Of a stretch of 64,000 nt of DNA, positions 1 to 64,000 are shown piece after piece (the stretch's first letter is position 1; each line of letters starts with the position of its first letter). This DNA is from Sneathiella aquimaris (GTDB taxonomy: Bacteria > Pseudomonadota > Alphaproteobacteria > Sneathiellales > Sneathiellaceae): assembly GCF_026409565.1 (NCBI RefSeq), contig NZ_CP112881.1, forward strand, positions 62,001-126,000. The letters are read 5' to 3'. The translations under genes and the position numbers were made by a program. The notes beneath the pieces were generated by a model. It had not been told where the DNA came from and did not search any database. It saw only the letters and a program-made list of their open reading frames with translations.

Positions 1-379
1 CTACAATCAGGTCTGATCCAAAAAGTTCATACAAAACCATCAGAAAGGCACAAACAAACGTAGATAAGATAAGCGCGCTGCTCATCGCATGGGCCCCGCG
101 GTCATATTCGCCTGCGCCCAGCATCCGCGCAAGGACACTGGAAAAACCGGATGAAACCAGTGTCCCCAGTGCAATAACAATCATGTATAATGGAAACACC
201 ATAGTGACAGCTGAGAGGGCCTCTGCGCCAACAAACCGTCCTACGAACCAGCCATCGACCACCGTATAAAGGCCGTTGGTAAACATAATCAGGATGATCG
301 GTAGCGCCGTTTTGACAAAAAGCTTTGCCAACGGGGTGCTGAGATACATGTTTTCCGCGAATTCTGGATTTTTTTGCAT
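1..379 (-). CDS. MATE family efflux transporter, N-terminal part (cut by window edge)
   Basis: The first 126 codons of a multidrug and toxin extrusion carrier are visible. The translation starts MQKNPEFAENMYLSTPLAKL and continues into alternating hydrophobic helices with the MATE-like stretch NGLYTVVDGWFVGRFVGAEA, followed by a second and third helix. MATE proteins are inner-membrane exporters driven by Na+ or H+ gradients. The gene is divergent from a TetR regulator, and the 122-base gap carries two overlapping palindromes, so repression by that regulator is likely. The C-terminal two thirds lie outside the window. The family call is from sequence memory; the substrate is unknown. Confidence 0.85.
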   Translation of the reverse strand, partial: MQKNPEFAENMYLSTPLAKLFVKTALPIILIMFTNGLYTVVDGWFVGRFVGAEALSAVTMVFPLYMIVIALGTLVSSGFSSVLARMLGAGEYDRGAHAMSSALILSTFVCAFLMVLYELFGSDLIV

Positions 380-451
380 GGCGCTCTCTTGTCTCTTTCG
401 ACTGCTGCGAATACTCTTGTACAGAAGAACAATTATTGGTATTGATGATTT

Positions 452-479
452 ATTGACACAGTCAATTGACGTTGTCAAT
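452..479. promoter_or_regulatory. Tandem overlapping palindromes, putative TetR operator
   Basis: ATTGAC-ACA-GTCAAT (452-466) and ATTGAC-GTT-GTCAAT (465-479) are two perfect 6-bp-arm palindromes with 3-base centres. They overlap by two bases and lie 13 bp apart. They sit just upstream of the TetR gene and face the MATE gene. Two dimers bound with this spacing would cover the regulator's promoter. The role is inference from position and symmetry. Confidence 0.75.
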
Positions 480-501
480 TTAAAAATTGAAGGTATATTT
501 T

Positions 502-1125
502 TTGGCCAGAACACTAACAGAAGAACAAATTGCGGCAAAACGTAAGGAATTAATCCAGGTCGCTGTTCGCATCCTGGAAGAAGAAGGCTTTCAGGCGCTG
601 ACACTGCGTCGCTTGGCAACAGAGGCCGGGATCAGCCGGACAACCCCATATCTGTATTTCGAAGATAAGGCCGATCTTCTGCAGAAAATATGTGTGGAAA
701 CCTATCGATACTTATACGACCAGTGTAAAGCGGCGATGGATCAGGAAAGCGAGATTCTTGATAAGCTGACGGTTATGGGTCGGACCTATATGAAATTTGG
801 AGAGGAAAAACCAACTCTCTATCGCCTTTCATTCGCGCCTGAGAATCCAAAGGATTATGTCGCCCCGGAAGTATTGGAGGCGGCAGAACGGTTTAGAATG
901 ATGGCTTACCAACCCATGGAAGAGGCCTTTAATCAGGGACTGTTTCTTATTCCGCCAGAACGATTAAATCCGGTTCTTTGGGTTTGTATGCATGGTTTGC
1001 TGTCGATGAGATGGGCGGGCCATTTATCAGAAGAGGGTGCTTATGATCGTGTTAAGGAAGATATGGAAAATATCCTGGCCATCGGATTTTTAAACAAAGA
1101 CGCATTACCGCCTAAGGAAGCGTGA
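502..1125 (+). CDS. TetR/AcrR family transcriptional regulator
   Basis: This 207-aa protein has a TetR-type helix-turn-helix at about residues 36-55 (RRLATEAGISRTTPYLYF) and a C-terminal ligand-binding region rich in helices. I chose the TTG at 502 because GAAGG lies 8 bases upstream and the product then begins MARTLTEEQIAAKRKE, a usual TetR opening; a TTG at 487 is in frame but has no ribosome site. The gene is divergent from the MATE exporter. By family precedent it represses the exporter and itself and is released by a small hydrophobic ligand. The ligand cannot be read from the sequence. Confidence 0.85.
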   Translation: MARTLTEEQIAAKRKELIQVAVRILEEEGFQALTLRRLATEAGISRTTPYLYFEDKADLLQKICVETYRYLYDQCKAAMDQESEILDKLTVMGRTYMKFGEEKPTLYRLSFAPENPKDYVAPEVLEAAERFRMMAYQPMEEAFNQGLFLIPPERLNPVLWVCMHGLLSMRWAGHLSEEGAYDRVKEDMENILAIGFLNKDALPPKEA

Positions 1126-1624
1126 TTTCCAAACAGGTTTCGGTGGATATCCGGCCTAACAAAGATTGCAAATGGTCTAAACGCAGTGCAACGCAACCTT
1201 CTGTCCCTGAATAATCTTCCTTTGCCACATGCATGAAGATGCAACTGCCCTTTCCCGGTATGGGTGGGTTGTCGTTATGTCCAAGCACAACAATCAGATC
1301 ATATAAATGATCTTCCCGCATCAGGCATTCGTGACGGTCTTCAAAGGGCAGTGTAATCTTTTGATTATAGGCTGCGGACGAAGGGTCGTCACACCATCCG
1401 TCTTTTTCTGAAATTTCAAAAACGGGTACAGATGTGCGGGGTCGATCGATCCTGTCAGCCCTGAAATACACAGCACGGATAGGAAAGACGCCGGCAGGAG
1501 ATGCATGATCCCCTTCTTTCTTATCGGCTGTGACCCCTGATTTCCCGACAGCACAGGGCCAGGACTGCCCGTCAAACGAGAGTGTCCCAAAGGGAATTTT
1601 ATTTTGTTTGACCCGAATATTCAT
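1112..1624 (-). CDS. L,D-transpeptidase (YkuD) domain protein
   Basis: This 170-aa protein carries the YkuD catalytic signature near its C-terminus, with His132 and the nucleophile Cys144 in SGTEGCVAL. YkuD enzymes make 3-3 cross-links in peptidoglycan or attach proteins to it. It lacks LysM or peptidoglycan-binding domains and shows no clear signal peptide, so its location is uncertain. This is the short stand-alone form common in alphaproteobacteria. The 3' end overlaps the end of tetR by 14 bases. The start ATG is 45 bases from the start of the divergent EamA gene. Confidence 0.8.
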   Translation of the reverse strand: MNIRVKQNKIPFGTLSFDGQSWPCAVGKSGVTADKKEGDHASPAGVFPIRAVYFRADRIDRPRTSVPVFEISEKDGWCDDPSSAAYNQKITLPFEDRHECLMREDHLYDLIVVLGHNDNPPIPGKGSCIFMHVAKEDYSGTEGCVALRLDHLQSLLGRISTETCLEITLP

Positions 1625-1668
1625 TGGGATACTGTAGAACGCCTTGCGACATCTCCAAAGAGAATTTC

Positions 1669-2568
1669 ATGATAAATAAAGCACAAACCCTTGATTATGT
1701 GGCGTTGGGAGCCCTCGCCCTTATGTGGAGCTCCAGCTTTCTATTTATCAAGATTGCTGTTCAAACCCTAAGCCCGCTAACCGTGTCCTCGGGTCGGATG
1801 CTGACAGCAGCGTTGTTTTTATATGTGATCATGAAAATCAGGGGGGTATCCCTGCCTACGGATCGACAAAGCTGGACCTTTTTTGCCTTGATCGGTGTGA
1901 TCGGAAACGCGGTTCCTTTTTACCTGATCAGTTGGGCCGAGTTGGAGGTCGACAGTTCTGTTGCTGCCATTTTAATCGGATCGGTGCCGCTTTCCAGTTT
2001 TCTGATCGGGCATTTCGCGACGAAGGATGAAAAACTGACAGTACCCAGATTGTTGGGTGTGTTGATTGGATTTGCCGGGATTGTCGTGATGATCGGGCCC
2101 GGCGCCCTTGCCGAGTTGGGACTGAACGCCTTTAGTCAACTGGCCATTGTCGCGGGCGGGTTCTGTTACGTGTCGGCCAGTTTCATTGCCCGTAAAATGC
2201 CGCCCATGGAACCTGTTTCAAGGGCTGCTGGTGTTTTGATCACCGCAAGTCTGGTGTCAGTTCCTATCTGCCTTGTTCTGGATGCGCCATGGCGCCAAAC
2301 GCCGGATCTGTCCTCGTTGACGGCCGTCCTTGTTTTGGGAATATTTCCAACAGCGATCGCAACGTTGCTGCTGTTTTTTGTTATAATGCGCGCTGGAGCG
2401 ACCTTTGTGTCTTTGAACAACTATATTAACCCGGTACTGGGTGTTGCCTGGGGATATCTGTTTTTTGGGGAAGAGCCTGTCAGCCAAACCTGGGGCGGGT
2501 TGGCTCTCATAACAGCGGGCCTTATTGTCACCCAGCTTAAACGCCGAAAATCAATTGCAGTGTCTTAA
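1669..2568 (+). CDS. EamA/DMT family transporter
   Basis: This 299-aa membrane protein has about ten hydrophobic helices in two EamA repeats, with the family-like opening ALGALALMWSSSFLFIKIAV and a C-terminal repeat ending LITAGLIVTQLKRRK. Drug/metabolite transporters usually export amino acids or other small metabolites. The ATG at 1669 follows a purine-rich AAAGAGAA site and removes an unlikely N-terminal extension available from a TTG at 1624. It overlaps the end of the convergent gene by four bases. The substrate cannot be predicted. Confidence 0.85.
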   Translation: MINKAQTLDYVALGALALMWSSSFLFIKIAVQTLSPLTVSSGRMLTAALFLYVIMKIRGVSLPTDRQSWTFFALIGVIGNAVPFYLISWAELEVDSSVAAILIGSVPLSSFLIGHFATKDEKLTVPRLLGVLIGFAGIVVMIGPGALAELGLNAFSQLAIVAGGFCYVSASFIARKMPPMEPVSRAAGVLITASLVSVPICLVLDAPWRQTPDLSSLTAVLVLGIFPTAIATLLLFFVIMRAGATFVSLNNYINPVLGVAWGYLFFGEEPVSQTWGGLALITAGLIVTQLKRRKSIAVS

Positions 2569-3512
2569 ACGGCCGTATCCAGATACTGAAACGACTGTCC
2601 CAGATCAACAGGGGTGCGAACCGCTGCATCCACCGGTGGGGTATACAGGTTGGTGTGTGGCTGAGCCGAGGGTTCCTGTTTTGATGCAAGAGGATCAGCG
2701 GGTTTTGTTGTCAGTGAAACCGGTTTTACCTCAGTTTCCGGCTGAACAGGGGCTGCAGAACCAAAGGCTTTAAAAATCTCGTTCATCTGGGATTCTGACA
2801 GGTTTTTCTTCTGTAGTGTCTCCAGTTGTTTAATATTGTCGCCAATATTCGGCGCGCCGCCCTTCCATTCCAGACCCATAAACAATTTTGGCTCAGGAAC
2901 GTTACTCGCGTCAGTCGGCGTGGACGGGCGGACCTCTTCATTGACAGGTAAGGCCTTGCTGGCGGGCCCTGGGGCCCCTACGGGGGCGGTATTTACGGCG
3001 GCCAGACTGGCAGCCTGCAGTAAGGGTGAGGGGGCTTGTCTATCGGTGGCTGCGGTACTTGGCTGACCGGTTACGTCTGCCACGGCCTGCGGTGCGGGGG
3101 CTGTTTCGTCATCCGAGGTGAACAGGCCGATAACATGACCGCCGATATCCTTGCCCGTTTGCATTTCGATGGCAGAGTTAATCACCGAGGAAGCCAAACC
3201 AACCCCGCCGCCAAAGATCCCGCCGCCGATCATTCGTGCGCCCGGGCTCAGTTCGTCCCCTGTGAATTCTCTATATAGGTTGGAAATAACGGGAATATGC
3301 TGTAGCGGATTGATAATATCGAGAAAATCGTCGAACCCAAATCCGTCTTCACCAAAGAGTGCTGTTGTCTCTTCTTCCGTTCCCGCCGCAGCATCTGACG
3401 GCGCTTCGGCGGTGGTTTTTTCAACAGACGTATAACGAACCTCATTATTCGCACCTTGATACGCTTGATCAAGATAGGCAAATGGATCGTTTTGAACGCT
3501 AGCAACACTCAT
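2565..3512 (-). CDS. Conserved hypothetical Ala/Pro-rich protein
   Basis: This 315-aa protein belongs to no family I can name. It starts after a strong GAGGAGAA ribosome site. The N-terminal 50 and C-terminal 180 residues are low-complexity, rich in Ala, Pro, Thr and Glu, and probably disordered. Between them, residues about 57-115 form a compact block with acidic DDFLDIINPLQHIP, then EFTGDELSPGARMIGGG and a glycine-rich hydrophobic segment. That block looks like the conserved core; I recall similar blocks in other alphaproteobacterial hypothetical proteins. No signal peptide is evident. The stop overlaps the end of the EamA gene by four bases. Confidence 0.6.
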   Translation of the reverse strand: MSVASVQNDPFAYLDQAYQGANNEVRYTSVEKTTAEAPSDAAAGTEEETTALFGEDGFGFDDFLDIINPLQHIPVISNLYREFTGDELSPGARMIGGGIFGGGVGLASSVINSAIEMQTGKDIGGHVIGLFTSDDETAPAPQAVADVTGQPSTAATDRQAPSPLLQAASLAAVNTAPVGAPGPASKALPVNEEVRPSTPTDASNVPEPKLFMGLEWKGGAPNIGDNIKQLETLQKKNLSESQMNEIFKAFGSAAPVQPETEVKPVSLTTKPADPLASKQEPSAQPHTNLYTPPVDAAVRTPVDLGQSFQYLDTAV

Positions 3513-3631
3513 TATTTTCTCCTCTGACCCTTTATAAGCAAAGTCTGTGCCAGAGAAGAGAGGCAGAAAACTGCGGCGTGTAAACCGGCAGGCTTCGTGA
3601 TGGGCAGATTTTTCCGGGAAAAGCCTACCCC

Positions 3632-4750
3632 TTACAGGTAATGGCCACTTTTTTTCCGCTTGGTGGCCAGATACAGTTCGTTATGGCTGTTGGAGGGAAA
3701 TTTGTGAACCACCCGTTCGACAACGTCGATGCCGCAGCGATCCAGTCCTTCGACTTTTTCCGGGTTGTTCGTCATAAGGCGAACCTTGTTGAACCCCAGA
3801 TGTTTCAGCATTTCCGCTGCGGGCCTGAACACCCGTTCGTCCGCGTCAAAACCCAGACGCTCATTCGCATCAATGGTATCAAATCCATCTTTTTGGAGTT
3901 TGTAGGCCCGTAATTTGTTGATCAGGCCAATACCCCGTCCTTCCTGTGCCAGATAAAGCAATACACCAGATCCTTCATCCGCAATCGCTTTGATAGCGCC
4001 GCGAAGCTGTTCCCCGCAATCGCATTTTAAAGATCCGATGAGATCCCCGGTAAAACATTCTGAATGAAGGCGGGCTAGAACGGGTTCATGCCGGTTCGGA
4101 TCGCCGATCAGGATTGCCAGATGTTCGATGCCGCCATCGATGGGTCGAAAGGACTGGATATGCGTATTCTCAGACCCTTGCAGGGGAACCCAGGCGCCCG
4201 CAACAGGATGAAGCTGAAAGGCTGCCCGTTCGTCATACTGAAAAATTTCTGACGCGTGAAGGATGCCTAAATCTTCATTTGCGGCCAAGTCCTCAGCGGT
4301 ATCAGCGTCAATTTCACTGACCAGTGTTGACGGAAGCAGGCGGGCCAGTTTAGCCAATTTGATAGAGCCCTCGCACGCTTTTGAAACAGCCCCTTTTAAC
4401 CGTGTAAACGGCCCCCTGAAGGGATGATCCAGATCGTGGGTTGCATCTGCAAGGGCGCGCATCAGAGGAACATCCATCCAGTCTTCAATCTTCACACGGA
4501 TCGTATTTTCACCGGTCGGTTTGATATGCAAAACATTGGCCCGGTGTGCCGTTAGGGCAAGAAAAGGAGCCTCGCCCATCGCGGCCAGTTTTTCGAGCTC
4601 TGCGTCGAATGCCATTTCAGTTGATAAGGCAACAACCGCCCCATTTTCAGAATGAATAACGACCGGAAGTCCGCGCCGTAAATCTGCAATGGCTCGATCC
4701 ACGCGTCGCAAGCTTTTAGTGTCGGGGTCTGTTTTTATATCTGCTGTCAT
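3632..4750 (-). CDS. ribA: GTP cyclohydrolase II with degenerate N-terminal domain
   Basis: RibA opens GTP to 2,5-diamino-6-ribosylamino-pyrimidinone phosphate, the first step of riboflavin synthesis. The C-terminal half (about 175-372) holds the zinc ligands Cys232, Cys243 and Cys245 and the GRG loop around Arg272. The N-terminal 170 residues resemble the domain seen in alphaproteobacterial RibA-like fusions but lack recognisable DHBP-synthase acidic motifs, so I do not assign RibB activity. At 372 residues it is much longer than the roughly 200-aa single-domain enzyme. No FMN riboswitch was recognised in the 311-base upstream gap. Confidence 0.88.
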   Translation of the reverse strand: MTADIKTDPDTKSLRRVDRAIADLRRGLPVVIHSENGAVVALSTEMAFDAELEKLAAMGEAPFLALTAHRANVLHIKPTGENTIRVKIEDWMDVPLMRALADATHDLDHPFRGPFTRLKGAVSKACEGSIKLAKLARLLPSTLVSEIDADTAEDLAANEDLGILHASEIFQYDERAAFQLHPVAGAWVPLQGSENTHIQSFRPIDGGIEHLAILIGDPNRHEPVLARLHSECFTGDLIGSLKCDCGEQLRGAIKAIADEGSGVLLYLAQEGRGIGLINKLRAYKLQKDGFDTIDANERLGFDADERVFRPAAEMLKHLGFNKVRLMTNNPEKVEGLDRCGIDVVERVVHKFPSNSHNELYLATKRKKSGHYL

Positions 4751-5061
4751 GGAGTGTCGCCGAATAGGTTATTTTTGTCCTGTTGTATCAGCTGCATTGC
4801 AGTTAAGCCAACATATTTCGTTATAGTATAACATTGTACAATCTTTAACTGAAAACTTTCACTGTCCCACAGGAACGGTATTATAAGTGGTAACAGGATT
4901 GTGTCGTGGTAGAACAGGCTTATCACAGTTACGTGAGAACCGTCGGGTTTTGCTGCGTTTGCCCCTTGAACGGCGCAAAAATAGGATAACATAGAGGCAG
5001 CGGACTGATACCGAGATGTCTCGACAGACCGTTGAATAGAACTCAGTTTGGGGAGATATCC
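4751..5061. other. Divergent intergenic region, ribA / response regulator
   Basis: This AT-rich gap contains no supported gene. A weak plus-strand TTGAAC (4966) and TAACAT (4987) pair with 15-base spacing could serve the response regulator. An 81-codon minus ORF here overlaps the ribA start and shows no domain or ribosome site. Confidence 0.4.
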
Positions 5062-5751
5062 ATGTCAGGCGTTAAAAAGATTCTTCTGGTGGATGATGAT
5101 GACAGTCTTAGAGAAACACTGGCGGAACAGCTGGATCTGCATGAAGAGTTTGTAACCCAGCAGGCCGCCTGTGCGGCTGACGGACTGGAAATGATTAAAA
5201 AGGGTCATTTTGATCTGGTTCTGCTGGATGTAGGCCTGCCAGACATGGACGGGCGGGAAGCCTGCAAAATCATGCGTAAAAACGGATCACGGGCACCGAT
5301 CATCATGCTCACCGCACAGGATAGTGACAGCGATCAGATTTTGGGTCTGGAGTCCGGGGCCAATGATTATGTGGCCAAACCGTTTCGGATCGGCGTTCTG
5401 CTGGCTCGAATTCGGGCGCAGCTTCGCCAGCACGAACAAAGCGAAGATGCCATTTTCACGATCGGTCCCTACAGTTTTCAGCCGTCAAAAAAGCTGTTGG
5501 TTCAAAAAGATAACGAGCAGAAAATTCGTCTGACTGAAAAAGAGACTTCTATCCTGAAATATCTGTTCCGTGCAGGGCAAAAGGTCGTTTCCCGGGATAT
5601 ACTGCTGAATGAGGTGTGGGGCTATAATGCGGAAGTCACAACCCATACGCTGGAAACCCACATTTACCGCTTGCGCCAGAAAATCGAAACAGATCCGTCG
5701 TCGGCTTCGATCCTGATTACAGAAACCGGTGGATACCGTCTTGCCCCATAG
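5062..5751 (+). CDS. OmpR/PhoB-type response regulator
   Basis: This 229-aa two-domain regulator has a receiver (1-120) with the acidic pocket at Asp11-14, phospho-acceptor Asp56 in LLLDVGLPD and Lys106 in VAKPF, then a winged-helix DNA-binding domain (about 130-228). ATG 5062 is preceded by GGGGAG at a good distance, whereas 5032 is not. No histidine kinase gene lies next to it, so its partner is encoded elsewhere. It converges tightly on folC with one base between the stop codons. The target genes are unknown. Confidence 0.88.
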   Translation: MSGVKKILLVDDDDSLRETLAEQLDLHEEFVTQQAACAADGLEMIKKGHFDLVLLDVGLPDMDGREACKIMRKNGSRAPIIMLTAQDSDSDQILGLESGANDYVAKPFRIGVLLARIRAQLRQHEQSEDAIFTIGPYSFQPSKKLLVQKDNEQKIRLTEKETSILKYLFRAGQKVVSRDILLNEVWGYNAEVTTHTLETHIYRLRQKIETDPSSASILITETGGYRLAP

Positions 5752-5752
5752 C

Positions 5753-7054
5753 TTAGCTGTTTTCTCTCAGGATCCGGCCCGCTAGATACAGGCTTCCACA
5801 GATCAGTAGACGGCACGGCCGTTTGGCCAGATGAGGAATTAGAATATCGACAGCCTCCTCAACCGAGGGGGCTGTTGTCATATCCAGACCTGCCGCCTGT
5901 CCCAGCGTTGCCAGTTCAGCCACCGGTGTTGCCGCCGTTTCCCCATCGATAGGCACCGCAACGGCTTTTTCAACAATCGGCTGCAATTTTCTGAAAAATG
6001 AAATCTGGTCTTTGGTGTTCAGCATTCCTGAGATCAGGTAAACGGGGACAGGCTCCGCTCCGTTCCATTCCTTAAAACTCTCTGCAATACGGGCACCTGC
6101 GGCTTCATTATGGCCGCCATCCAGCCAAATCTCGACCCCATCCGGTACCTGACCGGGAAGGACGCCTTTGGTTAGCGGCTGAAGCCGAGCGGGCCATACA
6201 ATAGTTTCAAGTCCGGTTTTTACGGCGTTCGGCGATATGTGAAAATCCTTAAGCTGCTCAAGACAGGCAAGGGCAGTCGCCGCATTTGCCACCTGATGGG
6301 CGCCTTTCAGGGCTGGGTTGGGCCAGACACCCGACAGATCGCCGCCCTTGTAGATCCAGTGATCCGCCCGTATTTCGAACGACCAGCCATCCTCATGAGC
6401 CACGACCGGGGCACCCACTTTGGCCGCCTGTTCCTGAAGGGTGTCTTTTACCAGTGCGTCTTGCGGGCCAATGACCACTGGAACGCCATTTTTCATAATC
6501 CCGGCTTTTTCTCGGGCAATACCGGCAAGATCCGACCCTAGAAACTGTTCATGATCATGGGAAACGGGTGTTATGGCGGTCAGGGCTGGTTTATCCACCA
6601 TATTGGTGGCATCCAGTCGTCCCCCTAACCCGGTTTCCAACAAAAGAATATCGGCTGGATTTTCTGCAAAGGCCTTGAAGGCTGCTGCGGTTGTGATCTC
6701 GAAATAGGTGATGGGATCCGTGCCATTGGCTTCTTCACATTTCAACAGAAGATCAGTTAGTTCCGGCTCCGGAATAATATCACCGTTCAGGACGATCCTT
6801 TCCGCAAATCGGACGAGATGCGGGGATGTATATACATGGACTGAATAGCCCGCCGCCTCAAGAATAGACCGTAAGGTGGCGATCAACGAGCCCTTGCCGT
6901 TGGTTCCGGCAACATGAACCACCGGCGGCAAATGCCGCTCGGGATGGTTCAGTTTTTCCAGGATATAAGCCATTCTGTCCAGATTAAGGTCAATAATCTT
7001 GGGGTGAAGGGCCATCAGGCGCGACAGGATGGTGTCGCTATGTTGATCCGGCAT
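5753..7054 (-). CDS. folC: Bifunctional folylpolyglutamate / dihydrofolate synthase
   Basis: FolC adds glutamate to dihydropteroate and to folates in the cytoplasm. The 433-aa product carries the Mur-ligase ATP loop HVAGTNGKGS near residue 50 and the C-terminal ligase domain. The ATG at 7054 gives the usual N-terminus (MPDQHSDTILSRL) and sits 16 bases after the accD stop; an upstream in-frame start would overlap accD. It is the last gene of pyrF-trpF-trpB-trpA-accD-folC. The accD-folC pairing is widespread in proteobacteria. Confidence 0.93.
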   Translation of the reverse strand: MPDQHSDTILSRLMALHPKIIDLNLDRMAYILEKLNHPERHLPPVVHVAGTNGKGSLIATLRSILEAAGYSVHVYTSPHLVRFAERIVLNGDIIPEPELTDLLLKCEEANGTDPITYFEITTAAAFKAFAENPADILLLETGLGGRLDATNMVDKPALTAITPVSHDHEQFLGSDLAGIAREKAGIMKNGVPVVIGPQDALVKDTLQEQAAKVGAPVVAHEDGWSFEIRADHWIYKGGDLSGVWPNPALKGAHQVANAATALACLEQLKDFHISPNAVKTGLETIVWPARLQPLTKGVLPGQVPDGVEIWLDGGHNEAAGARIAESFKEWNGAEPVPVYLISGMLNTKDQISFFRKLQPIVEKAVAVPIDGETAATPVAELATLGQAAGLDMTTAPSVEEAVDILIPHLAKRPCRLLICGSLYLAGRILRENS

Positions 7055-7070
7055 TCTGTAGCCTTTTATC

Positions 7071-8018
7071 TTACTTGGGGAGCTCAGACCCTTCGATTTC
7101 CTCGGTAACAGCCTCTTCGATGACTTCCGGGCTTTCGTCAACCACATCCTCAGCCGGTAACATGCTTTGTTTCTGGTTAGCGATCAGGTCAATAATAGAG
7201 GCCAGAGTGTTTTTCATCTCTTTCCGATGAATAACCATGTCCAGCATGCCTTTTTCCAATAGGAATTCAGAGCGTTGGAAGCCTTCGGGCAATTTTTCGC
7301 GAATGGTTTCCTCGATGACACGAGGGCCTGCAAAACAGATCAGCGCACCGGGCTCTGCAATCTGGATATCGCCCAGCATGGCGTAAGACGCTGTAACACC
7401 GCCAGTTGTCGGATCAGTCAGCACAACAATAAAGGGGAGGCGGGCTTCTTTCAGGCGCTGGACAGCAACCGTCGTCCGCGGCATCTGCATCAAAGACAAA
7501 ATGCCTTCCTGCATGCGCGCTCCACCGGCTGATGTGAACAGAATAAGCGGTGCTTTTTGCAAGATGGCCAGTTTGGACGCCGCCACGATGGCTTCACCAA
7601 CAGCCATACCAAGAGAGCCGCCCATGAAGTTAAAATTCTGAACTCCGATGACGGCTTTATTTCCGCCAAGTTTGCCATGGGCAACAATCATTGCATCTTT
7701 GTCAGATGTTTTGTTGCGCGCATCCCGCAGGCGGTCTGTATATTTGCGAGAATCCCTGAATTTCAGCGGATCAACCTGTACTTCCGGCAATTCGATAACA
7801 TCGTAGGTATCGTCGTCAAACAGCATCTTGAAACGGTCTTTTGGTCCAATGCGCATATGATGATCACAGTGACTACAAACGTTCATGTCTGCCATCAGAT
7901 CGGCGTGATACAGCATTTGACCACAGGAAGAACATTTCACCCACAGATTGTCCGGGGTATCCTTCGTTGTCGTAAGCTGACGGATTTTCGGGAGGACTTT
8001 ATTGGTCAACCAGTTCAT
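7071..8018 (-). CDS. accD: Acetyl-CoA carboxylase carboxyltransferase, beta subunit
   Basis: AccD with AccA moves the carboxyl group from carboxybiotin to acetyl-CoA, giving malonyl-CoA for fatty-acid synthesis. The 315-aa product has the N-terminal zinc ribbon (Cys29, Cys32, Cys48, Cys51) and the crotonase-like carboxyltransferase core with [11 protein letters not shown]. The C-terminal 30 residues are acidic and variable. It sits 13 bases downstream of trpA, the common alphaproteobacterial arrangement trpB-trpA-accD-folC. Confidence 0.96.
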
Positions 8019-8031
8019 CTAGGTGTTCCTG

Positions 8032-8850
8032 TCAATTCTTTTTCACGGCACGAATGCCGGTAGAGAGGTCCGATGCAAGAGCCAAGGTCGCTTTGACGGC
8101 ATCCTGTTTTGTCGCTGCATTAGCAACACATTCAACGAGTGCAGAGCCAACAACGACACCCTCAGCGATTTCGGCAATTGCCGCGGCCTGCTCTGGTGCT
8201 CTGATGCCAAACCCTACTGCAATGGGCATATCGGTTGCCTTGCGGATCCGTTCAAGGGATTTTGCAACATCAGCCGGTTCTGGTGCCGCAGCGCCTGTTG
8301 TTCCTGCAATAGAAACGTAATATAAAAAACCAGATGTATTTTTCAACACGGTTGGCAATCTAACATCATCTGTGGTGGGTGTCGTCAAGCGAATGAAGTT
8401 TAGCCCGGCATCCAATGCAGGGACGCAAAGCTCCGCGTCTTCTTCTGACGGAAGATCAACAATGATAAGACCGTCGATCCCTGCTTCTTTGCCGTCTTTG
8501 AGGAACGCATCAACCCCATAGGAGAAAATAGGGTTGTAATAGCCCATCAAAACAATTGGTGTGTCGTTATCGCCTTTTCGAAACGCCCGAATAAGGTCCA
8601 GTGTGGCTTTCAGGGTTGTCCCTGACGCAAGCGCCCTGAGGCCGGCTTGCTGAATGGCGACGCCATCTGCCATGGGATCGGTGAACGGCATTCCGATTTC
8701 AATGATATCCGCGCCGGCTTTGGGTAATCCCCTGATAATTTCCAGAGAGGTTTCCAGATCCGGATCACCGGCCATAACGAAAGTCACAAAAGCCGAACGG
8801 CCTTGCTCCTTCAGGGCAGCAAAGCGGCGGTCAATACGGGTCTCAATCAC
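8032..8850 (-). CDS. trpA: Tryptophan synthase alpha subunit
   Basis: TrpA cleaves indole-3-glycerol phosphate to indole and glyceraldehyde 3-phosphate and passes indole through a tunnel to TrpB. The catalytic pair is present as Glu51 and Asp62 in [13 protein letters not shown]. The 272-aa length is normal. The start overlaps the trpB stop by four bases (ATGA type), implying translational coupling for the alpha2beta2 complex. Confidence 0.97.
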
Positions 8851-10058
8851 AGTTCAACTCCTAGTGCGTCGGCAACAGTGAAAATATCTTTGTCCCCGCG
8901 ACCGGAGAGGTTGACAACAATCACATGATCTTTTGGTAGGTCTGGTGCAATTTTTTTCAAATGCGCCAAGGCATGGCTGGTTTCAAGCGCCGGGATAATC
9001 CCTTCAAGTTTGCAGCAAAGCTGAAAGGCTTCCATCGCCTCGTCATCGGTCGCATTCACATAATTTACACGGCCCATATCGTTCAACCAGCTATGTTCTG
9101 GTCCAATGCCGGGATAATCCAGACCCGCCGAGATCGAATGGGCTTCGATAATCTGTCCGTCGTCATCCTGCAACAGATAGGTGCGGTTTCCATGCAGGAC
9201 ACCTGGACGTCCGCCTTTCAACGAGGCCGCATGCTGTCCGGTTTCGATCCCATGTCCAGCAGCCTCGACGCCAATGATATCAATGCCCTCATCATCGAGG
9301 AAGGGATGGAAAAGACCCATGGCATTAGAGCCACCGCCGATGCACGCCAGCAGGGTATCAGGCAAGCGGCCTTCTGCTTCCATTATCTGGCGGCGTACTT
9401 CCTCACCAATGACGTTCTGGAAATCCCGGACCAAAGCAGGGTAGGGATGCGGGCCTGCAACGGTTCCAATAATGTAGAAGGTGTCCGACACGTTGGTGAC
9501 CCAGTCTCGAAGGGCTTCGTTCATCGCATCTTTAAGCGTGCGGGAGCCGGATTTCACAGGCACAACTTCCGCACCCATCAATTTCATACGGAACACGTTG
9601 GGTTTCTGCCGTTCGATATCGGTCTCACCCATGTAAATGGCGCAGGGCAAGCCGAAGCGGGCTGCGACGGTCGCGGTGGCAACCCCGTGCTGACCGGCGC
9701 CGGTTTCGGCAATAATCCGTTTTTTGCCCATCCGCATGGCCAGCAGGATCTGACCCATACAGTTGTTGATTTTATGCGCGCCCGTATGATTGAGATCTTC
9801 GCGCTTCAAATAGATTTTCGCACCGCCAAAATGCTCGGTCAGTCTTTCGGCAAAATACAGCGGGCTTTCACGCCCCACATAATGCTTTAAAAGGCTTGCC
9901 AGCTGCTTGGCAAATTCAGGATCCTTTTTGGAGGCTTCATATGCGTCATCCAGCTCGAGAATGAGGGGCATTAAAGTTTCGGCTACGAAACGACCACCGA
10001 ATTGTCCAAAATGACCAGTCTCGTCCGGGCCTGCCCGGTATGTATTTAATTGCGTCAT
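8847..10058 (-). CDS. trpB: Tryptophan synthase beta subunit
   Basis: TrpB joins indole and serine to form tryptophan using pyridoxal phosphate. Lys96 in [13 protein letters not shown] forms the Schiff base, and the phosphate-binding [10 protein letters not shown] loop lies near residue 230. The 403-aa length and N-terminus are typical. It is 14 bases downstream of trpF and overlaps trpA. A long plus-strand ORF lies antisense to this gene and is not considered real. Confidence 0.97.
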
Positions 10059-10072
10059 GACTTACCTGTTTT

Positions 10073-10729
10073 TTAATTCCGTATTTCGTATACGACTTTC
10101 AGGAACTCATGGATTGCCGCGGGGTCTTTTTTCCCGGGCTTTTCTTCCACTCCTGAAGAGGTATCAACGAAATCTGCCCCGCTGATTGTAACAGCCTGAG
10201 CAACATTCTCTTTGTTTAATCCACCGGCCAGCATCCATGGCAGGGAAAGGGGAGTATTTGTCAGCATTCGCCAGTCAAACACAAGCCCATTTCCACCCGG
10301 TAGGGCATTTTTCATGTCTTTTGGTGCCTTTGCATCAAATAAAAGCATATCAGCGACATCTTTATACTGATTTGCCGCGGCCAGATCTTCTTTATCTGCA
10401 ATTTTCAGGGCTTTCATGACCGGCACCGAAAAGCGGGCGCGAATTTCACCGACACGGGACGGGGTTTCCGACCCATGCAGTTGCAACAGATCAAGGGGAA
10501 CGGCGTTGAGGATCTGTTCCAGAAACGCGTCGTCCGGATCAACAAACAGACCGACAATGGTGACCTCTTTTGGGACCGGACGCACAAGTTCCGCAGCCTG
10601 TTCAATGCTCACATTCCGGGGACTGGGGGGATAAAACACCAACCCGATATGGGAGGCCCCTCCAGAGACAGCGGCATCAACCGATTGTGGGTCAGTCAAG
10701 CCACATATCTTTGCTTTTACGGGTGTCAT
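10073..10729 (-). CDS. trpF: Phosphoribosylanthranilate isomerase
   Basis: TrpF isomerises N-(5'-phosphoribosyl)anthranilate to the ribulose form in tryptophan synthesis. The 218-aa TIM barrel begins with the KICGLTDPQSV motif, with the general base Cys after KI, and has the C-terminal phosphate-binding GADFVDTSSGVE. ATG 10729 is preferred over an upstream in-frame codon because it lies one base after the pyrF stop and matches the usual start. The order is pyrF-trpF-trpB-trpA. Confidence 0.95.
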   Translation of the reverse strand: MTPVKAKICGLTDPQSVDAAVSGGASHIGLVFYPPSPRNVSIEQAAELVRPVPKEVTIVGLFVDPDDAFLEQILNAVPLDLLQLHGSETPSRVGEIRARFSVPVMKALKIADKEDLAAANQYKDVADMLLFDAKAPKDMKNALPGGNGLVFDWRMLTNTPLSLPWMLAGGLNKENVAQAVTISGADFVDTSSGVEEKPGKKDPAAIHEFLKVVYEIRN

Positions 10730-10730
10730 G

Positions 10731-11438
10731 TCACGTAAGGTCCTGAACAATAATCTGGGCCGCGGCGGCGGGATCCAGTGCGTTTGTTATCGGGCGGCCA
10801 ATAACCAGATAGTCAGCGCCCTCCTGTAGAGCCTCCACCGGGGTTTTTACCCGTTTCTGATCGCCATGATCACTGCCAGCCGGTCGAATACCCGGAACGA
10901 CCAATTTAAAATCCGGACCACATTCTGCCCGGAGCGCTGCAATTTCGAGAGGACTGCAAATAACCCCATCGGCACCATTTTGCTGCGCCAGATGCGCCAG
11001 TCGTATCACCTGATCCGTTGTTTGGCCCGCGACACCGGTCGCCGCCAGATCATCCTGATCCATGCTGGTCAGGACGGTGACGGCCAGTATCCATGGCCGG
11101 GCTTCTGCAAATTCGGCCGATGCGTCTGCTGCCGCGCGGATCATTGCGGGCCCGCCGCCAGCATGAATGGTCAGCATGTTTGGCTGAAAGGCTTTGGCGG
11201 CGGATCGGACCGCGCCAGCAACCGTATTCGGGATATCATGAAATTTCAGATCGAGAAAAAGAGGGATGTCCGTGCCGACAACTTCCAGGATGCCTTGTGG
11301 ACCATTGGCCGTGAAAAATTCTTTCCCCAGCTTGATGCCACCGGTAATGCTGGCCACCTTTTGGGCGACCTTTGCGGCCTCTTGAAGGTCATATTTGTCA
11401 ATCGCGGTAAAAACCGGATTTGAGGGAAGTTTTCTCAT
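10731..11438 (-). CDS. pyrF: Orotidine 5'-phosphate decarboxylase
   Basis: PyrF decarboxylates OMP to UMP, the last step of pyrimidine synthesis. The 235-aa protein carries the catalytic signature FLDLKFHDIPNTV with Asp63, Lys65 and Asp68. It is the first gene of the trp/acc/fol run, 90 bases beyond the end of the upstream WYL regulator. The operon promoter probably lies in that gap, though I see no clear -35/-10 pair. Confidence 0.95.
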   Translation of the reverse strand: MRKLPSNPVFTAIDKYDLQEAAKVAQKVASITGGIKLGKEFFTANGPQGILEVVGTDIPLFLDLKFHDIPNTVAGAVRSAAKAFQPNMLTIHAGGGPAMIRAAADASAEFAEARPWILAVTVLTSMDQDDLAATGVAGQTTDQVIRLAHLAQQNGADGVICSPLEIAALRAECGPDFKLVVPGIRPAGSDHGDQKRVKTPVEALQEGADYLVIGRPITNALDPAAAAQIIVQDLT

Positions 11439-11528
11439 TTGAACCTTTTATGATGAAAAGGAGTGTATATCGCGAAAATCAAGCGATAATAGCCGATTTT
11501 GTTCAGAAGAAAAGGGATAGAAGCCAGA

Positions 11529-12233
11529 TTATCCGGATTTTTCAGCCTGCTGGCTTTCTTTTGAGCGTTTGAGATAACTGTCCAAACTTTCAAAATCAGA
11601 CCGGGAGAAAAACTGATCCAGCGGTTGTGCCTGTTGAAAACAATCCATCCGAAAATTTCGGTAATCCTGTCTGAGTTCACACCAGCCAACCAGAAGCTGA
11701 ATATTCTGGAAAAAAACAACAATCATCGGGCAAATAACCCGCTGGGATGTCTCCCCGGATAGAGACCGATAAATAACCTCCAGTTTTTGCCGTTCGCGTA
11801 TTGATCGACGGATCATGGGCATTGAAATCTGGATGGGGGCCTGTTGGGGCGGCTGGGGAACAACCTGCCGGGCAGACTGCATCAACTCCTGTCGGTCTTT
11901 GGGCAGGACAGAGCGAATTTTCCCAAGCACATCCCGGGCAGCCCGCTGAATATCCGGATCCCCATTGGAAAGGACCCAATGCACCCCCAACATAACCGCA
12001 TCGATTTCTTCTTCATTAAACATCAGGGGTGGCAGGTCATATCCCTTGTCCAGAATATATCCGGTTCCCGCCTCACCGCGAATGGGGACCCGATTGGCCA
12101 TCAGGTCCTGAATATCCCGGTATATGGTTCGTGTGGACACTTCCAATTCATCGGCGATCATGGCGGCCGTAATGACATTTCCGGTACTTTGCAGGATCTG
12201 GATCACTTGAAACAGTCGATCGGCTCTTCTCAT
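11529..12233 (-). CDS. YafY-type HTH-WYL transcriptional regulator
   Basis: The 234-aa product has a DeoR-like winged helix at residues 1-60 (MRRADRLFQVIQIL, STRTIYRDIQDL) and a C-terminal WYL-type domain. WYL regulators sense small ligands or nucleic acids. ATG 12233 gives the usual start of this family and has AGGAAGGA upstream; a GTG at 12260 is an alternative. The C-terminal WYL region is short and lacks the exact W-Y-L triad I expected. It is divergent from a GST-like gene that it probably controls through the palindrome between them. Confidence 0.82.
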   Translation of the reverse strand: MRRADRLFQVIQILQSTGNVITAAMIADELEVSTRTIYRDIQDLMANRVPIRGEAGTGYILDKGYDLPPLMFNEEEIDAVMLGVHWVLSNGDPDIQRAARDVLGKIRSVLPKDRQELMQSARQVVPQPPQQAPIQISMPMIRRSIRERQKLEVIYRSLSGETSQRVICPMIVVFFQNIQLLVGWCELRQDYRNFRMDCFQQAQPLDQFFSRSDFESLDSYLKRSKESQQAEKSG

Positions 12234-12264
12234 CTTCGGGCTTTTCCTTCCTGCTGACACACTC

Positions 12265-12282
12265 CTGACAATATGCTGTCAG
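12265..12282. promoter_or_regulatory. Inverted repeat between WYL regulator and GST gene
   Basis: CTGACA-N6-TGTCAG is a perfect 6-bp-arm inverted repeat. It lies about 50 bases from the GST-like start and 32 from the regulator's ATG. It is the natural candidate operator for the divergent WYL regulator. The function is inferred from symmetry and position only. Confidence 0.55.
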
Positions 12283-12331
12283 TAGCGCCCTGCTATCAAG
12301 TGATATCTGAATATCGAAGAAGGAAAGAAAG

Positions 12332-13105
12332 ATGTCATTATCCATTACCGTTCACGAATTTCCGGCAACACCGGGCCTACAACTCAGCCCTTTCGGATTA
12401 AAACTGGAAACCTGGTTGAAAATGATGGGTCTGGACTATGATGTGCATTGGACCGCACAGGAAATGGGACCCAAGGGAAAAGTTCCGTATGCAACTGTCA
12501 ACGGACATGTTCTGGGCGATTCTGAATGCATTATTGATTATATTACCGATCAGTTTTCCGTTCCCGTGCCCCCGGCCTTTCTGCTGTCGGATGTCGAAAA
12601 AGCCAGAGGGGTCATGATCCGTCGGCTGATTGAAGAACATCTTTATTTCATTATGGTGTATTCGCGTTGGTCGGATGAAAAAAACTGGCCTGGCTTTAAA
12701 GAGATTTTCTTCGCGCCAGCGCCTGCTTTTCTCAGAGGCTTTATTTCAAAAAAGGTCCGCAAAAAAGTTCAAGCCAACCTTGTGGCACAAGGGATCGCCC
12801 GTCACACGATGGAAGAAATATATAAAAAGGCGGATATAGATCTGCGGGCGCTCAGCGTATTATTGAATGACAACCTCTATTTCCATGGAAATGCCCCAAC
12901 GCTTACAGATGCCAGTGCTTATGGGTTGCTCGCCAATCTATATTACTCACCGGTCAATAACACCGTAACGGATGCGCTTGAAAAACATGACAATCTGGTG
13001 GCTTATGTGAAGCGGATGAAAGGGGAGTTCTGGCCTCAATCGATACGTGGAGGCGGGGATGAAGCGTCATACAGGCATGTTGTTGACCAGCAACTCGCAT
13101 CCTGA
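12332..13105 (+). CDS. Glutathione S-transferase family protein (metaxin/FAXC-like)
   Basis: This 257-aa protein has an N-terminal thioredoxin-like GST domain (about 1-80, with GPKGKVPYATVNGHVLGDSE resembling the cis-Pro and SE glutathione-binding motif) and an all-helical C-terminal domain (about 100-235). The overall look is of the FAXC/metaxin branch rather than classical detoxifying GSTs. The reaction is unknown. A good AAGGAAAGAAAG site precedes the ATG. It is divergent from the YafY-type regulator, which suggests induction by some stress or ligand. Confidence 0.78.
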   Translation: MSLSITVHEFPATPGLQLSPFGLKLETWLKMMGLDYDVHWTAQEMGPKGKVPYATVNGHVLGDSECIIDYITDQFSVPVPPAFLLSDVEKARGVMIRRLIEEHLYFIMVYSRWSDEKNWPGFKEIFFAPAPAFLRGFISKKVRKKVQANLVAQGIARHTMEEIYKKADIDLRALSVLLNDNLYFHGNAPTLTDASAYGLLANLYYSPVNNTVTDALEKHDNLVAYVKRMKGEFWPQSIRGGGDEASYRHVVDQQLAS

Positions 13106-13136
13106 GATTTAAGCATTTGAAGTGAGGGAAGAAACC

Positions 13137-13178
13137 ATGAGCGGAGGATAAAAGCCTGATCCCCGCTCATCGGTTTTT
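13137..13178 (+). terminator. Rho-independent terminator after GST gene
   Basis: ATGAGCGG (13137-13144) pairs with CCGCTCAT (13163-13170). The stem extends inward by GGAT/ATCC around a one-base bulge and is followed by a short T run. It separates the GST gene from the convergent lapA. Confidence 0.6.
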
Positions 13179-13208
13179 AAGGATTGGATGTTGGGTCCGA
13201 TTTGCGGA

Positions 13209-13541
13209 TCACTTATCCGGGCCGGCCAGCGCCTGCTGAGCTGTTTTATCGGGTTCGGGTGTTTTTTCTGCGGCTAATCGAGAGAGGTCACCCTTCAGTT
13301 TTCCAACTTCCTGTTTCAGCTGCCGGTTTTCCCGCCGAAGTTTTCCGTCAGAAATCCACGTTCTGAAGGCGCCCAGCAGCACCCCCAGAAATCCACCCGC
13401 CAAGATTAACATGAAAAGAGGCACGTCCATGACAAAGGGCAGTGGGAATAAAGAGAAACTAACGGATTCTCTATTCCCAATACTCAGCGTTATGACGAAA
13501 ATGCCAAGAAAGATCAAAAAGATCCAGGAAATCAGTTTCAT
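13209..13541 (-). CDS. lapA: LapA domain (DUF1049) inner-membrane protein
   Basis: This 110-aa protein has two transmembrane helices (about 4-22 and 40-60) and a cytoplasmic coiled coil (about 68-95, RRENRQLKQEVGKLKGDL). In E. coli LapA with LapB tunes LPS synthesis through LpxC turnover. No lapB lies next to it. It ends the aroA-cmk-rpsA-sppA-ihfB-lapA run, a common alphaproteobacterial layout. The family call is good; the role here is by analogy. Confidence 0.82.
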   Translation of the reverse strand: MKLISWIFLIFLGIFVITLSIGNRESVSFSLFPLPFVMDVPLFMLILAGGFLGVLLGAFRTWISDGKLRRENRQLKQEVGKLKGDLSRLAAEKTPEPDKTAQQALAGPDK

Positions 13542-13569
13542 TGAATGGCCTTCGCAAAGATGAGAACAG

Positions 13570-13857
13570 TTAAGCTTTACTGTCGTTCAATCTTTCACGC
13601 AATTCTTTACCGCATTTAAAATAGGGTACATATTTCTTTTCAACCTGAACAGCATCCCCTGTTCGTGGGTTGCGACCGATCCTTGCAGAACGTTCTTTTG
13701 TAGAAAATGCGCCAAATCCACGAAGTTCGACCCGATCCCCCCGGGCCATTGCTTCTGAAATTTCGCTAAATATTGTCGTTACGATGCGTTCTACATCCCG
13801 CAGATAGAGGTGCGGGTTTTTCTCTGCAAGAATTGCAATAAGCTCCGATTTTATCAT
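13570..13857 (-). CDS. ihfB: Integration host factor beta subunit
   Basis: This 95-aa HU/IHF-fold protein with the arm motif [15 protein letters not shown] binds and sharply bends DNA as a heterodimer with IhfA. Its length and place between sppA and lapA, downstream of rpsA, match ihfB in related bacteria. The start [17 protein letters not shown] is typical. Confidence 0.95.
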
Positions 13858-13908
13858 TCTGAGACGCCCTTGCTTTTTGTTGTCTAAATTTTTTAGATCA
13901 AATTGTTC

Positions 13909-14814
13909 CTAATTAGGGTGCCAAAGGGAGATCAGTCCGTCAAGTGTAAGTCTTTCAGATATAACGCTTTTCCCTAACATCCCTTCCAAAAGGTGCTCTA
14001 AAGCCCCTTTCGGCGCACTATAATCGACTGTAACCAGGGGCAAGTCCAAAGAAATATCCCGCTCTGATTCCAGCCAGCGACGCGCCTCAGGAACACCGCC
14101 GAGCGAGTCGATCAGCCCCGATTTGACGGCAGAGAGGCCGATTTGAATCCCGCCATCCGCAAGTGTTTCGGCCTGGGCCCGATCCATGGGCCGCCGCGCT
14201 GCTACCATGTCAACGAACCAGTTGTGGGTCTGATTGACCATTTCCTGTAAATTCTTTCGGCCCTCTTCGCTCATCGGTTTAAACGGAGAGGGTTCCCCTT
14301 TTAATTTACCAGAGGTGATGGAATTGGCAGTTACCCCAAGTTTATCCATCAAAGCGGAAAACTCGGTTGTCTGGACGATCACACCGATCGATCCGGTGAT
14401 TGAGCTTTCGCCTGCAAAAATATGGTCCCCGGCAAGGGCTGTCATATAGCCGCCAGAGGCACCAATTGTTCCGATAACCGTGATAACAGGCTTTTTCTCG
14501 GCAACCCGGCGCAGTGATTTATACAATCGTTCGCTGCCATAGGTGGAGCCGCCGGGGCTGTTGATATAGACCACAAGGGCGGTCGCGTCGTCATCGGAAA
14601 GAATTTGTTCAATGGCTTCCTGACGAAGCTCATCTTCAATAATGACCCCGAAAACATCCAGTTTGGCCACATAGGGTCCACTGTCAGATTGGGTGATATT
14701 AACGGTAAATGTGATTAGGGCGGCCAGCACAACGATAACCGTGGCTGTGCGCCAAAAAAACAGGCGCCGCTTTAAACGGCGCCTGTCAATAATTGCATCA
14801 GTATCAATGGACAT
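13909..14814 (-). CDS. sppA: Signal peptide peptidase SppA
   Basis: This 301-aa S49-family protease has one N-terminal transmembrane anchor (about 17-40). The nucleophile Ser lies in GASGGYMTALAGD, and the ERLYKSL region fits the usual place of the catalytic lysine. SppA degrades leftover signal peptides in the membrane. It is the short single-domain form typical of alphaproteobacteria, about half the length of the E. coli enzyme. It lies 45 bases downstream of rpsA. Confidence 0.93.
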   Translation of the reverse strand: MSIDTDAIIDRRRLKRRLFFWRTATVIVVLAALITFTVNITQSDSGPYVAKLDVFGVIIEDELRQEAIEQILSDDDATALVVYINSPGGSTYGSERLYKSLRRVAEKKPVITVIGTIGASGGYMTALAGDHIFAGESSITGSIGVIVQTTEFSALMDKLGVTANSITSGKLKGEPSPFKPMSEEGRKNLQEMVNQTHNWFVDMVAARRPMDRAQAETLADGGIQIGLSAVKSGLIDSLGGVPEARRWLESERDISLDLPLVTVDYSAPKGALEHLLEGMLGKSVISERLTLDGLISLWHPN

Positions 14815-14859
14815 GCTGTCCCTCGTTCAAGTTAAACATGGCCATTAAATACCTGATCC

Positions 14860-16569
14860 TTACTCTTCGTCGCCTTCGTTGGCTTTGCGCATTGCTGCAC
14901 CCAAGATGTCGCCAAGAGACGCGCCAGCATCGGATGAACCATACTGTGCAACGGCTTCTTTTTCTTCAGCAACTTCTTTCGCCTTGATGGAAAGAGTAAC
15001 TTTGCGGGTTTTGTTGTCGATAGAAGTGATTTTCGCATCGATTTTGTCGCCAACTGCAAAGCGGTCGGGACGCTGTTCGGCACGATCACGGCTCAGATCA
15101 CCCTTACGGATGAAGCCAACAACACCTTCGGATACTTCTACTTCAACGCCAGCTTCCTGGATTGCAGTAACAGTACAGGTAACAACAGAGCCTTTTTTCA
15201 GTTCAGTTGCACCGGCAAATGGGTCTTCACTCATCTGTTTGATGCCGAGGCTGATGCGTTCTTTCTCGATGTCGATATCAAGAACCTTGGCTGTAACTTC
15301 GTCGCCTTTTTTGTATTCCTGGATCGCTTTTTCACCAGGCTCGTTCCAGTCGATATCTGACATGTGGACCATGCCGTCAACGTCGTTTTCAAGGCCGATG
15401 AACAAACCAAATTCAGTGATGTTCTTGACTTCACCTTTAATGGTTGTTCCAACAGGAATTGTTTCAGCAAACTGTTCCCAAGGGTTGTCCAGGCACTGTT
15501 TCAGACCAAGGCTGATACGGCGACGGGATTCGTCAACTTCCAGAACCATCACTTCTACTTCCTGAGAGGTAGAAACGATTTTACCTGGATGAACGTTTTT
15601 CTTGGTCCAGCTCATTTCTGAAACGTGGACAAGACCTTCAACACCTGGTTCCAGCTCAACGAATGCACCATAATCAGTGATATTGGTGACGCGACCTGTG
15701 AATTTAGCGTTCAGCGGATATTTCGCTTCGAGGCTATCCCAAGGATCTGTCTGAAGCTGTTTCATGCCCAGGCTGATGCGCTGAGTTTCTTTGTTCAGGC
15801 GGATAACCTGTACTTTAACAGTTTCACCGATGGTAAGGGCTTCAGATGGGTGATTAACACGGCGCCATGCAACGTCAGTAACGTGCAGCAGACCGTCAAC
15901 ACCACCCAGATCAACGAACGCGCCGTAATCAGTGATGTTTTTAACAACACCCTCAAGTGTCTGACCTTCTTCCAGTGTTCCGATAAGCTCTGCACGGGCT
16001 TCCGCACGGCTCTCTTCCAGAACGGCACGACGGGAAACAACGATATTTCCGCGACGACGATCCATTTTCAGGATCTGGAATGGTTGTGGAATACCACGAA
16101 GCGGCGCAATGTCGCGAACCGGACGAACGTCTACCTGTGATCCTGGAAGGAAGGCAACGGCGCCTGAAAGGTCAACAGTGAAGCCACCTTTAACACGACC
16201 GAAAATTACACCGTCAACCCGTTCATTAGCAGCGAAAGCAACTTCGAGTTTGCCCCAAGCTTCTTCACGGCGCGCTTTGTCACGAGACAGGACAGCTTCA
16301 CCAGCGGAATTTTCAATGCGTTCCAGGAACACTTCTACAGTGTCACCCGGCTTTAAATCAGCATCCTGACCAGGAGCTGCAAATTCTTTAAGAGGAATAC
16401 GACCTTCAGACTTAAGTCCAACGTCGATGATGGCCAGATCTTTTTCGATGCTGACAACCGTTCCTTTAATAACAGTACCTTCAAGGCTCTCACTTGTCCC
16501 ATAGGACGCGTCGAGCATGGCAGCAAAATCTTCTACTGCACGACCTTCAGCTAAAGTAGTATTAGACAT
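14860..16569 (-). CDS. rpsA: 30S ribosomal protein S1
   Basis: The 569-aa product contains six tandem S1 RNA-binding domains, with recurring VKNITDYGAFVDLGGVDGLL-type strands. S1 captures mRNA leaders on the 30S subunit. Length and order are normal. It lies between cmk and sppA, the standard cmk-rpsA-ihfB region. The 152-base leader contains a small hairpin that could be part of S1 autoregulation. Confidence 0.98.
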   Translation of the reverse strand: MSNTTLAEGRAVEDFAAMLDASYGTSESLEGTVIKGTVVSIEKDLAIIDVGLKSEGRIPLKEFAAPGQDADLKPGDTVEVFLERIENSAGEAVLSRDKARREEAWGKLEVAFAANERVDGVIFGRVKGGFTVDLSGAVAFLPGSQVDVRPVRDIAPLRGIPQPFQILKMDRRRGNIVVSRRAVLEESRAEARAELIGTLEEGQTLEGVVKNITDYGAFVDLGGVDGLLHVTDVAWRRVNHPSEALTIGETVKVQVIRLNKETQRISLGMKQLQTDPWDSLEAKYPLNAKFTGRVTNITDYGAFVELEPGVEGLVHVSEMSWTKKNVHPGKIVSTSQEVEVMVLEVDESRRRISLGLKQCLDNPWEQFAETIPVGTTIKGEVKNITEFGLFIGLENDVDGMVHMSDIDWNEPGEKAIQEYKKGDEVTAKVLDIDIEKERISLGIKQMSEDPFAGATELKKGSVVTCTVTAIQEAGVEVEVSEGVVGFIRKGDLSRDRAEQRPDRFAVGDKIDAKITSIDNKTRKVTLSIKAKEVAEEKEAVAQYGSSDAGASLGDILGAAMRKANEGDEE

Positions 16570-16602
16570 ATTTTGATATCCTTGGGATCCCTATCAGGCC
16601 AT

Positions 16603-16616
16603 ACCGGTTTTCCGGT
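16603..16616 (-). other. Small hairpin in rpsA leader
   Basis: ACCGG-TTTT-CCGGT forms a 5-bp stem with a 4-base loop, 34 to 47 bases upstream of the rpsA start. S1 represses its own mRNA in E. coli through leader structure; a similar role here is only a possibility. Confidence 0.3.
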
Positions 16617-16721
16617 GGATCCACGGCCACTTGTTTTCCAGTTTTCTGTCGCACGTATGGAAAACGCTATTCATTTGTTCCTACGTGGCGGAACGATTTG
16701 TTGAGTTGGGTGCCAAAATTG

Positions 16722-17345
16722 TTACCCTTTAGAGGCATCAATAATCCGGCAAGCCGCTTCAAGTGCTGCCTCTATATCCAATTTTGTTGTATCAAGCAAG
16801 TGTGCATCGTCAGCTTTTGCCAAGGGAGCAGAAGTGCGAGATCGGTCACGGGCATCCCGTTCCTCCAGATCTTTTAGAACCGCCTCATATGAGGTTGTTT
16901 CTCCTTTGGCCACCAGCTCGGCAAGTCGGCGGTGTGCGCGCTCTTCGCTGCTGGCGGTGACGAACAGCTTAACATCGGCATTCGGGCAGACCACAGTTCC
17001 AATGTCTCGACCGTCCAAAACCGCACCATCCCTATGTTTTGCAACGGATCTTTGATAATCCAGCAGGGCTGCGCGGACATCGTTATTGACGGCCACAACA
17101 GAGGCGGCGTTACCGGTTTCTTCTTTTCGAAGGTCCGGATCATCCAGCGATATTTCGTGCACATTTCGCGCCGCCGCCGCCGCCAGGGCGTGATCGGACG
17201 GATCCTGTTTATGGCGAAGCATGAACAGGCCAACAGCGCGATATAACGCCCCGGTATCCAGATATGTATAGCCATATTTAGCAGCGATTCGTTTTGCTAA
17301 TGTTCCTTTTCCGGCGGCAACCGGTCCGTCCACGGCAATAATCAT
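16722..17345 (-). CDS. cmk: Cytidylate kinase
   Basis: Cmk phosphorylates CMP and dCMP with ATP. The P-loop DGPVAAGKGTLAKR sits at residues 5-18, and the YLDTGALYRAVG nucleotide motif follows. At 207 aa it is near normal length. The ATG overlaps the aroA stop by four bases. It is part of the aroA-cmk-rpsA block. Confidence 0.96.
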   Translation of the reverse strand: MIIAVDGPVAAGKGTLAKRIAAKYGYTYLDTGALYRAVGLFMLRHKQDPSDHALAAAAARNVHEISLDDPDLRKEETGNAASVVAVNNDVRAALLDYQRSVAKHRDGAVLDGRDIGTVVCPNADVKLFVTASSEERAHRRLAELVAKGETTSYEAVLKDLEERDARDRSRTSAPLAKADDAHLLDTTKLDIEAALEAACRIIDASKG

Positions 17346-18694
17346 GATGCCCCCTTGGGTCCGATTTTAGCGCCCAAACGGTTCATCAATGTTGTAAAGC
17401 CGGGAAAACTTGTTTCCATAACTGCCCCGTCATCCACGGTCACAGGCTCTTCCGAGCCGCTGCCCAAAACAAGAAAGGACATGGCAATCCGGTGATCCAG
17501 TTCCGTGTTAACAGTTGCGCCGCCTTTTGGCGGAACCGCCCGGCCATGAATGATAAGGCCGTCTTCCACTTCTTCAAGGGAGACCCCACAGGCTTTAAGC
17601 CCTTCGGCCATTACGGCAATGCGGTCACTTTCCTTGACCCTGAGTTCTTCAAGCCCCCGCATGGTGGTTGTTCCGTGGGCAAAAGCCGCGGCAACAAATA
17701 ACACAGGATATTCATCGATCATGGAAACAGCCCGCTCAGGCGGAACGGTGACCCCTTTCAGCATGCCGCCCCGGACCCGAATATCGCCTACTTGCTCGCC
17801 TGCCTGCAGGCGGACATTACTGATTTGAATATCGGCACCCATGTCAGACAGGGTTTCAAATATACCGTCGCGAAGCGGATTAAGCCCGACATTCGTAATT
17901 GTCAGATCCGACCCATCATGAATGGCGGCAGCAACGACAGGAAAAGCGGCGGAAGACGGATCTCCCGGCACCAGAATGTCGGCCCCTTCCATTTCCTGCT
18001 GACCGGCAACCGCAATGACCCTGCTGCCATCGTCGTTCTGGGTCACATCGACAGTGACGCCAAAATGGCTGAGCATATTTTCGGTGTGATCACGGGTTGG
18101 TTTGCTTTCGGTCACAGTTGTTATACCCGGCGTGTCCAAGGCCGCCAGCATGATGCAGGATTTCACCTGTGCCGATGCGACGGGCGGATGATAATCAATC
18201 GGTATCAGGTCCTGACCGGTAATCGCCAAGGGGAAACGGGCGTTGCTTCGCGATGTAATCTGCGCGCCCATTTCTTCCAGTGGGACAGCAACCCTGCGCA
18301 TGGGCCGTTTATGAAGGGACGCATCCCCGGAAAAAAACGTGGTGAAGGGGGCGCTTGCCACAACGCCCATCAACAGGCGGGCGGCCGTACCGGAATTTCC
18401 CATATCCAGGACGGTATCGGGCTCTTGCAGGCCTCCAACGCCGACACCGTGAATTTCCCACGTGCCATCGTCGCACCGTTCAATGGATGCTCCCAGTTTG
18501 CGCATGGCTTCTGCTGTGCACAGAACATCTTCGCCTTCCAGAAGGCCCGAGACAGTGGTTTTGCCAACCGCCAGCCCCCCCAGAATCAAGGAACGATGTG
18601 ACATTGATTTATCGCCTGGCACAGTGATTTCACCGCGCAAAGGCCCACAGCGACTGGATGTCACTGGTCTTTGAGTGCTATTTTTTGTGGTCAT
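17342..18694 (-). CDS. aroA: 5-enolpyruvylshikimate-3-phosphate synthase
   Basis: AroA condenses shikimate 3-phosphate with phosphoenolpyruvate, the sixth shikimate step. The 450-aa product has PGDKSMSHRSLILGGLA near the N-terminus and MGNSGTAARLLMGVV with the class II type features (RPMRRVAVPLEEMGA). ATG 18694 is preferred over a TTG 24 bases upstream. No obvious ribosome site is close to it. It starts the run that ends in lapA. Confidence 0.95.
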   Translation of the reverse strand: MTTKNSTQRPVTSSRCGPLRGEITVPGDKSMSHRSLILGGLAVGKTTVSGLLEGEDVLCTAEAMRKLGASIERCDDGTWEIHGVGVGGLQEPDTVLDMGNSGTAARLLMGVVASAPFTTFFSGDASLHKRPMRRVAVPLEEMGAQITSRSNARFPLAITGQDLIPIDYHPPVASAQVKSCIMLAALDTPGITTVTESKPTRDHTENMLSHFGVTVDVTQNDDGSRVIAVAGQQEMEGADILVPGDPSSAAFPVVAAAIHDGSDLTITNVGLNPLRDGIFETLSDMGADIQISNVRLQAGEQVGDIRVRGGMLKGVTVPPERAVSMIDEYPVLFVAAAFAHGTTTMRGLEELRVKESDRIAVMAEGLKACGVSLEEVEDGLIIHGRAVPPKGGATVNTELDHRIAMSFLVLGSGSEEPVTVDDGAVMETSFPGFTTLMNRLGAKIGPKGAS

Positions 18695-18895
18695 ATGATC
18701 AAATGGATCCCTGTCCAATTAACGCTGACAGGATCAAAGGGTTTGAAACAATGCGATATTTCTATCAGTCTTTTTAACGTTTGTCACATATTCCTGTGTG
18801 TAGGGTAAAAGAAACTTTTGACAGAACCACCATATTCTGGCACTTGAGCGCAAACTGATTCTAGTAACCGTCTGTGAAACAGCTGAGGGTATGAA

Positions 18896-19216
18896 ATGGC
18901 AAAACCGGAATGGGGCGAAAAGCATCGTTGTACATCCTGTAGTAAACCGTTTTACGATATGCAGAAGGATCCAATTATCTGTCCGGCATGTGGTGCAAAA
19001 CACGTGCCTGAGAAACTTCTAAAATCAAGGAAAACGGCTGAACCTGCAAAACCAGTAAAGGCACCGGAAAAACCTTCTTCAGATGAAGAGGGCAGTGTTC
19101 TGCTGGATGATGATGCAATTCTTGATGGCGATGAGGATATTGATCTTCCTGATGACGAAGATGATGATGATCTGTCGGGTGTTGTAAGTGCGCCTGCCAA
19201 GGAAGAAGATCTCTGA
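18896..19216 (+). CDS. TIGR02300 family zinc-ribbon protein
   Basis: This 106-aa protein has an N-terminal two-CxxC zinc ribbon (Cys12, Cys15, Cys29, Cys32) after MAKPEWGEKH and a strongly acidic Asp/Glu-rich C-terminus (about 65-100). This matches the small alphaproteobacterial family TIGR02300, whose function is not known. It is divergent from aroA, which is its usual neighbour, and is closed by its own terminator. Confidence 0.85.
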   Translation: MAKPEWGEKHRCTSCSKPFYDMQKDPIICPACGAKHVPEKLLKSRKTAEPAKPVKAPEKPSSDEEGSVLLDDDAILDGDEDIDLPDDEDDDDLSGVVSAPAKEEDL

Positions 19217-19228
19217 TTTAGGAAAAAT

Positions 19229-19267
19229 ACCAGAAAAGATCGCTTTTCTGGTTATCCTTTATTTTTT
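19229..19267 (+). terminator. Rho-independent terminator after TIGR02300 gene
   Basis: ACCAGAAAAG (19229-19238) and CTTTTCTGGT (19243-19252) form a perfect 10-bp stem with a 4-base loop. A T-rich tail follows. Confidence 0.75.
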
Positions 19268-19330
19268 GACTTGAAATGCTCTGCGCTTCGGAATAGGTTC
19301 CGTTGCGCTTGCGATGGAAACATCGTTTTT

Positions 19331-19406
<76 letters not shown>

Positions 19407-19416
19407 GAATTCAAGA

Positions 19417-19449
19417 AAGGCCCGGATTGTAAAGTCCGGGCCTTTTTTC
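19417..19449 (+). terminator. Terminator after tRNA-Ala
   Basis: AAGGCCCGGA (19417-19426) and TCCGGGCCTT (19435-19444) form a 10-bp GC-rich stem with an 8-base loop, and a T run follows. It ends the tRNA transcript and insulates the nitrile hydratase genes. Confidence 0.85.
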
Positions 19450-19547
19450 TTGGGCGCGCGGCTTCTCTTCAAACAAAGGTTATTGTCTTTCTGACCCGTT
19501 TTGTTTCATGATATCCTGTACCGCAATTTCCGTTCAAAGAGGATGCC

Positions 19548-20168
19548 ATGGGACACAATCACAAACATAGCGCGCCATTACCAGAAACCGTGCTTCGGGT
19601 AAAAAGCCTGGAATCGTTGCTTGTTGAAAAAGGATTGGTCCAGACGTCCGCGCTTGATGCATTGGTCGAGCGGTATGAACATCAGGTTGGCCCAAAAAAC
19701 GGCGCGGCTGTTGTTGCAAAAGCCTGGTGCGACCCAGAATACAAGAAACGATTGATGCAAAACGCCTCGGAGGCGATCGCCGAACTGGGCTATACCGGCG
19801 CGCAGGGGGAAGAGATCATTGCCGTTGAGAATACGGACGATGTTCATAATGTGGTCGTTTGCACTCTATGTTCCTGTTATCCGTGGCCGGTTCTGGGCCT
19901 ACCACCGGTCTGGTATAAATCAGCGCCTTATCGATCCCGCGTGGTGCGCGAGCCGCGAAAAGTTCTGGAAGAATTTGGAACCGTTTTACCGGCAGAAACC
20001 CAAGTGCGGGTGTGGGACAGTACGGCGGAAACACGGTATCTGGTTATTCCAAAACGACCCGACGGAACCGAAGAGCTTACTGAAACGCAACTGGCGGCGC
20101 TGGTCAGCCGGGATAGCATGATCGGTGTGAAAAAGGCGGATGCGCCTTCTCTTGGGGAGGCTGCCTGA
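19548..20168 (+). CDS. nthA: Nitrile hydratase alpha subunit, cobalt type
   Basis: Nitrile hydratase adds water to nitriles to give amides. The metal-binding claw is Cys105-Thr-Leu-Cys108-Ser109-Cys110. Threonine at the second position is the mark of the non-corrin cobalt enzymes; iron enzymes have serine. Cys108 and Cys110 are the ones oxidised to sulfinic and sulfenic acids in the family. At 206 aa the length is normal. The stop overlaps the beta-subunit start by one base. No amidase gene follows, which is unusual for nitrile catabolism. Confidence 0.93.
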
Positions 20169-20830
20169 TGGATGGTGTACATGATATGGGCGGTATGCAC
20201 GGGATGGGCCCCGTCGATCCGGAAGAGAATGAGCCGGTATTCCATGGGGACTGGGAAAAACGGATGTTTGCCCTGAACAATGCAGTTAGTGCCCTTGGCG
20301 TTCGCAATATCGATGAATCCCGCCATGCCCGCGAACGGATGGATCCCGGTAAATATTTAACCAGCAGCTACTATGAAATCTGGCTGGACGGATTAATTCG
20401 GATTTTGTCTGAAAAAGGGCTGATCAGCGAAGACGAACTGTCTGGTGCTGTGGCGCCAAAGCCGGTTACGACCCCCCATAAACCGGCTATTTCCGGCGAA
20501 GACATTCCCGCGATGATGGACAAGGGCGCAAATTATACCCGAAAAGAAGGTAAGCCAGCGCGCTTTAAAGTGGGAGACCTGGTGCGCGCCCTTAATATTC
20601 ATCCCGCGGGCCACACCCGCCTTCCCCGATATGCCCGCGGTCATACAGGGGAAATTGTGACAGATTACGGTTTGCATGTTTTTGCAGACAGCAGCGCTCA
20701 TGGGAGCGAAGATCCGCAGCATTTATATAGTGTACGGTTTTCGTCAGAAGAGCTATGGGGGGTAGATGGAACGCCGGGCGATTATGTGTATGTGGATCTT
20801 TGGGACGACCATCTGGAGGCGGTAACATGA
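20168..20830 (+). CDS. nthB: Nitrile hydratase beta subunit
   Basis: This 220-aa partner of the alpha subunit begins with the family-typical [16 protein letters not shown]. It has the N-terminal helical part (EPVFHGDWEKRMFAL) and the C-terminal SH3-like barrel with HTRLPRYARGHTG, whose arginines in the family reach the metal site. Its last four bases overlap the accessory gene start, so all three cistrons are translationally coupled. Confidence 0.93.
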   Translation: MDGVHDMGGMHGMGPVDPEENEPVFHGDWEKRMFALNNAVSALGVRNIDESRHARERMDPGKYLTSSYYEIWLDGLIRILSEKGLISEDELSGAVAPKPVTTPHKPAISGEDIPAMMDKGANYTRKEGKPARFKVGDLVRALNIHPAGHTRLPRYARGHTGEIVTDYGLHVFADSSAHGSEDPQHLYSVRFSSEELWGVDGTPGDYVYVDLWDDHLEAVT

Positions 20831-21192
20831 GTGGTCTGGAACCGGTTCTGGAAGACATGGATATCCCGCGAAATGAAGACGGACCGGTCTTTGATGAACC
20901 CTGGCAGGCGCAGGCGTTTGCAATGACAGTTGGGCTGCATGAGAAAGGGCTGTTCAGCTGGTCAGAATGGGCGGATATTTTTGGCGCCCAAATTGCCGAA
21001 GCGACACAGCAGGGGCGCGGCTGCGGGAATGAGAATTACTATCTGTGCTGGCTTGCGGCGCTGGAAATCCTTGTCGATCAGAAGAAACTGATCAGTCTGG
21101 ATCAGTTATCGGTTCGCAAAGAGGAATGGCGGCAGGCAAACGCCCATACGGATCACGGTAAGCCCATCACTTTGGATCCGGAGCGCATATAA
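20827..21192 (+). CDS. Nitrile hydratase activator / accessory protein (P14K-like)
   Basis: This 121-aa protein resembles the N-terminal domain of the beta subunit (FDEPWQAQAFAMTVGLHEKG, then YYLCWLAALE). Such small proteins in cobalt-type operons bring the cobalt-loaded alpha subunit to the holoenzyme by subunit swapping. ATG 20827 overlaps the beta stop in ATGA fashion. The alpha-beta-activator order is that of classical cobalt nitrile hydratase operons. Confidence 0.85.
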   Translation: MSGLEPVLEDMDIPRNEDGPVFDEPWQAQAFAMTVGLHEKGLFSWSEWADIFGAQIAEATQQGRGCGNENYYLCWLAALEILVDQKKLISLDQLSVRKEEWRQANAHTDHGKPITLDPERI

Positions 21193-21258
21193 TTTGCGAT
21201 TTTGGTAGATTGGGATTAAGTGTTGGGCAACAGGAATAGACAAGAGTAGGAATTTATT

Positions 21259-21534
21259 GTGCAGGACACCCCTTCGTTCGGTATGCCGGATATGGAAACC
21301 AAAGAAAAACTGGATAAAGCGGCACAGATTATCACAGAGAGCCTGGATGGCGCCTTGCAGAAATGTCTGGAAGAAGGACTGGAACGCGAGTTTTTCAATG
21401 CGGGCGTTGTTGCAACCTTGATGCAGGCGATGGAAACCAGCCTTGGTGGCAGCGCGCAAGTCGCTGGCGCCTTGCAGGAAATGGCACGAATGGCCGCCGA
21501 GTCAGCAGAGCGTGAGGCTCAAAACGCAAACTAA
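21259..21534 (+). CDS. Small hypothetical protein at the end of the nitrile hydratase operon
   Basis: This 91-aa protein has a GTG start 9 bases after TAGGA. It is predicted all-helical and amphipathic, with repeated Gln/Glu/Ala heptads (KLDKAAQIITESLDGALQKC, LMQAMETSLGG). I do not recognise the family. It is 66 bases downstream of the activator gene and upstream of a terminator, so it is probably co-transcribed. An in-frame ATG at 21283 is an alternative start. A helper role in nitrile hydratase assembly or cobalt handling is only a guess from position. Confidence 0.55.
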   Translation: MQDTPSFGMPDMETKEKLDKAAQIITESLDGALQKCLEEGLEREFFNAGVVATLMQAMETSLGGSAQVAGALQEMARMAAESAEREAQNAN

Positions 21535-21536
21535 TA

Positions 21537-21567
21537 AAAAGGCGCCCATCGGGCGCCTTTTGTTTTT
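21537..21567. terminator. Bidirectional terminator, nitrile hydratase operon / hydroxyacyl-CoA dehydrogenase
   Basis: AAAAGGCGCC and GGCGCCTTTT arms pair around a short loop, followed by a T run on the plus strand and preceded by an A run. The stop of the convergent gene lies at its right edge. Confidence 0.8.
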
Positions 21568-23078
21568 TAGTCTGGTGTATGAATTGGCAGATCCAATAAA
21601 GCCCTGCGCCGCAGCCATTGACTGGGGCGATATCGTTCTTCCCCTGTGATGGACTGAAGTTTCTCCAGAATTTTCAGGGTGTTTCGGCTGCCCATATAGT
21701 CTGCCATTTCAACAGATCCCAATGGATAATTCAGGCCAAGCTTCATCCCCTTATCAATATCTTCGGGGCTTGCAATGCCGATTTGCGCCATTTCACACCC
21801 TAGATTGGCAACCATTGCCCGGATGCGCTGGGCGATGAAGCCCGGGCAATCCTTGATGCGGGTAACGGTACTTGTGTGACGATATAAAGCCGAGATCACA
21901 CTGTCGACAATCTCGTCGTCGGCACCCGGCGCGGCCATCACTGTTGTATGGGCGTGGGTACCGGTCAAGGTATCAATCGCAACCAGCCTTTTTGCATCCA
22001 ACCGCAAACGGACCGCCAGCGAGGTGCAGTCTTCGCCGACAGGGGCCGCCAAAATCGGGCTGACACCGTCATCTTCTTTCAAAACACTGATCCCCAGATC
22101 GCGAAGTAAAGGCTCCAAGGACGGGGAGGGTTCTGCAAGAACGACACGGCCTGCCGGTGCGGCGGTTACCTGCTGGGTGTTTTCTGGCTGAATTAGGGTG
22201 CCGTCTGCGTCATAGTCGTAGAAACCGGCTTTTGTTTTCCGGCCCAAACGGCCCGCTTCCATCATACTTTCGTGCAAAGGCGCGGTTGACAGGCGTTTAT
22301 CCTGAAAATATCCGTGATAAATGATTTGGCTGACCGGAAAGTTGACATCGATCCCGGTCAAATCCATCAATTCGAACGGTCCCATTCTGAAACCACAGCA
22401 ATCGCGCATGATCGCGTCAACTTCATGAGGTTTTGCAACGCCTTCCGATACGATCCGCAATGCCTCGGTCGTATAGGCGCGGCCGCCAAGATTGACCAGG
22501 AATCCGGGAGCATCTTTCACCACAACAGGAACCCGTCCCATGCGTTTTCCGATGACTTCCAGGGCGCTGGTGGTCTCGGCCGATGTATCGGTGCCGTTAA
22601 TTACTTCTACCAGTTTCATCAAAGGAACCGGGTTGAAGAAATGCAGGCCTGCAATCCGGCCTTTATGTTGGCAGGCAGAGGCAATACTGGAAATCCGAAT
22701 GCTGGAGGTGTTAGACGCGATAATGCAGGCGTCACTGACAACTTCTTCCAACTGTTTAAAAACACTCTGCTTGATTTCGAGGTTTTCGACAATGGCTTCG
22801 ACCACAAGGTCACAGTCCTTCAGGTCGGTCAAAGTGCTGGCAACCTTTACACGGTCTGCGGCTGAGGCGCCGTCTTCTGCTGACATTCGCCCTTTATCCA
22901 CAGATCGCTGGATCATGCCGGAAATAAAGTCTTTTGCAGCCTGCGCGGCGCCGTCGGCAGTATCAAAGATTATGGCGTTCATGCCGCCTGTTGCTGAAAC
23001 CTGTGCGATACCGCGCCCCATGGCACCAGCACCAATGATGCCGACTGTCAGACCATTTTTATTTGGATCGATACTCAT
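21567..23078 (-). CDS. 3-hydroxyacyl-CoA dehydrogenase (PaaH-like, double C-terminal domain)
   Basis: This 503-aa enzyme oxidises 3-hydroxyacyl-CoA to 3-oxoacyl-CoA with NAD+. It has the Rossmann motif GIIGAGAMGRGIAQV near residue 15, the NAD domain to about 190, and two 3HCDH C-terminal domains (first about 195-285, second about 410-490). This long form resembles PaaH of phenylacetate catabolism. No other paa genes are nearby, so general beta-oxidation is also possible. It starts divergently to the small heat-shock gene. Confidence 0.88.
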   Translation of the reverse strand: MSIDPNKNGLTVGIIGAGAMGRGIAQVSATGGMNAIIFDTADGAAQAAKDFISGMIQRSVDKGRMSAEDGASAADRVKVASTLTDLKDCDLVVEAIVENLEIKQSVFKQLEEVVSDACIIASNTSSIRISSIASACQHKGRIAGLHFFNPVPLMKLVEVINGTDTSAETTSALEVIGKRMGRVPVVVKDAPGFLVNLGGRAYTTEALRIVSEGVAKPHEVDAIMRDCCGFRMGPFELMDLTGIDVNFPVSQIIYHGYFQDKRLSTAPLHESMMEAGRLGRKTKAGFYDYDADGTLIQPENTQQVTAAPAGRVVLAEPSPSLEPLLRDLGISVLKEDDGVSPILAAPVGEDCTSLAVRLRLDAKRLVAIDTLTGTHAHTTVMAAPGADDEIVDSVISALYRHTSTVTRIKDCPGFIAQRIRAMVANLGCEMAQIGIASPEDIDKGMKLGLNYPLGSVEMADYMGSRNTLKILEKLQSITGEERYRPSQWLRRRALLDLPIHTPD

Positions 23079-23170
23079 TAAAACGACTCCCGTTCTATTT
23101 TTGCTTTTCTTTGGGTTTTAACCGCATTGATAAAATTTGAAATTCAAAATCTGCAATTTTAAAACTGCAT

Positions 23171-23199
23171 CTTGATGACGACGCCCGGGCAACCTACAT
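23171..23199 (+). promoter_or_regulatory. Putative heat-shock sigma (RpoH) promoter of hsp20
   Basis: CTTGATG (23171-23177), a 15-base spacer and CCTACAT (23193-23199) resemble the CTTGAA/CCCATNT pattern of sigma-32 promoters. The position gives an untranslated leader of about 80 bases before the hsp20 GTG. This is a motif match by eye only. Confidence 0.45.
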
Positions 23200-23207
23200 T
23201 AAATGCG

Positions 23208-23291
23208 TGGGCAGCGCCATACCGGGCTGTTCCAAAGGTGCCAAATTTGGACCTTAGGTCACACTCGCTCAACAGAGGAGACAGTACCGTG
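23208..23291 (+). promoter_or_regulatory. ROSE-like RNA thermometer in hsp20 leader
   Basis: CTCGCT (23264-23269) can pair with the ribosome site AGGAG (23276-23280), leaving G23267 bulged and a six-base loop CAACAG. This is the conserved UYGCU/AGGA pairing with a bulged G that defines ROSE elements. Two further hairpins lie upstream: GGGCAGC/GCTGTTC, and GGT..CCA/TGG..ACC around AATT. ROSE elements block the ribosome site at low temperature in alpha- and gammaproteobacterial small heat-shock mRNAs. Confidence 0.75.
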
Positions 23292-23735
23292 TCGCGTGTA
23301 TCCATGTTTAACAGCCCATTATTATTGGGCTTTGATCACTTCGAGCATATGCTTGAACAACTTGCCAAGTCCGGCGGAGAAGGTTATCCGCCCTATAATA
23401 TTGAGCAAATTTCCGATTACCACATCAAGATATCACTCGCTGTTGCCGGTTTTTTTGAAGAAGATTTACAGATAACACTGGAACAAAACCAGCTTATCAT
23501 TCATGGTAAACAAAAAGAGGATAATGGTCGCATTTATTTGCATCGCGGAATCGCCGCCAGACAATTTCAAAAGAAATTTGTCCTTGCGGAAGGAATAGAG
23601 ATTACCGGTGCCGAAATGGATAATGGTTTGTTGCATATCAACCTGCTCCTTCCAGAGCAAAAACGAGATGTGACGCAGATCAAAATCAATACCAAAGGGT
23701 CTCGCAAGGATCTAAAAACAATTGACGCCTCTTAG
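23289..23735 (+). CDS. Hsp20/alpha-crystallin family small heat-shock protein
   Basis: This 148-aa ATP-independent chaperone has an alpha-crystallin domain (about 35-130) with the strand pattern ISDYHIKISLAVAGFFEEDL and LLHINLLLPE. It resembles the IbpA/HspH group. The GTG at 23289 follows GAGGAG at 23275-23280; the longer frame upstream runs through the leader hairpins and is not used. DUF1150 follows 44 bases later, as is usual in alphaproteobacteria. The leader looks like a temperature-sensing element. Confidence 0.9.
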   Translation: MSRVSMFNSPLLLGFDHFEHMLEQLAKSGGEGYPPYNIEQISDYHIKISLAVAGFFEEDLQITLEQNQLIIHGKQKEDNGRIYLHRGIAARQFQKKFVLAEGIEITGAEMDNGLLHINLLLPEQKRDVTQIKINTKGSRKDLKTIDAS

Positions 23736-23779
23736 ATCCACTCGGATCTGTCTGAAATTGGTGAAACAGGAGTAGTGTA

Positions 23780-23998
23780 ATGCAGTATCAAGAAGCGACC
23801 CTTCGTCAGTTGAGTCCTGCTGCCCTCGCAGTATTGGGTTCCATGGAAATGGCTTATATTCGCAAAATTGAAGAAGACGGCAACGTGGTATATGGCATTT
23901 TTTCCGCGGACGGCCAGAAACTCGGTGAAGAACAAAGTGAAGATGTGGCGTTGGTAATTGCACGCCAAAATGATTTCGACGCCTATATGGTCAGTTAA
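23780..23998 (+). CDS. DUF1150 family protein
   Basis: This 72-aa protein matches the small DUF1150 family typically found just after hsp20 genes. Features are LSPAALAVLGSMEMAYIRKI and a C-terminal VARQND-like stretch ending DFDAYMVS. Its function is unknown. Co-transcription with the heat-shock gene is likely from the 44-base gap, and a GGAG site lies upstream. Confidence 0.85.
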   Translation: MQYQEATLRQLSPAALAVLGSMEMAYIRKIEEDGNVVYGIFSADGQKLGEEQSEDVALVIARQNDFDAYMVS

Positions 23999-24020
23999 AG
24001 ACCGCGTTACGATATGACCC

Positions 24021-25037
24021 TCATTTAACAGAAATGAAGGCACGATCCGTGAGATGCTTACCATTTCTGGTAATGGAAATTTCACCCTGATACAGACCCG
24101 CTGGCCATCCGCCCGCGGGTTTTTTCTTGCCAATGTAAAAATTTCGGCTGATTTGATTTTTCGGCATTGGATCAGATCTGTAGTCCGCCAGTATCTGGCC
24201 ATCCGGCCCTTTCAGAACCAATGTAACAATATCGTCTTTGCGACTGCCGAAATAATAACTCCAGAAAAATAAAGTGGGGGCAGCGCTGTTTAGGCTCTCT
24301 TGTTTTCGCACGCCTTTTTCCAGATCCTTTCGGCCGTTCGGTCGGGTTTCTGAAAGCCCGGTATATAAAAACCCGGTTTGTTGATAGGCTAGGGAAACCC
24401 GTGTCAGGTCATCCCAATAATTCTGTTCAGAAGGACCGCATCCGGATTTGATGGCGTTCCCGGTAAACGGATCAATGCGTTTGTTGTTATGGCGAAGTTC
24501 AAAATGAACATGCGGAAAATCGGTAACCCCGGACATTCCCACATAGCCAAGCACAGTTCCTTTTTTAACACGCTGATTTTTCTTTACGGTGATCGAGTTC
24601 TTTTTCAAATGGGCATAAAAAGTCGTCCAGCCGTTCCCGTGACCCAGAACAACAACATTGCCCAATCCTTTTTCAAAGACGCTTCTTCGTTGTGGTTTTG
24701 AGTAGTCGCTAAAATACTGATCTCGAATATTATCCCGTAACCCTGTAACGACTCCATCGGCAGAGGCAATGACCGGCACACCCTTCGCCATGTCCGCTAG
24801 CGTGCGGATACGGATATCTGTGCCTCGGTGATTATCATAGGTGAGCGATCCACATTGATAATCTGCGGCGTTTTTGGTCGGATCAGTGTCAATATAATGC
24901 TGCACGAAACAATTTTCGCCCAAACGACACTTCACGGGAAGGCCGAGTTCAGGGGGAGGAGATTTTTGTTGTGCCAGAACCGTGAGGGGCAAAATCAGAA
25001 GAATTGGCAGGAGGGCCGGTATCGACACAAAGCGCAT
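24021..25037 (-). CDS. M23 family metallopeptidase (LytM domain), secreted
   Basis: This 338-aa protein has a cleavable signal peptide (about 1-22, ending LAQQ). The zinc site is His70-x3-Asp74 and His176-Val-His178, with His143 as the further catalytic histidine, so it should be an active peptidoglycan endopeptidase or an envelope lytic factor. Residues about 205-338 form an extra beta-rich domain of unknown role. CRLGENCFVQHYID near the N-terminus is a feature of a distinct alphaproteobacterial subgroup as I remember it. It is convergent with DUF1150. Confidence 0.88.
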   Translation of the reverse strand: MRFVSIPALLPILLILPLTVLAQQKSPPPELGLPVKCRLGENCFVQHYIDTDPTKNAADYQCGSLTYDNHRGTDIRIRTLADMAKGVPVIASADGVVTGLRDNIRDQYFSDYSKPQRRSVFEKGLGNVVVLGHGNGWTTFYAHLKKNSITVKKNQRVKKGTVLGYVGMSGVTDFPHVHFELRHNNKRIDPFTGNAIKSGCGPSEQNYWDDLTRVSLAYQQTGFLYTGLSETRPNGRKDLEKGVRKQESLNSAAPTLFFWSYYFGSRKDDIVTLVLKGPDGQILADYRSDPMPKNQISRNFYIGKKKPAGGWPAGLYQGEISITRNGKHLTDRAFISVK

Positions 25038-25142
25038 TATTATTCCCTGTCTGTCTGCGGGTTTAAGGGCAGATCCATGGACGGGATAGTATCAGGCCTG
25101 TGTGAAATTTCTGTGCGATGCCGCACAATAATTCTCAGTTTT

Positions 25143-25601
25143 TCAGGCGGCAATACTATCGTCTGTCAGAACAGCAAAAAGGGCATCCGCACTTTCCGTG
25201 CCCCGCAATTTCTCGCACCGGCCGGAGTCGCGCAGAGTCCGGGACACTCTGGCGAGTGCCTTCAGATGGTCTGCGCCCCCCTCTTCAGGTGCGAGCAAGA
25301 CAAAGACCAGGTCGACAGGCATGTCGTCCATGGCATCAAAATCCACGCCCGATACCAGGCGTGCAAAGAAACCTTGAATGCGATCAATCGAGGAGAGTTT
25401 GCCATGCGGAATGGCAATACCCTGACCGACACCAGTTGTGCCTAGCCGCTCTCTCTCGATCAAAACGTTCAATATCTCTCTTTCGTCGCACCCTGTGACG
25501 GCTGCGGCCCTGCGAGACAGTTCCTGCAGTGTTTGTTTTTTACTGCTTGCCTTGATATCGGCAAAAACTGTTTCCGGGCTGATAAGATCAGCTATTTCCA
25601 T
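25143..25601 (-). CDS. ptsN: PTS IIA-like nitrogen regulatory protein PtsN
   Basis: This 152-aa EIIA(Ntr) has the phospho-acceptor His66 in GIAIPHGKL. It takes phosphate from the PtsP/NPr relay and regulates potassium transport, nitrogen and envelope functions rather than sugar uptake. ATG 25601 yields the standard MEIADLISPE; the TTG upstream is unlikely. It follows hpf, completing lptA-lptB-rpoN-hpf-ptsN, the usual order. Confidence 0.94.
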   Translation of the reverse strand: MEIADLISPETVFADIKASSKKQTLQELSRRAAAVTGCDEREILNVLIERERLGTTGVGQGIAIPHGKLSSIDRIQGFFARLVSGVDFDAMDDMPVDLVFVLLAPEEGGADHLKALARVSRTLRDSGRCEKLRGTESADALFAVLTDDSIAA

Positions 25602-25654
25602 GGTCTCTTGTCTTGTTACCAAATTTGCTGACTGGATACAGCGTCTTTACTGTT

Positions 25655-26248
25655 TCATCCAGCCTTTTCCATTTTAGGATCAATCCAGCCAATATTGCCA
25701 TCCGGACGCCGATACACAACGTTCAGGCCTTTTGTTCCGGAATTCTGGAACATCATGGCAGGCAGGTTGGCTAAATCCATCCTCATTACAGCCTCTCCGA
25801 CTGAACAATCCGGAATATCCTCGCTTTGTTCGGCGATGATAATCGGTTGCCACTCGTCGCTAACTTCGACCTCGACCTCTGGTTCTTCTGTTTCAGGGGC
25901 GATCACATAGGATTGCGCGGCCATTGCTCTTTTGGCCTTCGCACGTTCCTTGCCGTGGTGATCTTTGAGGCGTCTTTTATATCTTCTGAGTTGTTTGTCA
26001 ATGCGTTCGGCTGCCAGATCAAAACAAGAATGGGCATCTGTGTGGTCTGAGGATGCGGTAATATCTATCCCGGACCCTATATGGACACTGCACTCAATAT
26101 GGAAATTATGGTTTTTTCGGCTAAGGGTAACCTGGGCATCTATCGCGTTGTTAAAATATTTTGAGACCCGCTCGTTTAGGGTGGAATCAATGTATTCTCT
26201 TAAGGAATCTCCAACGTCGACTTGCTTACCTTTAACAATCACATGCAT
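25655..26248 (-). CDS. hpf: Long-form ribosome hibernation promoting factor
   Basis: The 197-aa protein has an N-terminal ribosome-binding domain (about 1-100) and a C-terminal dimerisation domain (about 140-195). The latter is marked by AVMRMDLANLPAMMFQNSGT and VVYRRPDGNIGWIDP. The long form makes 100S ribosome dimers. ATG 26248 is chosen; a TTG at 26260 is in frame. It lies between rpoN and ptsN. Confidence 0.93.
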   Translation of the reverse strand: MHVIVKGKQVDVGDSLREYIDSTLNERVSKYFNNAIDAQVTLSRKNHNFHIECSVHIGSGIDITASSDHTDAHSCFDLAAERIDKQLRRYKRRLKDHHGKERAKAKRAMAAQSYVIAPETEEPEVEVEVSDEWQPIIIAEQSEDIPDCSVGEAVMRMDLANLPAMMFQNSGTKGLNVVYRRPDGNIGWIDPKMEKAG

Positions 26249-26379
26249 GTGCTGATCCAATTCTTCTAGTAAATCTCTTATCTATCACAGATCGAAAATT
26301 AAAGTCTGGATAGGTTACTTAAGTTATTGATTTCAGTATTATATTTGTACAGGTGGTTCCATTTTTCTAGCTCCCGTTT

Positions 26380-27933
26380 TTAGGTGGTGAGAAGCTTTTT
26401 CTGTCGTCTGCGTTCAACAGACGATGGGATATTCAAGGCGTCTCTGTATTTTGCCACGGTGCGCCGTGCAATATCAATCCCTTCGCGTTTCATAAGCTCA
26501 ACAATCTTGTCGTCGGAGAGAATAGCGTTGGGCTTTTCATCGTCCACAAGCTGCTTGAGTTTGTATTTAACAGATTCTGCTGAATGAGATATTCCTCCTC
26601 CTGATGTAGAATTGATGGCAGAGGTAAAGAAATACTTAAGTTCGAACACGCCACGTGCCGTTGCAAGATATTTATTCGCTGTAACGCGACTCACCGTGCT
26701 TTCATGCATTTGAATGGCATCGGCGATTGCCTTGAGGTTCATGGGTTTCAGATATTCAATTCCCTGCGTGAAAAACATTTCTTGCTGGGCGACCAGTTCA
26801 GTCGCGACTTTCAGGATTGTGTTTGCCCGTTGATCCAGGGATTTTACAAGCCAGTTCGCTGTATTCATACATTCTGAAATAAACTCCTTTTCCTGTTTTT
26901 TCAGGGGCTTATTACTGATTTGTGCATGATATCGATTGTTTACAAGAACTTTCGGCAGGGTTTCTGTATTTAGTTCAATATGCCAGCTTCCATCCGGGTT
27001 TCGGGAGACAAAAACATCCGGAATAACGGTGTTGGAAACATCATGTCCAAACTTTAACCCGGGTTTCGGATCCAGCTCGCGGATTTCACTGACCATTTCT
27101 GTGATGTCTTCGCGATCTACCCCACAGAGGGACATCAGAGTTTTCAAATCCCCACGCGCTAGAAGTTCCAGATTATCAAGCAGGGCAGCCATCGCCGGAT
27201 CATATCGATTTTTATCTTTTAACTGTAAGGCAAGGCATTCGGCAAGATCCTGAGCGAAAACCCCGGAAGGCTCGAACCCTTTGAGAATGTCCAGTGTTTC
27301 CACAACCAACTGTTCCGCGCAGCCAAGGGTTTCTGATATTTCGCCTGTATCTCCGGTGAAATAGCCGGCGTCTGAAACCAGATCAATAAGGTAGGTTGCA
27401 ATGAATTTCGTCGGCGCGGGTAAGGGCAGAAGGCTGAGCTGGCCTGTCAGATGGTCCTGCAAAGACAGGTCTTCGGCCAGTGTATTTTCCAGACTGAATT
27501 CTGATCCGGAATAGCCGCTGCTGCTTGTTGTGGCCGCCAGATACCCGGAATCGGTCGCGTTCGCTGCGGGACTTTCATTTGCACCATCCGCTGCGCTGTC
27601 ATTGTTGTACAGGTTGTCGTAATCAGTATCCAGGGGGCTTTCAGATGTTTCGGGTAGCGCTGTTGCGTCGCCAAGGGATAAATCGGTCAGTGCAGTACTG
27701 TCGGCCCCTTCTTCACCAAACCCCGCATCATTGTCCGAGACGACCTCTGCGGGTTGGTTGACATCTAGATCCGCATCCCCGCGCTCTAGCAGCGGGTTTT
27801 TTTCAAGTTCCTGTTCGATGAAATTAGCAAGGTCCAAGTTGGACAACTGCAAAAGCTTGATCGCTTGTTGCAATTGCGGAGTCATTACAAGCTGTTGACC
27901 CTGCCGAATATCCAGTCTTGGCGTTAAGGCCAT
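26380..27933 (-). CDS. rpoN: RNA polymerase sigma-54 factor
   Basis: This 517-aa protein has the N-terminal activator-interacting region (QGQQLVMTPQLQQAIKLLQL, residues about 12-31), an acidic variable region II (about 55-145), the core-binding region, and the C-terminal RpoN box ARRTVAKYR that reads the -24 element. Sigma-54 directs transcription needing AAA+ activators. The neighbours lptB, hpf and ptsN are canonical. Confidence 0.97.
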   Translation of the reverse strand: MALTPRLDIRQGQQLVMTPQLQQAIKLLQLSNLDLANFIEQELEKNPLLERGDADLDVNQPAEVVSDNDAGFGEEGADSTALTDLSLGDATALPETSESPLDTDYDNLYNNDSAADGANESPAANATDSGYLAATTSSSGYSGSEFSLENTLAEDLSLQDHLTGQLSLLPLPAPTKFIATYLIDLVSDAGYFTGDTGEISETLGCAEQLVVETLDILKGFEPSGVFAQDLAECLALQLKDKNRYDPAMAALLDNLELLARGDLKTLMSLCGVDREDITEMVSEIRELDPKPGLKFGHDVSNTVIPDVFVSRNPDGSWHIELNTETLPKVLVNNRYHAQISNKPLKKQEKEFISECMNTANWLVKSLDQRANTILKVATELVAQQEMFFTQGIEYLKPMNLKAIADAIQMHESTVSRVTANKYLATARGVFELKYFFTSAINSTSGGGISHSAESVKYKLKQLVDDEKPNAILSDDKIVELMKREGIDIARRTVAKYRDALNIPSSVERRRQKKLLTT

Positions 27934-27975
27934 TTTTTCTCCCGATCTCCAATTTTCTGATCATTGGTGTGTTGA

Positions 27976-28755
27976 TCAGAGATTGAAGCGATCCCCTAAA
28001 TATACGCGTCTTACACTTTCGTCGGCGACAATTTCCGACGGGTTGCCTTCCTTTATGACATGACCATCGTTAAGAATGTATGCTCGATCAATGATTTCAA
28101 GCGTTTCTCGCACATTATGCTCTGTAATAAGAACACCAATGCCCCGATCTTTCAAATGAGAAATCAAATCTCGGATATCGCCAACTGCAATGGGATCAAT
28201 GCCGGCAAAGGGCTCATCGAGCATGACGTAATTTGGTTTGCCGGCAAGTGCCCGGGCAATTTCAACACGCCGCCGTTCCCCGCCTGAAAGGGCAATCGCT
28301 GGCGTCCGGCGCAAGTGAGAGATGGAAAATTCTGCTAACAGTTCTTCCAGCATATTTTCCCGTTTGGCCCGGATGGGTTCAATCAATTCCAGAACTGAGC
28401 GGATATTCTGCTCGACAGTCATGCCGCGAAAAATGGAGGCTTCCTGCGGCAGATAACCGATCCCCAGCCGTGAACGGCGGTACATGGGCATGTGGGTTAC
28501 ATCAATCCCGTCCAGCGTGACGGTGCCATAGTCGGCACTCATAAGACCAGAAATGATATAAAAGCAGGTTGTTTTACCGGCACCGTTTGGCCCCAGAAGG
28601 CCTACCGCTTCGCCGCGCCTTACAGTGATGTCAACGCCGCGTAATACAGGCCGCTTCTTGAAAGATTTCCCAATATTCTGGGCTGTCAGCCCGCTATTTT
28701 CTGCGACGAGACGAGGACCGCTTTCTTCTGAATTTATGTCTATGTTATCGGTCAT
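27976..28755 (-). CDS. lptB: LPS export ABC transporter ATP-binding protein
   Basis: This 259-aa ATPase powers LPS extraction from the inner membrane with LptFG. It has Walker [10 protein letters not shown], signature [15 protein letters not shown] and Walker [14 protein letters not shown]. It lies 18 bases downstream of lptA. The N-terminal 22 residues are a short extension. LptFG are not in the window. Confidence 0.96.
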
Positions 28756-28773
28756 ATGTCATCCGGTGGTCTG

Positions 28774-29310
28774 TTACTGTTTCTTTTGCGGTACAAAAAT
28801 ACCGCGCACACGACCGCCAGTTCCATCAATTCGGCTTTTCCCCGAAACAAGATCCAGTGTCATTTTTTGACCGCGCAGGACGCTTTGCCCCTGAGTGAGA
28901 ACGACATTGCCGGTCAATTGAATTTTCTTTTCAACAACATCATAAAAGCCTTTATCGCCCTTTGCCGTTTCACGGGGGCTGGATAAAAACACATCGCCAA
29001 GTGCATCGATTTTACGAATGTTGGGTGGGTTTTCTGTATCAGAAGCAGAGCTTTTTTTGCCGTTCTGCGAATAATATACCAGTAATTTTGCAGCTTTTAA
29101 GCGGATATCCCCTTGAATGACCTGAACGTTTCCTTCAAAGGTTGCGATCTGCTTTTCCTGTTGAACTTCCAAAGAATCTGCAAGAATTTCAATTGGTTGA
29201 TCGGTATCAAACCCGCCGCCCAATGCTGATTGAGCCGAGACGTTCTGGATGCCTGCCAGACTAAAAAGCAGGAAAAAAGCTGCAAGGGTTCTACTGATCA
29301 TAAGTTTCAT
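28774..29310 (-). CDS. lptA: LPS export periplasmic protein LptA (OstA-like)
   Basis: This 178-aa periplasmic bridge protein has a signal peptide (about 1-26, ending VSAQS) and an OstA-type beta-jellyroll (about 35-165) with DSLEVQQEKQIATFEGNVQV. It carries LPS from LptC to LptD. It lies between lptC and lptB. Confidence 0.92.
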   Translation of the reverse strand: MKLMISRTLAAFFLLFSLAGIQNVSAQSALGGGFDTDQPIEILADSLEVQQEKQIATFEGNVQVIQGDIRLKAAKLLVYYSQNGKKSSASDTENPPNIRKIDALGDVFLSSPRETAKGDKGFYDVVEKKIQLTGNVVLTQGQSVLRGQKMTLDLVSGKSRIDGTGGRVRGIFVPQKKQ

Positions 29311-29334
29311 CTATTCGTCCGGCGTTGCCAGTTC

Positions 29335-30024
29335 TTACGGATACAAAATCATTTTTACATTGCCTTCGAAGCGAATGGTACCATTTAATTGCTTGGCCAC
29401 AAGCCTGTCAGCTTCAAATTCGCCCAAAGGACCATGCCCCTTCATGCCTTCCTTGCTTTCAATGACCCGCTCGCGCAGCTTAACATGAGCGCTTTCAGCG
29501 TAGATCTGGTTCCCGTTGTCAGAGAAAATCTCGATACCGCCGTGTAAATCCAGATAGCCGGTATCCGGGTTGAGACGCCCACTTGGCGCAGTCATGGACA
29601 ACCATTGTCCGGTCTTCAGCGTAATATCCGCCTGAAGATTGGTCAGATCGACCTCTTTGGAATTAATATCCGGCTGTATCGCACTGTCTGCGGTGACAAC
29701 ATATTGCTGGTTTCCATCATCGCTAGACAAAAACCGCGGGTTTGACATCCGGGTCTCGGTCGGGCTTGTGGTCACCTTTTTATATTCAAGGGTGATGGCA
29801 TCTTCTTCCTTTTCGAGGCTGGGCAATAGAAACACCACCGCGATAAGGATAAGTGCCAGTGCGGGGAGCGCAAGTTTCATCACAGAAACAAAACTTGTAT
29901 ATCGCTTTGCCTGATGCTGAAGAGATTTTGCAAGTTCCGGTATGTCCTCCATCACGACCGGTGTAACCGTCTCGGGGGCAAGGCCACCGCCGGACTGATT
30001 ATTTGGGGAGGACATATTTTCCAT
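29335..30024 (-). CDS. lptC: LPS export protein LptC
   Basis: This 229-aa membrane-anchored protein has one transmembrane helix (about 50-70) and a periplasmic jellyroll. It takes LPS from the LptBFG complex. The N-terminal cytoplasmic stretch of about 45 residues is longer than in E. coli, as usual in alphaproteobacteria. It starts two bases after the kdsD stop; an alternative ATG lies at 30015. Confidence 0.88.
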   Translation of the reverse strand: MENMSSPNNQSGGGLAPETVTPVVMEDIPELAKSLQHQAKRYTSFVSVMKLALPALALILIAVVFLLPSLEKEEDAITLEYKKVTTSPTETRMSNPRFLSSDDGNQQYVVTADSAIQPDINSKEVDLTNLQADITLKTGQWLSMTAPSGRLNPDTGYLDLHGGIEIFSDNGNQIYAESAHVKLRERVIESKEGMKGHGPLGEFEADRLVAKQLNGTIRFEGNVKMILYP

Positions 30025-30026
30025 TC

Positions 30027-31028
30027 TTACATAACGCCGTTGCGCAGGCAGTCATGGACACTCAGGACACCGACCGGGACCACCCCTTCGAGCACAAACA
30101 GGCAGGTGATCCCGTTAAAACCGGTCTGGTTCATTTGCGCCAAAGCTTCGGCCGCCAAGGCACCGGGTTTTGTTGTTTGTGGCTGGGTGGTCATGACCTC
30201 ACAGGCTTTCTTGGTGAGTAAGCCTGCTCCCATATGGCGGCGTAAATCACCGTCTGTAATGATACCGGCAAGCGCCCCTTGCGGATCAAGAATACCGACA
30301 CAACCAAACCCTTTGGCAGACATTTGCAGCAAGGCTTGATCCATGAGCGTGTCCTGATCAATTAACGGCATTTCATCGCCGCGATGCATAAGATCCCCAA
30401 CCTTGATGAGAGAACTGCCCAGTTTGCCGCCCGGATGGAAAACATGAAACTCATCCGGAGAGAAACCTTTGCGTTCCAGCAGGGCGATCGCCAAAGCATC
30501 GCCCATGGCAAGCGTGAGTGTTGTTGATGTCGTGGGGGCCAGACCAATCGAACAGGCTTCGGGGGCATCGGGCAGCAGCAAGGCAACATCGCTTCGCCGG
30601 CCCAGTGTGCTGTCCGCTTTGCCAACAATCGCGATCAGCGGGATATTAAACCGTCTTGTATAGGCAATAATATCGCCCAGTTCTTTTGTCCCGCCTGAAT
30701 TGGACAGGCATAAAACAACGTCTTCGCGGGTAATCATGCCCAGATCGCCATGGCTGGCCTCGCCAGGATGGACAAACTGTGAGGGTGTTCCAGTAGATGC
30801 AAACGTGGCAGCTATTTTTTTACCGATGTGCCCGCTTTTTCCCATGCCGGAAATAATCACACGGCCAGTGGCATTGGCGATGATATCAAGGGCCTTGATA
30901 AACTCACCGTCCAGCGCCTGTTGCATTTGCACGATGGCATCGGCTTCAATTTGCAGAACCCGCCGGGCAGAGACCAGATCTCGTTGGTCATCCAGACGTG
31001 CCGTTTTTGTATCCTCTGGAAGTGTCAT
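30027..31028 (-). CDS. kdsD: Arabinose-5-phosphate isomerase (KpsF/GutQ family)
   Basis: This 333-aa enzyme interconverts ribulose 5-phosphate and arabinose 5-phosphate, precursor of Kdo. It has a SIS domain (about 35-170, with SGMGKSGHIGKKIAATFAST and SNSGGTKEL) and two CBS domains (about 210-330). ATG 31028 with GAAGA upstream is preferred to a start 30 bases earlier. Its place before lptC ties Kdo supply to LPS export. Confidence 0.94.
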   Translation of the reverse strand: MTLPEDTKTARLDDQRDLVSARRVLQIEADAIVQMQQALDGEFIKALDIIANATGRVIISGMGKSGHIGKKIAATFASTGTPSQFVHPGEASHGDLGMITREDVVLCLSNSGGTKELGDIIAYTRRFNIPLIAIVGKADSTLGRRSDVALLLPDAPEACSIGLAPTTSTTLTLAMGDALAIALLERKGFSPDEFHVFHPGGKLGSSLIKVGDLMHRGDEMPLIDQDTLMDQALLQMSAKGFGCVGILDPQGALAGIITDGDLRRHMGAGLLTKKACEVMTTQPQTTKPGALAAEALAQMNQTGFNGITCLFVLEGVVPVGVLSVHDCLRNGVM

Positions 31029-31203
31029 ACTGATCTTCAATCCATTTTGGAATATCAAACTATCAATGAGCTGGCGCCATGACGGTCATTCCCTCCGAAT
31101 ATAGGAGAGTTTCCTGTCCTTAACAAGAGGCGGGGACGCCCGCAAATAATTCAATATTATCAGGTTCCTATTTCCGAATGACAGTTACATGAACCGGCTG
31201 GGT

Positions 31204-31818
31204 TCATGAATGGGCGAAGATATCTGTCTCATCCCAGCCCACCAGATCCAGTTCGGCGCGTACAGGCAAAAAGTCAAAGCATTCCTGAGCCAATTCTGTC
31301 CGGCCTTCACGTTCCAGCATGATGTTTAATTTATCGCGCAACTGATGAAGGTACAAAACGTCTGATGCGGCATATTCCTGCTGCGCCAGTGTCAGTTCTG
31401 CGGCGCCCCAGTCAGAACTTTGCTGCTGCTTGGAAATATCAACATTGATCAGTTCCTGGCACAGATTTTTCAGGCCGTGGCGGTCAGTATAGGTCCGGAC
31501 CAGACGCGATGCGATCTTGGTGCAGTAAACCGGGCGACAGGTAACCCCCAGATACTTTTGAATAACCGCAATATCAAAACGGCCAAAATGAAAGAGTTTG
31601 GTCCGTTCCGGATCTGCCAGTTGTTTGGCAAGATTGGGTGCGTCATAAGTCTTGCCATCAAATTTGACCAGATGAGCATCTCCATCCCCGGCCGAGAGCT
31701 GTACCAGACAGAGGCGGTCGCGATGCGGCAGAAGGCCCATGGTCTCTGAATCAACCGCAATCTCGTTTCCAAGATCAATATTCGCCGGTAAGTCACCGTG
31801 GTGGAGGTAAATGGTCAT
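31204..31818 (-). CDS. Ribonuclease D-like 3'-5' exonuclease
   Basis: This 204-aa DEDD-type exonuclease domain has the first acidic motif VDSETMGL, a second around FGRFDIAVIQKYLG and a third QQEYAASDVLYLHQL. It lacks the HRDC domains of full-length RNase D. The small form is regularly found upstream of kdsD-lptC in alphaproteobacteria. The exact substrate is unknown. ATG 31818 gives the compact domain. Confidence 0.88.
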   Translation of the reverse strand: MTIYLHHGDLPANIDLGNEIAVDSETMGLLPHRDRLCLVQLSAGDGDAHLVKFDGKTYDAPNLAKQLADPERTKLFHFGRFDIAVIQKYLGVTCRPVYCTKIASRLVRTYTDRHGLKNLCQELINVDISKQQQSSDWGAAELTLAQQEYAASDVLYLHQLRDKLNIMLEREGRTELAQECFDFLPVRAELDLVGWDETDIFAHS

Positions 31819-32023
31819 TCTGTATCCAGTTGGTAATAGTGGTATCAATGTTGGCCTTCAAGCGGGACCTTTAGACTGATCCTTAGCCGTAACCGGCATA
31901 AATTTCAATGCCTGAGACAGAAGCGGTGCGCACAGGAAGGCGAAAATAAACCGGTGAGAGGTTCTTTCCTGAGGGCTTTTCCGTTAAAAAATGGTCTGAC
32001 ATTCATTTTACCAGGCAGAGTAT

Positions 32024-32377
32024 ATGAACATCTTTAGCAATGTCCTTTCCGATAGAGGCTCTAAATACGCCGTCTCTGGTGTGCCTGTAAAAAGCCGTCA
32101 GGAAGCCCGGCAAATGTTGAAGTCTTTAAAGAAAGACAAAAAATTTGCCAAGGCAACCCATAATAGCTGGGCCGTTCTTCTGTCTGAAGAGGGACCTGTT
32201 AAAAATGATGATGGGGAAGGCGGCGCGGGCCGGATTATTCTGCAAATGCTGGAAGGGGCTGCCTTGCAGGATCACATGATCATAGTCACGCGTTGGTACG
32301 GTGGGGTTAAGCTGGGCGGCGATCGTTTTCGGCGCGTTCAGGATTGCGTTCGATACTATCTGGATCAGTTGAAATAG
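32024..32377 (+). CDS. IMPACT/YigZ (UPF0029) family protein
   Basis: This 117-aa protein carries the family signature in VTRWYGGVKLGGDRFRRVQD near the C-terminus. Related domains occur in bacterial YigZ (about 200 aa) and eukaryotic IMPACT, a regulator of translation stress kinase signalling. Here only the N-terminal IMPACT domain is present, so it is a short version. The ribosome site CAGGCAGAG precedes the ATG. It is divergent from the exonuclease gene. Confidence 0.75.
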   Translation: MNIFSNVLSDRGSKYAVSGVPVKSRQEARQMLKSLKKDKKFAKATHNSWAVLLSEEGPVKNDDGEGGAGRIILQMLEGAALQDHMIIVTRWYGGVKLGGDRFRRVQDCVRYYLDQLK

Positions 32378-32513
32378 CCACGGAACCGGCCGCCAGAATA
32401 GTCGAAAATCTCTCTTTCTACAATTTTAGAGAAATTTAACCCTCCCCCATTAATATCACGAAATCATTATAAGAGTCGGTCGTGACGACGTGTGGGGGAA
32501 ATGGGTAACGAAT

Positions 32514-34853
32514 ATGCTTACGAAATTAAAAAACTTGTTTCAAAATTCAAAAATGAAAAAGAAACAGGCATCCACTGGTAAGCCGGTTTATACAAAATTC
32601 GGCATTGGATATCGGTTGGTTGCTGCCTTTTCTGCAGTTACGCTCCTAACCGTGCTGATTAGTATTTTTGGCTGGTTTAGCCTTGATGTTCTGACAAATG
32701 CGCAGGATAAAACGGCCAAGCATGATATTCCGTCGATAGCGTTGGCTTTGAAGCTTGCAAATGATGCCACAGAAATTTCTGCTATTGCACCTCGCCTGGG
32801 TTCAGTTTCATCAGATCAGGAACGTCAGCAGGTCGTGGTGACCCTGAATGCCGCCATTGCACAGGCAAATTCACGGCTGGGGGAATTGAACGGCTTCATT
32901 GAAGACAATGACTCTCTGCGAGCTATTTCTCAAAACCTGCTGCAATTGGAGCCGCTACTGGAAAATCTGGATGGTAGCGTGAAAGGCCGGCTCTATTTTG
33001 CAGAGCTTCGAAAAGAAAAACTGAAGCAACTGGAAGAATTTCGCAGTATTCTGGACAAAGGTATTGGATCCCTGCTGTTCCCAACCCGTATGAAGTTATT
33101 CAATGCGGCCGATGGGTGGGAAGAGTTGCTTGAAGAATCCATTGAAACCGCATTGACCGGCAAACAGCCCGAATATGATACCGAGCCCTTAAAGCAGGCA
33201 GCCACGGAAGCCATGACCGGTCAGGAAGCCGTTTTCCGTGTTCAGTCATCCGGTTATCTGCTGATCAGCCTGCTGGCTGAAGGGGCTTTGGCTGAAAATC
33301 CTGAAACAGTCGAGAAACTGATGACGCAATTCCTGTCGTCTATTTCCAGTATGGCAACCCCGCTGTCAAAAATTGGTACCGAGAAGAACAAGAAATTTGT
33401 CGCCAAGTTTGATGAACTTTTTGAAAATCTTTTGACAATTGGATCCCGTGGTTCCGATGAGGAAGTCATTTTTACCATCCGGATCAGAGAATTAGGTGCG
33501 GCAAAAAATGCAGAAGAAATACTGGCAAAAAGTCGGGATCTTGCTGAAACCCTGACAAAGAATGTAAATGCATTTGTTGCGTCCATTGAAAGTGATATTC
33601 AGCAGGTGAATGAGGAAAATCACGTTCTGGCAGAAAACACCAAGGTTTCCCTGGCGGTGGCTGCGTTGATTTCTGTTTTGGTCGCGATCGCGATCGCCTG
33701 GTTCTATATTGCCCGCAATATTGTGAAACGTCTTCTGATGATGGTTGATTCAGCCCGTAAGTTGTCCGAGGGAGATCTGGAATCCAGTATCTACCGCGAG
33801 GGGAATGACGAGATTGCGCGCCTTGGCTTTGCCATTGTGGGCTTCCGGGATTCTGCGCGGGAGGCTAAAGCCGCCCGTATTCAGGAAGAGCAGGAGCGCG
33901 TTCGCCGCGAAGCTGAGAAGGAACAGCAACGTCAGGAGCAGATCGAAAATGATCGACGCCTGAACGAAGAAAAAGAACGCCTGACAGAAGAAGCGGAAGC
34001 CAAGAAGGTTGAAGAGCTCAATCGATTGGCGGACGAATTTGAAGGCAGTGTTAAACATCTGGTGGAAAGCTTCTCTGCCGCAACAACCGATATGAACACG
34101 ATCTCCGGTTCCATGAGTGGATCCGCAGAACAGACATCCTCCCTGACACAGACGGTCGCGTCTGCGTCACAGATTTCCAGCAGCAGTATTAATGCTGTTG
34201 CCTCGGCTGCCGAAGAATTGACTTCGTCGATTTCGGAAATCAGTCAACAGGTTGGGCAGGCAGCGTCAATTGCCGGGGACGCGGTAACCGAAGCAGAGCG
34301 CTCCAACGTTATGATAACAAGTCTGAATGAAGCGGCTGCCAAAATCGGGGATGTTGTCGAATTGATCAGTGATATTGCCGAGCAAACCAACCTTCTGGCG
34401 TTGAACGCGACGATCGAAGCGGCCCGCGCAGGAGATGCGGGTAAAGGCTTTGCCGTGGTTGCGAGTGAAGTGAAAAATCTGGCAACACAGACCGCAAAGG
34501 CAACGGAAGAAATCACCAGTCAGATCAAATCCGTTCAGCAGGAAACAGGAAACGCTGTTCTTGCAATTGGCGGGATCAGTTCAACGATCAGCCGGATCAG
34601 TGAAATCAACACCACAATTTCGGCTGCTGTGGAAGAGCAAGGGGCGGCGACCAACGAAATCAGCCGCAGTGTTCAAAAAGCAGCGGACAGCGCGAATGAA
34701 GTGTCTGAAAATATCAACACGGTGAACGAGACAGCCAGTAAAACGGGAAGCTCTGCGACGGAAGTTCAGGGTGTCGCCCAGAAACTGGCCCAGGAGGCAG
34801 GAAACCTTCAGGAAGAAGTCGACCGTTTCCTCAAGCAGGTTCGAGCCGGATAG
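32514..34853 (+). CDS. Methyl-accepting chemotaxis protein
   Basis: This 779-aa receptor has a transmembrane helix near residues 38-60, a large helical periplasmic sensor (about 60-390), a second transmembrane helix (about 390-412), HAMP (about 413-465) and a charged coiled coil rich in Glu/Arg/Gln (about 470-525). The signalling domain follows, with hairpin tip [20 protein letters not shown]. The long periplasmic helical bundle is unlike Cache sensors. ATG 32514 is chosen; a GTG at 32490 is in frame. No che genes are nearby. A terminator follows. Confidence 0.92.
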
Positions 34854-34876
34854 CCGGACCGGCAAGGATGAAGATG

Positions 34877-34902
34877 AACCCGGCAATTTGCCGGGTTTTT
34901 TC
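34877..34902 (+). terminator. Terminator after chemoreceptor gene
   Basis: AACCCGGCA (34877-34885) and TGCCGGGTT (34889-34897) form a 9-bp stem with a 3-base loop and a T run. Confidence 0.85.
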
Positions 34903-35059
34903 TTGCCTTGATCGTTACACTGATGACCATATTTCTTTAGTCAGAAAAAGGGTAGCGTTCTGGCGGGTCTTCCGTCAGAATTTGGAGTGAGGGACTAAAC
35001 GGCAACAGGCGGGCTGAAGGCCACGCTGATTTCAACGAAAAAAGAAATGGACCAGAAGG

Positions 35060-35701
35060 ATGCGTACTCAAGTTTCTAAACTGATCGGTGCGGCAAAAGT
35101 CATACCGGTGTTGGTGATCGATGATCTGGATACGGCCGTGCCTCTTGCCCACTGCCTTGTAGAGAACGGATTGCCGGTTTTGGAGATTACCTTGCGTACG
35201 CAGACGGCCCTCGGTGCGATAGAACGGATCTGTAACGAGGTCGAAGGCGCCATTGTTGGTGCAGGAACGATCCTCGGTGCAGATGATCTGGCAGCGGCCC
35301 GAAAAGCAGGGGCTGTTTTTGGTGTGTCCCCCGGGATGACCCACGAATTGCTGGACAGCCTGAAGCAGTCAGATCTGCCGTTTTTGCCCGGTGCCGCGAC
35401 GGCCAGTGAGGTGATGGCCTTGCGCGACGCTGGATTTAAGGAACAAAAGCTGTTCCCTGCCGAAGTGGTTGGCGGTACGTCCTTTATCAAATCCGTGGGC
35501 GGGCCTGTTCAGGATGTGTCCTTTTGCCCGACAGGGGGCATCCGGTATGATAATATGGAACAATATCTGACATTGCCTAATGTGATGGCGATTGGCGGAA
35601 CCTGGATTGCGCCAAAAGAACTATTGCTGCGCAAAGAATGGGAAACCATTGGAAGTCTGGCCTTTGAAGCCTCAATCAAGGCGGCCTCCTTCGCAGGATG
35701 A
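35060..35701 (+). CDS. eda: KDPG / 4-hydroxy-2-oxoglutarate aldolase
   Basis: This 213-aa class I aldolase has the catalytic Glu in LPVLEITLRT and the Schiff-base Lys in EQKLFPAEVVGG. The family cleaves 2-keto-3-deoxy-6-phosphogluconate or 4-hydroxy-2-oxoglutarate to pyruvate plus an aldehyde. No edd or glucokinase is nearby, so the Entner-Doudoroff role is not supported by context. It is convergent with the molybdenum hydroxylase operon and might supply a pyruvate-releasing step there. That link is inference. Confidence 0.9.
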   Translation: MRTQVSKLIGAAKVIPVLVIDDLDTAVPLAHCLVENGLPVLEITLRTQTALGAIERICNEVEGAIVGAGTILGADDLAAARKAGAVFGVSPGMTHELLDSLKQSDLPFLPGAATASEVMALRDAGFKEQKLFPAEVVGGTSFIKSVGGPVQDVSFCPTGGIRYDNMEQYLTLPNVMAIGGTWIAPKELLLRKEWETIGSLAFEASIKAASFAG

Positions 35702-35731
35702 CCAATGCGGTGTCATTATTAGCGGTTGGTG

Positions 35732-36532
35732 TTACCTGGCGGCGCAAACAAGTTTCTGTGTGAGCGATTTAATCAGATGCGCCCTGTAATCGGCCTGTCC
35801 GTGTAGGTCGCTCATCAGATTATCCGGGCTGGGTGCGAAATCTTTCAGCGCCTTAATGCTGAAGGTTCCGGCTAACCTTTCTTCGGCTTCGGTAAGCCTG
35901 AAAACACCGTTGCTACCGGCCCCGGTTACAGCTATTCGGACCCTGGCGTCGCCGAATCTTGCAAGAAAAACCCCGACCAGGGCATAGCGGGATATGGGAT
36001 TGGCAAATTTTCGGTAGCCGCAAAAGGCTGGTTTTGGAAAACTGACAGAGGTGACAATTTCAGTATCCTGCAGGGCCGTTTCAAACAGATCTTCAAAAAA
36101 ATCGTCTGCATGAAGGGTACGTTTGTTGGTGTGAACCGTAGCACCTGACCCTAACAGGCCCGCCGGATAATCCGCGGCAGGATCATTGTTCGCGATTGAC
36201 CCGCCGAGGGTTCCCATATTGCGGATGAGCGGATCCCCGATTTTACCAGCCAGAAACGCAAGGCCGGGTAAATATTGACGGATGATCGATGAAGCCGCAA
36301 CCTCCCGATGAAGCGTCATGGCGCCAATTTCGATCCTGTCGCCCTTGTCCCGAATGAAAGAAAGGTCAGGGATATGCCGAAGATCAATAAGGTCAGTTGG
36401 TGCAGCAAGCCGTTGTTTCAGGGTTGGGATAAGGGTCTGGCCGCCTGCCAGAATTTGTGGATCATCCCGTTGCGCCAACACTGTTTCGGCGTCGTTCAAG
36501 GTCGCAGGGCGATGGTAGTGTGTTGCATACAT
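35732..36532 (-). CDS. Molybdenum hydroxylase FAD-binding subunit (CoxM-like)
   Basis: This 266-aa medium subunit of a xanthine-dehydrogenase-family enzyme has the FAD motifs AGGQTLIPTLKQRL and GTLGGSIANNDPAADYPAGL. It passes electrons from the iron-sulfur subunit to FAD and on to an acceptor. ATG 36532 lies one base after the small-subunit stop; the longer frame runs into that gene. It is the most distal gene of the hydroxylase operon, which runs large subunit, DapA-like, CoxG-like, small subunit, FAD subunit. Confidence 0.9.
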   Translation of the reverse strand: MYATHYHRPATLNDAETVLAQRDDPQILAGGQTLIPTLKQRLAAPTDLIDLRHIPDLSFIRDKGDRIEIGAMTLHREVAASSIIRQYLPGLAFLAGKIGDPLIRNMGTLGGSIANNDPAADYPAGLLGSGATVHTNKRTLHADDFFEDLFETALQDTEIVTSVSFPKPAFCGYRKFANPISRYALVGVFLARFGDARVRIAVTGAGSNGVFRLTEAEERLAGTFSIKALKDFAPSPDNLMSDLHGQADYRAHLIKSLTQKLVCAAR

Positions 36533-36533
36533 T

Positions 36534-37034
36534 TCAGGTTTCGCGATCTGTGTTTTTGTGTTGATCCGTGCCGCATTTAATTGCTTCGATAATTGAAAGG
36601 TAACCGGTGCATCTGCAGATATTCCCCTCCAGTTCTTCTTTGATAATCCCATCGTCCAGCGGGCCGGGATGACGGTTGCAGATATCCAGTGCTGTCATGA
36701 TCATGCCCGGGGTACAAAACCCGCATTGAAGTCCGTGTTTTTCCTGAAAGGCTTTTTGCATAGGGTGCGGGTTTGCCTCTGAGCCAATGCCTTCGATGGT
36801 GGTGAGTGTCGCGCCGTCGGCCTGCTGGGCTAAAAGGGAACAGGATTTTACTGCATGACCGTTCAGGTGAACAACACAGGCACCGCACTGCGACGTATCA
36901 CATCCCACATGGGTTCCTGTGAGGTTCAGATATTGACGGATGAAGTCCGACAAAAGCATTCGATCGCTAACCTCTGCCTTGACCTTTACCGTATTGACGG
37001 TCATGGAAATCGGGCTTGACGGATCCTCATCCAT
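36534..37034 (-). CDS. Molybdenum hydroxylase [2Fe-2S] subunit (CoxS-like)
   Basis: This 166-aa small subunit has two [2Fe-2S] clusters: the plant-ferredoxin type with Cys45, Cys50, Cys53 and Cys65, and the helical type with Cys104, Cys107, Cys140 and Cys142 (QCGFCTPGM, ICRCTGY). ATG 37034 overlaps the CoxG-like stop by 8 bases; a later ATG at 37004 gives a more usual 156-aa length. The longer frame upstream only shadows the CoxG gene. Confidence 0.92.
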   Translation of the reverse strand: MDEDPSSPISMTVNTVKVKAEVSDRMLLSDFIRQYLNLTGTHVGCDTSQCGACVVHLNGHAVKSCSLLAQQADGATLTTIEGIGSEANPHPMQKAFQEKHGLQCGFCTPGMIMTALDICNRHPGPLDDGIIKEELEGNICRCTGYLSIIEAIKCGTDQHKNTDRET

Positions 37035-37497
37035 CGGCGTTTTCCAAGGCAGTCTCTTGGTGAAACTGTTCTTCAAAGCTGTTGAAAAACTGAGTGGCCA
37101 TTTTCCTGGAGGTGGAGGCCACAAGTCGCTGGCCCAGCTGTGCAAGCTTTCCGCCAATAGCCGCATTTACCTGATATTTGAGAAGAGTTTTTCCATCCTC
37201 GGCATCGGCGAGGATGACCGTTGCATCCCCTTTGGCAAATCCGGCTATCCCGCCACTTCCCTGACCGGTGATCCGATAAGAGTCTGGAGGACACAGATCG
37301 CAAAGCTCTACGGCGCCCTTGAATTTTGCTTTTACCGGGCCGATTTTGGCGGTTACAACGGCGGTGAATTCCGTGTCTGAAAGCTTCTCAAGTTCCTGAC
37401 ATCCGGGAATACAGGATTTAAGAATTTCCGCGTCATTTAGTGCCTGCCAGACCGCTTCACGAGGGGCTGGCAGCAGATATTCTTCTGACATTTCCAT
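37027..37497 (-). CDS. CoxG-like SRPBCC protein
   Basis: This 156-aa SRPBCC/CoxG domain protein has the typical start MEMSEEYLLPAPREAVWQAL and the GCQELEKLSDTEF stretch. CoxG in carbon monoxide oxidisers helps anchor the enzyme to the membrane. Homologues accompany many other molybdenum hydroxylases without a proven role. It lies between the DapA-like gene and the small subunit. It has no long C-terminal transmembrane helix. Confidence 0.85.
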   Translation of the reverse strand: MEMSEEYLLPAPREAVWQALNDAEILKSCIPGCQELEKLSDTEFTAVVTAKIGPVKAKFKGAVELCDLCPPDSYRITGQGSGGIAGFAKGDATVILADAEDGKTLLKYQVNAAIGGKLAQLGQRLVASTSRKMATQFFNSFEEQFHQETALENADG

Positions 37498-37510
37498 TGG
37501 AAAAAGGTCC

Positions 37511-38464
37511 TTAACGTTTTAATCCACACTGCTCGAAAGCGGTTCGGGTCGCTGTTTTTTCATCTTCGGTCAGTTCGATCATCGGTCGGCGAACAAAGCC
37601 GCCTGTCTGACCCAGAAGATCCTGCCAGTATTTCTGATGGGACTGCGGTTTACCGCCGGGGCGGGTATTTTTAAGCGCATCTCGCACCGGATTCAGACTG
37701 TCGCGGACTTTGCGGGCTTCCTCAAATTTGCCGGCAAAGGCCAACTGCGTGTAGTCATGCATCCGGCGATCGTTCTTGGTTTGAAGAAGGTATGGCGGCG
37801 AGGAACAAAGGTAAAGCTGCCAGTTCAATTCGATAATATTGTCGAGCCATTCTTCTTCTGATGCCGTGCTGACAAGGATTTTGTCACCCGCAAGCTTGCT
37901 GAGCTCAACATACATATCCCGCGGAACGCTGTATTTAATAGCAATGATATTAGGAAGATCAGCAATGCGGTTGCAGAGTTCCGGGCTCATCAGATACCCA
38001 CTGTCAGGGTGGCTCCACATGGCAATACCAATATCGACCCGGTCGCTGATATATTTGTAATAGTTATAGACGATTTCGTCCTGATCCTTGACGAAATGCA
38101 GGATGGGGGCATGAACCACAATATAGTCCGCGCCATTTTCCTGTGCATGCTGGGCCAGATCCAGAACCACATCCATATTCTGGTCTGAGCAGGACATGAT
38201 GGTTCCTGCCCGTCCATTGGTTGCTGCCACGGCCAGATCAAACGTGCGCTTTCTTTCTTCCAGGGTCATCGAGAAAAATTCACCCTGCTTGCCAGCGATA
38301 AACAATCCTTCGATGTCCAGATCCTCCACCCAATGGCAAATATTGTTCTGGAACGCGTCTTCATCGATACTGCCATCGGCCTTAAAAGGGGTCAGGGCCG
38401 CCGCCCAGATGCCCTTCATGTTCTGGCGGGCATAGGCTTTTGCGTCTGATTTGGTATATTTCAT
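37511..38464 (-). CDS. DapA-superfamily (DHDPS/NAL) aldolase with altered active-site motifs
   Basis: This 317-aa TIM-barrel class I aldolase or hydratase keeps the Schiff-base Lys177 (IIAIKYS). The usual G-T/S-T-G-E loop is GKQGE at residues 58-62, and the V-T-P-Y-Y strand with the catalytic tyrosine reads IVVHAPIL at 116-122. So it is not a lysine-pathway DHDPS, and the substrate is likely different from N-acetylneuraminate too. It overlaps the large hydroxylase subunit by four bases, so it acts in the same pathway. Pyruvate is the probable keto partner by family. Confidence 0.83.
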   Translation of the reverse strand: MKYTKSDAKAYARQNMKGIWAAALTPFKADGSIDEDAFQNNICHWVEDLDIEGLFIAGKQGEFFSMTLEERKRTFDLAVAATNGRAGTIMSCSDQNMDVVLDLAQHAQENGADYIVVHAPILHFVKDQDEIVYNYYKYISDRVDIGIAMWSHPDSGYLMSPELCNRIADLPNIIAIKYSVPRDMYVELSKLAGDKILVSTASEEEWLDNIIELNWQLYLCSSPPYLLQTKNDRRMHDYTQLAFAGKFEEARKVRDSLNPVRDALKNTRPGGKPQSHQKYWQDLLGQTGGFVRRPMIELTEDEKTATRTAFEQCGLKR

Positions 38465-40830
38465 GGGATTTTGTCTCCGTGTTGTGCGCGTTTCAGGGCG
38501 CGCCAGATTTTTTCACTGGTCAGGGGCATTGTCAGATCGGTAACACCGAACGGCCGCAAGGCATCCAAAGCAGCGTTCATAATTGCGGCAGGTGCACCAA
38601 TGGTTCCAGCCTCTCCGACCCCTTTTGCCCCCAGGCTATTGCAGGTGGACGGGGTCTGGGTGTTTGAAATATGGATGTTGGGCATGAGATCGGCACGGGG
38701 TAAGCCGTAGTCCATCAAGGAGCCGGTTAGAAGCTGGCCGTCTTCGTCGTAAACGATTTCTTCAAGGGTTGCTTCGCCAATCCCTTGGGCAATACCGCCA
38801 ACGATTTGTCCGTGCACCAGCATGGGGTTAACCAGCCTGCCCGCGTCATCGACACAAAATATATCTTCAATGGTCATCTCGCCGGTTTCGGCAACAATCT
38901 CAACGGTCGCAAGGTAACTTCCATATCCCCAGGCTTCTCCGTCGGATTCAAACCTGTAATCGGCTTCCAGTTGCGAAGGGTTTTCTGCCAGGTTGGCAAG
39001 TTGCGCCAGTGACCAGCTTTGGCCAGTGTCTTCCAGCACAAAGTGACCGCGATCATCCAGCGAAATGCTGGACTCGTCCATTTGCAGGGATCGGGCAAGG
39101 AGGGCTTTAAGCTGCGCCAGCAGTTTTTCAGCGCATCCCAGAAGCGCACTACCACCTATTCCGGTGGACCTGCTGGCCAATGCGCCGACGCCAGATGGGC
39201 AGGTGCGACTGTCGCCATGTTCGAGGGTAATTTTGTCCAGCGGAGCGGCGAATACATCACTGACAATTTGACTGAACGCGGTTTCGCGGCCATGACCCTG
39301 ACTGCTGGTCCCGGTGGCCGCTATCAAATGGCCGTCTTTGGTCAATTTAATATGGGCCGTTTCCCACCCAACACCCGAAGGTTCCACATAACAGGCCAGA
39401 CCAATGCCAAAAATCCGGCCTTCTGCCCGACGTTTTTTCTGCCGTTCCCGTAAGGCAGGATAGTCTGCAAATTCTGACAGATGGGTGAGAGCCGCGGGGT
39501 AATCCCCCGTATCCAGCTTACGTCCGCTGACCGAGACATGGGGCAGGGCTTCAGCGCTGAGCAGATTTTGAAGCCGCAGGTCTAACGGATCGCGTCCCAG
39601 CTTATAGGCCGCCTCATCAATCAGCCGTTCCATGATCATTGCGGCTTCCGGCCGACCTGCACCTCGGTAAATCCCAACGGGGGCCGTGTTGGAAAGGGCT
39701 CCTTTCGTCGTTAGATCCACGCGATCAATATCATAGGGGCCGGGTAATATCCGCACGGCATTCCACGCGGGTACTGTTGCGCTATAGGTCAACCAATGTC
39801 CAAGAGGGGCAAGGGCCTCAGCTTGTAAACTAACGAATGTCCCGTCAGAACGCAGGCCCAATGTTGCGCGGGTCCGAATACCTCTGCCATGACTGGCAGA
39901 CTGGAGATCTTCGCCGCGGGTTGATGTCCATTTGGTGGATTGTCCAAGTCTTTTGGCAGCCCAGACGGTGAGGATTTCTTCAGGATACAGGGACGCCTTC
40001 ATCCCGAACGCGCCGCCCACATCCCGTGATATTACTTGGATGCTGTCCAGATCATGGTCCAGAATTTCAGAAAGATCGGTTCGCGCGCGATGCGGCGTTT
40101 GAGATGCAATCCACACAGATAAAGTGTCAGATGCTGTCTCCCATTGGACCGTGATGCTTCTGGGCTCCAAGGCAGAAGGCGCCACTCTTGGATGCTGGAT
40201 GTCAAGGCTGACAGATTGTTGGGCCGGGACGGCATCCGTCGTCCAATTGTCTGATCGCCAATTTTCCTCAAAGGCAATGTTGTCGGTAAATTCTGAAAAT
40301 AGAGGCCGGCTTTGTTCTGGGTCTGAGTGACCAAGAACCGTGTCTTCTTCTTCGATTTCAAGATAGATCAGTTCAAGGGCATCGGTTGCCTGCAAAGCAG
40401 TTTGTGCGATCACCGCGACAATCGGCTGGCCAACCGCCATGACCCGTTTGTCCGCAAGCAGGGGATAGTGGGTTTGTTTGGCATTTTTGATGATCGGGTT
40501 GACCGACAATCCTGCAATATGCCGGGTATCATCGGCTGTAAAAACGGCTTTGACACCGGGGGCGGATAAAGCGCCATCGATCTGAAGGTCTGTAATCCTG
40601 CCGCTGGGATAGGAACTGCGCAGAAATTTAACATGCAGGCAGTTTTCTGGGGTCACATCATCGGCATAACAGCCTTCCCCACGCACCAGCCGTGCATCTT
40701 CGATCCGCTTGACGGGTTGTCCGATGGACACTCTCTGGGGCTCTATTTGCGTAGAGTTGGCGTGAGAAGGCTGGCGCAGGATCATAAGGGGCTCGAAACC
40801 GTAATGGGCTGTATTGACATCATAATTCAC
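38461..40830 (-). CDS. Molybdenum hydroxylase large subunit (CoxL form II-like)
   Basis: This 789-aa molybdopterin-cytosine-dinucleotide subunit of the xanthine dehydrogenase family keeps the catalytic glutamate in GVGEAGTIGAPAA. Its active-site loop reads GIYRGAGRPEA, the form II (AYRGAGR) type, not the AYRCSFR loop of true CO dehydrogenases. It should therefore hydroxylate an organic substrate with water. GTG 40830 follows GGAGG; an ATG at 40785 is an alternative with no ribosome site. It leads the five-gene operon. Confidence 0.9.
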   Translation of the reverse strand: MNYDVNTAHYGFEPLMILRQPSHANSTQIEPQRVSIGQPVKRIEDARLVRGEGCYADDVTPENCLHVKFLRSSYPSGRITDLQIDGALSAPGVKAVFTADDTRHIAGLSVNPIIKNAKQTHYPLLADKRVMAVGQPIVAVIAQTALQATDALELIYLEIEEEDTVLGHSDPEQSRPLFSEFTDNIAFEENWRSDNWTTDAVPAQQSVSLDIQHPRVAPSALEPRSITVQWETASDTLSVWIASQTPHRARTDLSEILDHDLDSIQVISRDVGGAFGMKASLYPEEILTVWAAKRLGQSTKWTSTRGEDLQSASHGRGIRTRATLGLRSDGTFVSLQAEALAPLGHWLTYSATVPAWNAVRILPGPYDIDRVDLTTKGALSNTAPVGIYRGAGRPEAAMIMERLIDEAAYKLGRDPLDLRLQNLLSAEALPHVSVSGRKLDTGDYPAALTHLSEFADYPALRERQKKRRAEGRIFGIGLACYVEPSGVGWETAHIKLTKDGHLIAATGTSSQGHGRETAFSQIVSDVFAAPLDKITLEHGDSRTCPSGVGALASRSTGIGGSALLGCAEKLLAQLKALLARSLQMDESSISLDDRGHFVLEDTGQSWSLAQLANLAENPSQLEADYRFESDGEAWGYGSYLATVEIVAETGEMTIEDIFCVDDAGRLVNPMLVHGQIVGGIAQGIGEATLEEIVYDEDGQLLTGSLMDYGLPRADLMPNIHISNTQTPSTCNSLGAKGVGEAGTIGAPAAIMNAALDALRPFGVTDLTMPLTSEKIWRALKRAQHGDKIP

Positions 40831-40903
40831 GGTCCTCCAAGACCGGCATCCGTTAAAAAATACACGGCTTTGATATCAAAACAATTCAAAATAGTGTAAT
40901 TAG

Positions 40904-40922
40904 GTATAACAAAATTATATAC
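40904..40922. promoter_or_regulatory. Possible LysR-type site between hydroxylase operon and dehydrogenase
   Basis: TATAA-N5-TTATA (40905-40919) is a perfect inverted repeat inside GTATA-N9-TATAC. It contains T-N11-A spacings typical of LysR-type boxes. It lies in the divergent gap between the large subunit and the aspartate-dehydrogenase-like gene. A half-site TATAA occurs again at 42765, between lysR and the dioxygenase gene. AT-rich chance is possible. Confidence 0.4.
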
Positions 40923-40987
40923 TAAAACCGGCCGGGTCGCTGCTTATAACAAAGACCAAATGACAACAGGAAAAGGGGACAGACCGC

Positions 40988-41788
40988 ATGCTTAAAATTG
41001 CTCTCATTGGCTACGGGACAATCGCTGGATATGTGGCGGATCAATTGCGGGATCGGTCAGAGGTTCAGATTACGCAGGTTCTTTGCCGGTCAGGTCGGGA
41101 GGATGCGGCCCGTCAAGCGCTGGGAACAGCGGTAATCCCAGTGACGGATGTTCAGGCGTTATCAGACGATCTTTCATTTGTTGTGGACTGCGCAGGGCAT
41201 GGCGCTCTCCGGCAATTTGGACCTGATATTCTGTCCCGCGGTCTGGATTTGGTCACAGTCTCCAACGGTCTTCTGGCAGATCAAAACATGAAAGACCAGC
41301 TCGAAGCCTCCGCCCGGCGAGCAGGCTCGAAACTTCATCTATTGTCAGGGGCCGTTGGTGGTATGGATGCGCTGGCGGCGGCGTCTGCCGGGGGATTGAC
41401 GAGGGTAGTTTATACTGGGCGCAAGCCTGTGGCGGGGTGGCGCGGAACGGCAGCCGAAGACGTTGTCGCACTGGAGAGTTTAACAGAAGCCGCCGTTCAT
41501 TTTGAAGGAACAGCGCGGGAAGCGGCGCTTCGATATCCAAAAAATGCAAATGTGGCAGCGACAATCGCACTGGCGGGGATCGGTCTTGATCAGACAGAGG
41601 TCAAACTGATCGCAGATCCGGGGATCCAGAAAAACTGCCATCAGGTTGAGGCTGAAGGGGCATTTGGCCGCTTCACTTTTACCATTGAGGGAGAACCACT
41701 GCCAAAAAATGACAAATCATCAGCCTTGACGGCAATGAGTGTGGTCCGCTTTATTGAACAGCGCGAAGCGCCAGTCCAGATTGGATAA
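40988..41788 (+). CDS. Aspartate dehydrogenase-like NAD(P) oxidoreductase
   Basis: This 266-aa protein has the Rossmann motif IGYGTIAGYVADQL at the N-terminus, LLSGAVGGMDALAAA, and the AspDH C-terminal block (YPKNANVAATIALAG, LIADPGIQKNCHQVEAEG). AspDH reversibly converts aspartate to iminosuccinate. In bacteria the family may feed NAD synthesis (NadX) or act on other amino acids in catabolic clusters. No nadA or nadC is nearby, so the catabolic reading is preferred. It is divergent from the hydroxylase operon. Confidence 0.85.
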   Translation: MLKIALIGYGTIAGYVADQLRDRSEVQITQVLCRSGREDAARQALGTAVIPVTDVQALSDDLSFVVDCAGHGALRQFGPDILSRGLDLVTVSNGLLADQNMKDQLEASARRAGSKLHLLSGAVGGMDALAAASAGGLTRVVYTGRKPVAGWRGTAAEDVVALESLTEAAVHFEGTAREAALRYPKNANVAATIALAGIGLDQTEVKLIADPGIQKNCHQVEAEGAFGRFTFTIEGEPLPKNDKSSALTAMSVVRFIEQREAPVQIG

Positions 41789-41789
41789 A

Positions 41790-42755
41790 TCAGATGGTTT
41801 CCTGCTGAATAAGCAGCGCGATCTCGCGCAGTTTATCTGCAAAGGCTGCCGCCGCAGGCGATAGGGTTGCATTGCGCCGATAGGAAATCCCTACAGGACC
41901 GCGAACGGTCTTGAATTTGAACGGCAGTGAGACAAGGGTGCCTCGTTCCACGTCTTCTGCAATAACGTGATATGGCAGCACGGTGAGCATATCCGTCCGG
42001 CTGATGATCCGTTTGTTGGTAAGCAAAGAAACAGACTCAACACCATCCACAGGCGGCGACAGTTCCATTTTCAGAAACTCTTCTTCCAGCTGGCGGCGCA
42101 TGGTTGTCTCCCGTGGGGGGAGGATCCAGTCCCAATCCAGCAGATCTGCATGCCGGATCTTTTGCATTTGGGTCAGTGGATGTTCTTTTCGCGCAATGAT
42201 TGACACTTGTTCTTCAAACAGTGGTTCCTGCAGGACATCTTTACGAAATCTGATTTCCGGCAGTCTGCCGACCACAATATCGATATCGCCGGTCAACAGC
42301 GCAGGAATAAGCAGATCGTTTGTGCCTTCTTTGATAACGATGGAAACATTGGGGCGCTCTTTGCGTAACATTTCAACAGCGGCAGGAAGCAAATGGGCGG
42401 ATGCCGCCAGCAGGGTGCCCACAACAACCCGGCCACCGGTTCCCTCTGCAAGGTCATCCAATTCCTGTGCGGCTTGGGAAATCTGCGATAAAATAAGCTT
42501 TCCATGCCGGGTCAGGGCTTCCCCATATTTGGTGGGAATAGCCCCGCGGTTTGATCGTTCGAATAATTTAACCCCAAAATCTTCTTCAAGATCTTTCAGC
42601 AGCTTGGTCGCGGCCGGTTGGGAAATATTCAGGGAGGTTGCCGCGTGTAAAATGCTCGCATTCTCGGCAATGGCGACCAATAACCGCAATTGTTTGAGTT
42701 TGAGACGCGTTGCAATGCGTTCGACGATATTAAAATGCCGGCCAGGTTTCATCAT
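41790..42755 (-). CDS. LysR family transcriptional regulator
   Basis: This 321-aa regulator has an N-terminal helix-turn-helix at about 17-75 (KLKQLRLLVAIAENASILHA, QPAATKLLKDLEEDF) and a periplasmic-binding-protein-like effector domain (about 105-300). The look is of the GbpR/PcaQ branch that controls sugar or aromatic catabolism. It converges on the dehydrogenase gene, leaving one base, and is divergent from the dioxygenase gene. It probably senses the substrate or an intermediate of this cluster. Confidence 0.88.
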   Translation of the reverse strand: MMKPGRHFNIVERIATRLKLKQLRLLVAIAENASILHAATSLNISQPAATKLLKDLEEDFGVKLFERSNRGAIPTKYGEALTRHGKLILSQISQAAQELDDLAEGTGGRVVVGTLLAASAHLLPAAVEMLRKERPNVSIVIKEGTNDLLIPALLTGDIDIVVGRLPEIRFRKDVLQEPLFEEQVSIIARKEHPLTQMQKIRHADLLDWDWILPPRETTMRRQLEEEFLKMELSPPVDGVESVSLLTNKRIISRTDMLTVLPYHVIAEDVERGTLVSLPFKFKTVRGPVGISYRRNATLSPAAAAFADKLREIALLIQQETI

Positions 42756-42893
42756 GGCCTGTTATATAAAAATGGAATATCCAGTTCAAGTTAATTCACT
42801 TGCCGAGGGGTCACCCGCTGCTTTAAATTTTACTGGAATTGATCCCTGATCACTGAAAATGAGCAGGGCAGACAGAGAAACCGGGAGATAGAA

Positions 42894-43454
42894 GTGGACC
42901 ACCCTTCTTTAAAGGCCTTCAACTTTGCAAAATGGGTTGAGGAAAATGAACATCTGTTGAAACCCCCTGTTGCTAATAAAATGCTGCACACTGACACAGG
43001 TATGATTGTCATGGTTGTCGGAGGGCCAAACACACGGGTCGATTTTCATGATGATCCTGTTGAAGAATGGTTTTACCAGTATCGCGGTAATATGGTGTTG
43101 AAAATCGCTGATAATGGCAAAATCTATGATGTGCCGATCCGCGAAGGGGAGGTTTTCTTCCTGCCGTCTCACGTGGTTCATGCACCGCAGCGACCTGAAC
43201 CGGGTTCAATCGGTATTGTGGTGGAAAGCCCGCGCATGTTTGGCATGAAGGAAGCGTTTCAGTGGTATTGCTTTGAATGTGAGGGGCTTGTTCACCGGAT
43301 TGAAGCAACCTTGACGTCACCGACGGGTATTGTAGAGCAGCTACCGGATATCTATGACGCATTTCACAAGGATATTGATGCCAGAACATGCCCTCATTGC
43401 GGGGCACTTCATCCGGGCAAAGGAAGCCCGCCGGATGGTTGGGTCAAAACCTGA
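42894..43454 (+). CDS. nbaC: 3-hydroxyanthranilate 3,4-dioxygenase
   Basis: This 186-aa cupin opens 3-hydroxyanthranilate to 2-amino-3-carboxymuconate semialdehyde. Iron ligands His52, Glu58 and His96 are present, with substrate-binding Arg48, Arg100 and Glu111. The second, rubredoxin-like iron site (Cys126, Cys129, Cys166, Cys169) is present, as in the bacterial enzyme. GTG 42894 follows GGGAGATAGAAG. No decarboxylase (nbaD), kynureninase or kynurenine hydroxylase gene lies in the window, so its feeder and its follow-up enzyme are elsewhere or different. Confidence 0.93.
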   Translation: MDHPSLKAFNFAKWVEENEHLLKPPVANKMLHTDTGMIVMVVGGPNTRVDFHDDPVEEWFYQYRGNMVLKIADNGKIYDVPIREGEVFFLPSHVVHAPQRPEPGSIGIVVESPRMFGMKEAFQWYCFECEGLVHRIEATLTSPTGIVEQLPDIYDAFHKDIDARTCPHCGALHPGKGSPPDGWVKT

Positions 43455-43477
43455 CATGTGAACGTTGATCGTTCCAG

Positions 43478-43513
43478 AAAAAGGCCATTCCCGGTTCCGG
43501 AATGGCCTTTTTT
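43478..43513. terminator. Bidirectional terminator, dioxygenase / TRAP operon
   Basis: AAAGGCCATTCC (43480-43491) pairs with GGAATGGCCTTT (43499-43510), with A and T runs on the two sides. It closes the dioxygenase gene on one strand and can end the TRAP operon on the other. Confidence 0.8.
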
Positions 43514-43572
43514 AATGGGTATCCATAGGGGCCAAGCAAAAAAGCCCGGGGGCCTGCTGATTATATCACCAA

Positions 43573-44841
43573 TTACAGCGCTTTTTGCAGCGCGGTAACC
43601 AGCCAGGGTTGCCAGATCAACAGCAAAAGAATGAACATGGACATGGCAAGGAAGGGAAGCAGGGCTTTGAATATCGCGGTTGGTGGCACGCGCGACATGG
43701 AGGCTGCAACAAACAGGCCACTTCCCACTGGAGGGGTAAGCAGGCCGAGCACCAGATTAAGACAGACAATCACGCCAAAATGATAAGGGTCGATCCCATA
43801 AACATTGACGGCAATGGGCAGCAGGATCGGGACGACCATGACCAGCGCCGCGATACCGTCAATAACCATACCGACCAGCAGCAAGGCCAGATTGACCAAC
43901 AAAAGAAAAACCAGTGGATCGTCACTGAGTGCGGCAAGCCAGGCGGCAACTGTTTGCGGTAGCTGTTCAAATATCAACGCCCAGCCCAGCAGGTTCGCCC
44001 CGGCGACCATAAAAATGACAGCTGACGAATTGAGGGCCGTATTGAACAGCAGGGTTCCAAAATTTCTGAACTGCAACTCTTTATAGACATATTTGCCGAT
44101 CACAAGGGCGGCCACCACGGCGATCGAGGCGGATTCTGTTGGTGTGGCAATGCCCAGTAAAATGCCACCGATAATGACGACGGGAATAATCAGTGATGGC
44201 AGGCCCATTAACAGATCGGATCGGGCTTCGCTTAACGTAATCTTTGCGGATTTTGGATAGTTATATTTAAAGCCGAGCAGGGCGACCACAAGGATGAAGC
44301 CGGTACCCATCATCAGGCCCGGCACGACACCGGCAATAAACATATCGCCGATGGGGATTTGGGCCAGAACGCCATAAATCACAAACAGCATGGACGGCGG
44401 AATAATCGGGGACATCAGGCCACCTGCGGCGGTCAAAGCCCCTGCATAGGCCCGATCATAGCCTTTTTTCTCCATTTCAGGGACCATGACGTTGGACATA
44501 ACGGCGATTTGTGCAACAGCGGATCCCATGATGGACGCCATCATCATATTGGCAATCAGATTTACATAGGCAAGGCCGCCCTTGAACCCACTGACAAAGA
44601 CGGATGCCATAGCCACCAGCCGTTTGGTCAATCCCCCTTCGTTCATGAATTCGCCAGCCAGCATGAACAGCGGAATGGCCAGCAGGCCATAGCTTTCGAT
44701 ACCGCCAAACAGTTGCTGGGGTAAAGAGTCGAACAGGCCGAAATTTCCGGAATTGAGGATATACCCGATGGCTGTTGTCATGACGACAATGGCGATAGGC
44801 AGACCGATCAACAGAAGAATTATAAAGAGCGCTAAAATCAT
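43573..44841 (-). CDS. TRAP transporter large permease (DctM-like)
   Basis: This 422-aa membrane protein has about 12 hydrophobic helices with the DctM-type pattern: repeats rich in Gly-Met, LMLAGEFMNEGGL, TAAGGLMSPIIPPS and LNLVLGLLTPPVG. It uses the sodium gradient to import the substrate delivered by the binding protein. It is the third gene of the dctP-dctQ-dctM operon and begins directly after the small permease stop. Confidence 0.94.
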   Translation of the reverse strand: MILALFIILLLIGLPIAIVVMTTAIGYILNSGNFGLFDSLPQQLFGGIESYGLLAIPLFMLAGEFMNEGGLTKRLVAMASVFVSGFKGGLAYVNLIANMMMASIMGSAVAQIAVMSNVMVPEMEKKGYDRAYAGALTAAGGLMSPIIPPSMLFVIYGVLAQIPIGDMFIAGVVPGLMMGTGFILVVALLGFKYNYPKSAKITLSEARSDLLMGLPSLIIPVVIIGGILLGIATPTESASIAVVAALVIGKYVYKELQFRNFGTLLFNTALNSSAVIFMVAGANLLGWALIFEQLPQTVAAWLAALSDDPLVFLLLVNLALLLVGMVIDGIAALVMVVPILLPIAVNVYGIDPYHFGVIVCLNLVLGLLTPPVGSGLFVAASMSRVPPTAIFKALLPFLAMSMFILLLLIWQPWLVTALQKAL

Positions 44842-45408
44842 TTAGTCAATTCCTCCTGTTGTCGTGCGATCTGGCATTGTTTCGCGGTTGGCCAGCGAGT
44901 CTGTCAGGTTGGCAAGGGCATGTATGAAAATTGTGGTGAAGGAGAGCGGCAGGATCAGCCAAATCCAGAATTTTTTAAGGCCGATTGTATTGGTTGGTTC
45001 ATCATATATGAAGTTGAAGCTATCTGCCGAGAAAGCCTCGAAATCAAAGCCAGAATTCGTCAATCCAACGGGATCATACCAACTCCAGATAAGCCATAGC
45101 ATAAAGGCCGAAAAACACAGGATGATGCCATCGATGACAATGTTTAGAAAATGTCGCGTCTTGGGCGAGACCGTATCAAAGATCAGGGTAACGGCAATGC
45201 GATGCCGTTTTCGAATGGCAACCGAGGCGCCGGTAAAAACAACCCAGATCATGCAATAGATCGCGGATTCATCGACCCAGTAAAGGGCATAGGAAAAGGA
45301 TCGGGTAACAACGTTCAAAAGGATCAGGCCCAGTAAACTGGCCATTAAAAATTTCAGGGCAGCGCTTTCCAGTTTAAGCAAACTGTCTGACATGCGGCTG
45401 ATGAACAT
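44842..45408 (-). CDS. TRAP transporter small permease (DctQ-like)
   Basis: This 188-aa membrane protein has four hydrophobic helices, with the DctQ-like WVDESAIYCMIWVVFTGASV followed by RKRHRIAVTLIFD. It is the small partner of the DctM subunit. Some 20 residues in the middle (FEAFSADSFNFIYDEPTNTI) form a longer periplasmic loop than usual. Confidence 0.9.
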   Translation of the reverse strand: MFISRMSDSLLKLESAALKFLMASLLGLILLNVVTRSFSYALYWVDESAIYCMIWVVFTGASVAIRKRHRIAVTLIFDTVSPKTRHFLNIVIDGIILCFSAFMLWLIWSWYDPVGLTNSGFDFEAFSADSFNFIYDEPTNTIGLKKFWIWLILPLSFTTIFIHALANLTDSLANRETMPDRTTTGGID

Positions 45409-45428
45409 AAACGGATCCTCAAAAACAA

Positions 45429-45453
45429 ACTGGGAGAAGCGAGTTCTCCCAGT
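45429..45453 (-). other. Intercistronic hairpin, dctP / dctQ
   Basis: ACTGGGAGAA (45429-45438) and TTCTCCCAGT (45444-45453) form a perfect 10-bp stem with a 5-base loop between the binding-protein stop and the small-permease start. On the minus strand a T-rich stretch follows, so it may be a partial terminator or an mRNA stabiliser. Either would favour binding protein over permeases. Confidence 0.65.
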
Positions 45454-45486
45454 ATAAACACAGTTACAGTTTGAAGAATATGCTGC

Positions 45487-46584
<1,098 letters not shown>

Positions 46585-46736
46585 CTACTGAAGTTTGACC
46601 AAAAAGAATAATGTCTAATCGTGATTTTGGTATCACGAAATCAAATACCTGACTTGCGGTTATATTCTGTTGAAAGGGTGATGTCCGGTTGGGCAGTTGA
46701 GGCAGTCCGTTCGCCTCAACTGCTGTTGGGTAGGGA

Positions 46737-47453
46737 TTAGAACATAAACTTGGTTCCAAGAACAAATTGCCATGCTCCTGCTTTTTCCCCTTCTTCTTTG
46801 GCCCAGTCTGCTGTCTGGCCAAAGGTTCGCTCGTAAACCACGCCCACATAAGGAGAGAGGGCGTGATCCCAGACATCGTAACTTAATCTGACGCCCAGTT
46901 CGGCGCGATTGAAACCAGATCCGGAATTGATTTCACGGTCACTGGAAAACGCGCCTGAAAGTTCAGCCGATGGGGTCAGGATCAGAGAGTTGGTCAGCAA
47001 CAGCTCATACTCGATGTCCAGACTCATTGAAACGTCGCCTTTTTCACTAAGATACAGGTCTGCATCCACCTCAAACCACTGCGGGGCGAGCCCTACAACG
47101 CCGATCACGCCAAACAGTCGATCCGGGCCCTGAGGACTATCAATTCGGACACCGCCTTTCAGGTCCCAGAAATCTGCAATGGGCGTTTGCAGGGTTACCT
47201 GGTTGGTCGCAGCTTCCAGAATGTCTTTCTCAAGGTCATATTCACCATTACTTTCCCACCGAATTTTCAGGCTATCGTTGCCATAAAAAGCATCGCCATC
47301 CCAAACCAGAAGAGTATCGCCGTCGTCGGATGCCCGAAATTCAAGCGTTTCCAATTGAACGCCATAATAGGGCTCTTCCGCGCGGGCCAGGCCGATTACG
47401 AATAGAAAGACAAAGAAAGCATTTAACGCCGGGGTTAAAAGAAAGCGGATCAT
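46737..47453 (-). CDS. copB: Copper resistance protein B (outer membrane)
   Basis: This 238-aa CopB-family protein has a signal peptide (about 1-25, ending GLARA) and a beta-barrel pattern ending in aromatic Phe. Motifs include YYGVQLETLEFRASDDGDTL and LSYDVWDHALSPYVGVVYER. The Met/His-rich N-terminal segment of plasmid CopB is missing. CopB works with the CopA oxidase in copper sequestration in the outer envelope. It overlaps the copA stop by four bases. Confidence 0.9.
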   Translation of the reverse strand: MIRFLLTPALNAFFVFLFVIGLARAEEPYYGVQLETLEFRASDDGDTLLVWDGDAFYGNDSLKIRWESNGEYDLEKDILEAATNQVTLQTPIADFWDLKGGVRIDSPQGPDRLFGVIGVVGLAPQWFEVDADLYLSEKGDVSMSLDIEYELLLTNSLILTPSAELSGAFSSDREINSGSGFNRAELGVRLSYDVWDHALSPYVGVVYERTFGQTADWAKEEGEKAGAWQFVLGTKFMF

Positions 47454-49228
47454 TGAACGGCCTCCTTGTCGGAAGAAGAGGGCGCCGCATTGTCTGGACC
47501 GCCGATTACCTCAATTTTACGAAACATGCCGCTGGCTGCGTGATAGGAAAGATGACAGTGAAACGCCCACTGACCTTCCGCATCGACTTCAGTTTCAGAA
47601 TAAACTGTTGTTCCGGGTGCCACACTAATCGTGTGCTTGACCGGATCCCACTTACCGGCGCCTACATCCAATATGCTCCACATGCCATGCAAGTGCATTG
47701 GGTGGGTCATCATGGTTTCATTGACAAATTTAAACCGTACCCGTTCACCATATTGCAGGCGGATTGGTTCGGCATCGTCATATTTCACGCCATTTATCGA
47801 CCAGATATACCGCTCCATATTTCCGGTTAATCTGAGTTCAATTTCACGCGTGGCTTCTCGATCCTCATAAAGTGGTTTCTGTGCTTTGAGATCGGCATAA
47901 GACAGGAACTTCCCGCCGTTTGCCGCTTTTGGCGTCAATCCACTGCCAGACGCATAAAACGGGTCCTCCTTATCAGGCTTGGACGTCATGTTGGAATGAT
48001 CCATGCCTGCCATATTGCCCTGCTTCATGGACGTCATGTTGGAATGATCCATGCCTGCCATATTGTCCTGTTTCATGGACGTCATTTTGGAATGGTCCAT
48101 GCCTGCCATATTGTCCTGTTTCATGGACGTCATGTTAGAATGGTCCATGCCAGCCATATTGCTGTGATCCATGCCCATATCGGCCATGGTCAGCAAGGGA
48201 TCTTCTCGCATTTCTGGAATAGGGGCGGTCATGCCTGGCCGAGGGGCAAGGGTGCCCCGTGCATAGGCTGTACGCCCCATACTTTCCGCAAACAGGGTAT
48301 AGGCCTTGTCGTCCATCGGACGGACGATGACGTCATATGTTTCCGCGACACCGATCCGAAGTTCGTCAACTTTAACAGGTTGCACGGGGTTTCCGTCGGC
48401 GGCGACCACTGTCATGGTGAGCCCTGGAATACGCACGTCGAAATAGGTCATGGCAGATGAATTGATCAAACGCAGGCGGATCCGGTCTGCGGGTTTAAAC
48501 AATCCCGTCCAGTTCTGATCGGGGCCCTTTCCATTGATCAGTGGCGTAAAGCCTTGCAGGTCTTCAATATCGGTTGGCATCATGCGCATGCTTCCCCACG
48601 CCATGCGGTCCTTAAGTGTTTTTTCGAGGCCGTTTTCTGTGGCATCCTTGAAGAAATCCCCCACGGTCTGTTGCTTGCGATTATAGTAATCGGGCATCAT
48701 TTTAAGATTGCGCATGATCCGATCGCCTGAATGGGGATGTTTGTCCGTGAATTGAACAACATAATCCCGATCATACCGGAAAGGTTCCCGATCTTTGGGG
48801 GTGATTACAATTGCCCCATAGGCGCCATCGGGCTCCTGAAAACCGGAATGACTGTGAAACCAGTAGGTCCCGGATTGGACGATCGGGAATTTATAGGTGA
48901 AGGTTTCCCCGGGGGCGATACCCGGATAGCTGATTTCCGGAACCCCATCCATCTGGTAGGGCAAAATTAAACCATGCCAGTGAATGGAGGTTTTTTCCGT
49001 CAGGTTATTGGTCACATTGATGGTGACTTCTTCCCCTTCCTTGAAGGTTAAAACCGGACCGGGAGAGGCCCCATTATAACCGATGCCTTCTTTTACAAAC
49101 TCGCCGGTATTAATGGTGACCCGATCAACGCTCAGGTTATAGGTTTCGGCGGCTGCCGGGCTTGCCAAAACGGCAGAGAGCAGGGCCGTTACGGCCAGAG
49201 CCACGCTTTTTTCGAAATGAAATTTCAT
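47450..49228 (-). CDS. copA: Multicopper oxidase, copper resistance protein A
   Basis: This 592-aa periplasmic copper oxidase has a signal peptide (about 1-27) and three cupredoxin domains. Type 2/3 ligands are visible in HWHG and WFHSHSG, and HPMHLHG and HCHLSYHAASGM lie at the C-terminus. A Met/His-rich linker (about 350-415) contains four 16-residue repeats. The N-terminus lacks twin arginines, although most CopA proteins are Tat exported. It probably oxidises Cu(I) and binds copper. It lies downstream of copI. Confidence 0.95.
   Translation of the reverse strand: MKFHFEKSVALAVTALLSAVLASPAAAETYNLSVDRVTINTGEFVKEGIGYNGASPGPVLTFKEGEEVTINVTNNLTEKTSIHWHGLILPYQMDGVPEISYPGIAPGETFTYKFPIVQSGTYWFHSHSGFQEPDGAYGAIVITPKDREPFRYDRDYVVQFTDKHPHSGDRIMRNLKMMPDYYNRKQQTVGDFFKDATENGLEKTLKDRMAWGSMRMMPTDIEDLQGFTPLINGKGPDQNWTGLFKPADRIRLRLINSSAMTYFDVRIPGLTMTVVAADGNPVQPVKVDELRIGVAETYDVIVRPMDDKAYTLFAESMGRTAYARGTLAPRPGMTAPIPEMREDPLLTMADMGMDHSNMAGMDHSNMTSMKQDNMAGMDHSKMTSMKQDNMAGMDHSNMTSMKQGNMAGMDHSNMTSKPDKEDPFYASGSGLTPKAANGGKFLSYADLKAQKPLYEDREATREIELRLTGNMERYIWSINGVKYDDAEPIRLQYGERVRFKFVNETMMTHPMHLHGMWSILDVGAGKWDPVKHTISVAPGTTVYSETEVDAEGQWAFHCHLSYHAASGMFRKIEVIGGPDNAAPSSSDKEAVQ
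47981..48172 (-). repeat. Four 48-bp tandem repeats in copA
   Basis: Copies start at 47981, 48029, 48077 and 48125 with period 48. Each encodes 16 residues of the type MDHSNMTSMKQDNMAG. Copies differ at a few bases (Asn/Lys, Asp/Gly changes), so array length may vary by slippage. The reading frame is kept. Confidence 0.95.
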
Positions 49229-49253
49229 TGGACTTCCTCATTATGGAAAAGAG

Positions 49254-49279
49254 GGCACTCCCCGGTTAGGAGGAGTGCC
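49254..49279 (-). other. Intercistronic hairpin, copI / copA
   Basis: GGCACTCC (49254-49261) and GGAGTGCC (49272-49279) form an 8-bp stem with a 10-base loop between copI and copA. Without a T run on the minus strand it looks like an mRNA-stability or partial read-through element rather than a strong terminator. Confidence 0.55.
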
Positions 49280-49286
49280 TGCGGCC

Positions 49287-49853
49287 TTATTTGATCTGCA
49301 TTTTTCCAAGCATTCCGGACTCGTAGTGACCGGGTATGTTGCACGCAAATTCAAGGTTGGTCTTTTCCGAAAAGGTCCAGATAACCTCATCAGATTTCCC
49401 AGGCTCTACCAGCACACTGTTTGGATCGTCATGATCCATCGTTTTGCCATTGCCCATGTCCATTTTCATCATGTCACGGTTTATTTTGTCCGCTTCCAAT
49501 GCACCATGTTCCATCATCATCCTCATTTCTTCCTGATGCTTCGAATGCATTGCGGCAGTTCCGATATTAAATTCATGAACGAAGTCACCGGTATTCACGA
49601 CTTTAAAACGGACAGTCTCACCCTTTTTGATGTTGATCTCTTCAGGTTCGTAATAATTATCCCGCATGATCACGGTTATTTCGCGGGTCACATCCGCGGC
49701 AGACCCTGCCTTACCGATTTTCGGTGCCTTGCCGCCATCATGTTGGTCATCATTATGGGTTCCGGACGCCACCGCCAGACCGCTCCCAAAGGTAAGCATG
49801 GCCAAAAGAGTCGCTGTTGAAAGGGTGTTCAAATATGTGTGTTTGATTTTCAT
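49287..49853 (-). CDS. copI: CopI-like periplasmic cupredoxin
   Basis: This 188-aa protein has a signal peptide (about 1-30) and a cupredoxin domain with the type 1 site His in DFVHEFN, Cys in FACNIPGHYESGM, then His and Met. A Met/His-rich insert (about 95-135) adds further copper ligands. It resembles CopI, a periplasmic copper-tolerance protein. ATG 49853 removes a seven-residue extension. It leads copI-copA-copB. Confidence 0.85.
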   Translation of the reverse strand: MKIKHTYLNTLSTATLLAMLTFGSGLAVASGTHNDDQHDGGKAPKIGKAGSAADVTREITVIMRDNYYEPEEINIKKGETVRFKVVNTGDFVHEFNIGTAAMHSKHQEEMRMMMEHGALEADKINRDMMKMDMGNGKTMDHDDPNSVLVEPGKSDEVIWTFSEKTNLEFACNIPGHYESGMLGKMQIK

Positions 49854-50005
49854 AAGGGTATCCCTCAAACACATATCTTCAGTTGAGCAGACAACTTTGT
49901 CTCTCAGTTTCAGATATGTTTATCGATATAAAAATTAGAAATGGAACGGAAAGAACGACCGTGCGTGGAAACGCCGGGGCTCAATCCGATAAAGACAAAT
50001 CTAGT

Positions 50006-50383
50006 TTATGATCGTGGAGGGTAGGGCAGCGGCCCTGTCTCGCGAGAATTGAGTTTATTCTCTACGGTAAAGAATTTGTGGTTTGACGAAAGAACGGAGG
50101 TCATTTGCACGGATACGGGCAGTAAGACATTCGTACAAACAACCATCCCGCAATTGTCAAAATGCGCTGTTGATCCGTGATGGGAAGAATTCTCTTCTTG
50201 TTGCTGAGAGAGTGTTGCAGAGGCAGGATCTGTTTGGTGATCCATTGATGCAAAGCTGTCGGACAAAGACAGGTCAAACACAAACAGCGTCGCCAACAGC
50301 AAAGCCATTGCCTTTTTAAACGTGCTTTTTTTCAACTCGGTCAACGCCAACTCAGAAAACCTCAATAATCCTATAACCGACAT
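50006..50383 (-). CDS. Small secreted hypothetical protein beside the cop genes
   Basis: This 125-aa frame encodes a hydrophobic segment (MALLLATLFVFDLSLSDSFA) that looks like a signal peptide, then a His/Ser-rich part with HHGSTAHFDNCGMVVC. I do not recognise a family. If translation starts at ATG 50308, the signal peptide would be N-terminal and the product 100 aa. It is upstream of copI on the same strand, which suggests metal handling. The start is uncertain and no clear ribosome site is seen. Confidence 0.5.
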   Translation of the reverse strand: MSVIGLLRFSELALTELKKSTFKKAMALLLATLFVFDLSLSDSFASMDHQTDPASATLSQQQEENSSHHGSTAHFDNCGMVVCTNVLLPVSVQMTSVLSSNHKFFTVENKLNSRETGPLPYPPRS

Positions 50384-50482
50384 ATAAACAGCCAGTAATC
50401 AGAATTCAAGAAATTTGGAACAGGGTCTGGTAAATTGGTGACAGGTTCAGATTACAGACGGTTTTCTGATCGCCGGCGTTGG

Positions 50483-51142
50483 TTATATTCCGACCAGCGG
50501 TTGTAAAAGCTTGCTGAAGAACCCAGAAAATTTCAACGGTGCATCCGTCGCAATCAGGCAGATACAATCTTTGTCAGTATCGGCAACCGGTTGATGGGTG
50601 ATTGCACTGTCAAGGTCCGCAATATCACCGAACTGAAATCGTCCGAGTTCGTCAATATAGGACCCTTTCAGGATCATCGTGATTTCCTGACCTGTATGGC
50701 TATGCTCCGGTATAGGGGTGCCCGGTGAGATTTTCAGAAGCCTGAGAACTCCTTTTTTGCGGCTGCCATTTGATACTGACAAAGGATAATGGCTAACGCC
50801 GGGAATGAGTTTTTTCCACGGGATATCTTCCAGATGCACAGGCAACTGGCTTGCCAGCGGTGCAGGAACTCCCTTATCTACATACTCTGATGCAAAGGAC
50901 AGATCTGCCGACGGGTCTTCCTGTTCCAGCATGTCAACGGAGGGCGGCGTGCTTATCACGTCACTTGGCTCAGAATCCAACAGATACAATGCTGCAATGT
51001 CTTCCATTAACTGCATATTTTTTCGGCATTCCGGGCAAAGCGCCAGATGGGTAGCCACAACGACAGAAATCGTTTCTGTCAATGTGCCATTTACATAGGC
51101 CATGAGCGTATCATCGCCGATATGATGTTTAATCGTATTCAT
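50483..51142 (-). CDS. chrR: ChrR-type anti-sigma factor with cupin domain
   Basis: This 219-aa zinc-binding anti-sigma factor opens with HHIGDDTLMAYVNGTLTE, then the zinc-site His and CPEC (His-His-Cys-Cys), which inhibit the partner sigma. The C-terminal cupin (about 110-205) contains EHSHTGQEITMIL and is needed in Rhodobacter for release by singlet oxygen. It overlaps the sigma gene by four bases. It very probably controls the two convergent operons next to it. Confidence 0.93.
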   Translation of the reverse strand: MNTIKHHIGDDTLMAYVNGTLTETISVVVATHLALCPECRKNMQLMEDIAALYLLDSEPSDVISTPPSVDMLEQEDPSADLSFASEYVDKGVPAPLASQLPVHLEDIPWKKLIPGVSHYPLSVSNGSRKKGVLRLLKISPGTPIPEHSHTGQEITMILKGSYIDELGRFQFGDIADLDSAITHQPVADTDKDCICLIATDAPLKFSGFFSKLLQPLVGI

Positions 51143-51699
51143 GAAACACCGTCTAATTCGTTCCGTATTTTACCAAAAGCCAGTCGAATGCGCGATTTGA
51201 CTGTCCCAAGAGGCAAATTCAAGGCCTCTGCAATTTCCGCATGGGATTTGTCTTCGTAAAAAGACATTGTAATGATCCTTATCTGTTCCGGCGGCAATTT
51301 CGCAACGGCCTTCCGAATAATGTTGCCCTCTTGTTTGCGGCTTACCGATTGTTCCCCGGTTTCGGGGCTGTCCGGAATGTAACTTGGATCATGGGGATCT
51401 GGTTCAGGTCGTAAATCCTTCCGTATCCGATCGATCTTCACATTCCGGGCAATCGTATAAATCCATGTAGAAGCGGAGGCTTTGCTACTGTCGAAAAGTC
51501 GGGCTTTCTGCCAAACCTTCAACATTGTTTCCTGCAGAATTTCTTCTGCATTATTTTCCATGACGCCCTGCGACAACAAGAAAGACTTGAGCCGAGGAGC
51601 GATGGAATGGAAAAGACGGTGATAGGCCTTTTGATCCTGTAAACGAGCGATTGCCGTCAGATCATCGTTCAGATCGTTTGGGGTGGCGTTATTTGCCAT
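51139..51699 (-). CDS. rpoE: ECF RNA polymerase sigma factor (RpoE/ChrR-regulated)
   Basis: This 186-aa sigma has region 2 (NAEEILQETMLKVWQKARLF, STWIYTIARNVKIDRIRK) and region 4 (MSFYEDKSHAEIAEALNLPL, GTVKSRIRLAFGKIR). ATG 51699 follows GAGGGA; the longer frame is unlikely. It is cotranscribed with chrR. The TGATCC-N18-TATAC promoter at 51781-51809 suggests it reads its own gene. Confidence 0.93.
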   Translation of the reverse strand: MANNATPNDLNDDLTAIARLQDQKAYHRLFHSIAPRLKSFLLSQGVMENNAEEILQETMLKVWQKARLFDSSKASASTWIYTIARNVKIDRIRKDLRPEPDPHDPSYIPDSPETGEQSVSRKQEGNIIRKAVAKLPPEQIRIITMSFYEDKSHAEIAEALNLPLGTVKSRIRLAFGKIRNELDGVS

Positions 51700-51780
51700 T
51701 GTCCCTCGCTTCGTGTCGTCAATCGATACTGTTCGATTAGGTTGTCCCACCAGCTCTTCCTTACCGCTTCTGTATAATCT

Positions 51781-51809
51781 GTATACGCAGACAAATTAGA
51801 ACTGGATCA
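51781..51809 (-). promoter_or_regulatory. ECF sigma promoter of rpoE-chrR
   Basis: On the minus strand TGATCC (51809-51804), an 18-base spacer ending GCG, and TATAC (51785-51781). As I remember it, the Rhodobacter sigma-E consensus is TGATCC, 18 bases, then a TAAGA-type -10. The element lies about 80 bases before the sigma ATG and fits autoregulation. Confidence 0.75.
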
Positions 51810-51827
51810 GCAGAGCAATTAAAATTG

Positions 51828-51856
51828 TGATCTAAAGTGTATAGAAACCCGTAGAA
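51828..51856 (+). promoter_or_regulatory. Weaker ECF sigma promoter of the FAD oxidoreductase operon
   Basis: TGATCT (51828-51833), an 18-base spacer ending CCCG, and TAGAA (51852-51856) match the same pattern with one change in the -35 and a weaker -10. It is back to back with the rpoE promoter. The -10 overlaps the AAGGAGGA ribosome-like site, so the start point needs testing. Confidence 0.5.
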
Positions 51857-51874
51857 GGAGGATAGAATAACTTT

Positions 51875-51892
51875 ATGAGAGCATCGGCATGA
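51875..51892 (+). other. Possible five-codon leader ORF
   Basis: ATG AGA GCA TCG GCA TGA starts 11 bases after AAGGAGGA (51856-51863). Its stop overlaps the start codon of the FAD oxidoreductase (ATGA). It could couple translation into the main gene, which itself has only a weak GAGAG site. Confidence 0.35.
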
Positions 51893-53217
51893 AAAAAATT
51901 GCAGTGATAGGGAGCGGGATTTCAGGGTTGTCCGCTGCGTGGCTTTTAGCAAAAAAACATGATGTGACGCTGTTGGAAAAAGACGATCGCCTGGGGGGTC
52001 ATAGCAACACTGTCTCTGCCGATGGACATAATATCGACACTGGTTTCATCGTATATAATACGAAAAACTACCCCAACCTTGTTAATTTTTTCAGAGAATT
52101 GCAGATCGATACAGATCCCACAGAAATGTCGTTCAGTGTATCGATGGGGGATGGGGCGCTGGAATATTCAGGAACGTCAGTCGGCGGCTTGTTTGCGCAG
52201 AAATCCAATCTTCTAAGTCCGTCATTCTGGAAAATGCTGATGGAGATCAGACGGTTTTACAAGGAAGCTCCAGAAATTTTTACGGCCGAACAGACACAGT
52301 TCATAACGCTTGGAGATTTTCTGAAAAAAGGTGGGTACAGTCGGGAATTGATTGATAACCATCTGCTGCCTATGGGGGCTGCGATCTGGTCGACGCCGGC
52401 CAGTGATATGATGAATTATCCGGCAGCAACCTTCATCAGATTTTGTCAAAATCATGGGCTTCTTCAACTGAAAGACCGACCTGAATGGCGAACCGTCCAG
52501 CAGGGCAGCCAACAATATGTAAATAAAGTCGCGAAAATATTGGGCGATAAAATCAAACTCAACACGGCGGTTGAAAGCATTCATCCCGAACGGTCCGGTG
52601 TGATGGTCCAATCGCGAAACGGCTCGGTTCAACGGTTTGATGACGTGGTGATTGCGACCCATGCAGATCAGGCACTTTCAATGATCAGCGAGCCCAGCCA
52701 GATGCAGCAAAAAATACTTGGCTCTTTCAAATATGAAAAGAACCTGGCCGTCTTGCACAGTGATGAACGGTTTATGCCTAAACGTCAAAATGCCTGGGCC
52801 AGTTGGAATTATCTGACCCATTCTACCGATGATCAGGAAAAACAGCAGCTGTCCATGACTTACTGGATGAACAGGCTACAAAATATTTCAGCACAGAAAA
52901 ATTATCTGGTGACCCTCAATCCGGCGATCCAGATCGAAGAAGGCACTGTGATCCGAAGTTTTCCTTATGAGCATCCGTTATTTGATACCGCTGCGATTGC
53001 GGCACAGCACAGGCTGTGGAACCTTCAGGGTCAAAATCGTCTTTGGTTTTGCGGCAGCTATTTTGGGTACGGTTTTCATGAAGATGGGATACAATCTGGC
53101 CTTGCTGTTGCAGAAGCGTTGGGCGGCCTGCGGCGGCCCTGGGCGCATGATATACGGCAGTCCAGGATTTGTCTGCCGAATGATTGGATGGGCGCAGAAT
53201 TGACGCGTGTGGCATAA
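51889..53217 (+). CDS. FAD-dependent amine-oxidase-type oxidoreductase
   Basis: This 442-aa flavoprotein has the dinucleotide motif IGSGISGLSAAWLLAKKHDV at its N-terminus, followed by EKDDRLGGHSNTV, and a C-terminal FAD block ending in the LWFCGSYFGYGFHEDG motif. Members of this group sit with DUF1365 and CFA-type methyltransferases in singlet-oxygen regulons. In Rhodobacter the corresponding enzyme acts in fatty-acid modification (RSP_1091 by my memory). The next gene begins 4 bases after its stop. Confidence 0.88.
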   Translation: MKKIAVIGSGISGLSAAWLLAKKHDVTLLEKDDRLGGHSNTVSADGHNIDTGFIVYNTKNYPNLVNFFRELQIDTDPTEMSFSVSMGDGALEYSGTSVGGLFAQKSNLLSPSFWKMLMEIRRFYKEAPEIFTAEQTQFITLGDFLKKGGYSRELIDNHLLPMGAAIWSTPASDMMNYPAATFIRFCQNHGLLQLKDRPEWRTVQQGSQQYVNKVAKILGDKIKLNTAVESIHPERSGVMVQSRNGSVQRFDDVVIATHADQALSMISEPSQMQQKILGSFKYEKNLAVLHSDERFMPKRQNAWASWNYLTHSTDDQEKQQLSMTYWMNRLQNISAQKNYLVTLNPAIQIEEGTVIRSFPYEHPLFDTAAIAAQHRLWNLQGQNRLWFCGSYFGYGFHEDGIQSGLAVAEALGGLRRPWAHDIRQSRICLPNDWMGAELTRVA

Positions 53218-53221
53218 CTGG

Positions 53222-53989
53222 ATGTTGAAAAGCTCACTTTATCAAGGGATCGTTACCCATCGGCGGTTAAAGCCGGTTGGGCATCTTTTGCAGTACCGCC
53301 TTTTTTATCTTCTGATCGATTTGGATGAATTTGATCTGCTGGACAAAAGCCTGTCTTTTTTGTCGGTCGGCAAGAAGAATATTTGCAGCCTGTATCAATC
53401 TGATTTTGGTGAAAATAACCCGGCAGATCTTAAAGCCTACATCCTGGGCAAGTTGCAGGCAGAGGGAATTGAGACACCCATTTCCCGGATCAGCCTGCTT
53501 TGCGTTCCCAGATTGTTTGGCTATGCCTTTAATCCGATATCGGTCTATTACTGTTATGGGGCAGAGAATACCGTTGTGGCTGTCGTTTATGAGGTCCGCA
53601 ATACCTTTGGTGAACAGCATACCTATGTTTTTTCGGTCACCGACAGTTACCCCCAGAAAATTCTGAAGCATTATTGTGCCAAGAAATTCTATGTTTCGCC
53701 TTTTATGCCGATGGATTGCCAATATAATTTTTCTTTGCTTCCCCCGTCCGATGAGATTGCGGTTTCCATTCGTCAATTTCATGAGGGCAGCCCGATTATG
53801 AACGCGTCCTTTCACGGCACGCGTTCTGAACTGACCAGCCGAACACTTGGTCAGGCTTTGCTCAAATTCCCCTTTAACAGTCTAAAAGTCATTACCGGCA
53901 TCCATTGGGAGGCGTTAAAACTTTGGCTTAAGGGACTGAAAGTTGTCGACCGCTTCGATACGCCAACAAAAGAGATGCAGGAGAAATAA
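53222..53989 (+). CDS. DUF1365 family protein
   Basis: This 255-aa protein starts SLYQGIVTHRRLKP after a short lead and has the DUF1365 stretches FGYAFNPISVYYCYG, VVAVVYEVRNTFGEQHTYV and KKFYVSPFMPMDCQYNF. The biochemical function is unknown, but the family nearly always accompanies the FAD oxidoreductase and CFA-like enzyme. ATG 53222 is used; a GTG at 53207 is in frame. The stop abuts the next start. Confidence 0.87.
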   Translation: MLKSSLYQGIVTHRRLKPVGHLLQYRLFYLLIDLDEFDLLDKSLSFLSVGKKNICSLYQSDFGENNPADLKAYILGKLQAEGIETPISRISLLCVPRLFGYAFNPISVYYCYGAENTVVAVVYEVRNTFGEQHTYVFSVTDSYPQKILKHYCAKKFYVSPFMPMDCQYNFSLLPPSDEIAVSIRQFHEGSPIMNASFHGTRSELTSRTLGQALLKFPFNSLKVITGIHWEALKLWLKGLKVVDRFDTPTKEMQEK

Positions 53990-55234
53990 ATGTCCGACGT
54001 TACCCACAAGCCGAAGGTTTCTGTTTCTGAATACCAACCGGTTTCATTTTCCGCATCGAAATTCAATGATCCCTGGTTGAGCGCTTTTTTACATGTATTG
54101 CAGCGTATCCAGTATGGCCATGTCACCCTTTCCTTGCCCTCGGGCTCGCTTTTTGAGTTTGGTCAGCCTGTGGCAGGCGTAAAGGGCGCACAAATGGATC
54201 TGCATGATATCGGCGCGGTCAAACGGTTTCTCAAGCACAGTGATATTGGCCTTGGAGAGAGCTATATGGACGGGCAATGGTCCTCACCGGATCTGGATGC
54301 CCTGATGCAGGTCGCCTTGTTGAATGAACAATATCTAAAGGAAAGCATCCTTGGCGGACTTCTGACTAAAATACAGCATTTATTTGCCCTTTTTAAAACC
54401 CGCAATACCAGAAGTGGTAGTCGGCGCAATATCGCGCATCATTATGACCTTGGGAATGATTTCTACCGGTTATGGCTTGATCGAACGATGACATATTCGT
54501 CGGCCCTTTTTGGGGAAAACGATCAATCTCTGGCTCAGGCACAAATGAGAAAATATCAGGAAATTGCCAGGATTGCGGGGGTTGAGAAAGGATCTAAAAT
54601 TTTGGAAGTTGGCTGCGGTTGGGGCGGTTTCGCCGAATTTGCGGCCATAGAATATCAGGGTCAAACCGATGGTCTGACCCTGTCAGAAGAACAGCTTGCT
54701 TTTGCCAAGGACCGTTTGTCTTCACAGGGGCTGGAAAAACAGGCGCGTTTTTTTCTGCGGGATTATCGGGATCATCATGGGGATTATGATGCGATCGTAT
54801 CGATCGAGATGTTCGAAGCGGTGGGCCGGGAAAACTGGGACTCGTATTTTCAGTGTTTAAAACAGAACCTGAAGGCGGGCAGGAAAGCCGCCGTACAGGT
54901 GATCACGATCGATGAAAACCGGTATGATACCTATCTTGGGGCGCAGGATTTCATTCAAAAATACATCTTTCCGGGAGGCTTGCTGCCCTCCAAAACAGCG
55001 TTTATGAATTCGGCCCGGAAAAATGGTTTTAACGTCCGCATCTGCCACGAATTCGGAACCGACTATGCGGATACTTTATCTCAGTGGGAAAAAGACTTTC
55101 AGAAGAACTGGCAGAAAATCAGTACGCTTGGTTATGACACACGGTTCAAGCGCATGTGGGAATTTTACCTGAAATACTGCGAAGCGGGTTTCCGCCAGAA
55201 ATCGCTGGATGTGGTTATCTTTGAGTTATCCTGA
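53990..55234 (+). CDS. cfa: Cyclopropane-fatty-acyl-phospholipid synthase family methyltransferase
   Basis: This 414-aa SAM-dependent enzyme acts on unsaturated membrane lipids. It has an N-terminal lipid-binding region (about 30-130), the nucleotide motif ILEVGCGWGGFAEFA and the CFA-type AHHYDLGNDFYRLWLD and IVSIEMFEAVG. In Rhodobacter a similar enzyme makes methylated lipids during singlet-oxygen response. It starts right after DUF1365 and overlaps the carrier gene by 26 bases. Confidence 0.93.
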   Translation: MSDVTHKPKVSVSEYQPVSFSASKFNDPWLSAFLHVLQRIQYGHVTLSLPSGSLFEFGQPVAGVKGAQMDLHDIGAVKRFLKHSDIGLGESYMDGQWSSPDLDALMQVALLNEQYLKESILGGLLTKIQHLFALFKTRNTRSGSRRNIAHHYDLGNDFYRLWLDRTMTYSSALFGENDQSLAQAQMRKYQEIARIAGVEKGSKILEVGCGWGGFAEFAAIEYQGQTDGLTLSEEQLAFAKDRLSSQGLEKQARFFLRDYRDHHGDYDAIVSIEMFEAVGRENWDSYFQCLKQNLKAGRKAAVQVITIDENRYDTYLGAQDFIQKYIFPGGLLPSKTAFMNSARKNGFNVRICHEFGTDYADTLSQWEKDFQKNWQKISTLGYDTRFKRMWEFYLKYCEAGFRQKSLDVVIFELS

Positions 55235-56546
55235 CCCAAAACCCAACCTGGCGGTCTTTTTATATGCCCTGCCGGGCGTGGTTATGGCGATGCCGCTTAT
55301 TCCGGTCATAGTCATTATCCCAGCCTATTATGCAGATAATCTCGGCTTGGGTCTTGCACAGACGGGCCTTGTCCTTCTGATGGCTAGAATACTGGATTTT
55401 TTTACAGATCCCGCGGTTGGCTGGGCAACCGAGAATTCGCAGCGACGATACGCCAATGCCCGTAAAATACAGATCGGGATTGGTGTCGGCATCACCGGGT
55501 TTGCCCTGTTTCAGCTTTTTACGCCGTCCGTCGGTGTTGGCAGTTTTTATCTGTTTTTCTGGTATAGCCTGATGCTGTTTGGCTGGACGGTTATTCAAGT
55601 GCCCTATCTTGCGTGGATTGTTGATTTGACCGGCCAGTATGAAAAGCGGGTCAGTTACAACGCGGCGCGGGAATTTTCAGGTATTGTCGGCATCCTGATA
55701 CTGGGTGCGTATCTTGCATTTGCAGCAGAACAACCGGTTTCTGAGCAATTACGCGGCAGTGCAGAATTGATCCTGTTTTTAGGATTGGCCGCCTTTCCAT
55801 TTCTGTTTTTCTTAAGATCATCGCGGAAAAAGATATCCACAAAATTACGGCTATCAGCGTTAAAGACGCTTCGAAAAAATCGTCTTTTCCTGCGCTTGAT
55901 GCTCGCCTGGTTTTTGAACAGTATGTCCATCGGTGTTGCAACGGCCTGTTTCCCGCTTTTTGTTAAATACGGGTTGGGACTGGAAGAAAGCACCGGTACC
56001 TATCTCCTGTTTTTATATTTTTCTGCCGCCATACTGGGAATGCCGATCTGGTATTATTTATGCCGGATATACGGTAAACACAGCGTCTGGGGTTATGCGA
56101 TGATTATTGCCTGCCTTGCCTTCTTGGTGGTGCCGTTTTTATCGACAGGATCCGTTGTTTTATTTGGTCTGGTCTGTCTGGTGACCGGCATAACCGTGGG
56201 GGCCGATCTTGTTATTCCACCGTCTATTCAGGCGGATGTGTCGGACTGGGATTCCTATTCGACCGGCGAGGATCGCGCGTCCCTGCTTTTCTCGCTTTGG
56301 AGTATGGTCAGCAAACTCGCGCTGGGGGTTGGTGCCGGATCCGCCTATCTCATCCTTGGTCAACCAGAGACGTCTGCGGATACTGCAGAGATGTCGGACG
56401 CATTAAATTTACTTCTTCTTTCAGTGATCTATGCCGTGGTCCCCATCGTATTAAAGGTAAGTTCAGTCGCCATCATGTGGCGCTTTCCACTAGATGCGAG
56501 AAAACACAATGTTATCAGAAATCGACTGGAACGGCGTGCGGGCTGA
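55209..56546 (+). CDS. MFS/GPH-type transporter
   Basis: This 445-aa membrane protein has 12 predicted helices and the GPH (MelB-like) loop GLAQTGLVLLMARILDFFTDPAVGWATEN. The family carries sugars or other small molecules with cations. In ChrR regulons a GPH carrier is a regular member, with unknown cargo. ATG 55209 lies inside the CFA gene; the overlap suggests coupling. Confidence 0.85.
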   Translation: MWLSLSYPDPKPNLAVFLYALPGVVMAMPLIPVIVIIPAYYADNLGLGLAQTGLVLLMARILDFFTDPAVGWATENSQRRYANARKIQIGIGVGITGFALFQLFTPSVGVGSFYLFFWYSLMLFGWTVIQVPYLAWIVDLTGQYEKRVSYNAAREFSGIVGILILGAYLAFAAEQPVSEQLRGSAELILFLGLAAFPFLFFLRSSRKKISTKLRLSALKTLRKNRLFLRLMLAWFLNSMSIGVATACFPLFVKYGLGLEESTGTYLLFLYFSAAILGMPIWYYLCRIYGKHSVWGYAMIIACLAFLVVPFLSTGSVVLFGLVCLVTGITVGADLVIPPSIQADVSDWDSYSTGEDRASLLFSLWSMVSKLALGVGAGSAYLILGQPETSADTAEMSDALNLLLLSVIYAVVPIVLKVSSVAIMWRFPLDARKHNVIRNRLERRAG

Positions 56547-56572
56547 TCACACCCAGTCAAAGGAGAAGTCCG

Positions 56573-57118
56573 ATGCGCGCCCTTTTGTTGTTTCCCCTAC
56601 TGTTGCTTTTGACGGGTTGTAATACGATGAAGCCTGAACAGTTTAAAAACGCCACGCCGGCCCTCGATCTTTTCGAGTATTTTGACGGCAAAACCACGGC
56701 GTGGGGGATTTTCGAAGATCGTTTTGGAAATTTGCGGCGCCAGTTTAAGGTGGATATTGACGGTATCGTCAATGGGGACACATTGGTTCTGGATGAGGCT
56801 TTTGTGTATGCGGATGGCGAAAAATCCCGTCGGGTATGGACGATCATAGCCAAGGACGCTCATCGATTTGAAGGATCGGCTGATGACGTGATCGGAAAGG
56901 CTGTTGGGATTTCTTATGGGAACAGCCTGAACTGGACCTACGAGATGGATCTGAAAGTGGAAGATAGTGTCTGGCGGGTAAAGTTTGACGACTGGCTGTT
57001 TCGTCAACCTGATGACGTGATTATTAACCGGGCAACGGTGACGCGTTGGGGGTTTGAAATAGGCACCGTCACCCTGTTTTTTACGAGAGACGCAACGGCC
57101 GCTTTATCCACCGAATAA
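56573..57118 (+). CDS. DUF3833 family lipoprotein
   Basis: This 181-aa lipoprotein has a lipobox LLTGC (Cys at about residue 16) after a short hydrophobic signal. The DUF3833 body has LFEYFDGKTTAWGIFEDRFG and WTYEMDLKV. The family function is unknown; it resembles lipocalin-like lipid binders. ATG 56573 follows AAAGGAG. Its 3' end overlaps the convergent SnoaL-like gene by 38 bases. Confidence 0.87.
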   Translation: MRALLLFPLLLLLTGCNTMKPEQFKNATPALDLFEYFDGKTTAWGIFEDRFGNLRRQFKVDIDGIVNGDTLVLDEAFVYADGEKSRRVWTIIAKDAHRFEGSADDVIGKAVGISYGNSLNWTYEMDLKVEDSVWRVKFDDWLFRQPDDVIINRATVTRWGFEIGTVTLFFTRDATAALSTE

Positions 57119-57524
57119 TCATGCCCAATACAGGGATCTTCTCAAAAAAATATAAAGTGGAATCCCAGTAATCTACATGCGTGTGGATCAGTCCGTTTTC
57201 GTTAAATAAAAGCTCGGAAACACCCCTGATATGAACGGCTCCCAGTTTTTTGGAAGTCGCGTCAAATTCCCACTTGAGAACGGCAGATTGCTTTTCATCA
57301 TCCCAAAATACAGTGTTTACGGAAAATTTGGGTTGCTCCAGATGATCAAACATGGTGGAGAACAATTCGATGACCTTTGATCGGGATTGTAGCCTGTTAA
57401 ATGGGTCCTCAAAATATAAATTCTCTGTTGTCAGTTGATCCAGGTCTGAAACGGTTTCCGGCGACAGATTTTCAAAAAACGAAATATATTTTTTGCAGGT
57501 TTCTTCTGAAGATGTCGCTTTCAT
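57081..57524 (-). CDS. SnoaL/NTF2-like protein
   Basis: This 147-aa NTF2-fold protein contains LYFEDPFNRLQSRSKVIELF and THVDYWDSTLYFFEKIPVLG, typical of a SnoaL-like small-molecule-binding fold. The role is unknown; members in this context may bind a lipid or hydroxyacyl intermediate. It overlaps the SDR gene by four bases at its start and the DUF3833 gene by 38 at its end. Confidence 0.83.
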   Translation of the reverse strand: MKATSSEETCKKYISFFENLSPETVSDLDQLTTENLYFEDPFNRLQSRSKVIELFSTMFDHLEQPKFSVNTVFWDDEKQSAVLKWEFDATSKKLGAVHIRGVSELLFNENGLIHTHVDYWDSTLYFFEKIPVLGMIIRWIKRPLRLS

Positions 57525-58273
57525 GAGCCAGTGACTTTCCGGATGAGAGGCATTGAGATCCAGTAAGGTAACAAGCGGATCAATTTTAGCATATAGGCAA
57601 ATCTCAGCGGAAAGGTGATCTCGAACCGGTTCGTCTCGATGCCTTCCCGGATCCGCCTGGCGGCATCGTCCACCTCCAGCAGGAACGGCATGGGGTGTTT
57701 GTTCTGGTCGGTCAGCGGTGTTCTAACGAACCCGGGATTGATGATTTGAAGATCAACGCCTGTCTTGGCAAGATCAACGGCCAGTCCTTCACATAAATTG
57801 ATCAGCGCGGCCTTGCTGGGACCGTAGGCATGGGAGAGGGGTAAGCCATTAAACCCGGCGACGGAGCCCATCACAACGATTTTTCCAGCATCCGCCTTCA
57901 GCAGGGGCGGCAGAATTTGTTCGAGAACCCGAATGACCCCAAAATAATTAACGGTCATCGTATCAATCCCATTTTGGGCGACAAATTTATCGCTGGTCAT
58001 GGGGCGATAGGTTCCGGCATTAATAATGACCTGTTCCGGTGGTTTTTCTGACGAAAACAGGGCGGTGACACATTTCTGGATTGTGTCCGGATCTGTTACG
58101 TCCATGGGACAGGTCGTCAGCAGGTCAGGAAATTCGGATGCAACCTTGTCTAACTGCTCTTTCCGGCGGGCACTGATAATAACAGGAGTGCCTTCAGCGG
58201 CATATTGACGGGCCAGCTCTGCGCCGATCCCACTGCTTGCGCCGATGATCCAAACTGGTTTGTTAGAGTTCAT
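57521..58273 (-). CDS. Short-chain dehydrogenase/reductase
   Basis: This 250-aa NAD(P)-dependent SDR has IGASSGIGAELARQYA at the N-terminus and the Ser...Tyr-x3-Lys triad in GSVAGFNGLPLSHAYGPSKA. The substrate is unknown. SDRs are part of the Rhodobacter sigma-E regulon (RSP_1087 by my memory), in the same neighbourhood as the other genes here. The C-terminal part is hydrophobic and may associate with membrane. Confidence 0.9.
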   Translation of the reverse strand: MNSNKPVWIIGASSGIGAELARQYAAEGTPVIISARRKEQLDKVASEFPDLLTTCPMDVTDPDTIQKCVTALFSSEKPPEQVIINAGTYRPMTSDKFVAQNGIDTMTVNYFGVIRVLEQILPPLLKADAGKIVVMGSVAGFNGLPLSHAYGPSKAALINLCEGLAVDLAKTGVDLQIINPGFVRTPLTDQNKHPMPFLLEVDDAARRIREGIETNRFEITFPLRFAYMLKLIRLLPYWISMPLIRKVTGS

Positions 58274-58274
58274 A

Positions 58275-58976
58275 TCAATTATCTTCCGTGTTGCAGTTTA
58301 AACAGAAATATTCAACGTTGGATCCGTCTTTTGCGGTGAAGGCCAACTTGACCCACCGGCCTTTGAGGTCATACCAGACCGTGGCGTCCAGATCGCCAAC
58401 ATACTGGTATCGGCGGGCTTCAATAAAGCCTTGGTGAACAGCAATGGTTTCGATCCCTTCTGGCTGGATTGTAACCCGGTTCAAATTGCCTGAAATGGTG
58501 TTCAGGACTGTGTCCTGGAACAACACGTTCTTATTCCAGTGATTTGTCGGGTAAATACGATAGTCAGGTTTTTCCGACACTTGTTGGCCATTGACCCAAA
58601 AACCGGCTTCTTTGCGGGCGGCGGAATTCGTGATGCGTTCGCCGCCATCTACAATATCAACGCTCAAAGCTGTCAACTTGCCGCTTTCCCACTTCTCCAC
58701 GCTTGCATAAATATACTCATAAATAGGCAATCCCAGCAGTGTCAGTTTTAACTGAAAATTCGAGATGACTTCCAGCTGGTCGTCGGTCTTGTTGAACGTC
58801 ACATTGTGACGGCCCACGTGGTCCCCATCCCGCAAGACAGAAAATTCAATGCGCTTACCGTACATTTCCAGTGGATCAACCGGGCTCAAACTCAAAGCTG
58901 TTGTGGCGCTGTTTGTAAAGCCCATGGCAGATAGAAAAGCAATTCCTGCCAGCAAACTCCTGCGCGGTGAAAACAT
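58275..58976 (-). CDS. DUF6134-like secreted protein
   Basis: This 233-aa secreted protein has a signal peptide (about 1-25) and a beta-rich body (YGKRIEFSVLRDGDHVGRHN, LTLLGLPIYEYIYASVEKWE) ending in a Cys pair YFCLNC. It seems to be the DUF6134 family; I am not certain of the number. ATG 58976 gives the signal peptide. It is the first gene of the minus-strand operon with the SDR and SnoaL-like genes. Confidence 0.75.
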   Translation of the reverse strand: MFSPRRSLLAGIAFLSAMGFTNSATTALSLSPVDPLEMYGKRIEFSVLRDGDHVGRHNVTFNKTDDQLEVISNFQLKLTLLGLPIYEYIYASVEKWESGKLTALSVDIVDGGERITNSAARKEAGFWVNGQQVSEKPDYRIYPTNHWNKNVLFQDTVLNTISGNLNRVTIQPEGIETIAVHQGFIEARRYQYVGDLDATVWYDLKGRWVKLAFTAKDGSNVEYFCLNCNTEDN

Positions 58977-59023
58977 TGTTTTTTCTCCCTTTGGGTGGCG
59001 AAAACGTGAGGGCATCAATAAAC

Positions 59024-59052
59024 ATTTACGCGTCTGAACCGAGTTTGGATCA
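59024..59052 (-). promoter_or_regulatory. ECF sigma promoter of the DUF6134-SDR-SnoaL operon
   Basis: On the minus strand TGATCC (59052-59047), an 18-base spacer ending GCG, and TAAAT (59028-59024). The element lies about 50 bases upstream of the DUF6134-like ATG. It matches the rpoE and fasciclin elements closely. Confidence 0.75.
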
Positions 59053-59108
59053 GTTTTTTCTCAAGAAAGAAAAAAATGCCTGGATATTTGATTTTATTGA
59101 TTTTTTTT

Positions 59109-59137
59109 TGATCCAATTCGGAAGGGGCTGCGTAAAC
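59109..59137 (+). promoter_or_regulatory. ECF sigma promoter of the fasciclin gene
   Basis: TGATCC (59109-59114), an 18-base spacer ending GCG, and TAAAC (59133-59137). It lies about 75 bases before the fasciclin ATG. Confidence 0.78.
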
Positions 59138-59209
59138 AAGGGGGAAAATGATCTGCTGAGACCTGGATCTTTTAAAAATGTCGGATCGCCGACCCTTAGG
59201 AGAGAGAAC

Positions 59210-59719
59210 ATGAAATTCTACAAGCTTTTTACCTCGAAGATTGCAGCTATCACCCTCGCACTCGGTTTGGCCGCTTTCGGCACAAACAGTTTGGCGGGCT
59301 CTCAGGCAGACATTGTCGATACTGCTGTTAGCACAGGAAAATTTAATACCCTTGTTGCCGCAGTTAAAGCCGCTGACTTGGTCGGTACCTTGAAAAGTGA
59401 TGGGCCCTTTACCGTCTTCGCCCCAACGGACGCCGCATTTGACGCCTTGCCAGCGGGTACGGTTGAAATGCTCCTGAAACCAGAAAACAAAGACAAGCTG
59501 GTGCAGATCCTGACCTATCACGTAATGGCCGGAAAAGTACTGTCTAAAGATATTGCCGGCAAAGAAATGATGGCGCCAACCGTTGAAGGCAGCAAACTTA
59601 ACGTTAACGCAACGGGAAGTGCCGTGATGATCAATAATGCGAAAGTGGTCGGTGCTGATGTTATGACGTCGAACGGTGTCATCCATGTGATTGATACGGT
59701 TCTGCTTCCCAAAAAATAA
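59210..59719 (+). CDS. Secreted fasciclin-domain protein
   Basis: This 169-aa protein has a signal peptide (about 1-30) and one fasciclin (FAS1) domain, with the H1 and H2-like stretches DGPFTVFAPTDAAFDALP and GVIHVIDTVLLP. Fasciclin proteins mediate adhesion or have unclear roles; they are repeatedly found in ChrR regulons (RSP_1409 by my memory). AGGAGAGAG precedes the ATG. A terminator lies downstream. Confidence 0.92.
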   Translation: MKFYKLFTSKIAAITLALGLAAFGTNSLAGSQADIVDTAVSTGKFNTLVAAVKAADLVGTLKSDGPFTVFAPTDAAFDALPAGTVEMLLKPENKDKLVQILTYHVMAGKVLSKDIAGKEMMAPTVEGSKLNVNATGSAVMINNAKVVGADVMTSNGVIHVIDTVLLPKK

Positions 59720-59856
59720 AGATTTCGAACCCCAGGCAGGACGGATAGCCGGCCTGCAACCCCCGTGCCCACTGACAGTCATCCCCTCGTTGTCGGTGGG
59801 CACATCTTTTTTGCAAAACAGCGTTTCAACCGATGTGTTTTAAGGCGCAAGACATA

Positions 59857-59890
59857 AAAAAACAGCAGCCTTTCGGGGCTGCTGTTTTTT
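59857..59890. terminator. Bidirectional terminator, fasciclin / outer membrane protein
   Basis: AACAGCAGCC (59861-59870) and GGCTGCTGTT (59877-59886) form a 10-bp stem with a 6-base loop, and A and T runs flank the two sides. It can end both convergent genes. Confidence 0.85.
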
Positions 59891-59906
59891 CGTGCGATAT
59901 GGTGTC

Positions 59907-60875
59907 TTAGAAGTGAACCGTTAGCCTGATATCACCGCTCACAGCGTAAGAGGTTTCGTCATTTTCGATCCGCGCGCTATCGTTTAATGCTTCAGGCATG
60001 TGAATATACGGCATGCCATAGACGGCACTCGCTTTCATGCCGAGGGAAAGATCAACTGCGCCAAAAGACTTTTCAACACGAACGCCCAATTCCCCCTCAT
60101 AAACACCACTGGTTTCGTCATCCTGCAGCGACAAAGTGTTGAACAAATTAATGTTTTGATCTTTATCCTGCGTTGCTGAAAGGTCAGTATCGGCAACATA
60201 ACTTTTTATGTTGGACATGACACTAATGCGGTAGCCTGAAAAACTCGGGGATTTAATTTCACCTCCGAAACTCAGGCCGTATAGATCGGCATCAAGAGAG
60301 GCATCCAGAACATTCCGATTAGCGCTAGAAAAAGCAGAGTTCAAGTCATATGTCTGGGAATAGTCCGTAAAAAGAACGCCGATTGAGGGAGCAAAGGACC
60401 AGGTGTTTTCTTCATGGCTACCCTTGATGAAGGCGGAAAATTGTGCGACATCGATTTGATTATCACTCGCCCATGTCCCGTTCGCCCATTGGAGGCCGCG
60501 GGAACCATCCAGATTAAGATTGGAGTTCGCATTAGCCCCACCGTCAAAATGAGACGACGTGCTGTTGCCGGTCATATATTTGCCAGAAAACTGCACACTC
60601 GGCCGATCGCCGAAAAATGAGTTGCTTAGAAAAGTATCTTCCGGGAGTGAATAGCCAATAGCCACTCCTACGCCCGCCAAGGTCATGGTTTCGTTGGTTT
60701 TTGCCCGGCTACCGGCAACGTCATCCAGCATGTAAATGGTTTCGGGTTGCCACGCTCGCTGAATATCAGTCTGAACAGAAACTTCAAATCTACTGGCATT
60801 GTTGGTTTCCCCTGCGACAACGGATGTTGACATCAAGATGCAGGCGACAAAGGCTGATTTACTTGTGGTATTCAT
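59907..60875 (-). CDS. Putative outer-membrane beta-barrel protein
   Basis: This 322-aa protein has a signal peptide (about 1-22, ending VVAGE) and many alternating amphipathic strands. It ends in RLTVHF, a C-terminal Phe typical of outer-membrane barrels. Acidic and Asn/Ser-rich loops suggest an extracellular face. I do not recognise a named porin. No functional neighbour is obvious. Confidence 0.6.
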   Translation of the reverse strand: MNTTSKSAFVACILMSTSVVAGETNNASRFEVSVQTDIQRAWQPETIYMLDDVAGSRAKTNETMTLAGVGVAIGYSLPEDTFLSNSFFGDRPSVQFSGKYMTGNSTSSHFDGGANANSNLNLDGSRGLQWANGTWASDNQIDVAQFSAFIKGSHEENTWSFAPSIGVLFTDYSQTYDLNSAFSSANRNVLDASLDADLYGLSFGGEIKSPSFSGYRISVMSNIKSYVADTDLSATQDKDQNINLFNTLSLQDDETSGVYEGELGVRVEKSFGAVDLSLGMKASAVYGMPYIHMPEALNDSARIENDETSYAVSGDIRLTVHF

Positions 60876-61529
60876 TATTTTTTTGGTCCTTTGAGCTAGC
60901 AGTGCAAAAAATTTATTAGAAAACTCTAAGGTATTGATTTGAGTGAGTTTTTCAATTATTTGAGGGTTCTAACACGGGCTAAAAGCAAAGACAATCAAAT
61001 CCTATAATGCAGCCTGAACAAGAATTCTGAGGGTTCTGTAGTAATTTTTGGTATTGCGATATCATTTTCTGCAGTGGTCGGGGGACGGATCGCATGAGGA
61101 TGGGGTGGTTAAATCAAAGCCCTGCTTTAATAACCAGTTGAACGGATCCCGTGTATAATGGGATCCCCAAAAGTCGAGGTTTACAGGTGTTCGGAGTACC
61201 TGTTAGCCGAGTGATCTATTTTAACCTGCCTGCCGAGTTTTCCCAAGGAATACATCAACGACAGATTTCAAGGTATCGGCCTGTTGAGACAGGGCGCCGG
61301 TCGAACTTTCAATTTGGCCTGCAGGAAATGCAAAGTCTTTTGAACGCGCGGCTGTATCGGGTCCGGTATCAATCCAACTTGCAGAATGAAGGCTGGTCAC
61401 CCATCCGTTAATCAAGGAGGTTGGTTTTACCGGATCACTTGGCGGGGGCGTGGTTTGTTTGATAATGCTGTTTCCAGACCAGAACCCATCCCTTTTTAAG
61501 GGGAGTTAGACAGGAACAATCCTGTTTTC
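60876..61529. other. Gene-poor region with remnants
   Basis: About 650 bases with no intact gene. An AT-rich upstream region of the outer-membrane gene is followed by an inverted repeat GGATCCC-N9-GGGATCC (61144-61166) and a chemoreceptor-tail remnant. Confidence 0.55.
61221..61325 (-). pseudogene. Remnant of a chemoreceptor C-terminus
   Basis: The last 33 residues of a minus-strand frame read like an MCP tail (LSQQADTLKSVVDVFL, then KTRQAG and stop). The sequence before it does not look like the MCP signalling domain, so only a fragment remains. The similarity is short and judged by eye. Confidence 0.4.
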
Positions 61530-62346
61530 AGGATGCCGCATATACTGGATGAAAAAGCCGGGTTACTGGCAGAAGGCCGGTGTGGGTCTTCGCAGATGGG
61601 CGTCGGTCAGTTTTGCACCAATCCGGGTGTGGTTGTTGCCGTGAAAGGCCCCGCACTGGACGCTTTTAAAGCGCAATCTGCCAACGTTCGGAAAAAGGCA
61701 GTCGCCCTGCGCATGCTCACGAACCGTAATGCACAGGCCTAACATGAAACAACCCGGGCCTATAATACCGATGACCGCTTCACTTGCCTGCTGGCAGCTG
61801 AAGAAACTACTAATCCATTTTGTGCCATCCCGGGGATTTATGGTACAGACTTTGCCACGTGGCAAAAACACCCCGATCTGGCCGAAGAAATTTTTGGCCC
61901 CTCAGCAATCATCATTGAATGCCAGGACTTAGCGGAAATGGAAATGGCAAGCGCGGCTTTTGTCGGTCAGCTTACTGGCACCGTGAATATGTCTGAAAAG
62001 GATACAGCGGCAGTGGCTAAACTGATGCCTCATCTGGAACGCAGTTGTAGCCGCGTTTTGGTCAACTATTTTCCGACCGGTGTCGAGGTCTGTCATGCGA
62101 TGGTTCACGGTGGCCCCTATCCGGCGAGTACTGATGCCCGGTCCATCTCCGTTGGTACACTGGAAAATCGAACGTTTTGTGCGTCCCATCAGCTACCAGA
62201 ATATGCCAGAGGCGCTATTGCCTGATGGTCTGAAAAGTGACAATCCGCTGAATATTGATCGCTTGATAAATGAGAAAATGACCAAAGGCACCGTCTGGTT
62301 TGGACGGCGCACCCTCTCCTTAAAAGAGCAGTTTCTGGCCATTTGA
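61530..62346 (+). pseudogene. Broken 2-oxoglutarate semialdehyde / NADP aldehyde dehydrogenase, C-terminal half
   Basis: Frame 61533 reads GVGQFCTNPG, the catalytic Cys region of 2,5-dioxopentanoate (alpha-ketoglutarate semialdehyde) dehydrogenases. A TAA at 61740-61742 interrupts the frame. The same frame then continues with the C-terminal half (EEIFGPSAIIIE, NYFPTGVEVCHAMVHGGPYP). Near 62160 the homology shifts by one base to give RFVRPISYQNMPEALLP and the C-terminus to 62346. The N-terminal half is absent. The gene is dead by three lesions. Confidence 0.8.
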
Positions 62347-62787
62347 TATCAGGAGGCTGGCGGAAAATAATATGAAAGAGCTCTCTTTCTGGACAAAGCC
62401 TTTGAATTAAGAAACGGGAGAGCGGTGTGCGACAGACCCCCTTTCAAAAGCCTCTTCTCAGCTTGTCCTCTTGTGAAGTTGGAGGCCTCTTGCTGACCCG
62501 CAACATAATCAAAGTGACAGTCGAACTGTGGGAAACATGCCCTGACAGCAGTTGAGGTTGGAGCTGTTCTCAGATCGCAGTCAACCTGTCATGCTGACGG
62601 ATGTCCACTTTATATCCGGGATATTGAACGCTACCAGACCGCGCCTCGGTGGGAAATCATTGAAAAAGGTTGGCAGAGGCATTAGCTAAACCAGTAGAAA
62701 CACGGTATTTCCTGTTGATACTCCTCCTTGAGCGCGGGAATTCAGAGCGATGAAACCTTAAATTTAATATGGAGAAGCTTTCGGATT
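62347..62787. other. Intergenic region before the amidoligase
   Basis: A 441-base stretch with no supported gene. A short frame just before 62684 (DIERYQTAPRWEIIEKGWQ) could be a further remnant but is not recognised. The amidoligase promoter is probably here. Confidence 0.4.
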
Positions 62788-63801
62788 ATGTCATTTCAAC
62801 GACCTCCGATAACGGACAATCCAGATAATGAGGGGCGACGAGCCGGGTTTGAGTTTGAATTTGCGGATGTGAATATTCAAACCTGCTCTGAGATTATCGC
62901 TGATCTGTTCGAGGGTAAGATCCAATACAAAAACGCGCTGGAAGCCGAGGTGACCGATACTCCAATGGGGCGTTTCAAGGTTGAGCTGGATGCCCAGATG
63001 TTAAAAAGCCTGGCCGCTAAACTTGAAATAAAACAGCCTGTTGAAGAGGGCAGTCTTTTGGATATGAATCAGATCCGCGCAGCGCTAAGTGCCCGAATGG
63101 GTCAAGCTGCAGGGATGATGGTTCCTTATGAAATTGTAACACCGCCAATGTCCTTCGACCAGCTTCCAAAGCTGGAAATCTTGCGTCAGAAACTCCAGCA
63201 AAAGGAGGCCAAGGGAACCCGGTCAGCGTTTGTCAATGCGTTTGGAATGCATATAAATCCTGAAGTGGCTTCGGAAAAGGTCTCTTATATTCGCGATGTT
63301 CTTCGCGCCTTTTTAATTCTATATCCGTGGCTGAAGAAAGTCATGCGGATCGATTTGCCCCGCCGGATGCTGACCTATATCGACCCCTTTCCTGACGCTT
63401 ATGTTAAACTGGTGCTACAGGATGACTACGCGCCTTCACTGGATCAGTTCATCGAAGATTATCTGGCGCATAACCCAACCCGCAACCGAGCCCTTGATTT
63501 GTTGCCTCTTTTCGCCCATCTGAAGCCGTCCATGTTGGACGGGCTGGACGAAGGGCAACGTAAGTTGGTGAAAGCCCGACCAGCATTTCACTATCGCCTC
63601 CCGAATTGTGAAATTGACGATCCGGACTGGCGTATAGCGCGAGACTGGAATTACTGGATTGAAGTGGAAAAACTGGCAAATGATCCGGACAAGCTGGGGT
63701 CTATGGCTGCTGATTATCTGGGATTTCAAGGGAACGGTCTTCGTATCTTCAATGCCGACTGGTCCACAGAAGTAGCAAAAAAGTTAGGATATGACGCTTA
63801 G
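62788..63801 (+). CDS. Putative amidoligase (glutamine-synthetase-like fold)
   Basis: This 337-aa member of the amidoligase family (COOH-NH2 ligase fold) has the N-terminal GFEFEF acidic motif for metal/ATP, the PYEIVTPPMSFDQLPKLEIL block and FVNAFGMHINPEV. These enzymes are predicted to form amide or isopeptide bonds on peptides or metabolites. ATG 62788 follows GGAGAAG at 62771. The following glutamine amidotransferase gene overlaps by 11 bases, so the two act together. The substrate is unknown. Confidence 0.8.
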   Translation: MSFQRPPITDNPDNEGRRAGFEFEFADVNIQTCSEIIADLFEGKIQYKNALEAEVTDTPMGRFKVELDAQMLKSLAAKLEIKQPVEEGSLLDMNQIRAALSARMGQAAGMMVPYEIVTPPMSFDQLPKLEILRQKLQQKEAKGTRSAFVNAFGMHINPEVASEKVSYIRDVLRAFLILYPWLKKVMRIDLPRRMLTYIDPFPDAYVKLVLQDDYAPSLDQFIEDYLAHNPTRNRALDLLPLFAHLKPSMLDGLDEGQRKLVKARPAFHYRLPNCEIDDPDWRIARDWNYWIEVEKLANDPDKLGSMAADYLGFQGNGLRIFNADWSTEVAKKLGYDA

Positions 63802-64000
63802 AAAAAAGAGAGTTTTAATTGGAGTGACGGGCCCGGAAAAAGGGGGCCGAGTGCCTTGGTGGTGTGTAAGATTGGGAGTTTGGCTCGTCGGTGGACAAGC
63901 CCATCGCATAACCCCTGAAAAACAGGAACGCCCGCTGGATCATTATTCAGGGTTCATCATCACCGGTGGCAGCGATGTCCATCCCGAATTATATGGAGAC
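63791..64000 (+). CDS. Class I glutamine amidotransferase (peptidase C26-like), N-terminal part
   Basis: Seventy codons are visible before the window ends. They start MTLRKKRVLIGVTGPEKGG and reach the GFIITGGSDVHPELYG motif, typical of gamma-glutamyl-gamma-aminobutyrate hydrolase-like PF07722 proteins. The catalytic Cys lies beyond the edge. The start overlaps the amidoligase stop region by 11 bases. Amidoligase-amidotransferase pairs have been predicted to work as ligase and hydrolase in peptide or metabolite modification. Confidence 0.82.
   Translation, partial: MTLRKKRVLIGVTGPEKGGRVPWWCVRLGVWLVGGQAHRITPEKQERPLDHYSGFIITGGSDVHPELYGD

Follow-up and report, generated by a model that had tools for sequence, protein, structure and literature searches.

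A PF12224 amidoligase and a PuuD-like hydrolase as a candidate gamma-glutamyl ligase/hydrolase switch in Sneathiella aquimaris

In the PuuA/PuuD putrescine route of E. coli, ligation is followed later by hydrolysis of the gamma-glutamyl amine. A pair made up of a PF12224 amidoligase and a GATase-like thiol peptidase was reportedly predicted from gene neighbourhoods by Iyer et al. in 2009, and is said to be described likewise in the Pfam text. Two systems acting on aniline and 1-naphthylamine, AtdA1/AtdA2 and NpaA1/NpaA2, resemble the pair reported here in that a GS-like ligase adjoins a GAT-like enzyme that undoes its product (PMC11335346). AtdA1 forms gamma-glutamylanilide, which is hydrolysed in turn by the GAT-like AtdA2, keeping the toxic gamma-glutamyl amine low; the source recounts this hydrolysis from an earlier paper, and calls the same role likely for NpaA2 (PMC11335346). 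Phages described in two further sources, UFV-P2 and its LUZ24-like relatives and the Arthrobacter phages of cluster AL, carry an amidoligase (PF12224 in UFV-P2) with a GATase or AIG2-like gene (PMC3890496, PMC5513430).

The present locus lies at the end of a 64,000-base window of Sneathiella aquimaris, the window being the whole stretch of DNA that was analysed, bases 62001-126000 of the 3.94-Mb single-contig genome (Table 1). The pair is a further instance of the kind predicted in 2009. How does it compare with the described systems? The partner enzyme shares a PuuD-like C26 fold with PuuD itself (structure 6vtv). Unlike PuuA, which is a glutamine synthetase (GS) relative, the ligase belongs to PF12224, and near the pair no PuuB gene was recognised, only a remnant of an aldehyde dehydrogenase (ALDH) gene. 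The Atd and Npa systems use a GoaS-type ligase, a GS-I relative, and a dioxygenase that consumes the product (PMC11335346), whereas a PF12224 ligase with no conserved consumer gene is found here. The phage sets differ in the partner: a class-II GATase with an ATP-grasp gene in the UFV-P2/LUZ24-like set and an AIG2-like gene in cluster AL, in contrast to the C26 gene of the window (PMC3890496, PMC5513430). A search of the open-access literature found neither an experimental study of the pair nor a product for the ligase.

Table 1. Features of the amidoligase locus in window coordinates. L002 is a stretch of the same genome that reaches past the window end; L027 is the locus with the nearest relatives of both proteins.
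Feature	Position	Strand	Remarks
Amidoligase (PF12224), 337 aa	62788..63801	+	Open from ATG at 62788 to stop at 63801; intact; probable gamma-glutamyl ligase
Class-I GATase-like / Peptidase_C26 hydrolase, 235 aa	63791..64000, on to 64498 (L002:5791-6498)	+	Complete gene
GGAGAAG, plausible ribosome-binding site	62771..62777	+	10 bases before the amidoligase ATG; read from the sequence
Aldehyde dehydrogenase remnant, decayed upstream DNA	61785..62009	+	tblastn with the L027 ALDH: 31.7% identity, E 6e-5

A preliminary description of the window had reported an amidoligase gene overlapping a class I GATase gene by 11 bases beside decayed DNA, and this holds. The start of the hydrolase gene at 63791 precedes the amidoligase stop at 63801, its product matches both the C26 and the GATase models, and the DNA from 61.5 to 62.4 kb consists of short frames, with stops in all three forward-strand frames and the ALDH remnant; four pieces of this stretch gave no Pfam match at E 0.01. 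The remnant, to which the ALDH of plasmid SC52 is a weak match (E 0.022 over 31 aa), probably lies outside the ligase/hydrolase unit. The same description placed the rest of the system beyond the window; only the end of the hydrolase gene, 498 bases, is found there. No further members of the two-gene unit were found, the upstream side being decayed DNA and the downstream side debris and transposase fragments. The first 850 bases or so 3' of the pair hold no convincing gene, and beyond them lies a 297-aa frame with no Pfam match, then two transposase fragments, the first of IS240 type and the second of IS110 type, with a TVP38/VTT gene on the opposite strand in between. The ATP-grasp, peptidase or small peptide genes that the preliminary description proposed to look for in the following kilobases did not turn up: by eye, none fitting the pair was recognised among frames of at least 90 aa over 13.5 kb downstream, nor was an amine oxidase or NTN-hydrolase recognised among the downstream frames of L002. 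The TVP38/VTT gene (L002:10138-10812, minus strand) lies about 3.6 kb past the pair between the two transposase fragments, and given the distance its presence may be coincidence. Further on, to judge from the translations, L002:12832-17677 may hold a cluster for copper handling: a gene resembling multicopper oxidases comes first, and behind it stand metal-binding, thioredoxin-like, SCO-like and cytochrome-c-biogenesis-like genes.

The amidoligase product matches PF12224 (Amidoligase_2; E 3.2e-59, 201 bits against a cut-off of 22), its sole Pfam match at E 0.001; among the NCBIfam models none matched at E 0.01. The GFEFEF motif and the GS-type fold claimed for it earlier are borne out by the sequence and by the structural model, respectively. 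No sequence match to the glutamine-synthetase families (PuuA, GoaS, GS-I) was found, and the protein resembles those ligases at most in mode of action. For an AlphaFold2 model (pLDDT 92.8, pTM 0.91), VIA-align ranked the 1-naphthylamine GS first (8wwu; Z 13.0, rmsd 3.1, 207 residues aligned), tied with many other GS rows at Z of about 12-13 over some 190-219 residues; folds missing from the VIA-align list were not counted as evidence. With Foldseek the sole match under 0.001 was a plant glutamate-cysteine ligase (2gwc, E 8.6e-4), which superposes poorly (TM 0.27, rmsd 18), and Dop and GS came next. On these models a glutamine-synthetase-like fold is predicted. Residues D68, E115, N157, R232, D237, R264, H268 and R270 are invariant in alignments of 20 and of 47 rows; G61, P113 and R192 are likewise among the invariant columns over 47 sequences, and R17, G20, E22 and E24 are invariant in the 20 rows and nearly so in the 47.

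The partner matches Peptidase_C26 at E 9.2e-46 (156.8 bits against a cut-off of 20.5), and also the class-I GATase model at E 1.3e-14, the scores being 157 bits for C26 versus 55 bits for GATase. Residues Cys105, His212 and Glu214 are invariant in two alignments, of 16 and of 32 rows. Lin1909, SpuA and PuuD are its solved relatives. Since the gene runs on past the end of the window, a structure model was built from the L027 orthologue (pLDDT 92.4). The nearest folds to this model are again PuuD, Lin1909 and SpuA (E 3e-22 to 2e-16), and the best ammonia-donating subunit is GMP synthase subunit A, at 2e-13. The partner scores below the PuuD equivalog cut-off (NCBIfam PRK11366; 82.3 bits versus 266), and it matches PHROG family 7218 at E 1.6e-22. 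As modelled, it resembles the stand-alone gamma-glutamyl-amine hydrolases PuuD and SpuA more than an ammonia-donating amidotransferase, and a C26 fold by itself would also be compatible with a glutaminase role.

Is the association of the two genes more than a local accident? A C26 gene is adjacent and on the same strand in 109 of 118 close-family rows, across several phyla, which argues that the pairing is not due to chance. These rows comprise L002, the best 80 of at least 569 relatives and 37 further loci, so that the sample leans to close relatives, and two genomes are included twice (L037/L166 and L088/L138). Where a gap is given the genes usually overlap, and because the longest frames were used overlap may be overcounted. 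Distance matrices for ligase and hydrolase correlate with r 0.79 over 105 pairs, and 500 permutations reached 0.08 at most; by this sequence measure the two are tightly co-inherited. In the phylum of L041, all 25 loci from L195 to L219 and also L177 are paired and L220 is unpaired, among the matches listed; L221 is a weak match outside the amidoligase family of the window. The nine rows without an adjacent C26 gene are L029, L047, L071, L081, L084, L099, L145, L147 and L164. Eleven plasmid records match the ligase, and among the seven loci viewed three are paired (SC52, D. shibae and Q. alkalisoli) and four have no C26 gene directly downstream (Rhodovastum, A. argentinense, Indioceanicola and Microvirga), these four ligases all being more divergent, at 31-35% identity. 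From the unpaired plasmid ligases, L220 and the nine rows, it follows that the ligase can occur with no hydrolase linked to it. The genome of Marinobacter halophilus holds two ligase copies, a short one without a hydrolase (L081) and a complete, paired one (L178). On the Azospirillum argentinense plasmid (L260) the unpaired amidoligase lies some 2-3 kb from undecaprenyl-diphosphate phosphatase and DedA genes.

Relatives of the ligase occur in 5 of 24 genomes of the window's genus, 18 of 289 of its class and 22 of 398 sampled genomes of its phylum (about 5%), the window's own genome being included each time. PF12224 of any subfamily was found in 17 of 297 genomes in the phylum of L099, 28 of 296 (about 9%) in that of L041 and 5 of 194 in that of L086. 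Among IMG/VR contigs no ligase relative could be confirmed, and phage records yielded none; a phage origin of the ligase is thus unsupported, despite the partner's PHROG match. A role in anti-phage defence is also unsupported, as PADLOC gave no match for either protein at E 0.01.

A different arrangement is found at two loci where the hydrolase has been replaced. In L099, a Geobacteraceae MAG, the ligase gene overlaps a gene for a 158-aa protein of the gamma-glutamyl cyclotransferase (GGACT) family (PF06094, E 8e-14) and there is no adjacent C26 gene; a GGACT gene is placed likewise in L185 (PF06094, E 7e-12), which belongs to the phylum of L099. The two ligases share 78% identity, and a quick tree of 55 rows nests them with the C26-paired ligases of L091 (Salinivibrio) and L086 (Halothece), with SH-aLRT support of 99. 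A constraint placing L099 and L185 with seven other rows of their own phylum was rejected (AU p 1e-48). The swap, seen in two genomes of one clade and at the ligase locus only, counts as one event. It is new here, and it occurred inside one bacterial clade. C26 hydrolases and GGACT proteins have unrelated folds, and the chemistry common to them is the gamma-glutamyl amide bond. It is mainly because unrelated gamma-glutamyl enzymes alternate behind one ligase that we prefer a gamma-glutamyl product.

Do the surrounding genes name a substrate? Immediate neighbours were scanned in 93 downstream and 92 upstream frames, after 20 of 113 and 20 of 112, respectively, had been dropped by eye as antisense-looking, short or duplicate. 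No conserved transporter or enzyme that would name a substrate was found among them. The commonest immediate downstream Pfam family is VTT_dom (9 of 93), followed by Redoxin and AhpC-TSA with five each and others with two; upstream, VTT (3 of 92) is level with six other families. Eight of the nine downstream VTT genes are of the YqaA type and sit directly behind the hydrolase gene, and in an alignment of six YqaA-type genes the identity to E. coli YqaA was 35-43%. Thirteen of 17 VTT genes fell within 1.2 kb of the pair, a zone amounting to 17% of the searched DNA (p 1e-7), and counted as arrangements 5 of 9 were near the pair (p 0.01), where the HMM seeds had been picked in part for nearness to the pair and the grouping into five arrangements was made afterwards. 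At p 0.01 this link, which is an addition of the present analysis, is only suggestive. The window genome's own YqaA gene lies far from the pair, at 3.88 Mb. From the YqaA side, 1.5 kb on each side of the 30 best YqaA loci held no amidoligase-family gene; they held gshA once, so that the link between YqaA and glutamate-cysteine ligase seen in E. coli is not general. The redoxin genes of L042, L065, L089 and L101 (Halomonas/Vreelandella), thiol-peroxidase-like by sequence, are on the opposite strand downstream of the pair and probably represent one inherited arrangement.

We think it reasonably likely that the pair is a self-contained switch, in which an ATP-dependent gamma-glutamyl ligase is opposed by a hydrolase. 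The amidoligase would use ATP to link glutamate, through its gamma-carboxylate, to the amino group of a small molecule or of a lipid or peptide that carries an amine. The C26 enzyme would hydrolyse the gamma-glutamyl amide by means of a Cys-His-Glu triad, resetting the amine. We infer this ligase/hydrolase logic from the AtdA1/AtdA2 precedent, and here no consuming enzyme is conserved. The preliminary description had it that such pairs were predicted by comparative genomics to make or trim amide or isopeptide bonds; the families and the idea of the prediction stand, and the chemistry can be narrowed to a gamma-glutamyl amide by the PuuD-like partner and the GGACT swap. A glutamine-dependent amidotransferase, in which the C26 enzyme would release ammonia from glutamine and the amidoligase would amidate a carboxylate, as in MurT-GatD, would suit the adjacent, often overlapping genes and the strong co-inheritance, as expected of a 1:1 complex, and the partner does fit the class-I GATase model. 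We consider it unlikely, however, for the partner's C26 score is far above its GATase score, the nearest folds are PuuD, Lin1909 and SpuA, some ligases have no adjacent partner, and a GGACT protein occupies the partner's position in two genomes. We know of no ammonia-donor role for GGACT.

Two other readings draw on the neighbourhood. The pair might be what is left of a Puu-like route of amine degradation, with the ligase, the aldehyde dehydrogenase and the C26 enzyme in the roles of PuuA, PuuC and PuuD, a route now broken in the window genome. The pair does have an ALDH gene as its direct upstream neighbour in L027, the sister locus, and on plasmid SC52, and one 0.7-1.5 kb upstream in L048, L073 and L068, and the remnant is present in the window, yet among the scanned loci ALDH is the immediate upstream neighbour in only 1 of 92, and chance neighbours are to be expected from so large a family. 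Putrescine degradation through gamma-glutamyl intermediates was also the outcome that the preliminary description held would speak against it; no amine-oxidase family with two or more members occurs among the scanned neighbours, despite the ALDH remnant upstream, and we regard the route as very improbable. A system for isopeptide modification of peptides or proteins, as predicted for other amidoligases, seems scarcely less doubtful. It can point to phages, which pair amidoligases with class-II GATase and ATP-grasp genes or with AIG2-like genes (PMC3890496, PMC5513430), and to PF12224 ligases L179-L182 and L184, which lie beside a protein of about 170 aa and a class-II GATase-like gene. Against it, no ATP-grasp family with two or more members was found among the scanned neighbours, the ligase has no viral relative in the collections named above, and the peptidase families with at least two members, M48 (two downstream, a count affected by the duplicated genomes) and LexA-type S24 (three upstream), are not likely to be functional partners. 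The set in L179-L182 and L184 (phylum of L099, among the matches listed) is a different amidoligase system, built on another PF12224 subfamily; the two of its class-II GATase-like genes that were scanned, from L179 and L184, show weak GlmS similarity, and EgtC in L184.

Two narrower assignments were dropped. Synthesis of glutathione amide, suggested by the presence of Ectothiorhodospira among the carriers, does not suit a pair that also occurs in Balneolota and Bacteroidota, which to our knowledge are generally without glutathione. Folate polyglutamylation was considered since FolB is encoded upstream on the D. shibae plasmid; phmmer with FolB found none in frames of at least 90 aa across the 118 rows.

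How did S. aquimaris come by its copy? The nearest relatives of both window proteins are those of L027 (55% identity for the ligase, 54% for the partner), and in the quick 55-row tree the window ligase is sister to that of L027 (support 100), apart from the four other copies of its own genus; forcing it to group with these was rejected (AU p 4e-5). The failure to group with the genus copies, together with the transposase fragments and decayed genes nearby, suggests that the window copy was probably acquired horizontally, and this non-vertical origin is an addition of the present analysis.

A further addition is an association with salt. Ectoine synthase is encoded in 22 of 38 pair-bearing genomes (39 are known; carrier G087 was left out), and is missing from the window's own genome. 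In a draw of 200 genomes from the phylum, 29 had ectoine synthase over the cut-off, 7 of them known carriers of the pair, so that 22 remain among about 189 other genomes. Fisher's test gives p of about 4e-9 when genomes are counted and about 4e-5 when genera are, for comparison groups that are approximate (about 189 non-carriers; 14 of about 100 genera) in that the carriers in the draw are known only where listed. The association is confounded by kinship. It agrees with the marine, hypersaline and soda-lake names that are frequent among the relatives listed.

What would a gamma-glutamyl switch be for? A long shot is a glutathione-independent gamma-glutamyl cycle by which salt-adapted bacteria would reversibly cap an amine osmolyte or an aminolipid. 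The VTT/DedA protein (of COG1238/YqaA or TVP38 type) would carry this compound, capped or uncapped, through the membrane, and the PuuD-like hydrolase or the cyclotransferase would close the cycle. The COG1238 subfamily, with YqaA as its E. coli model, is described as little known, with uncharged or positively charged lipids as its proposed cargo (PMC10127716). If the VTT neighbour is functional, it would offer a chemical lead for this DedA subfamily. As for the pair itself, the partner swap turns a generic amide bond into a concrete prediction, namely that the bond made and undone would be a gamma-glutamyl amide.
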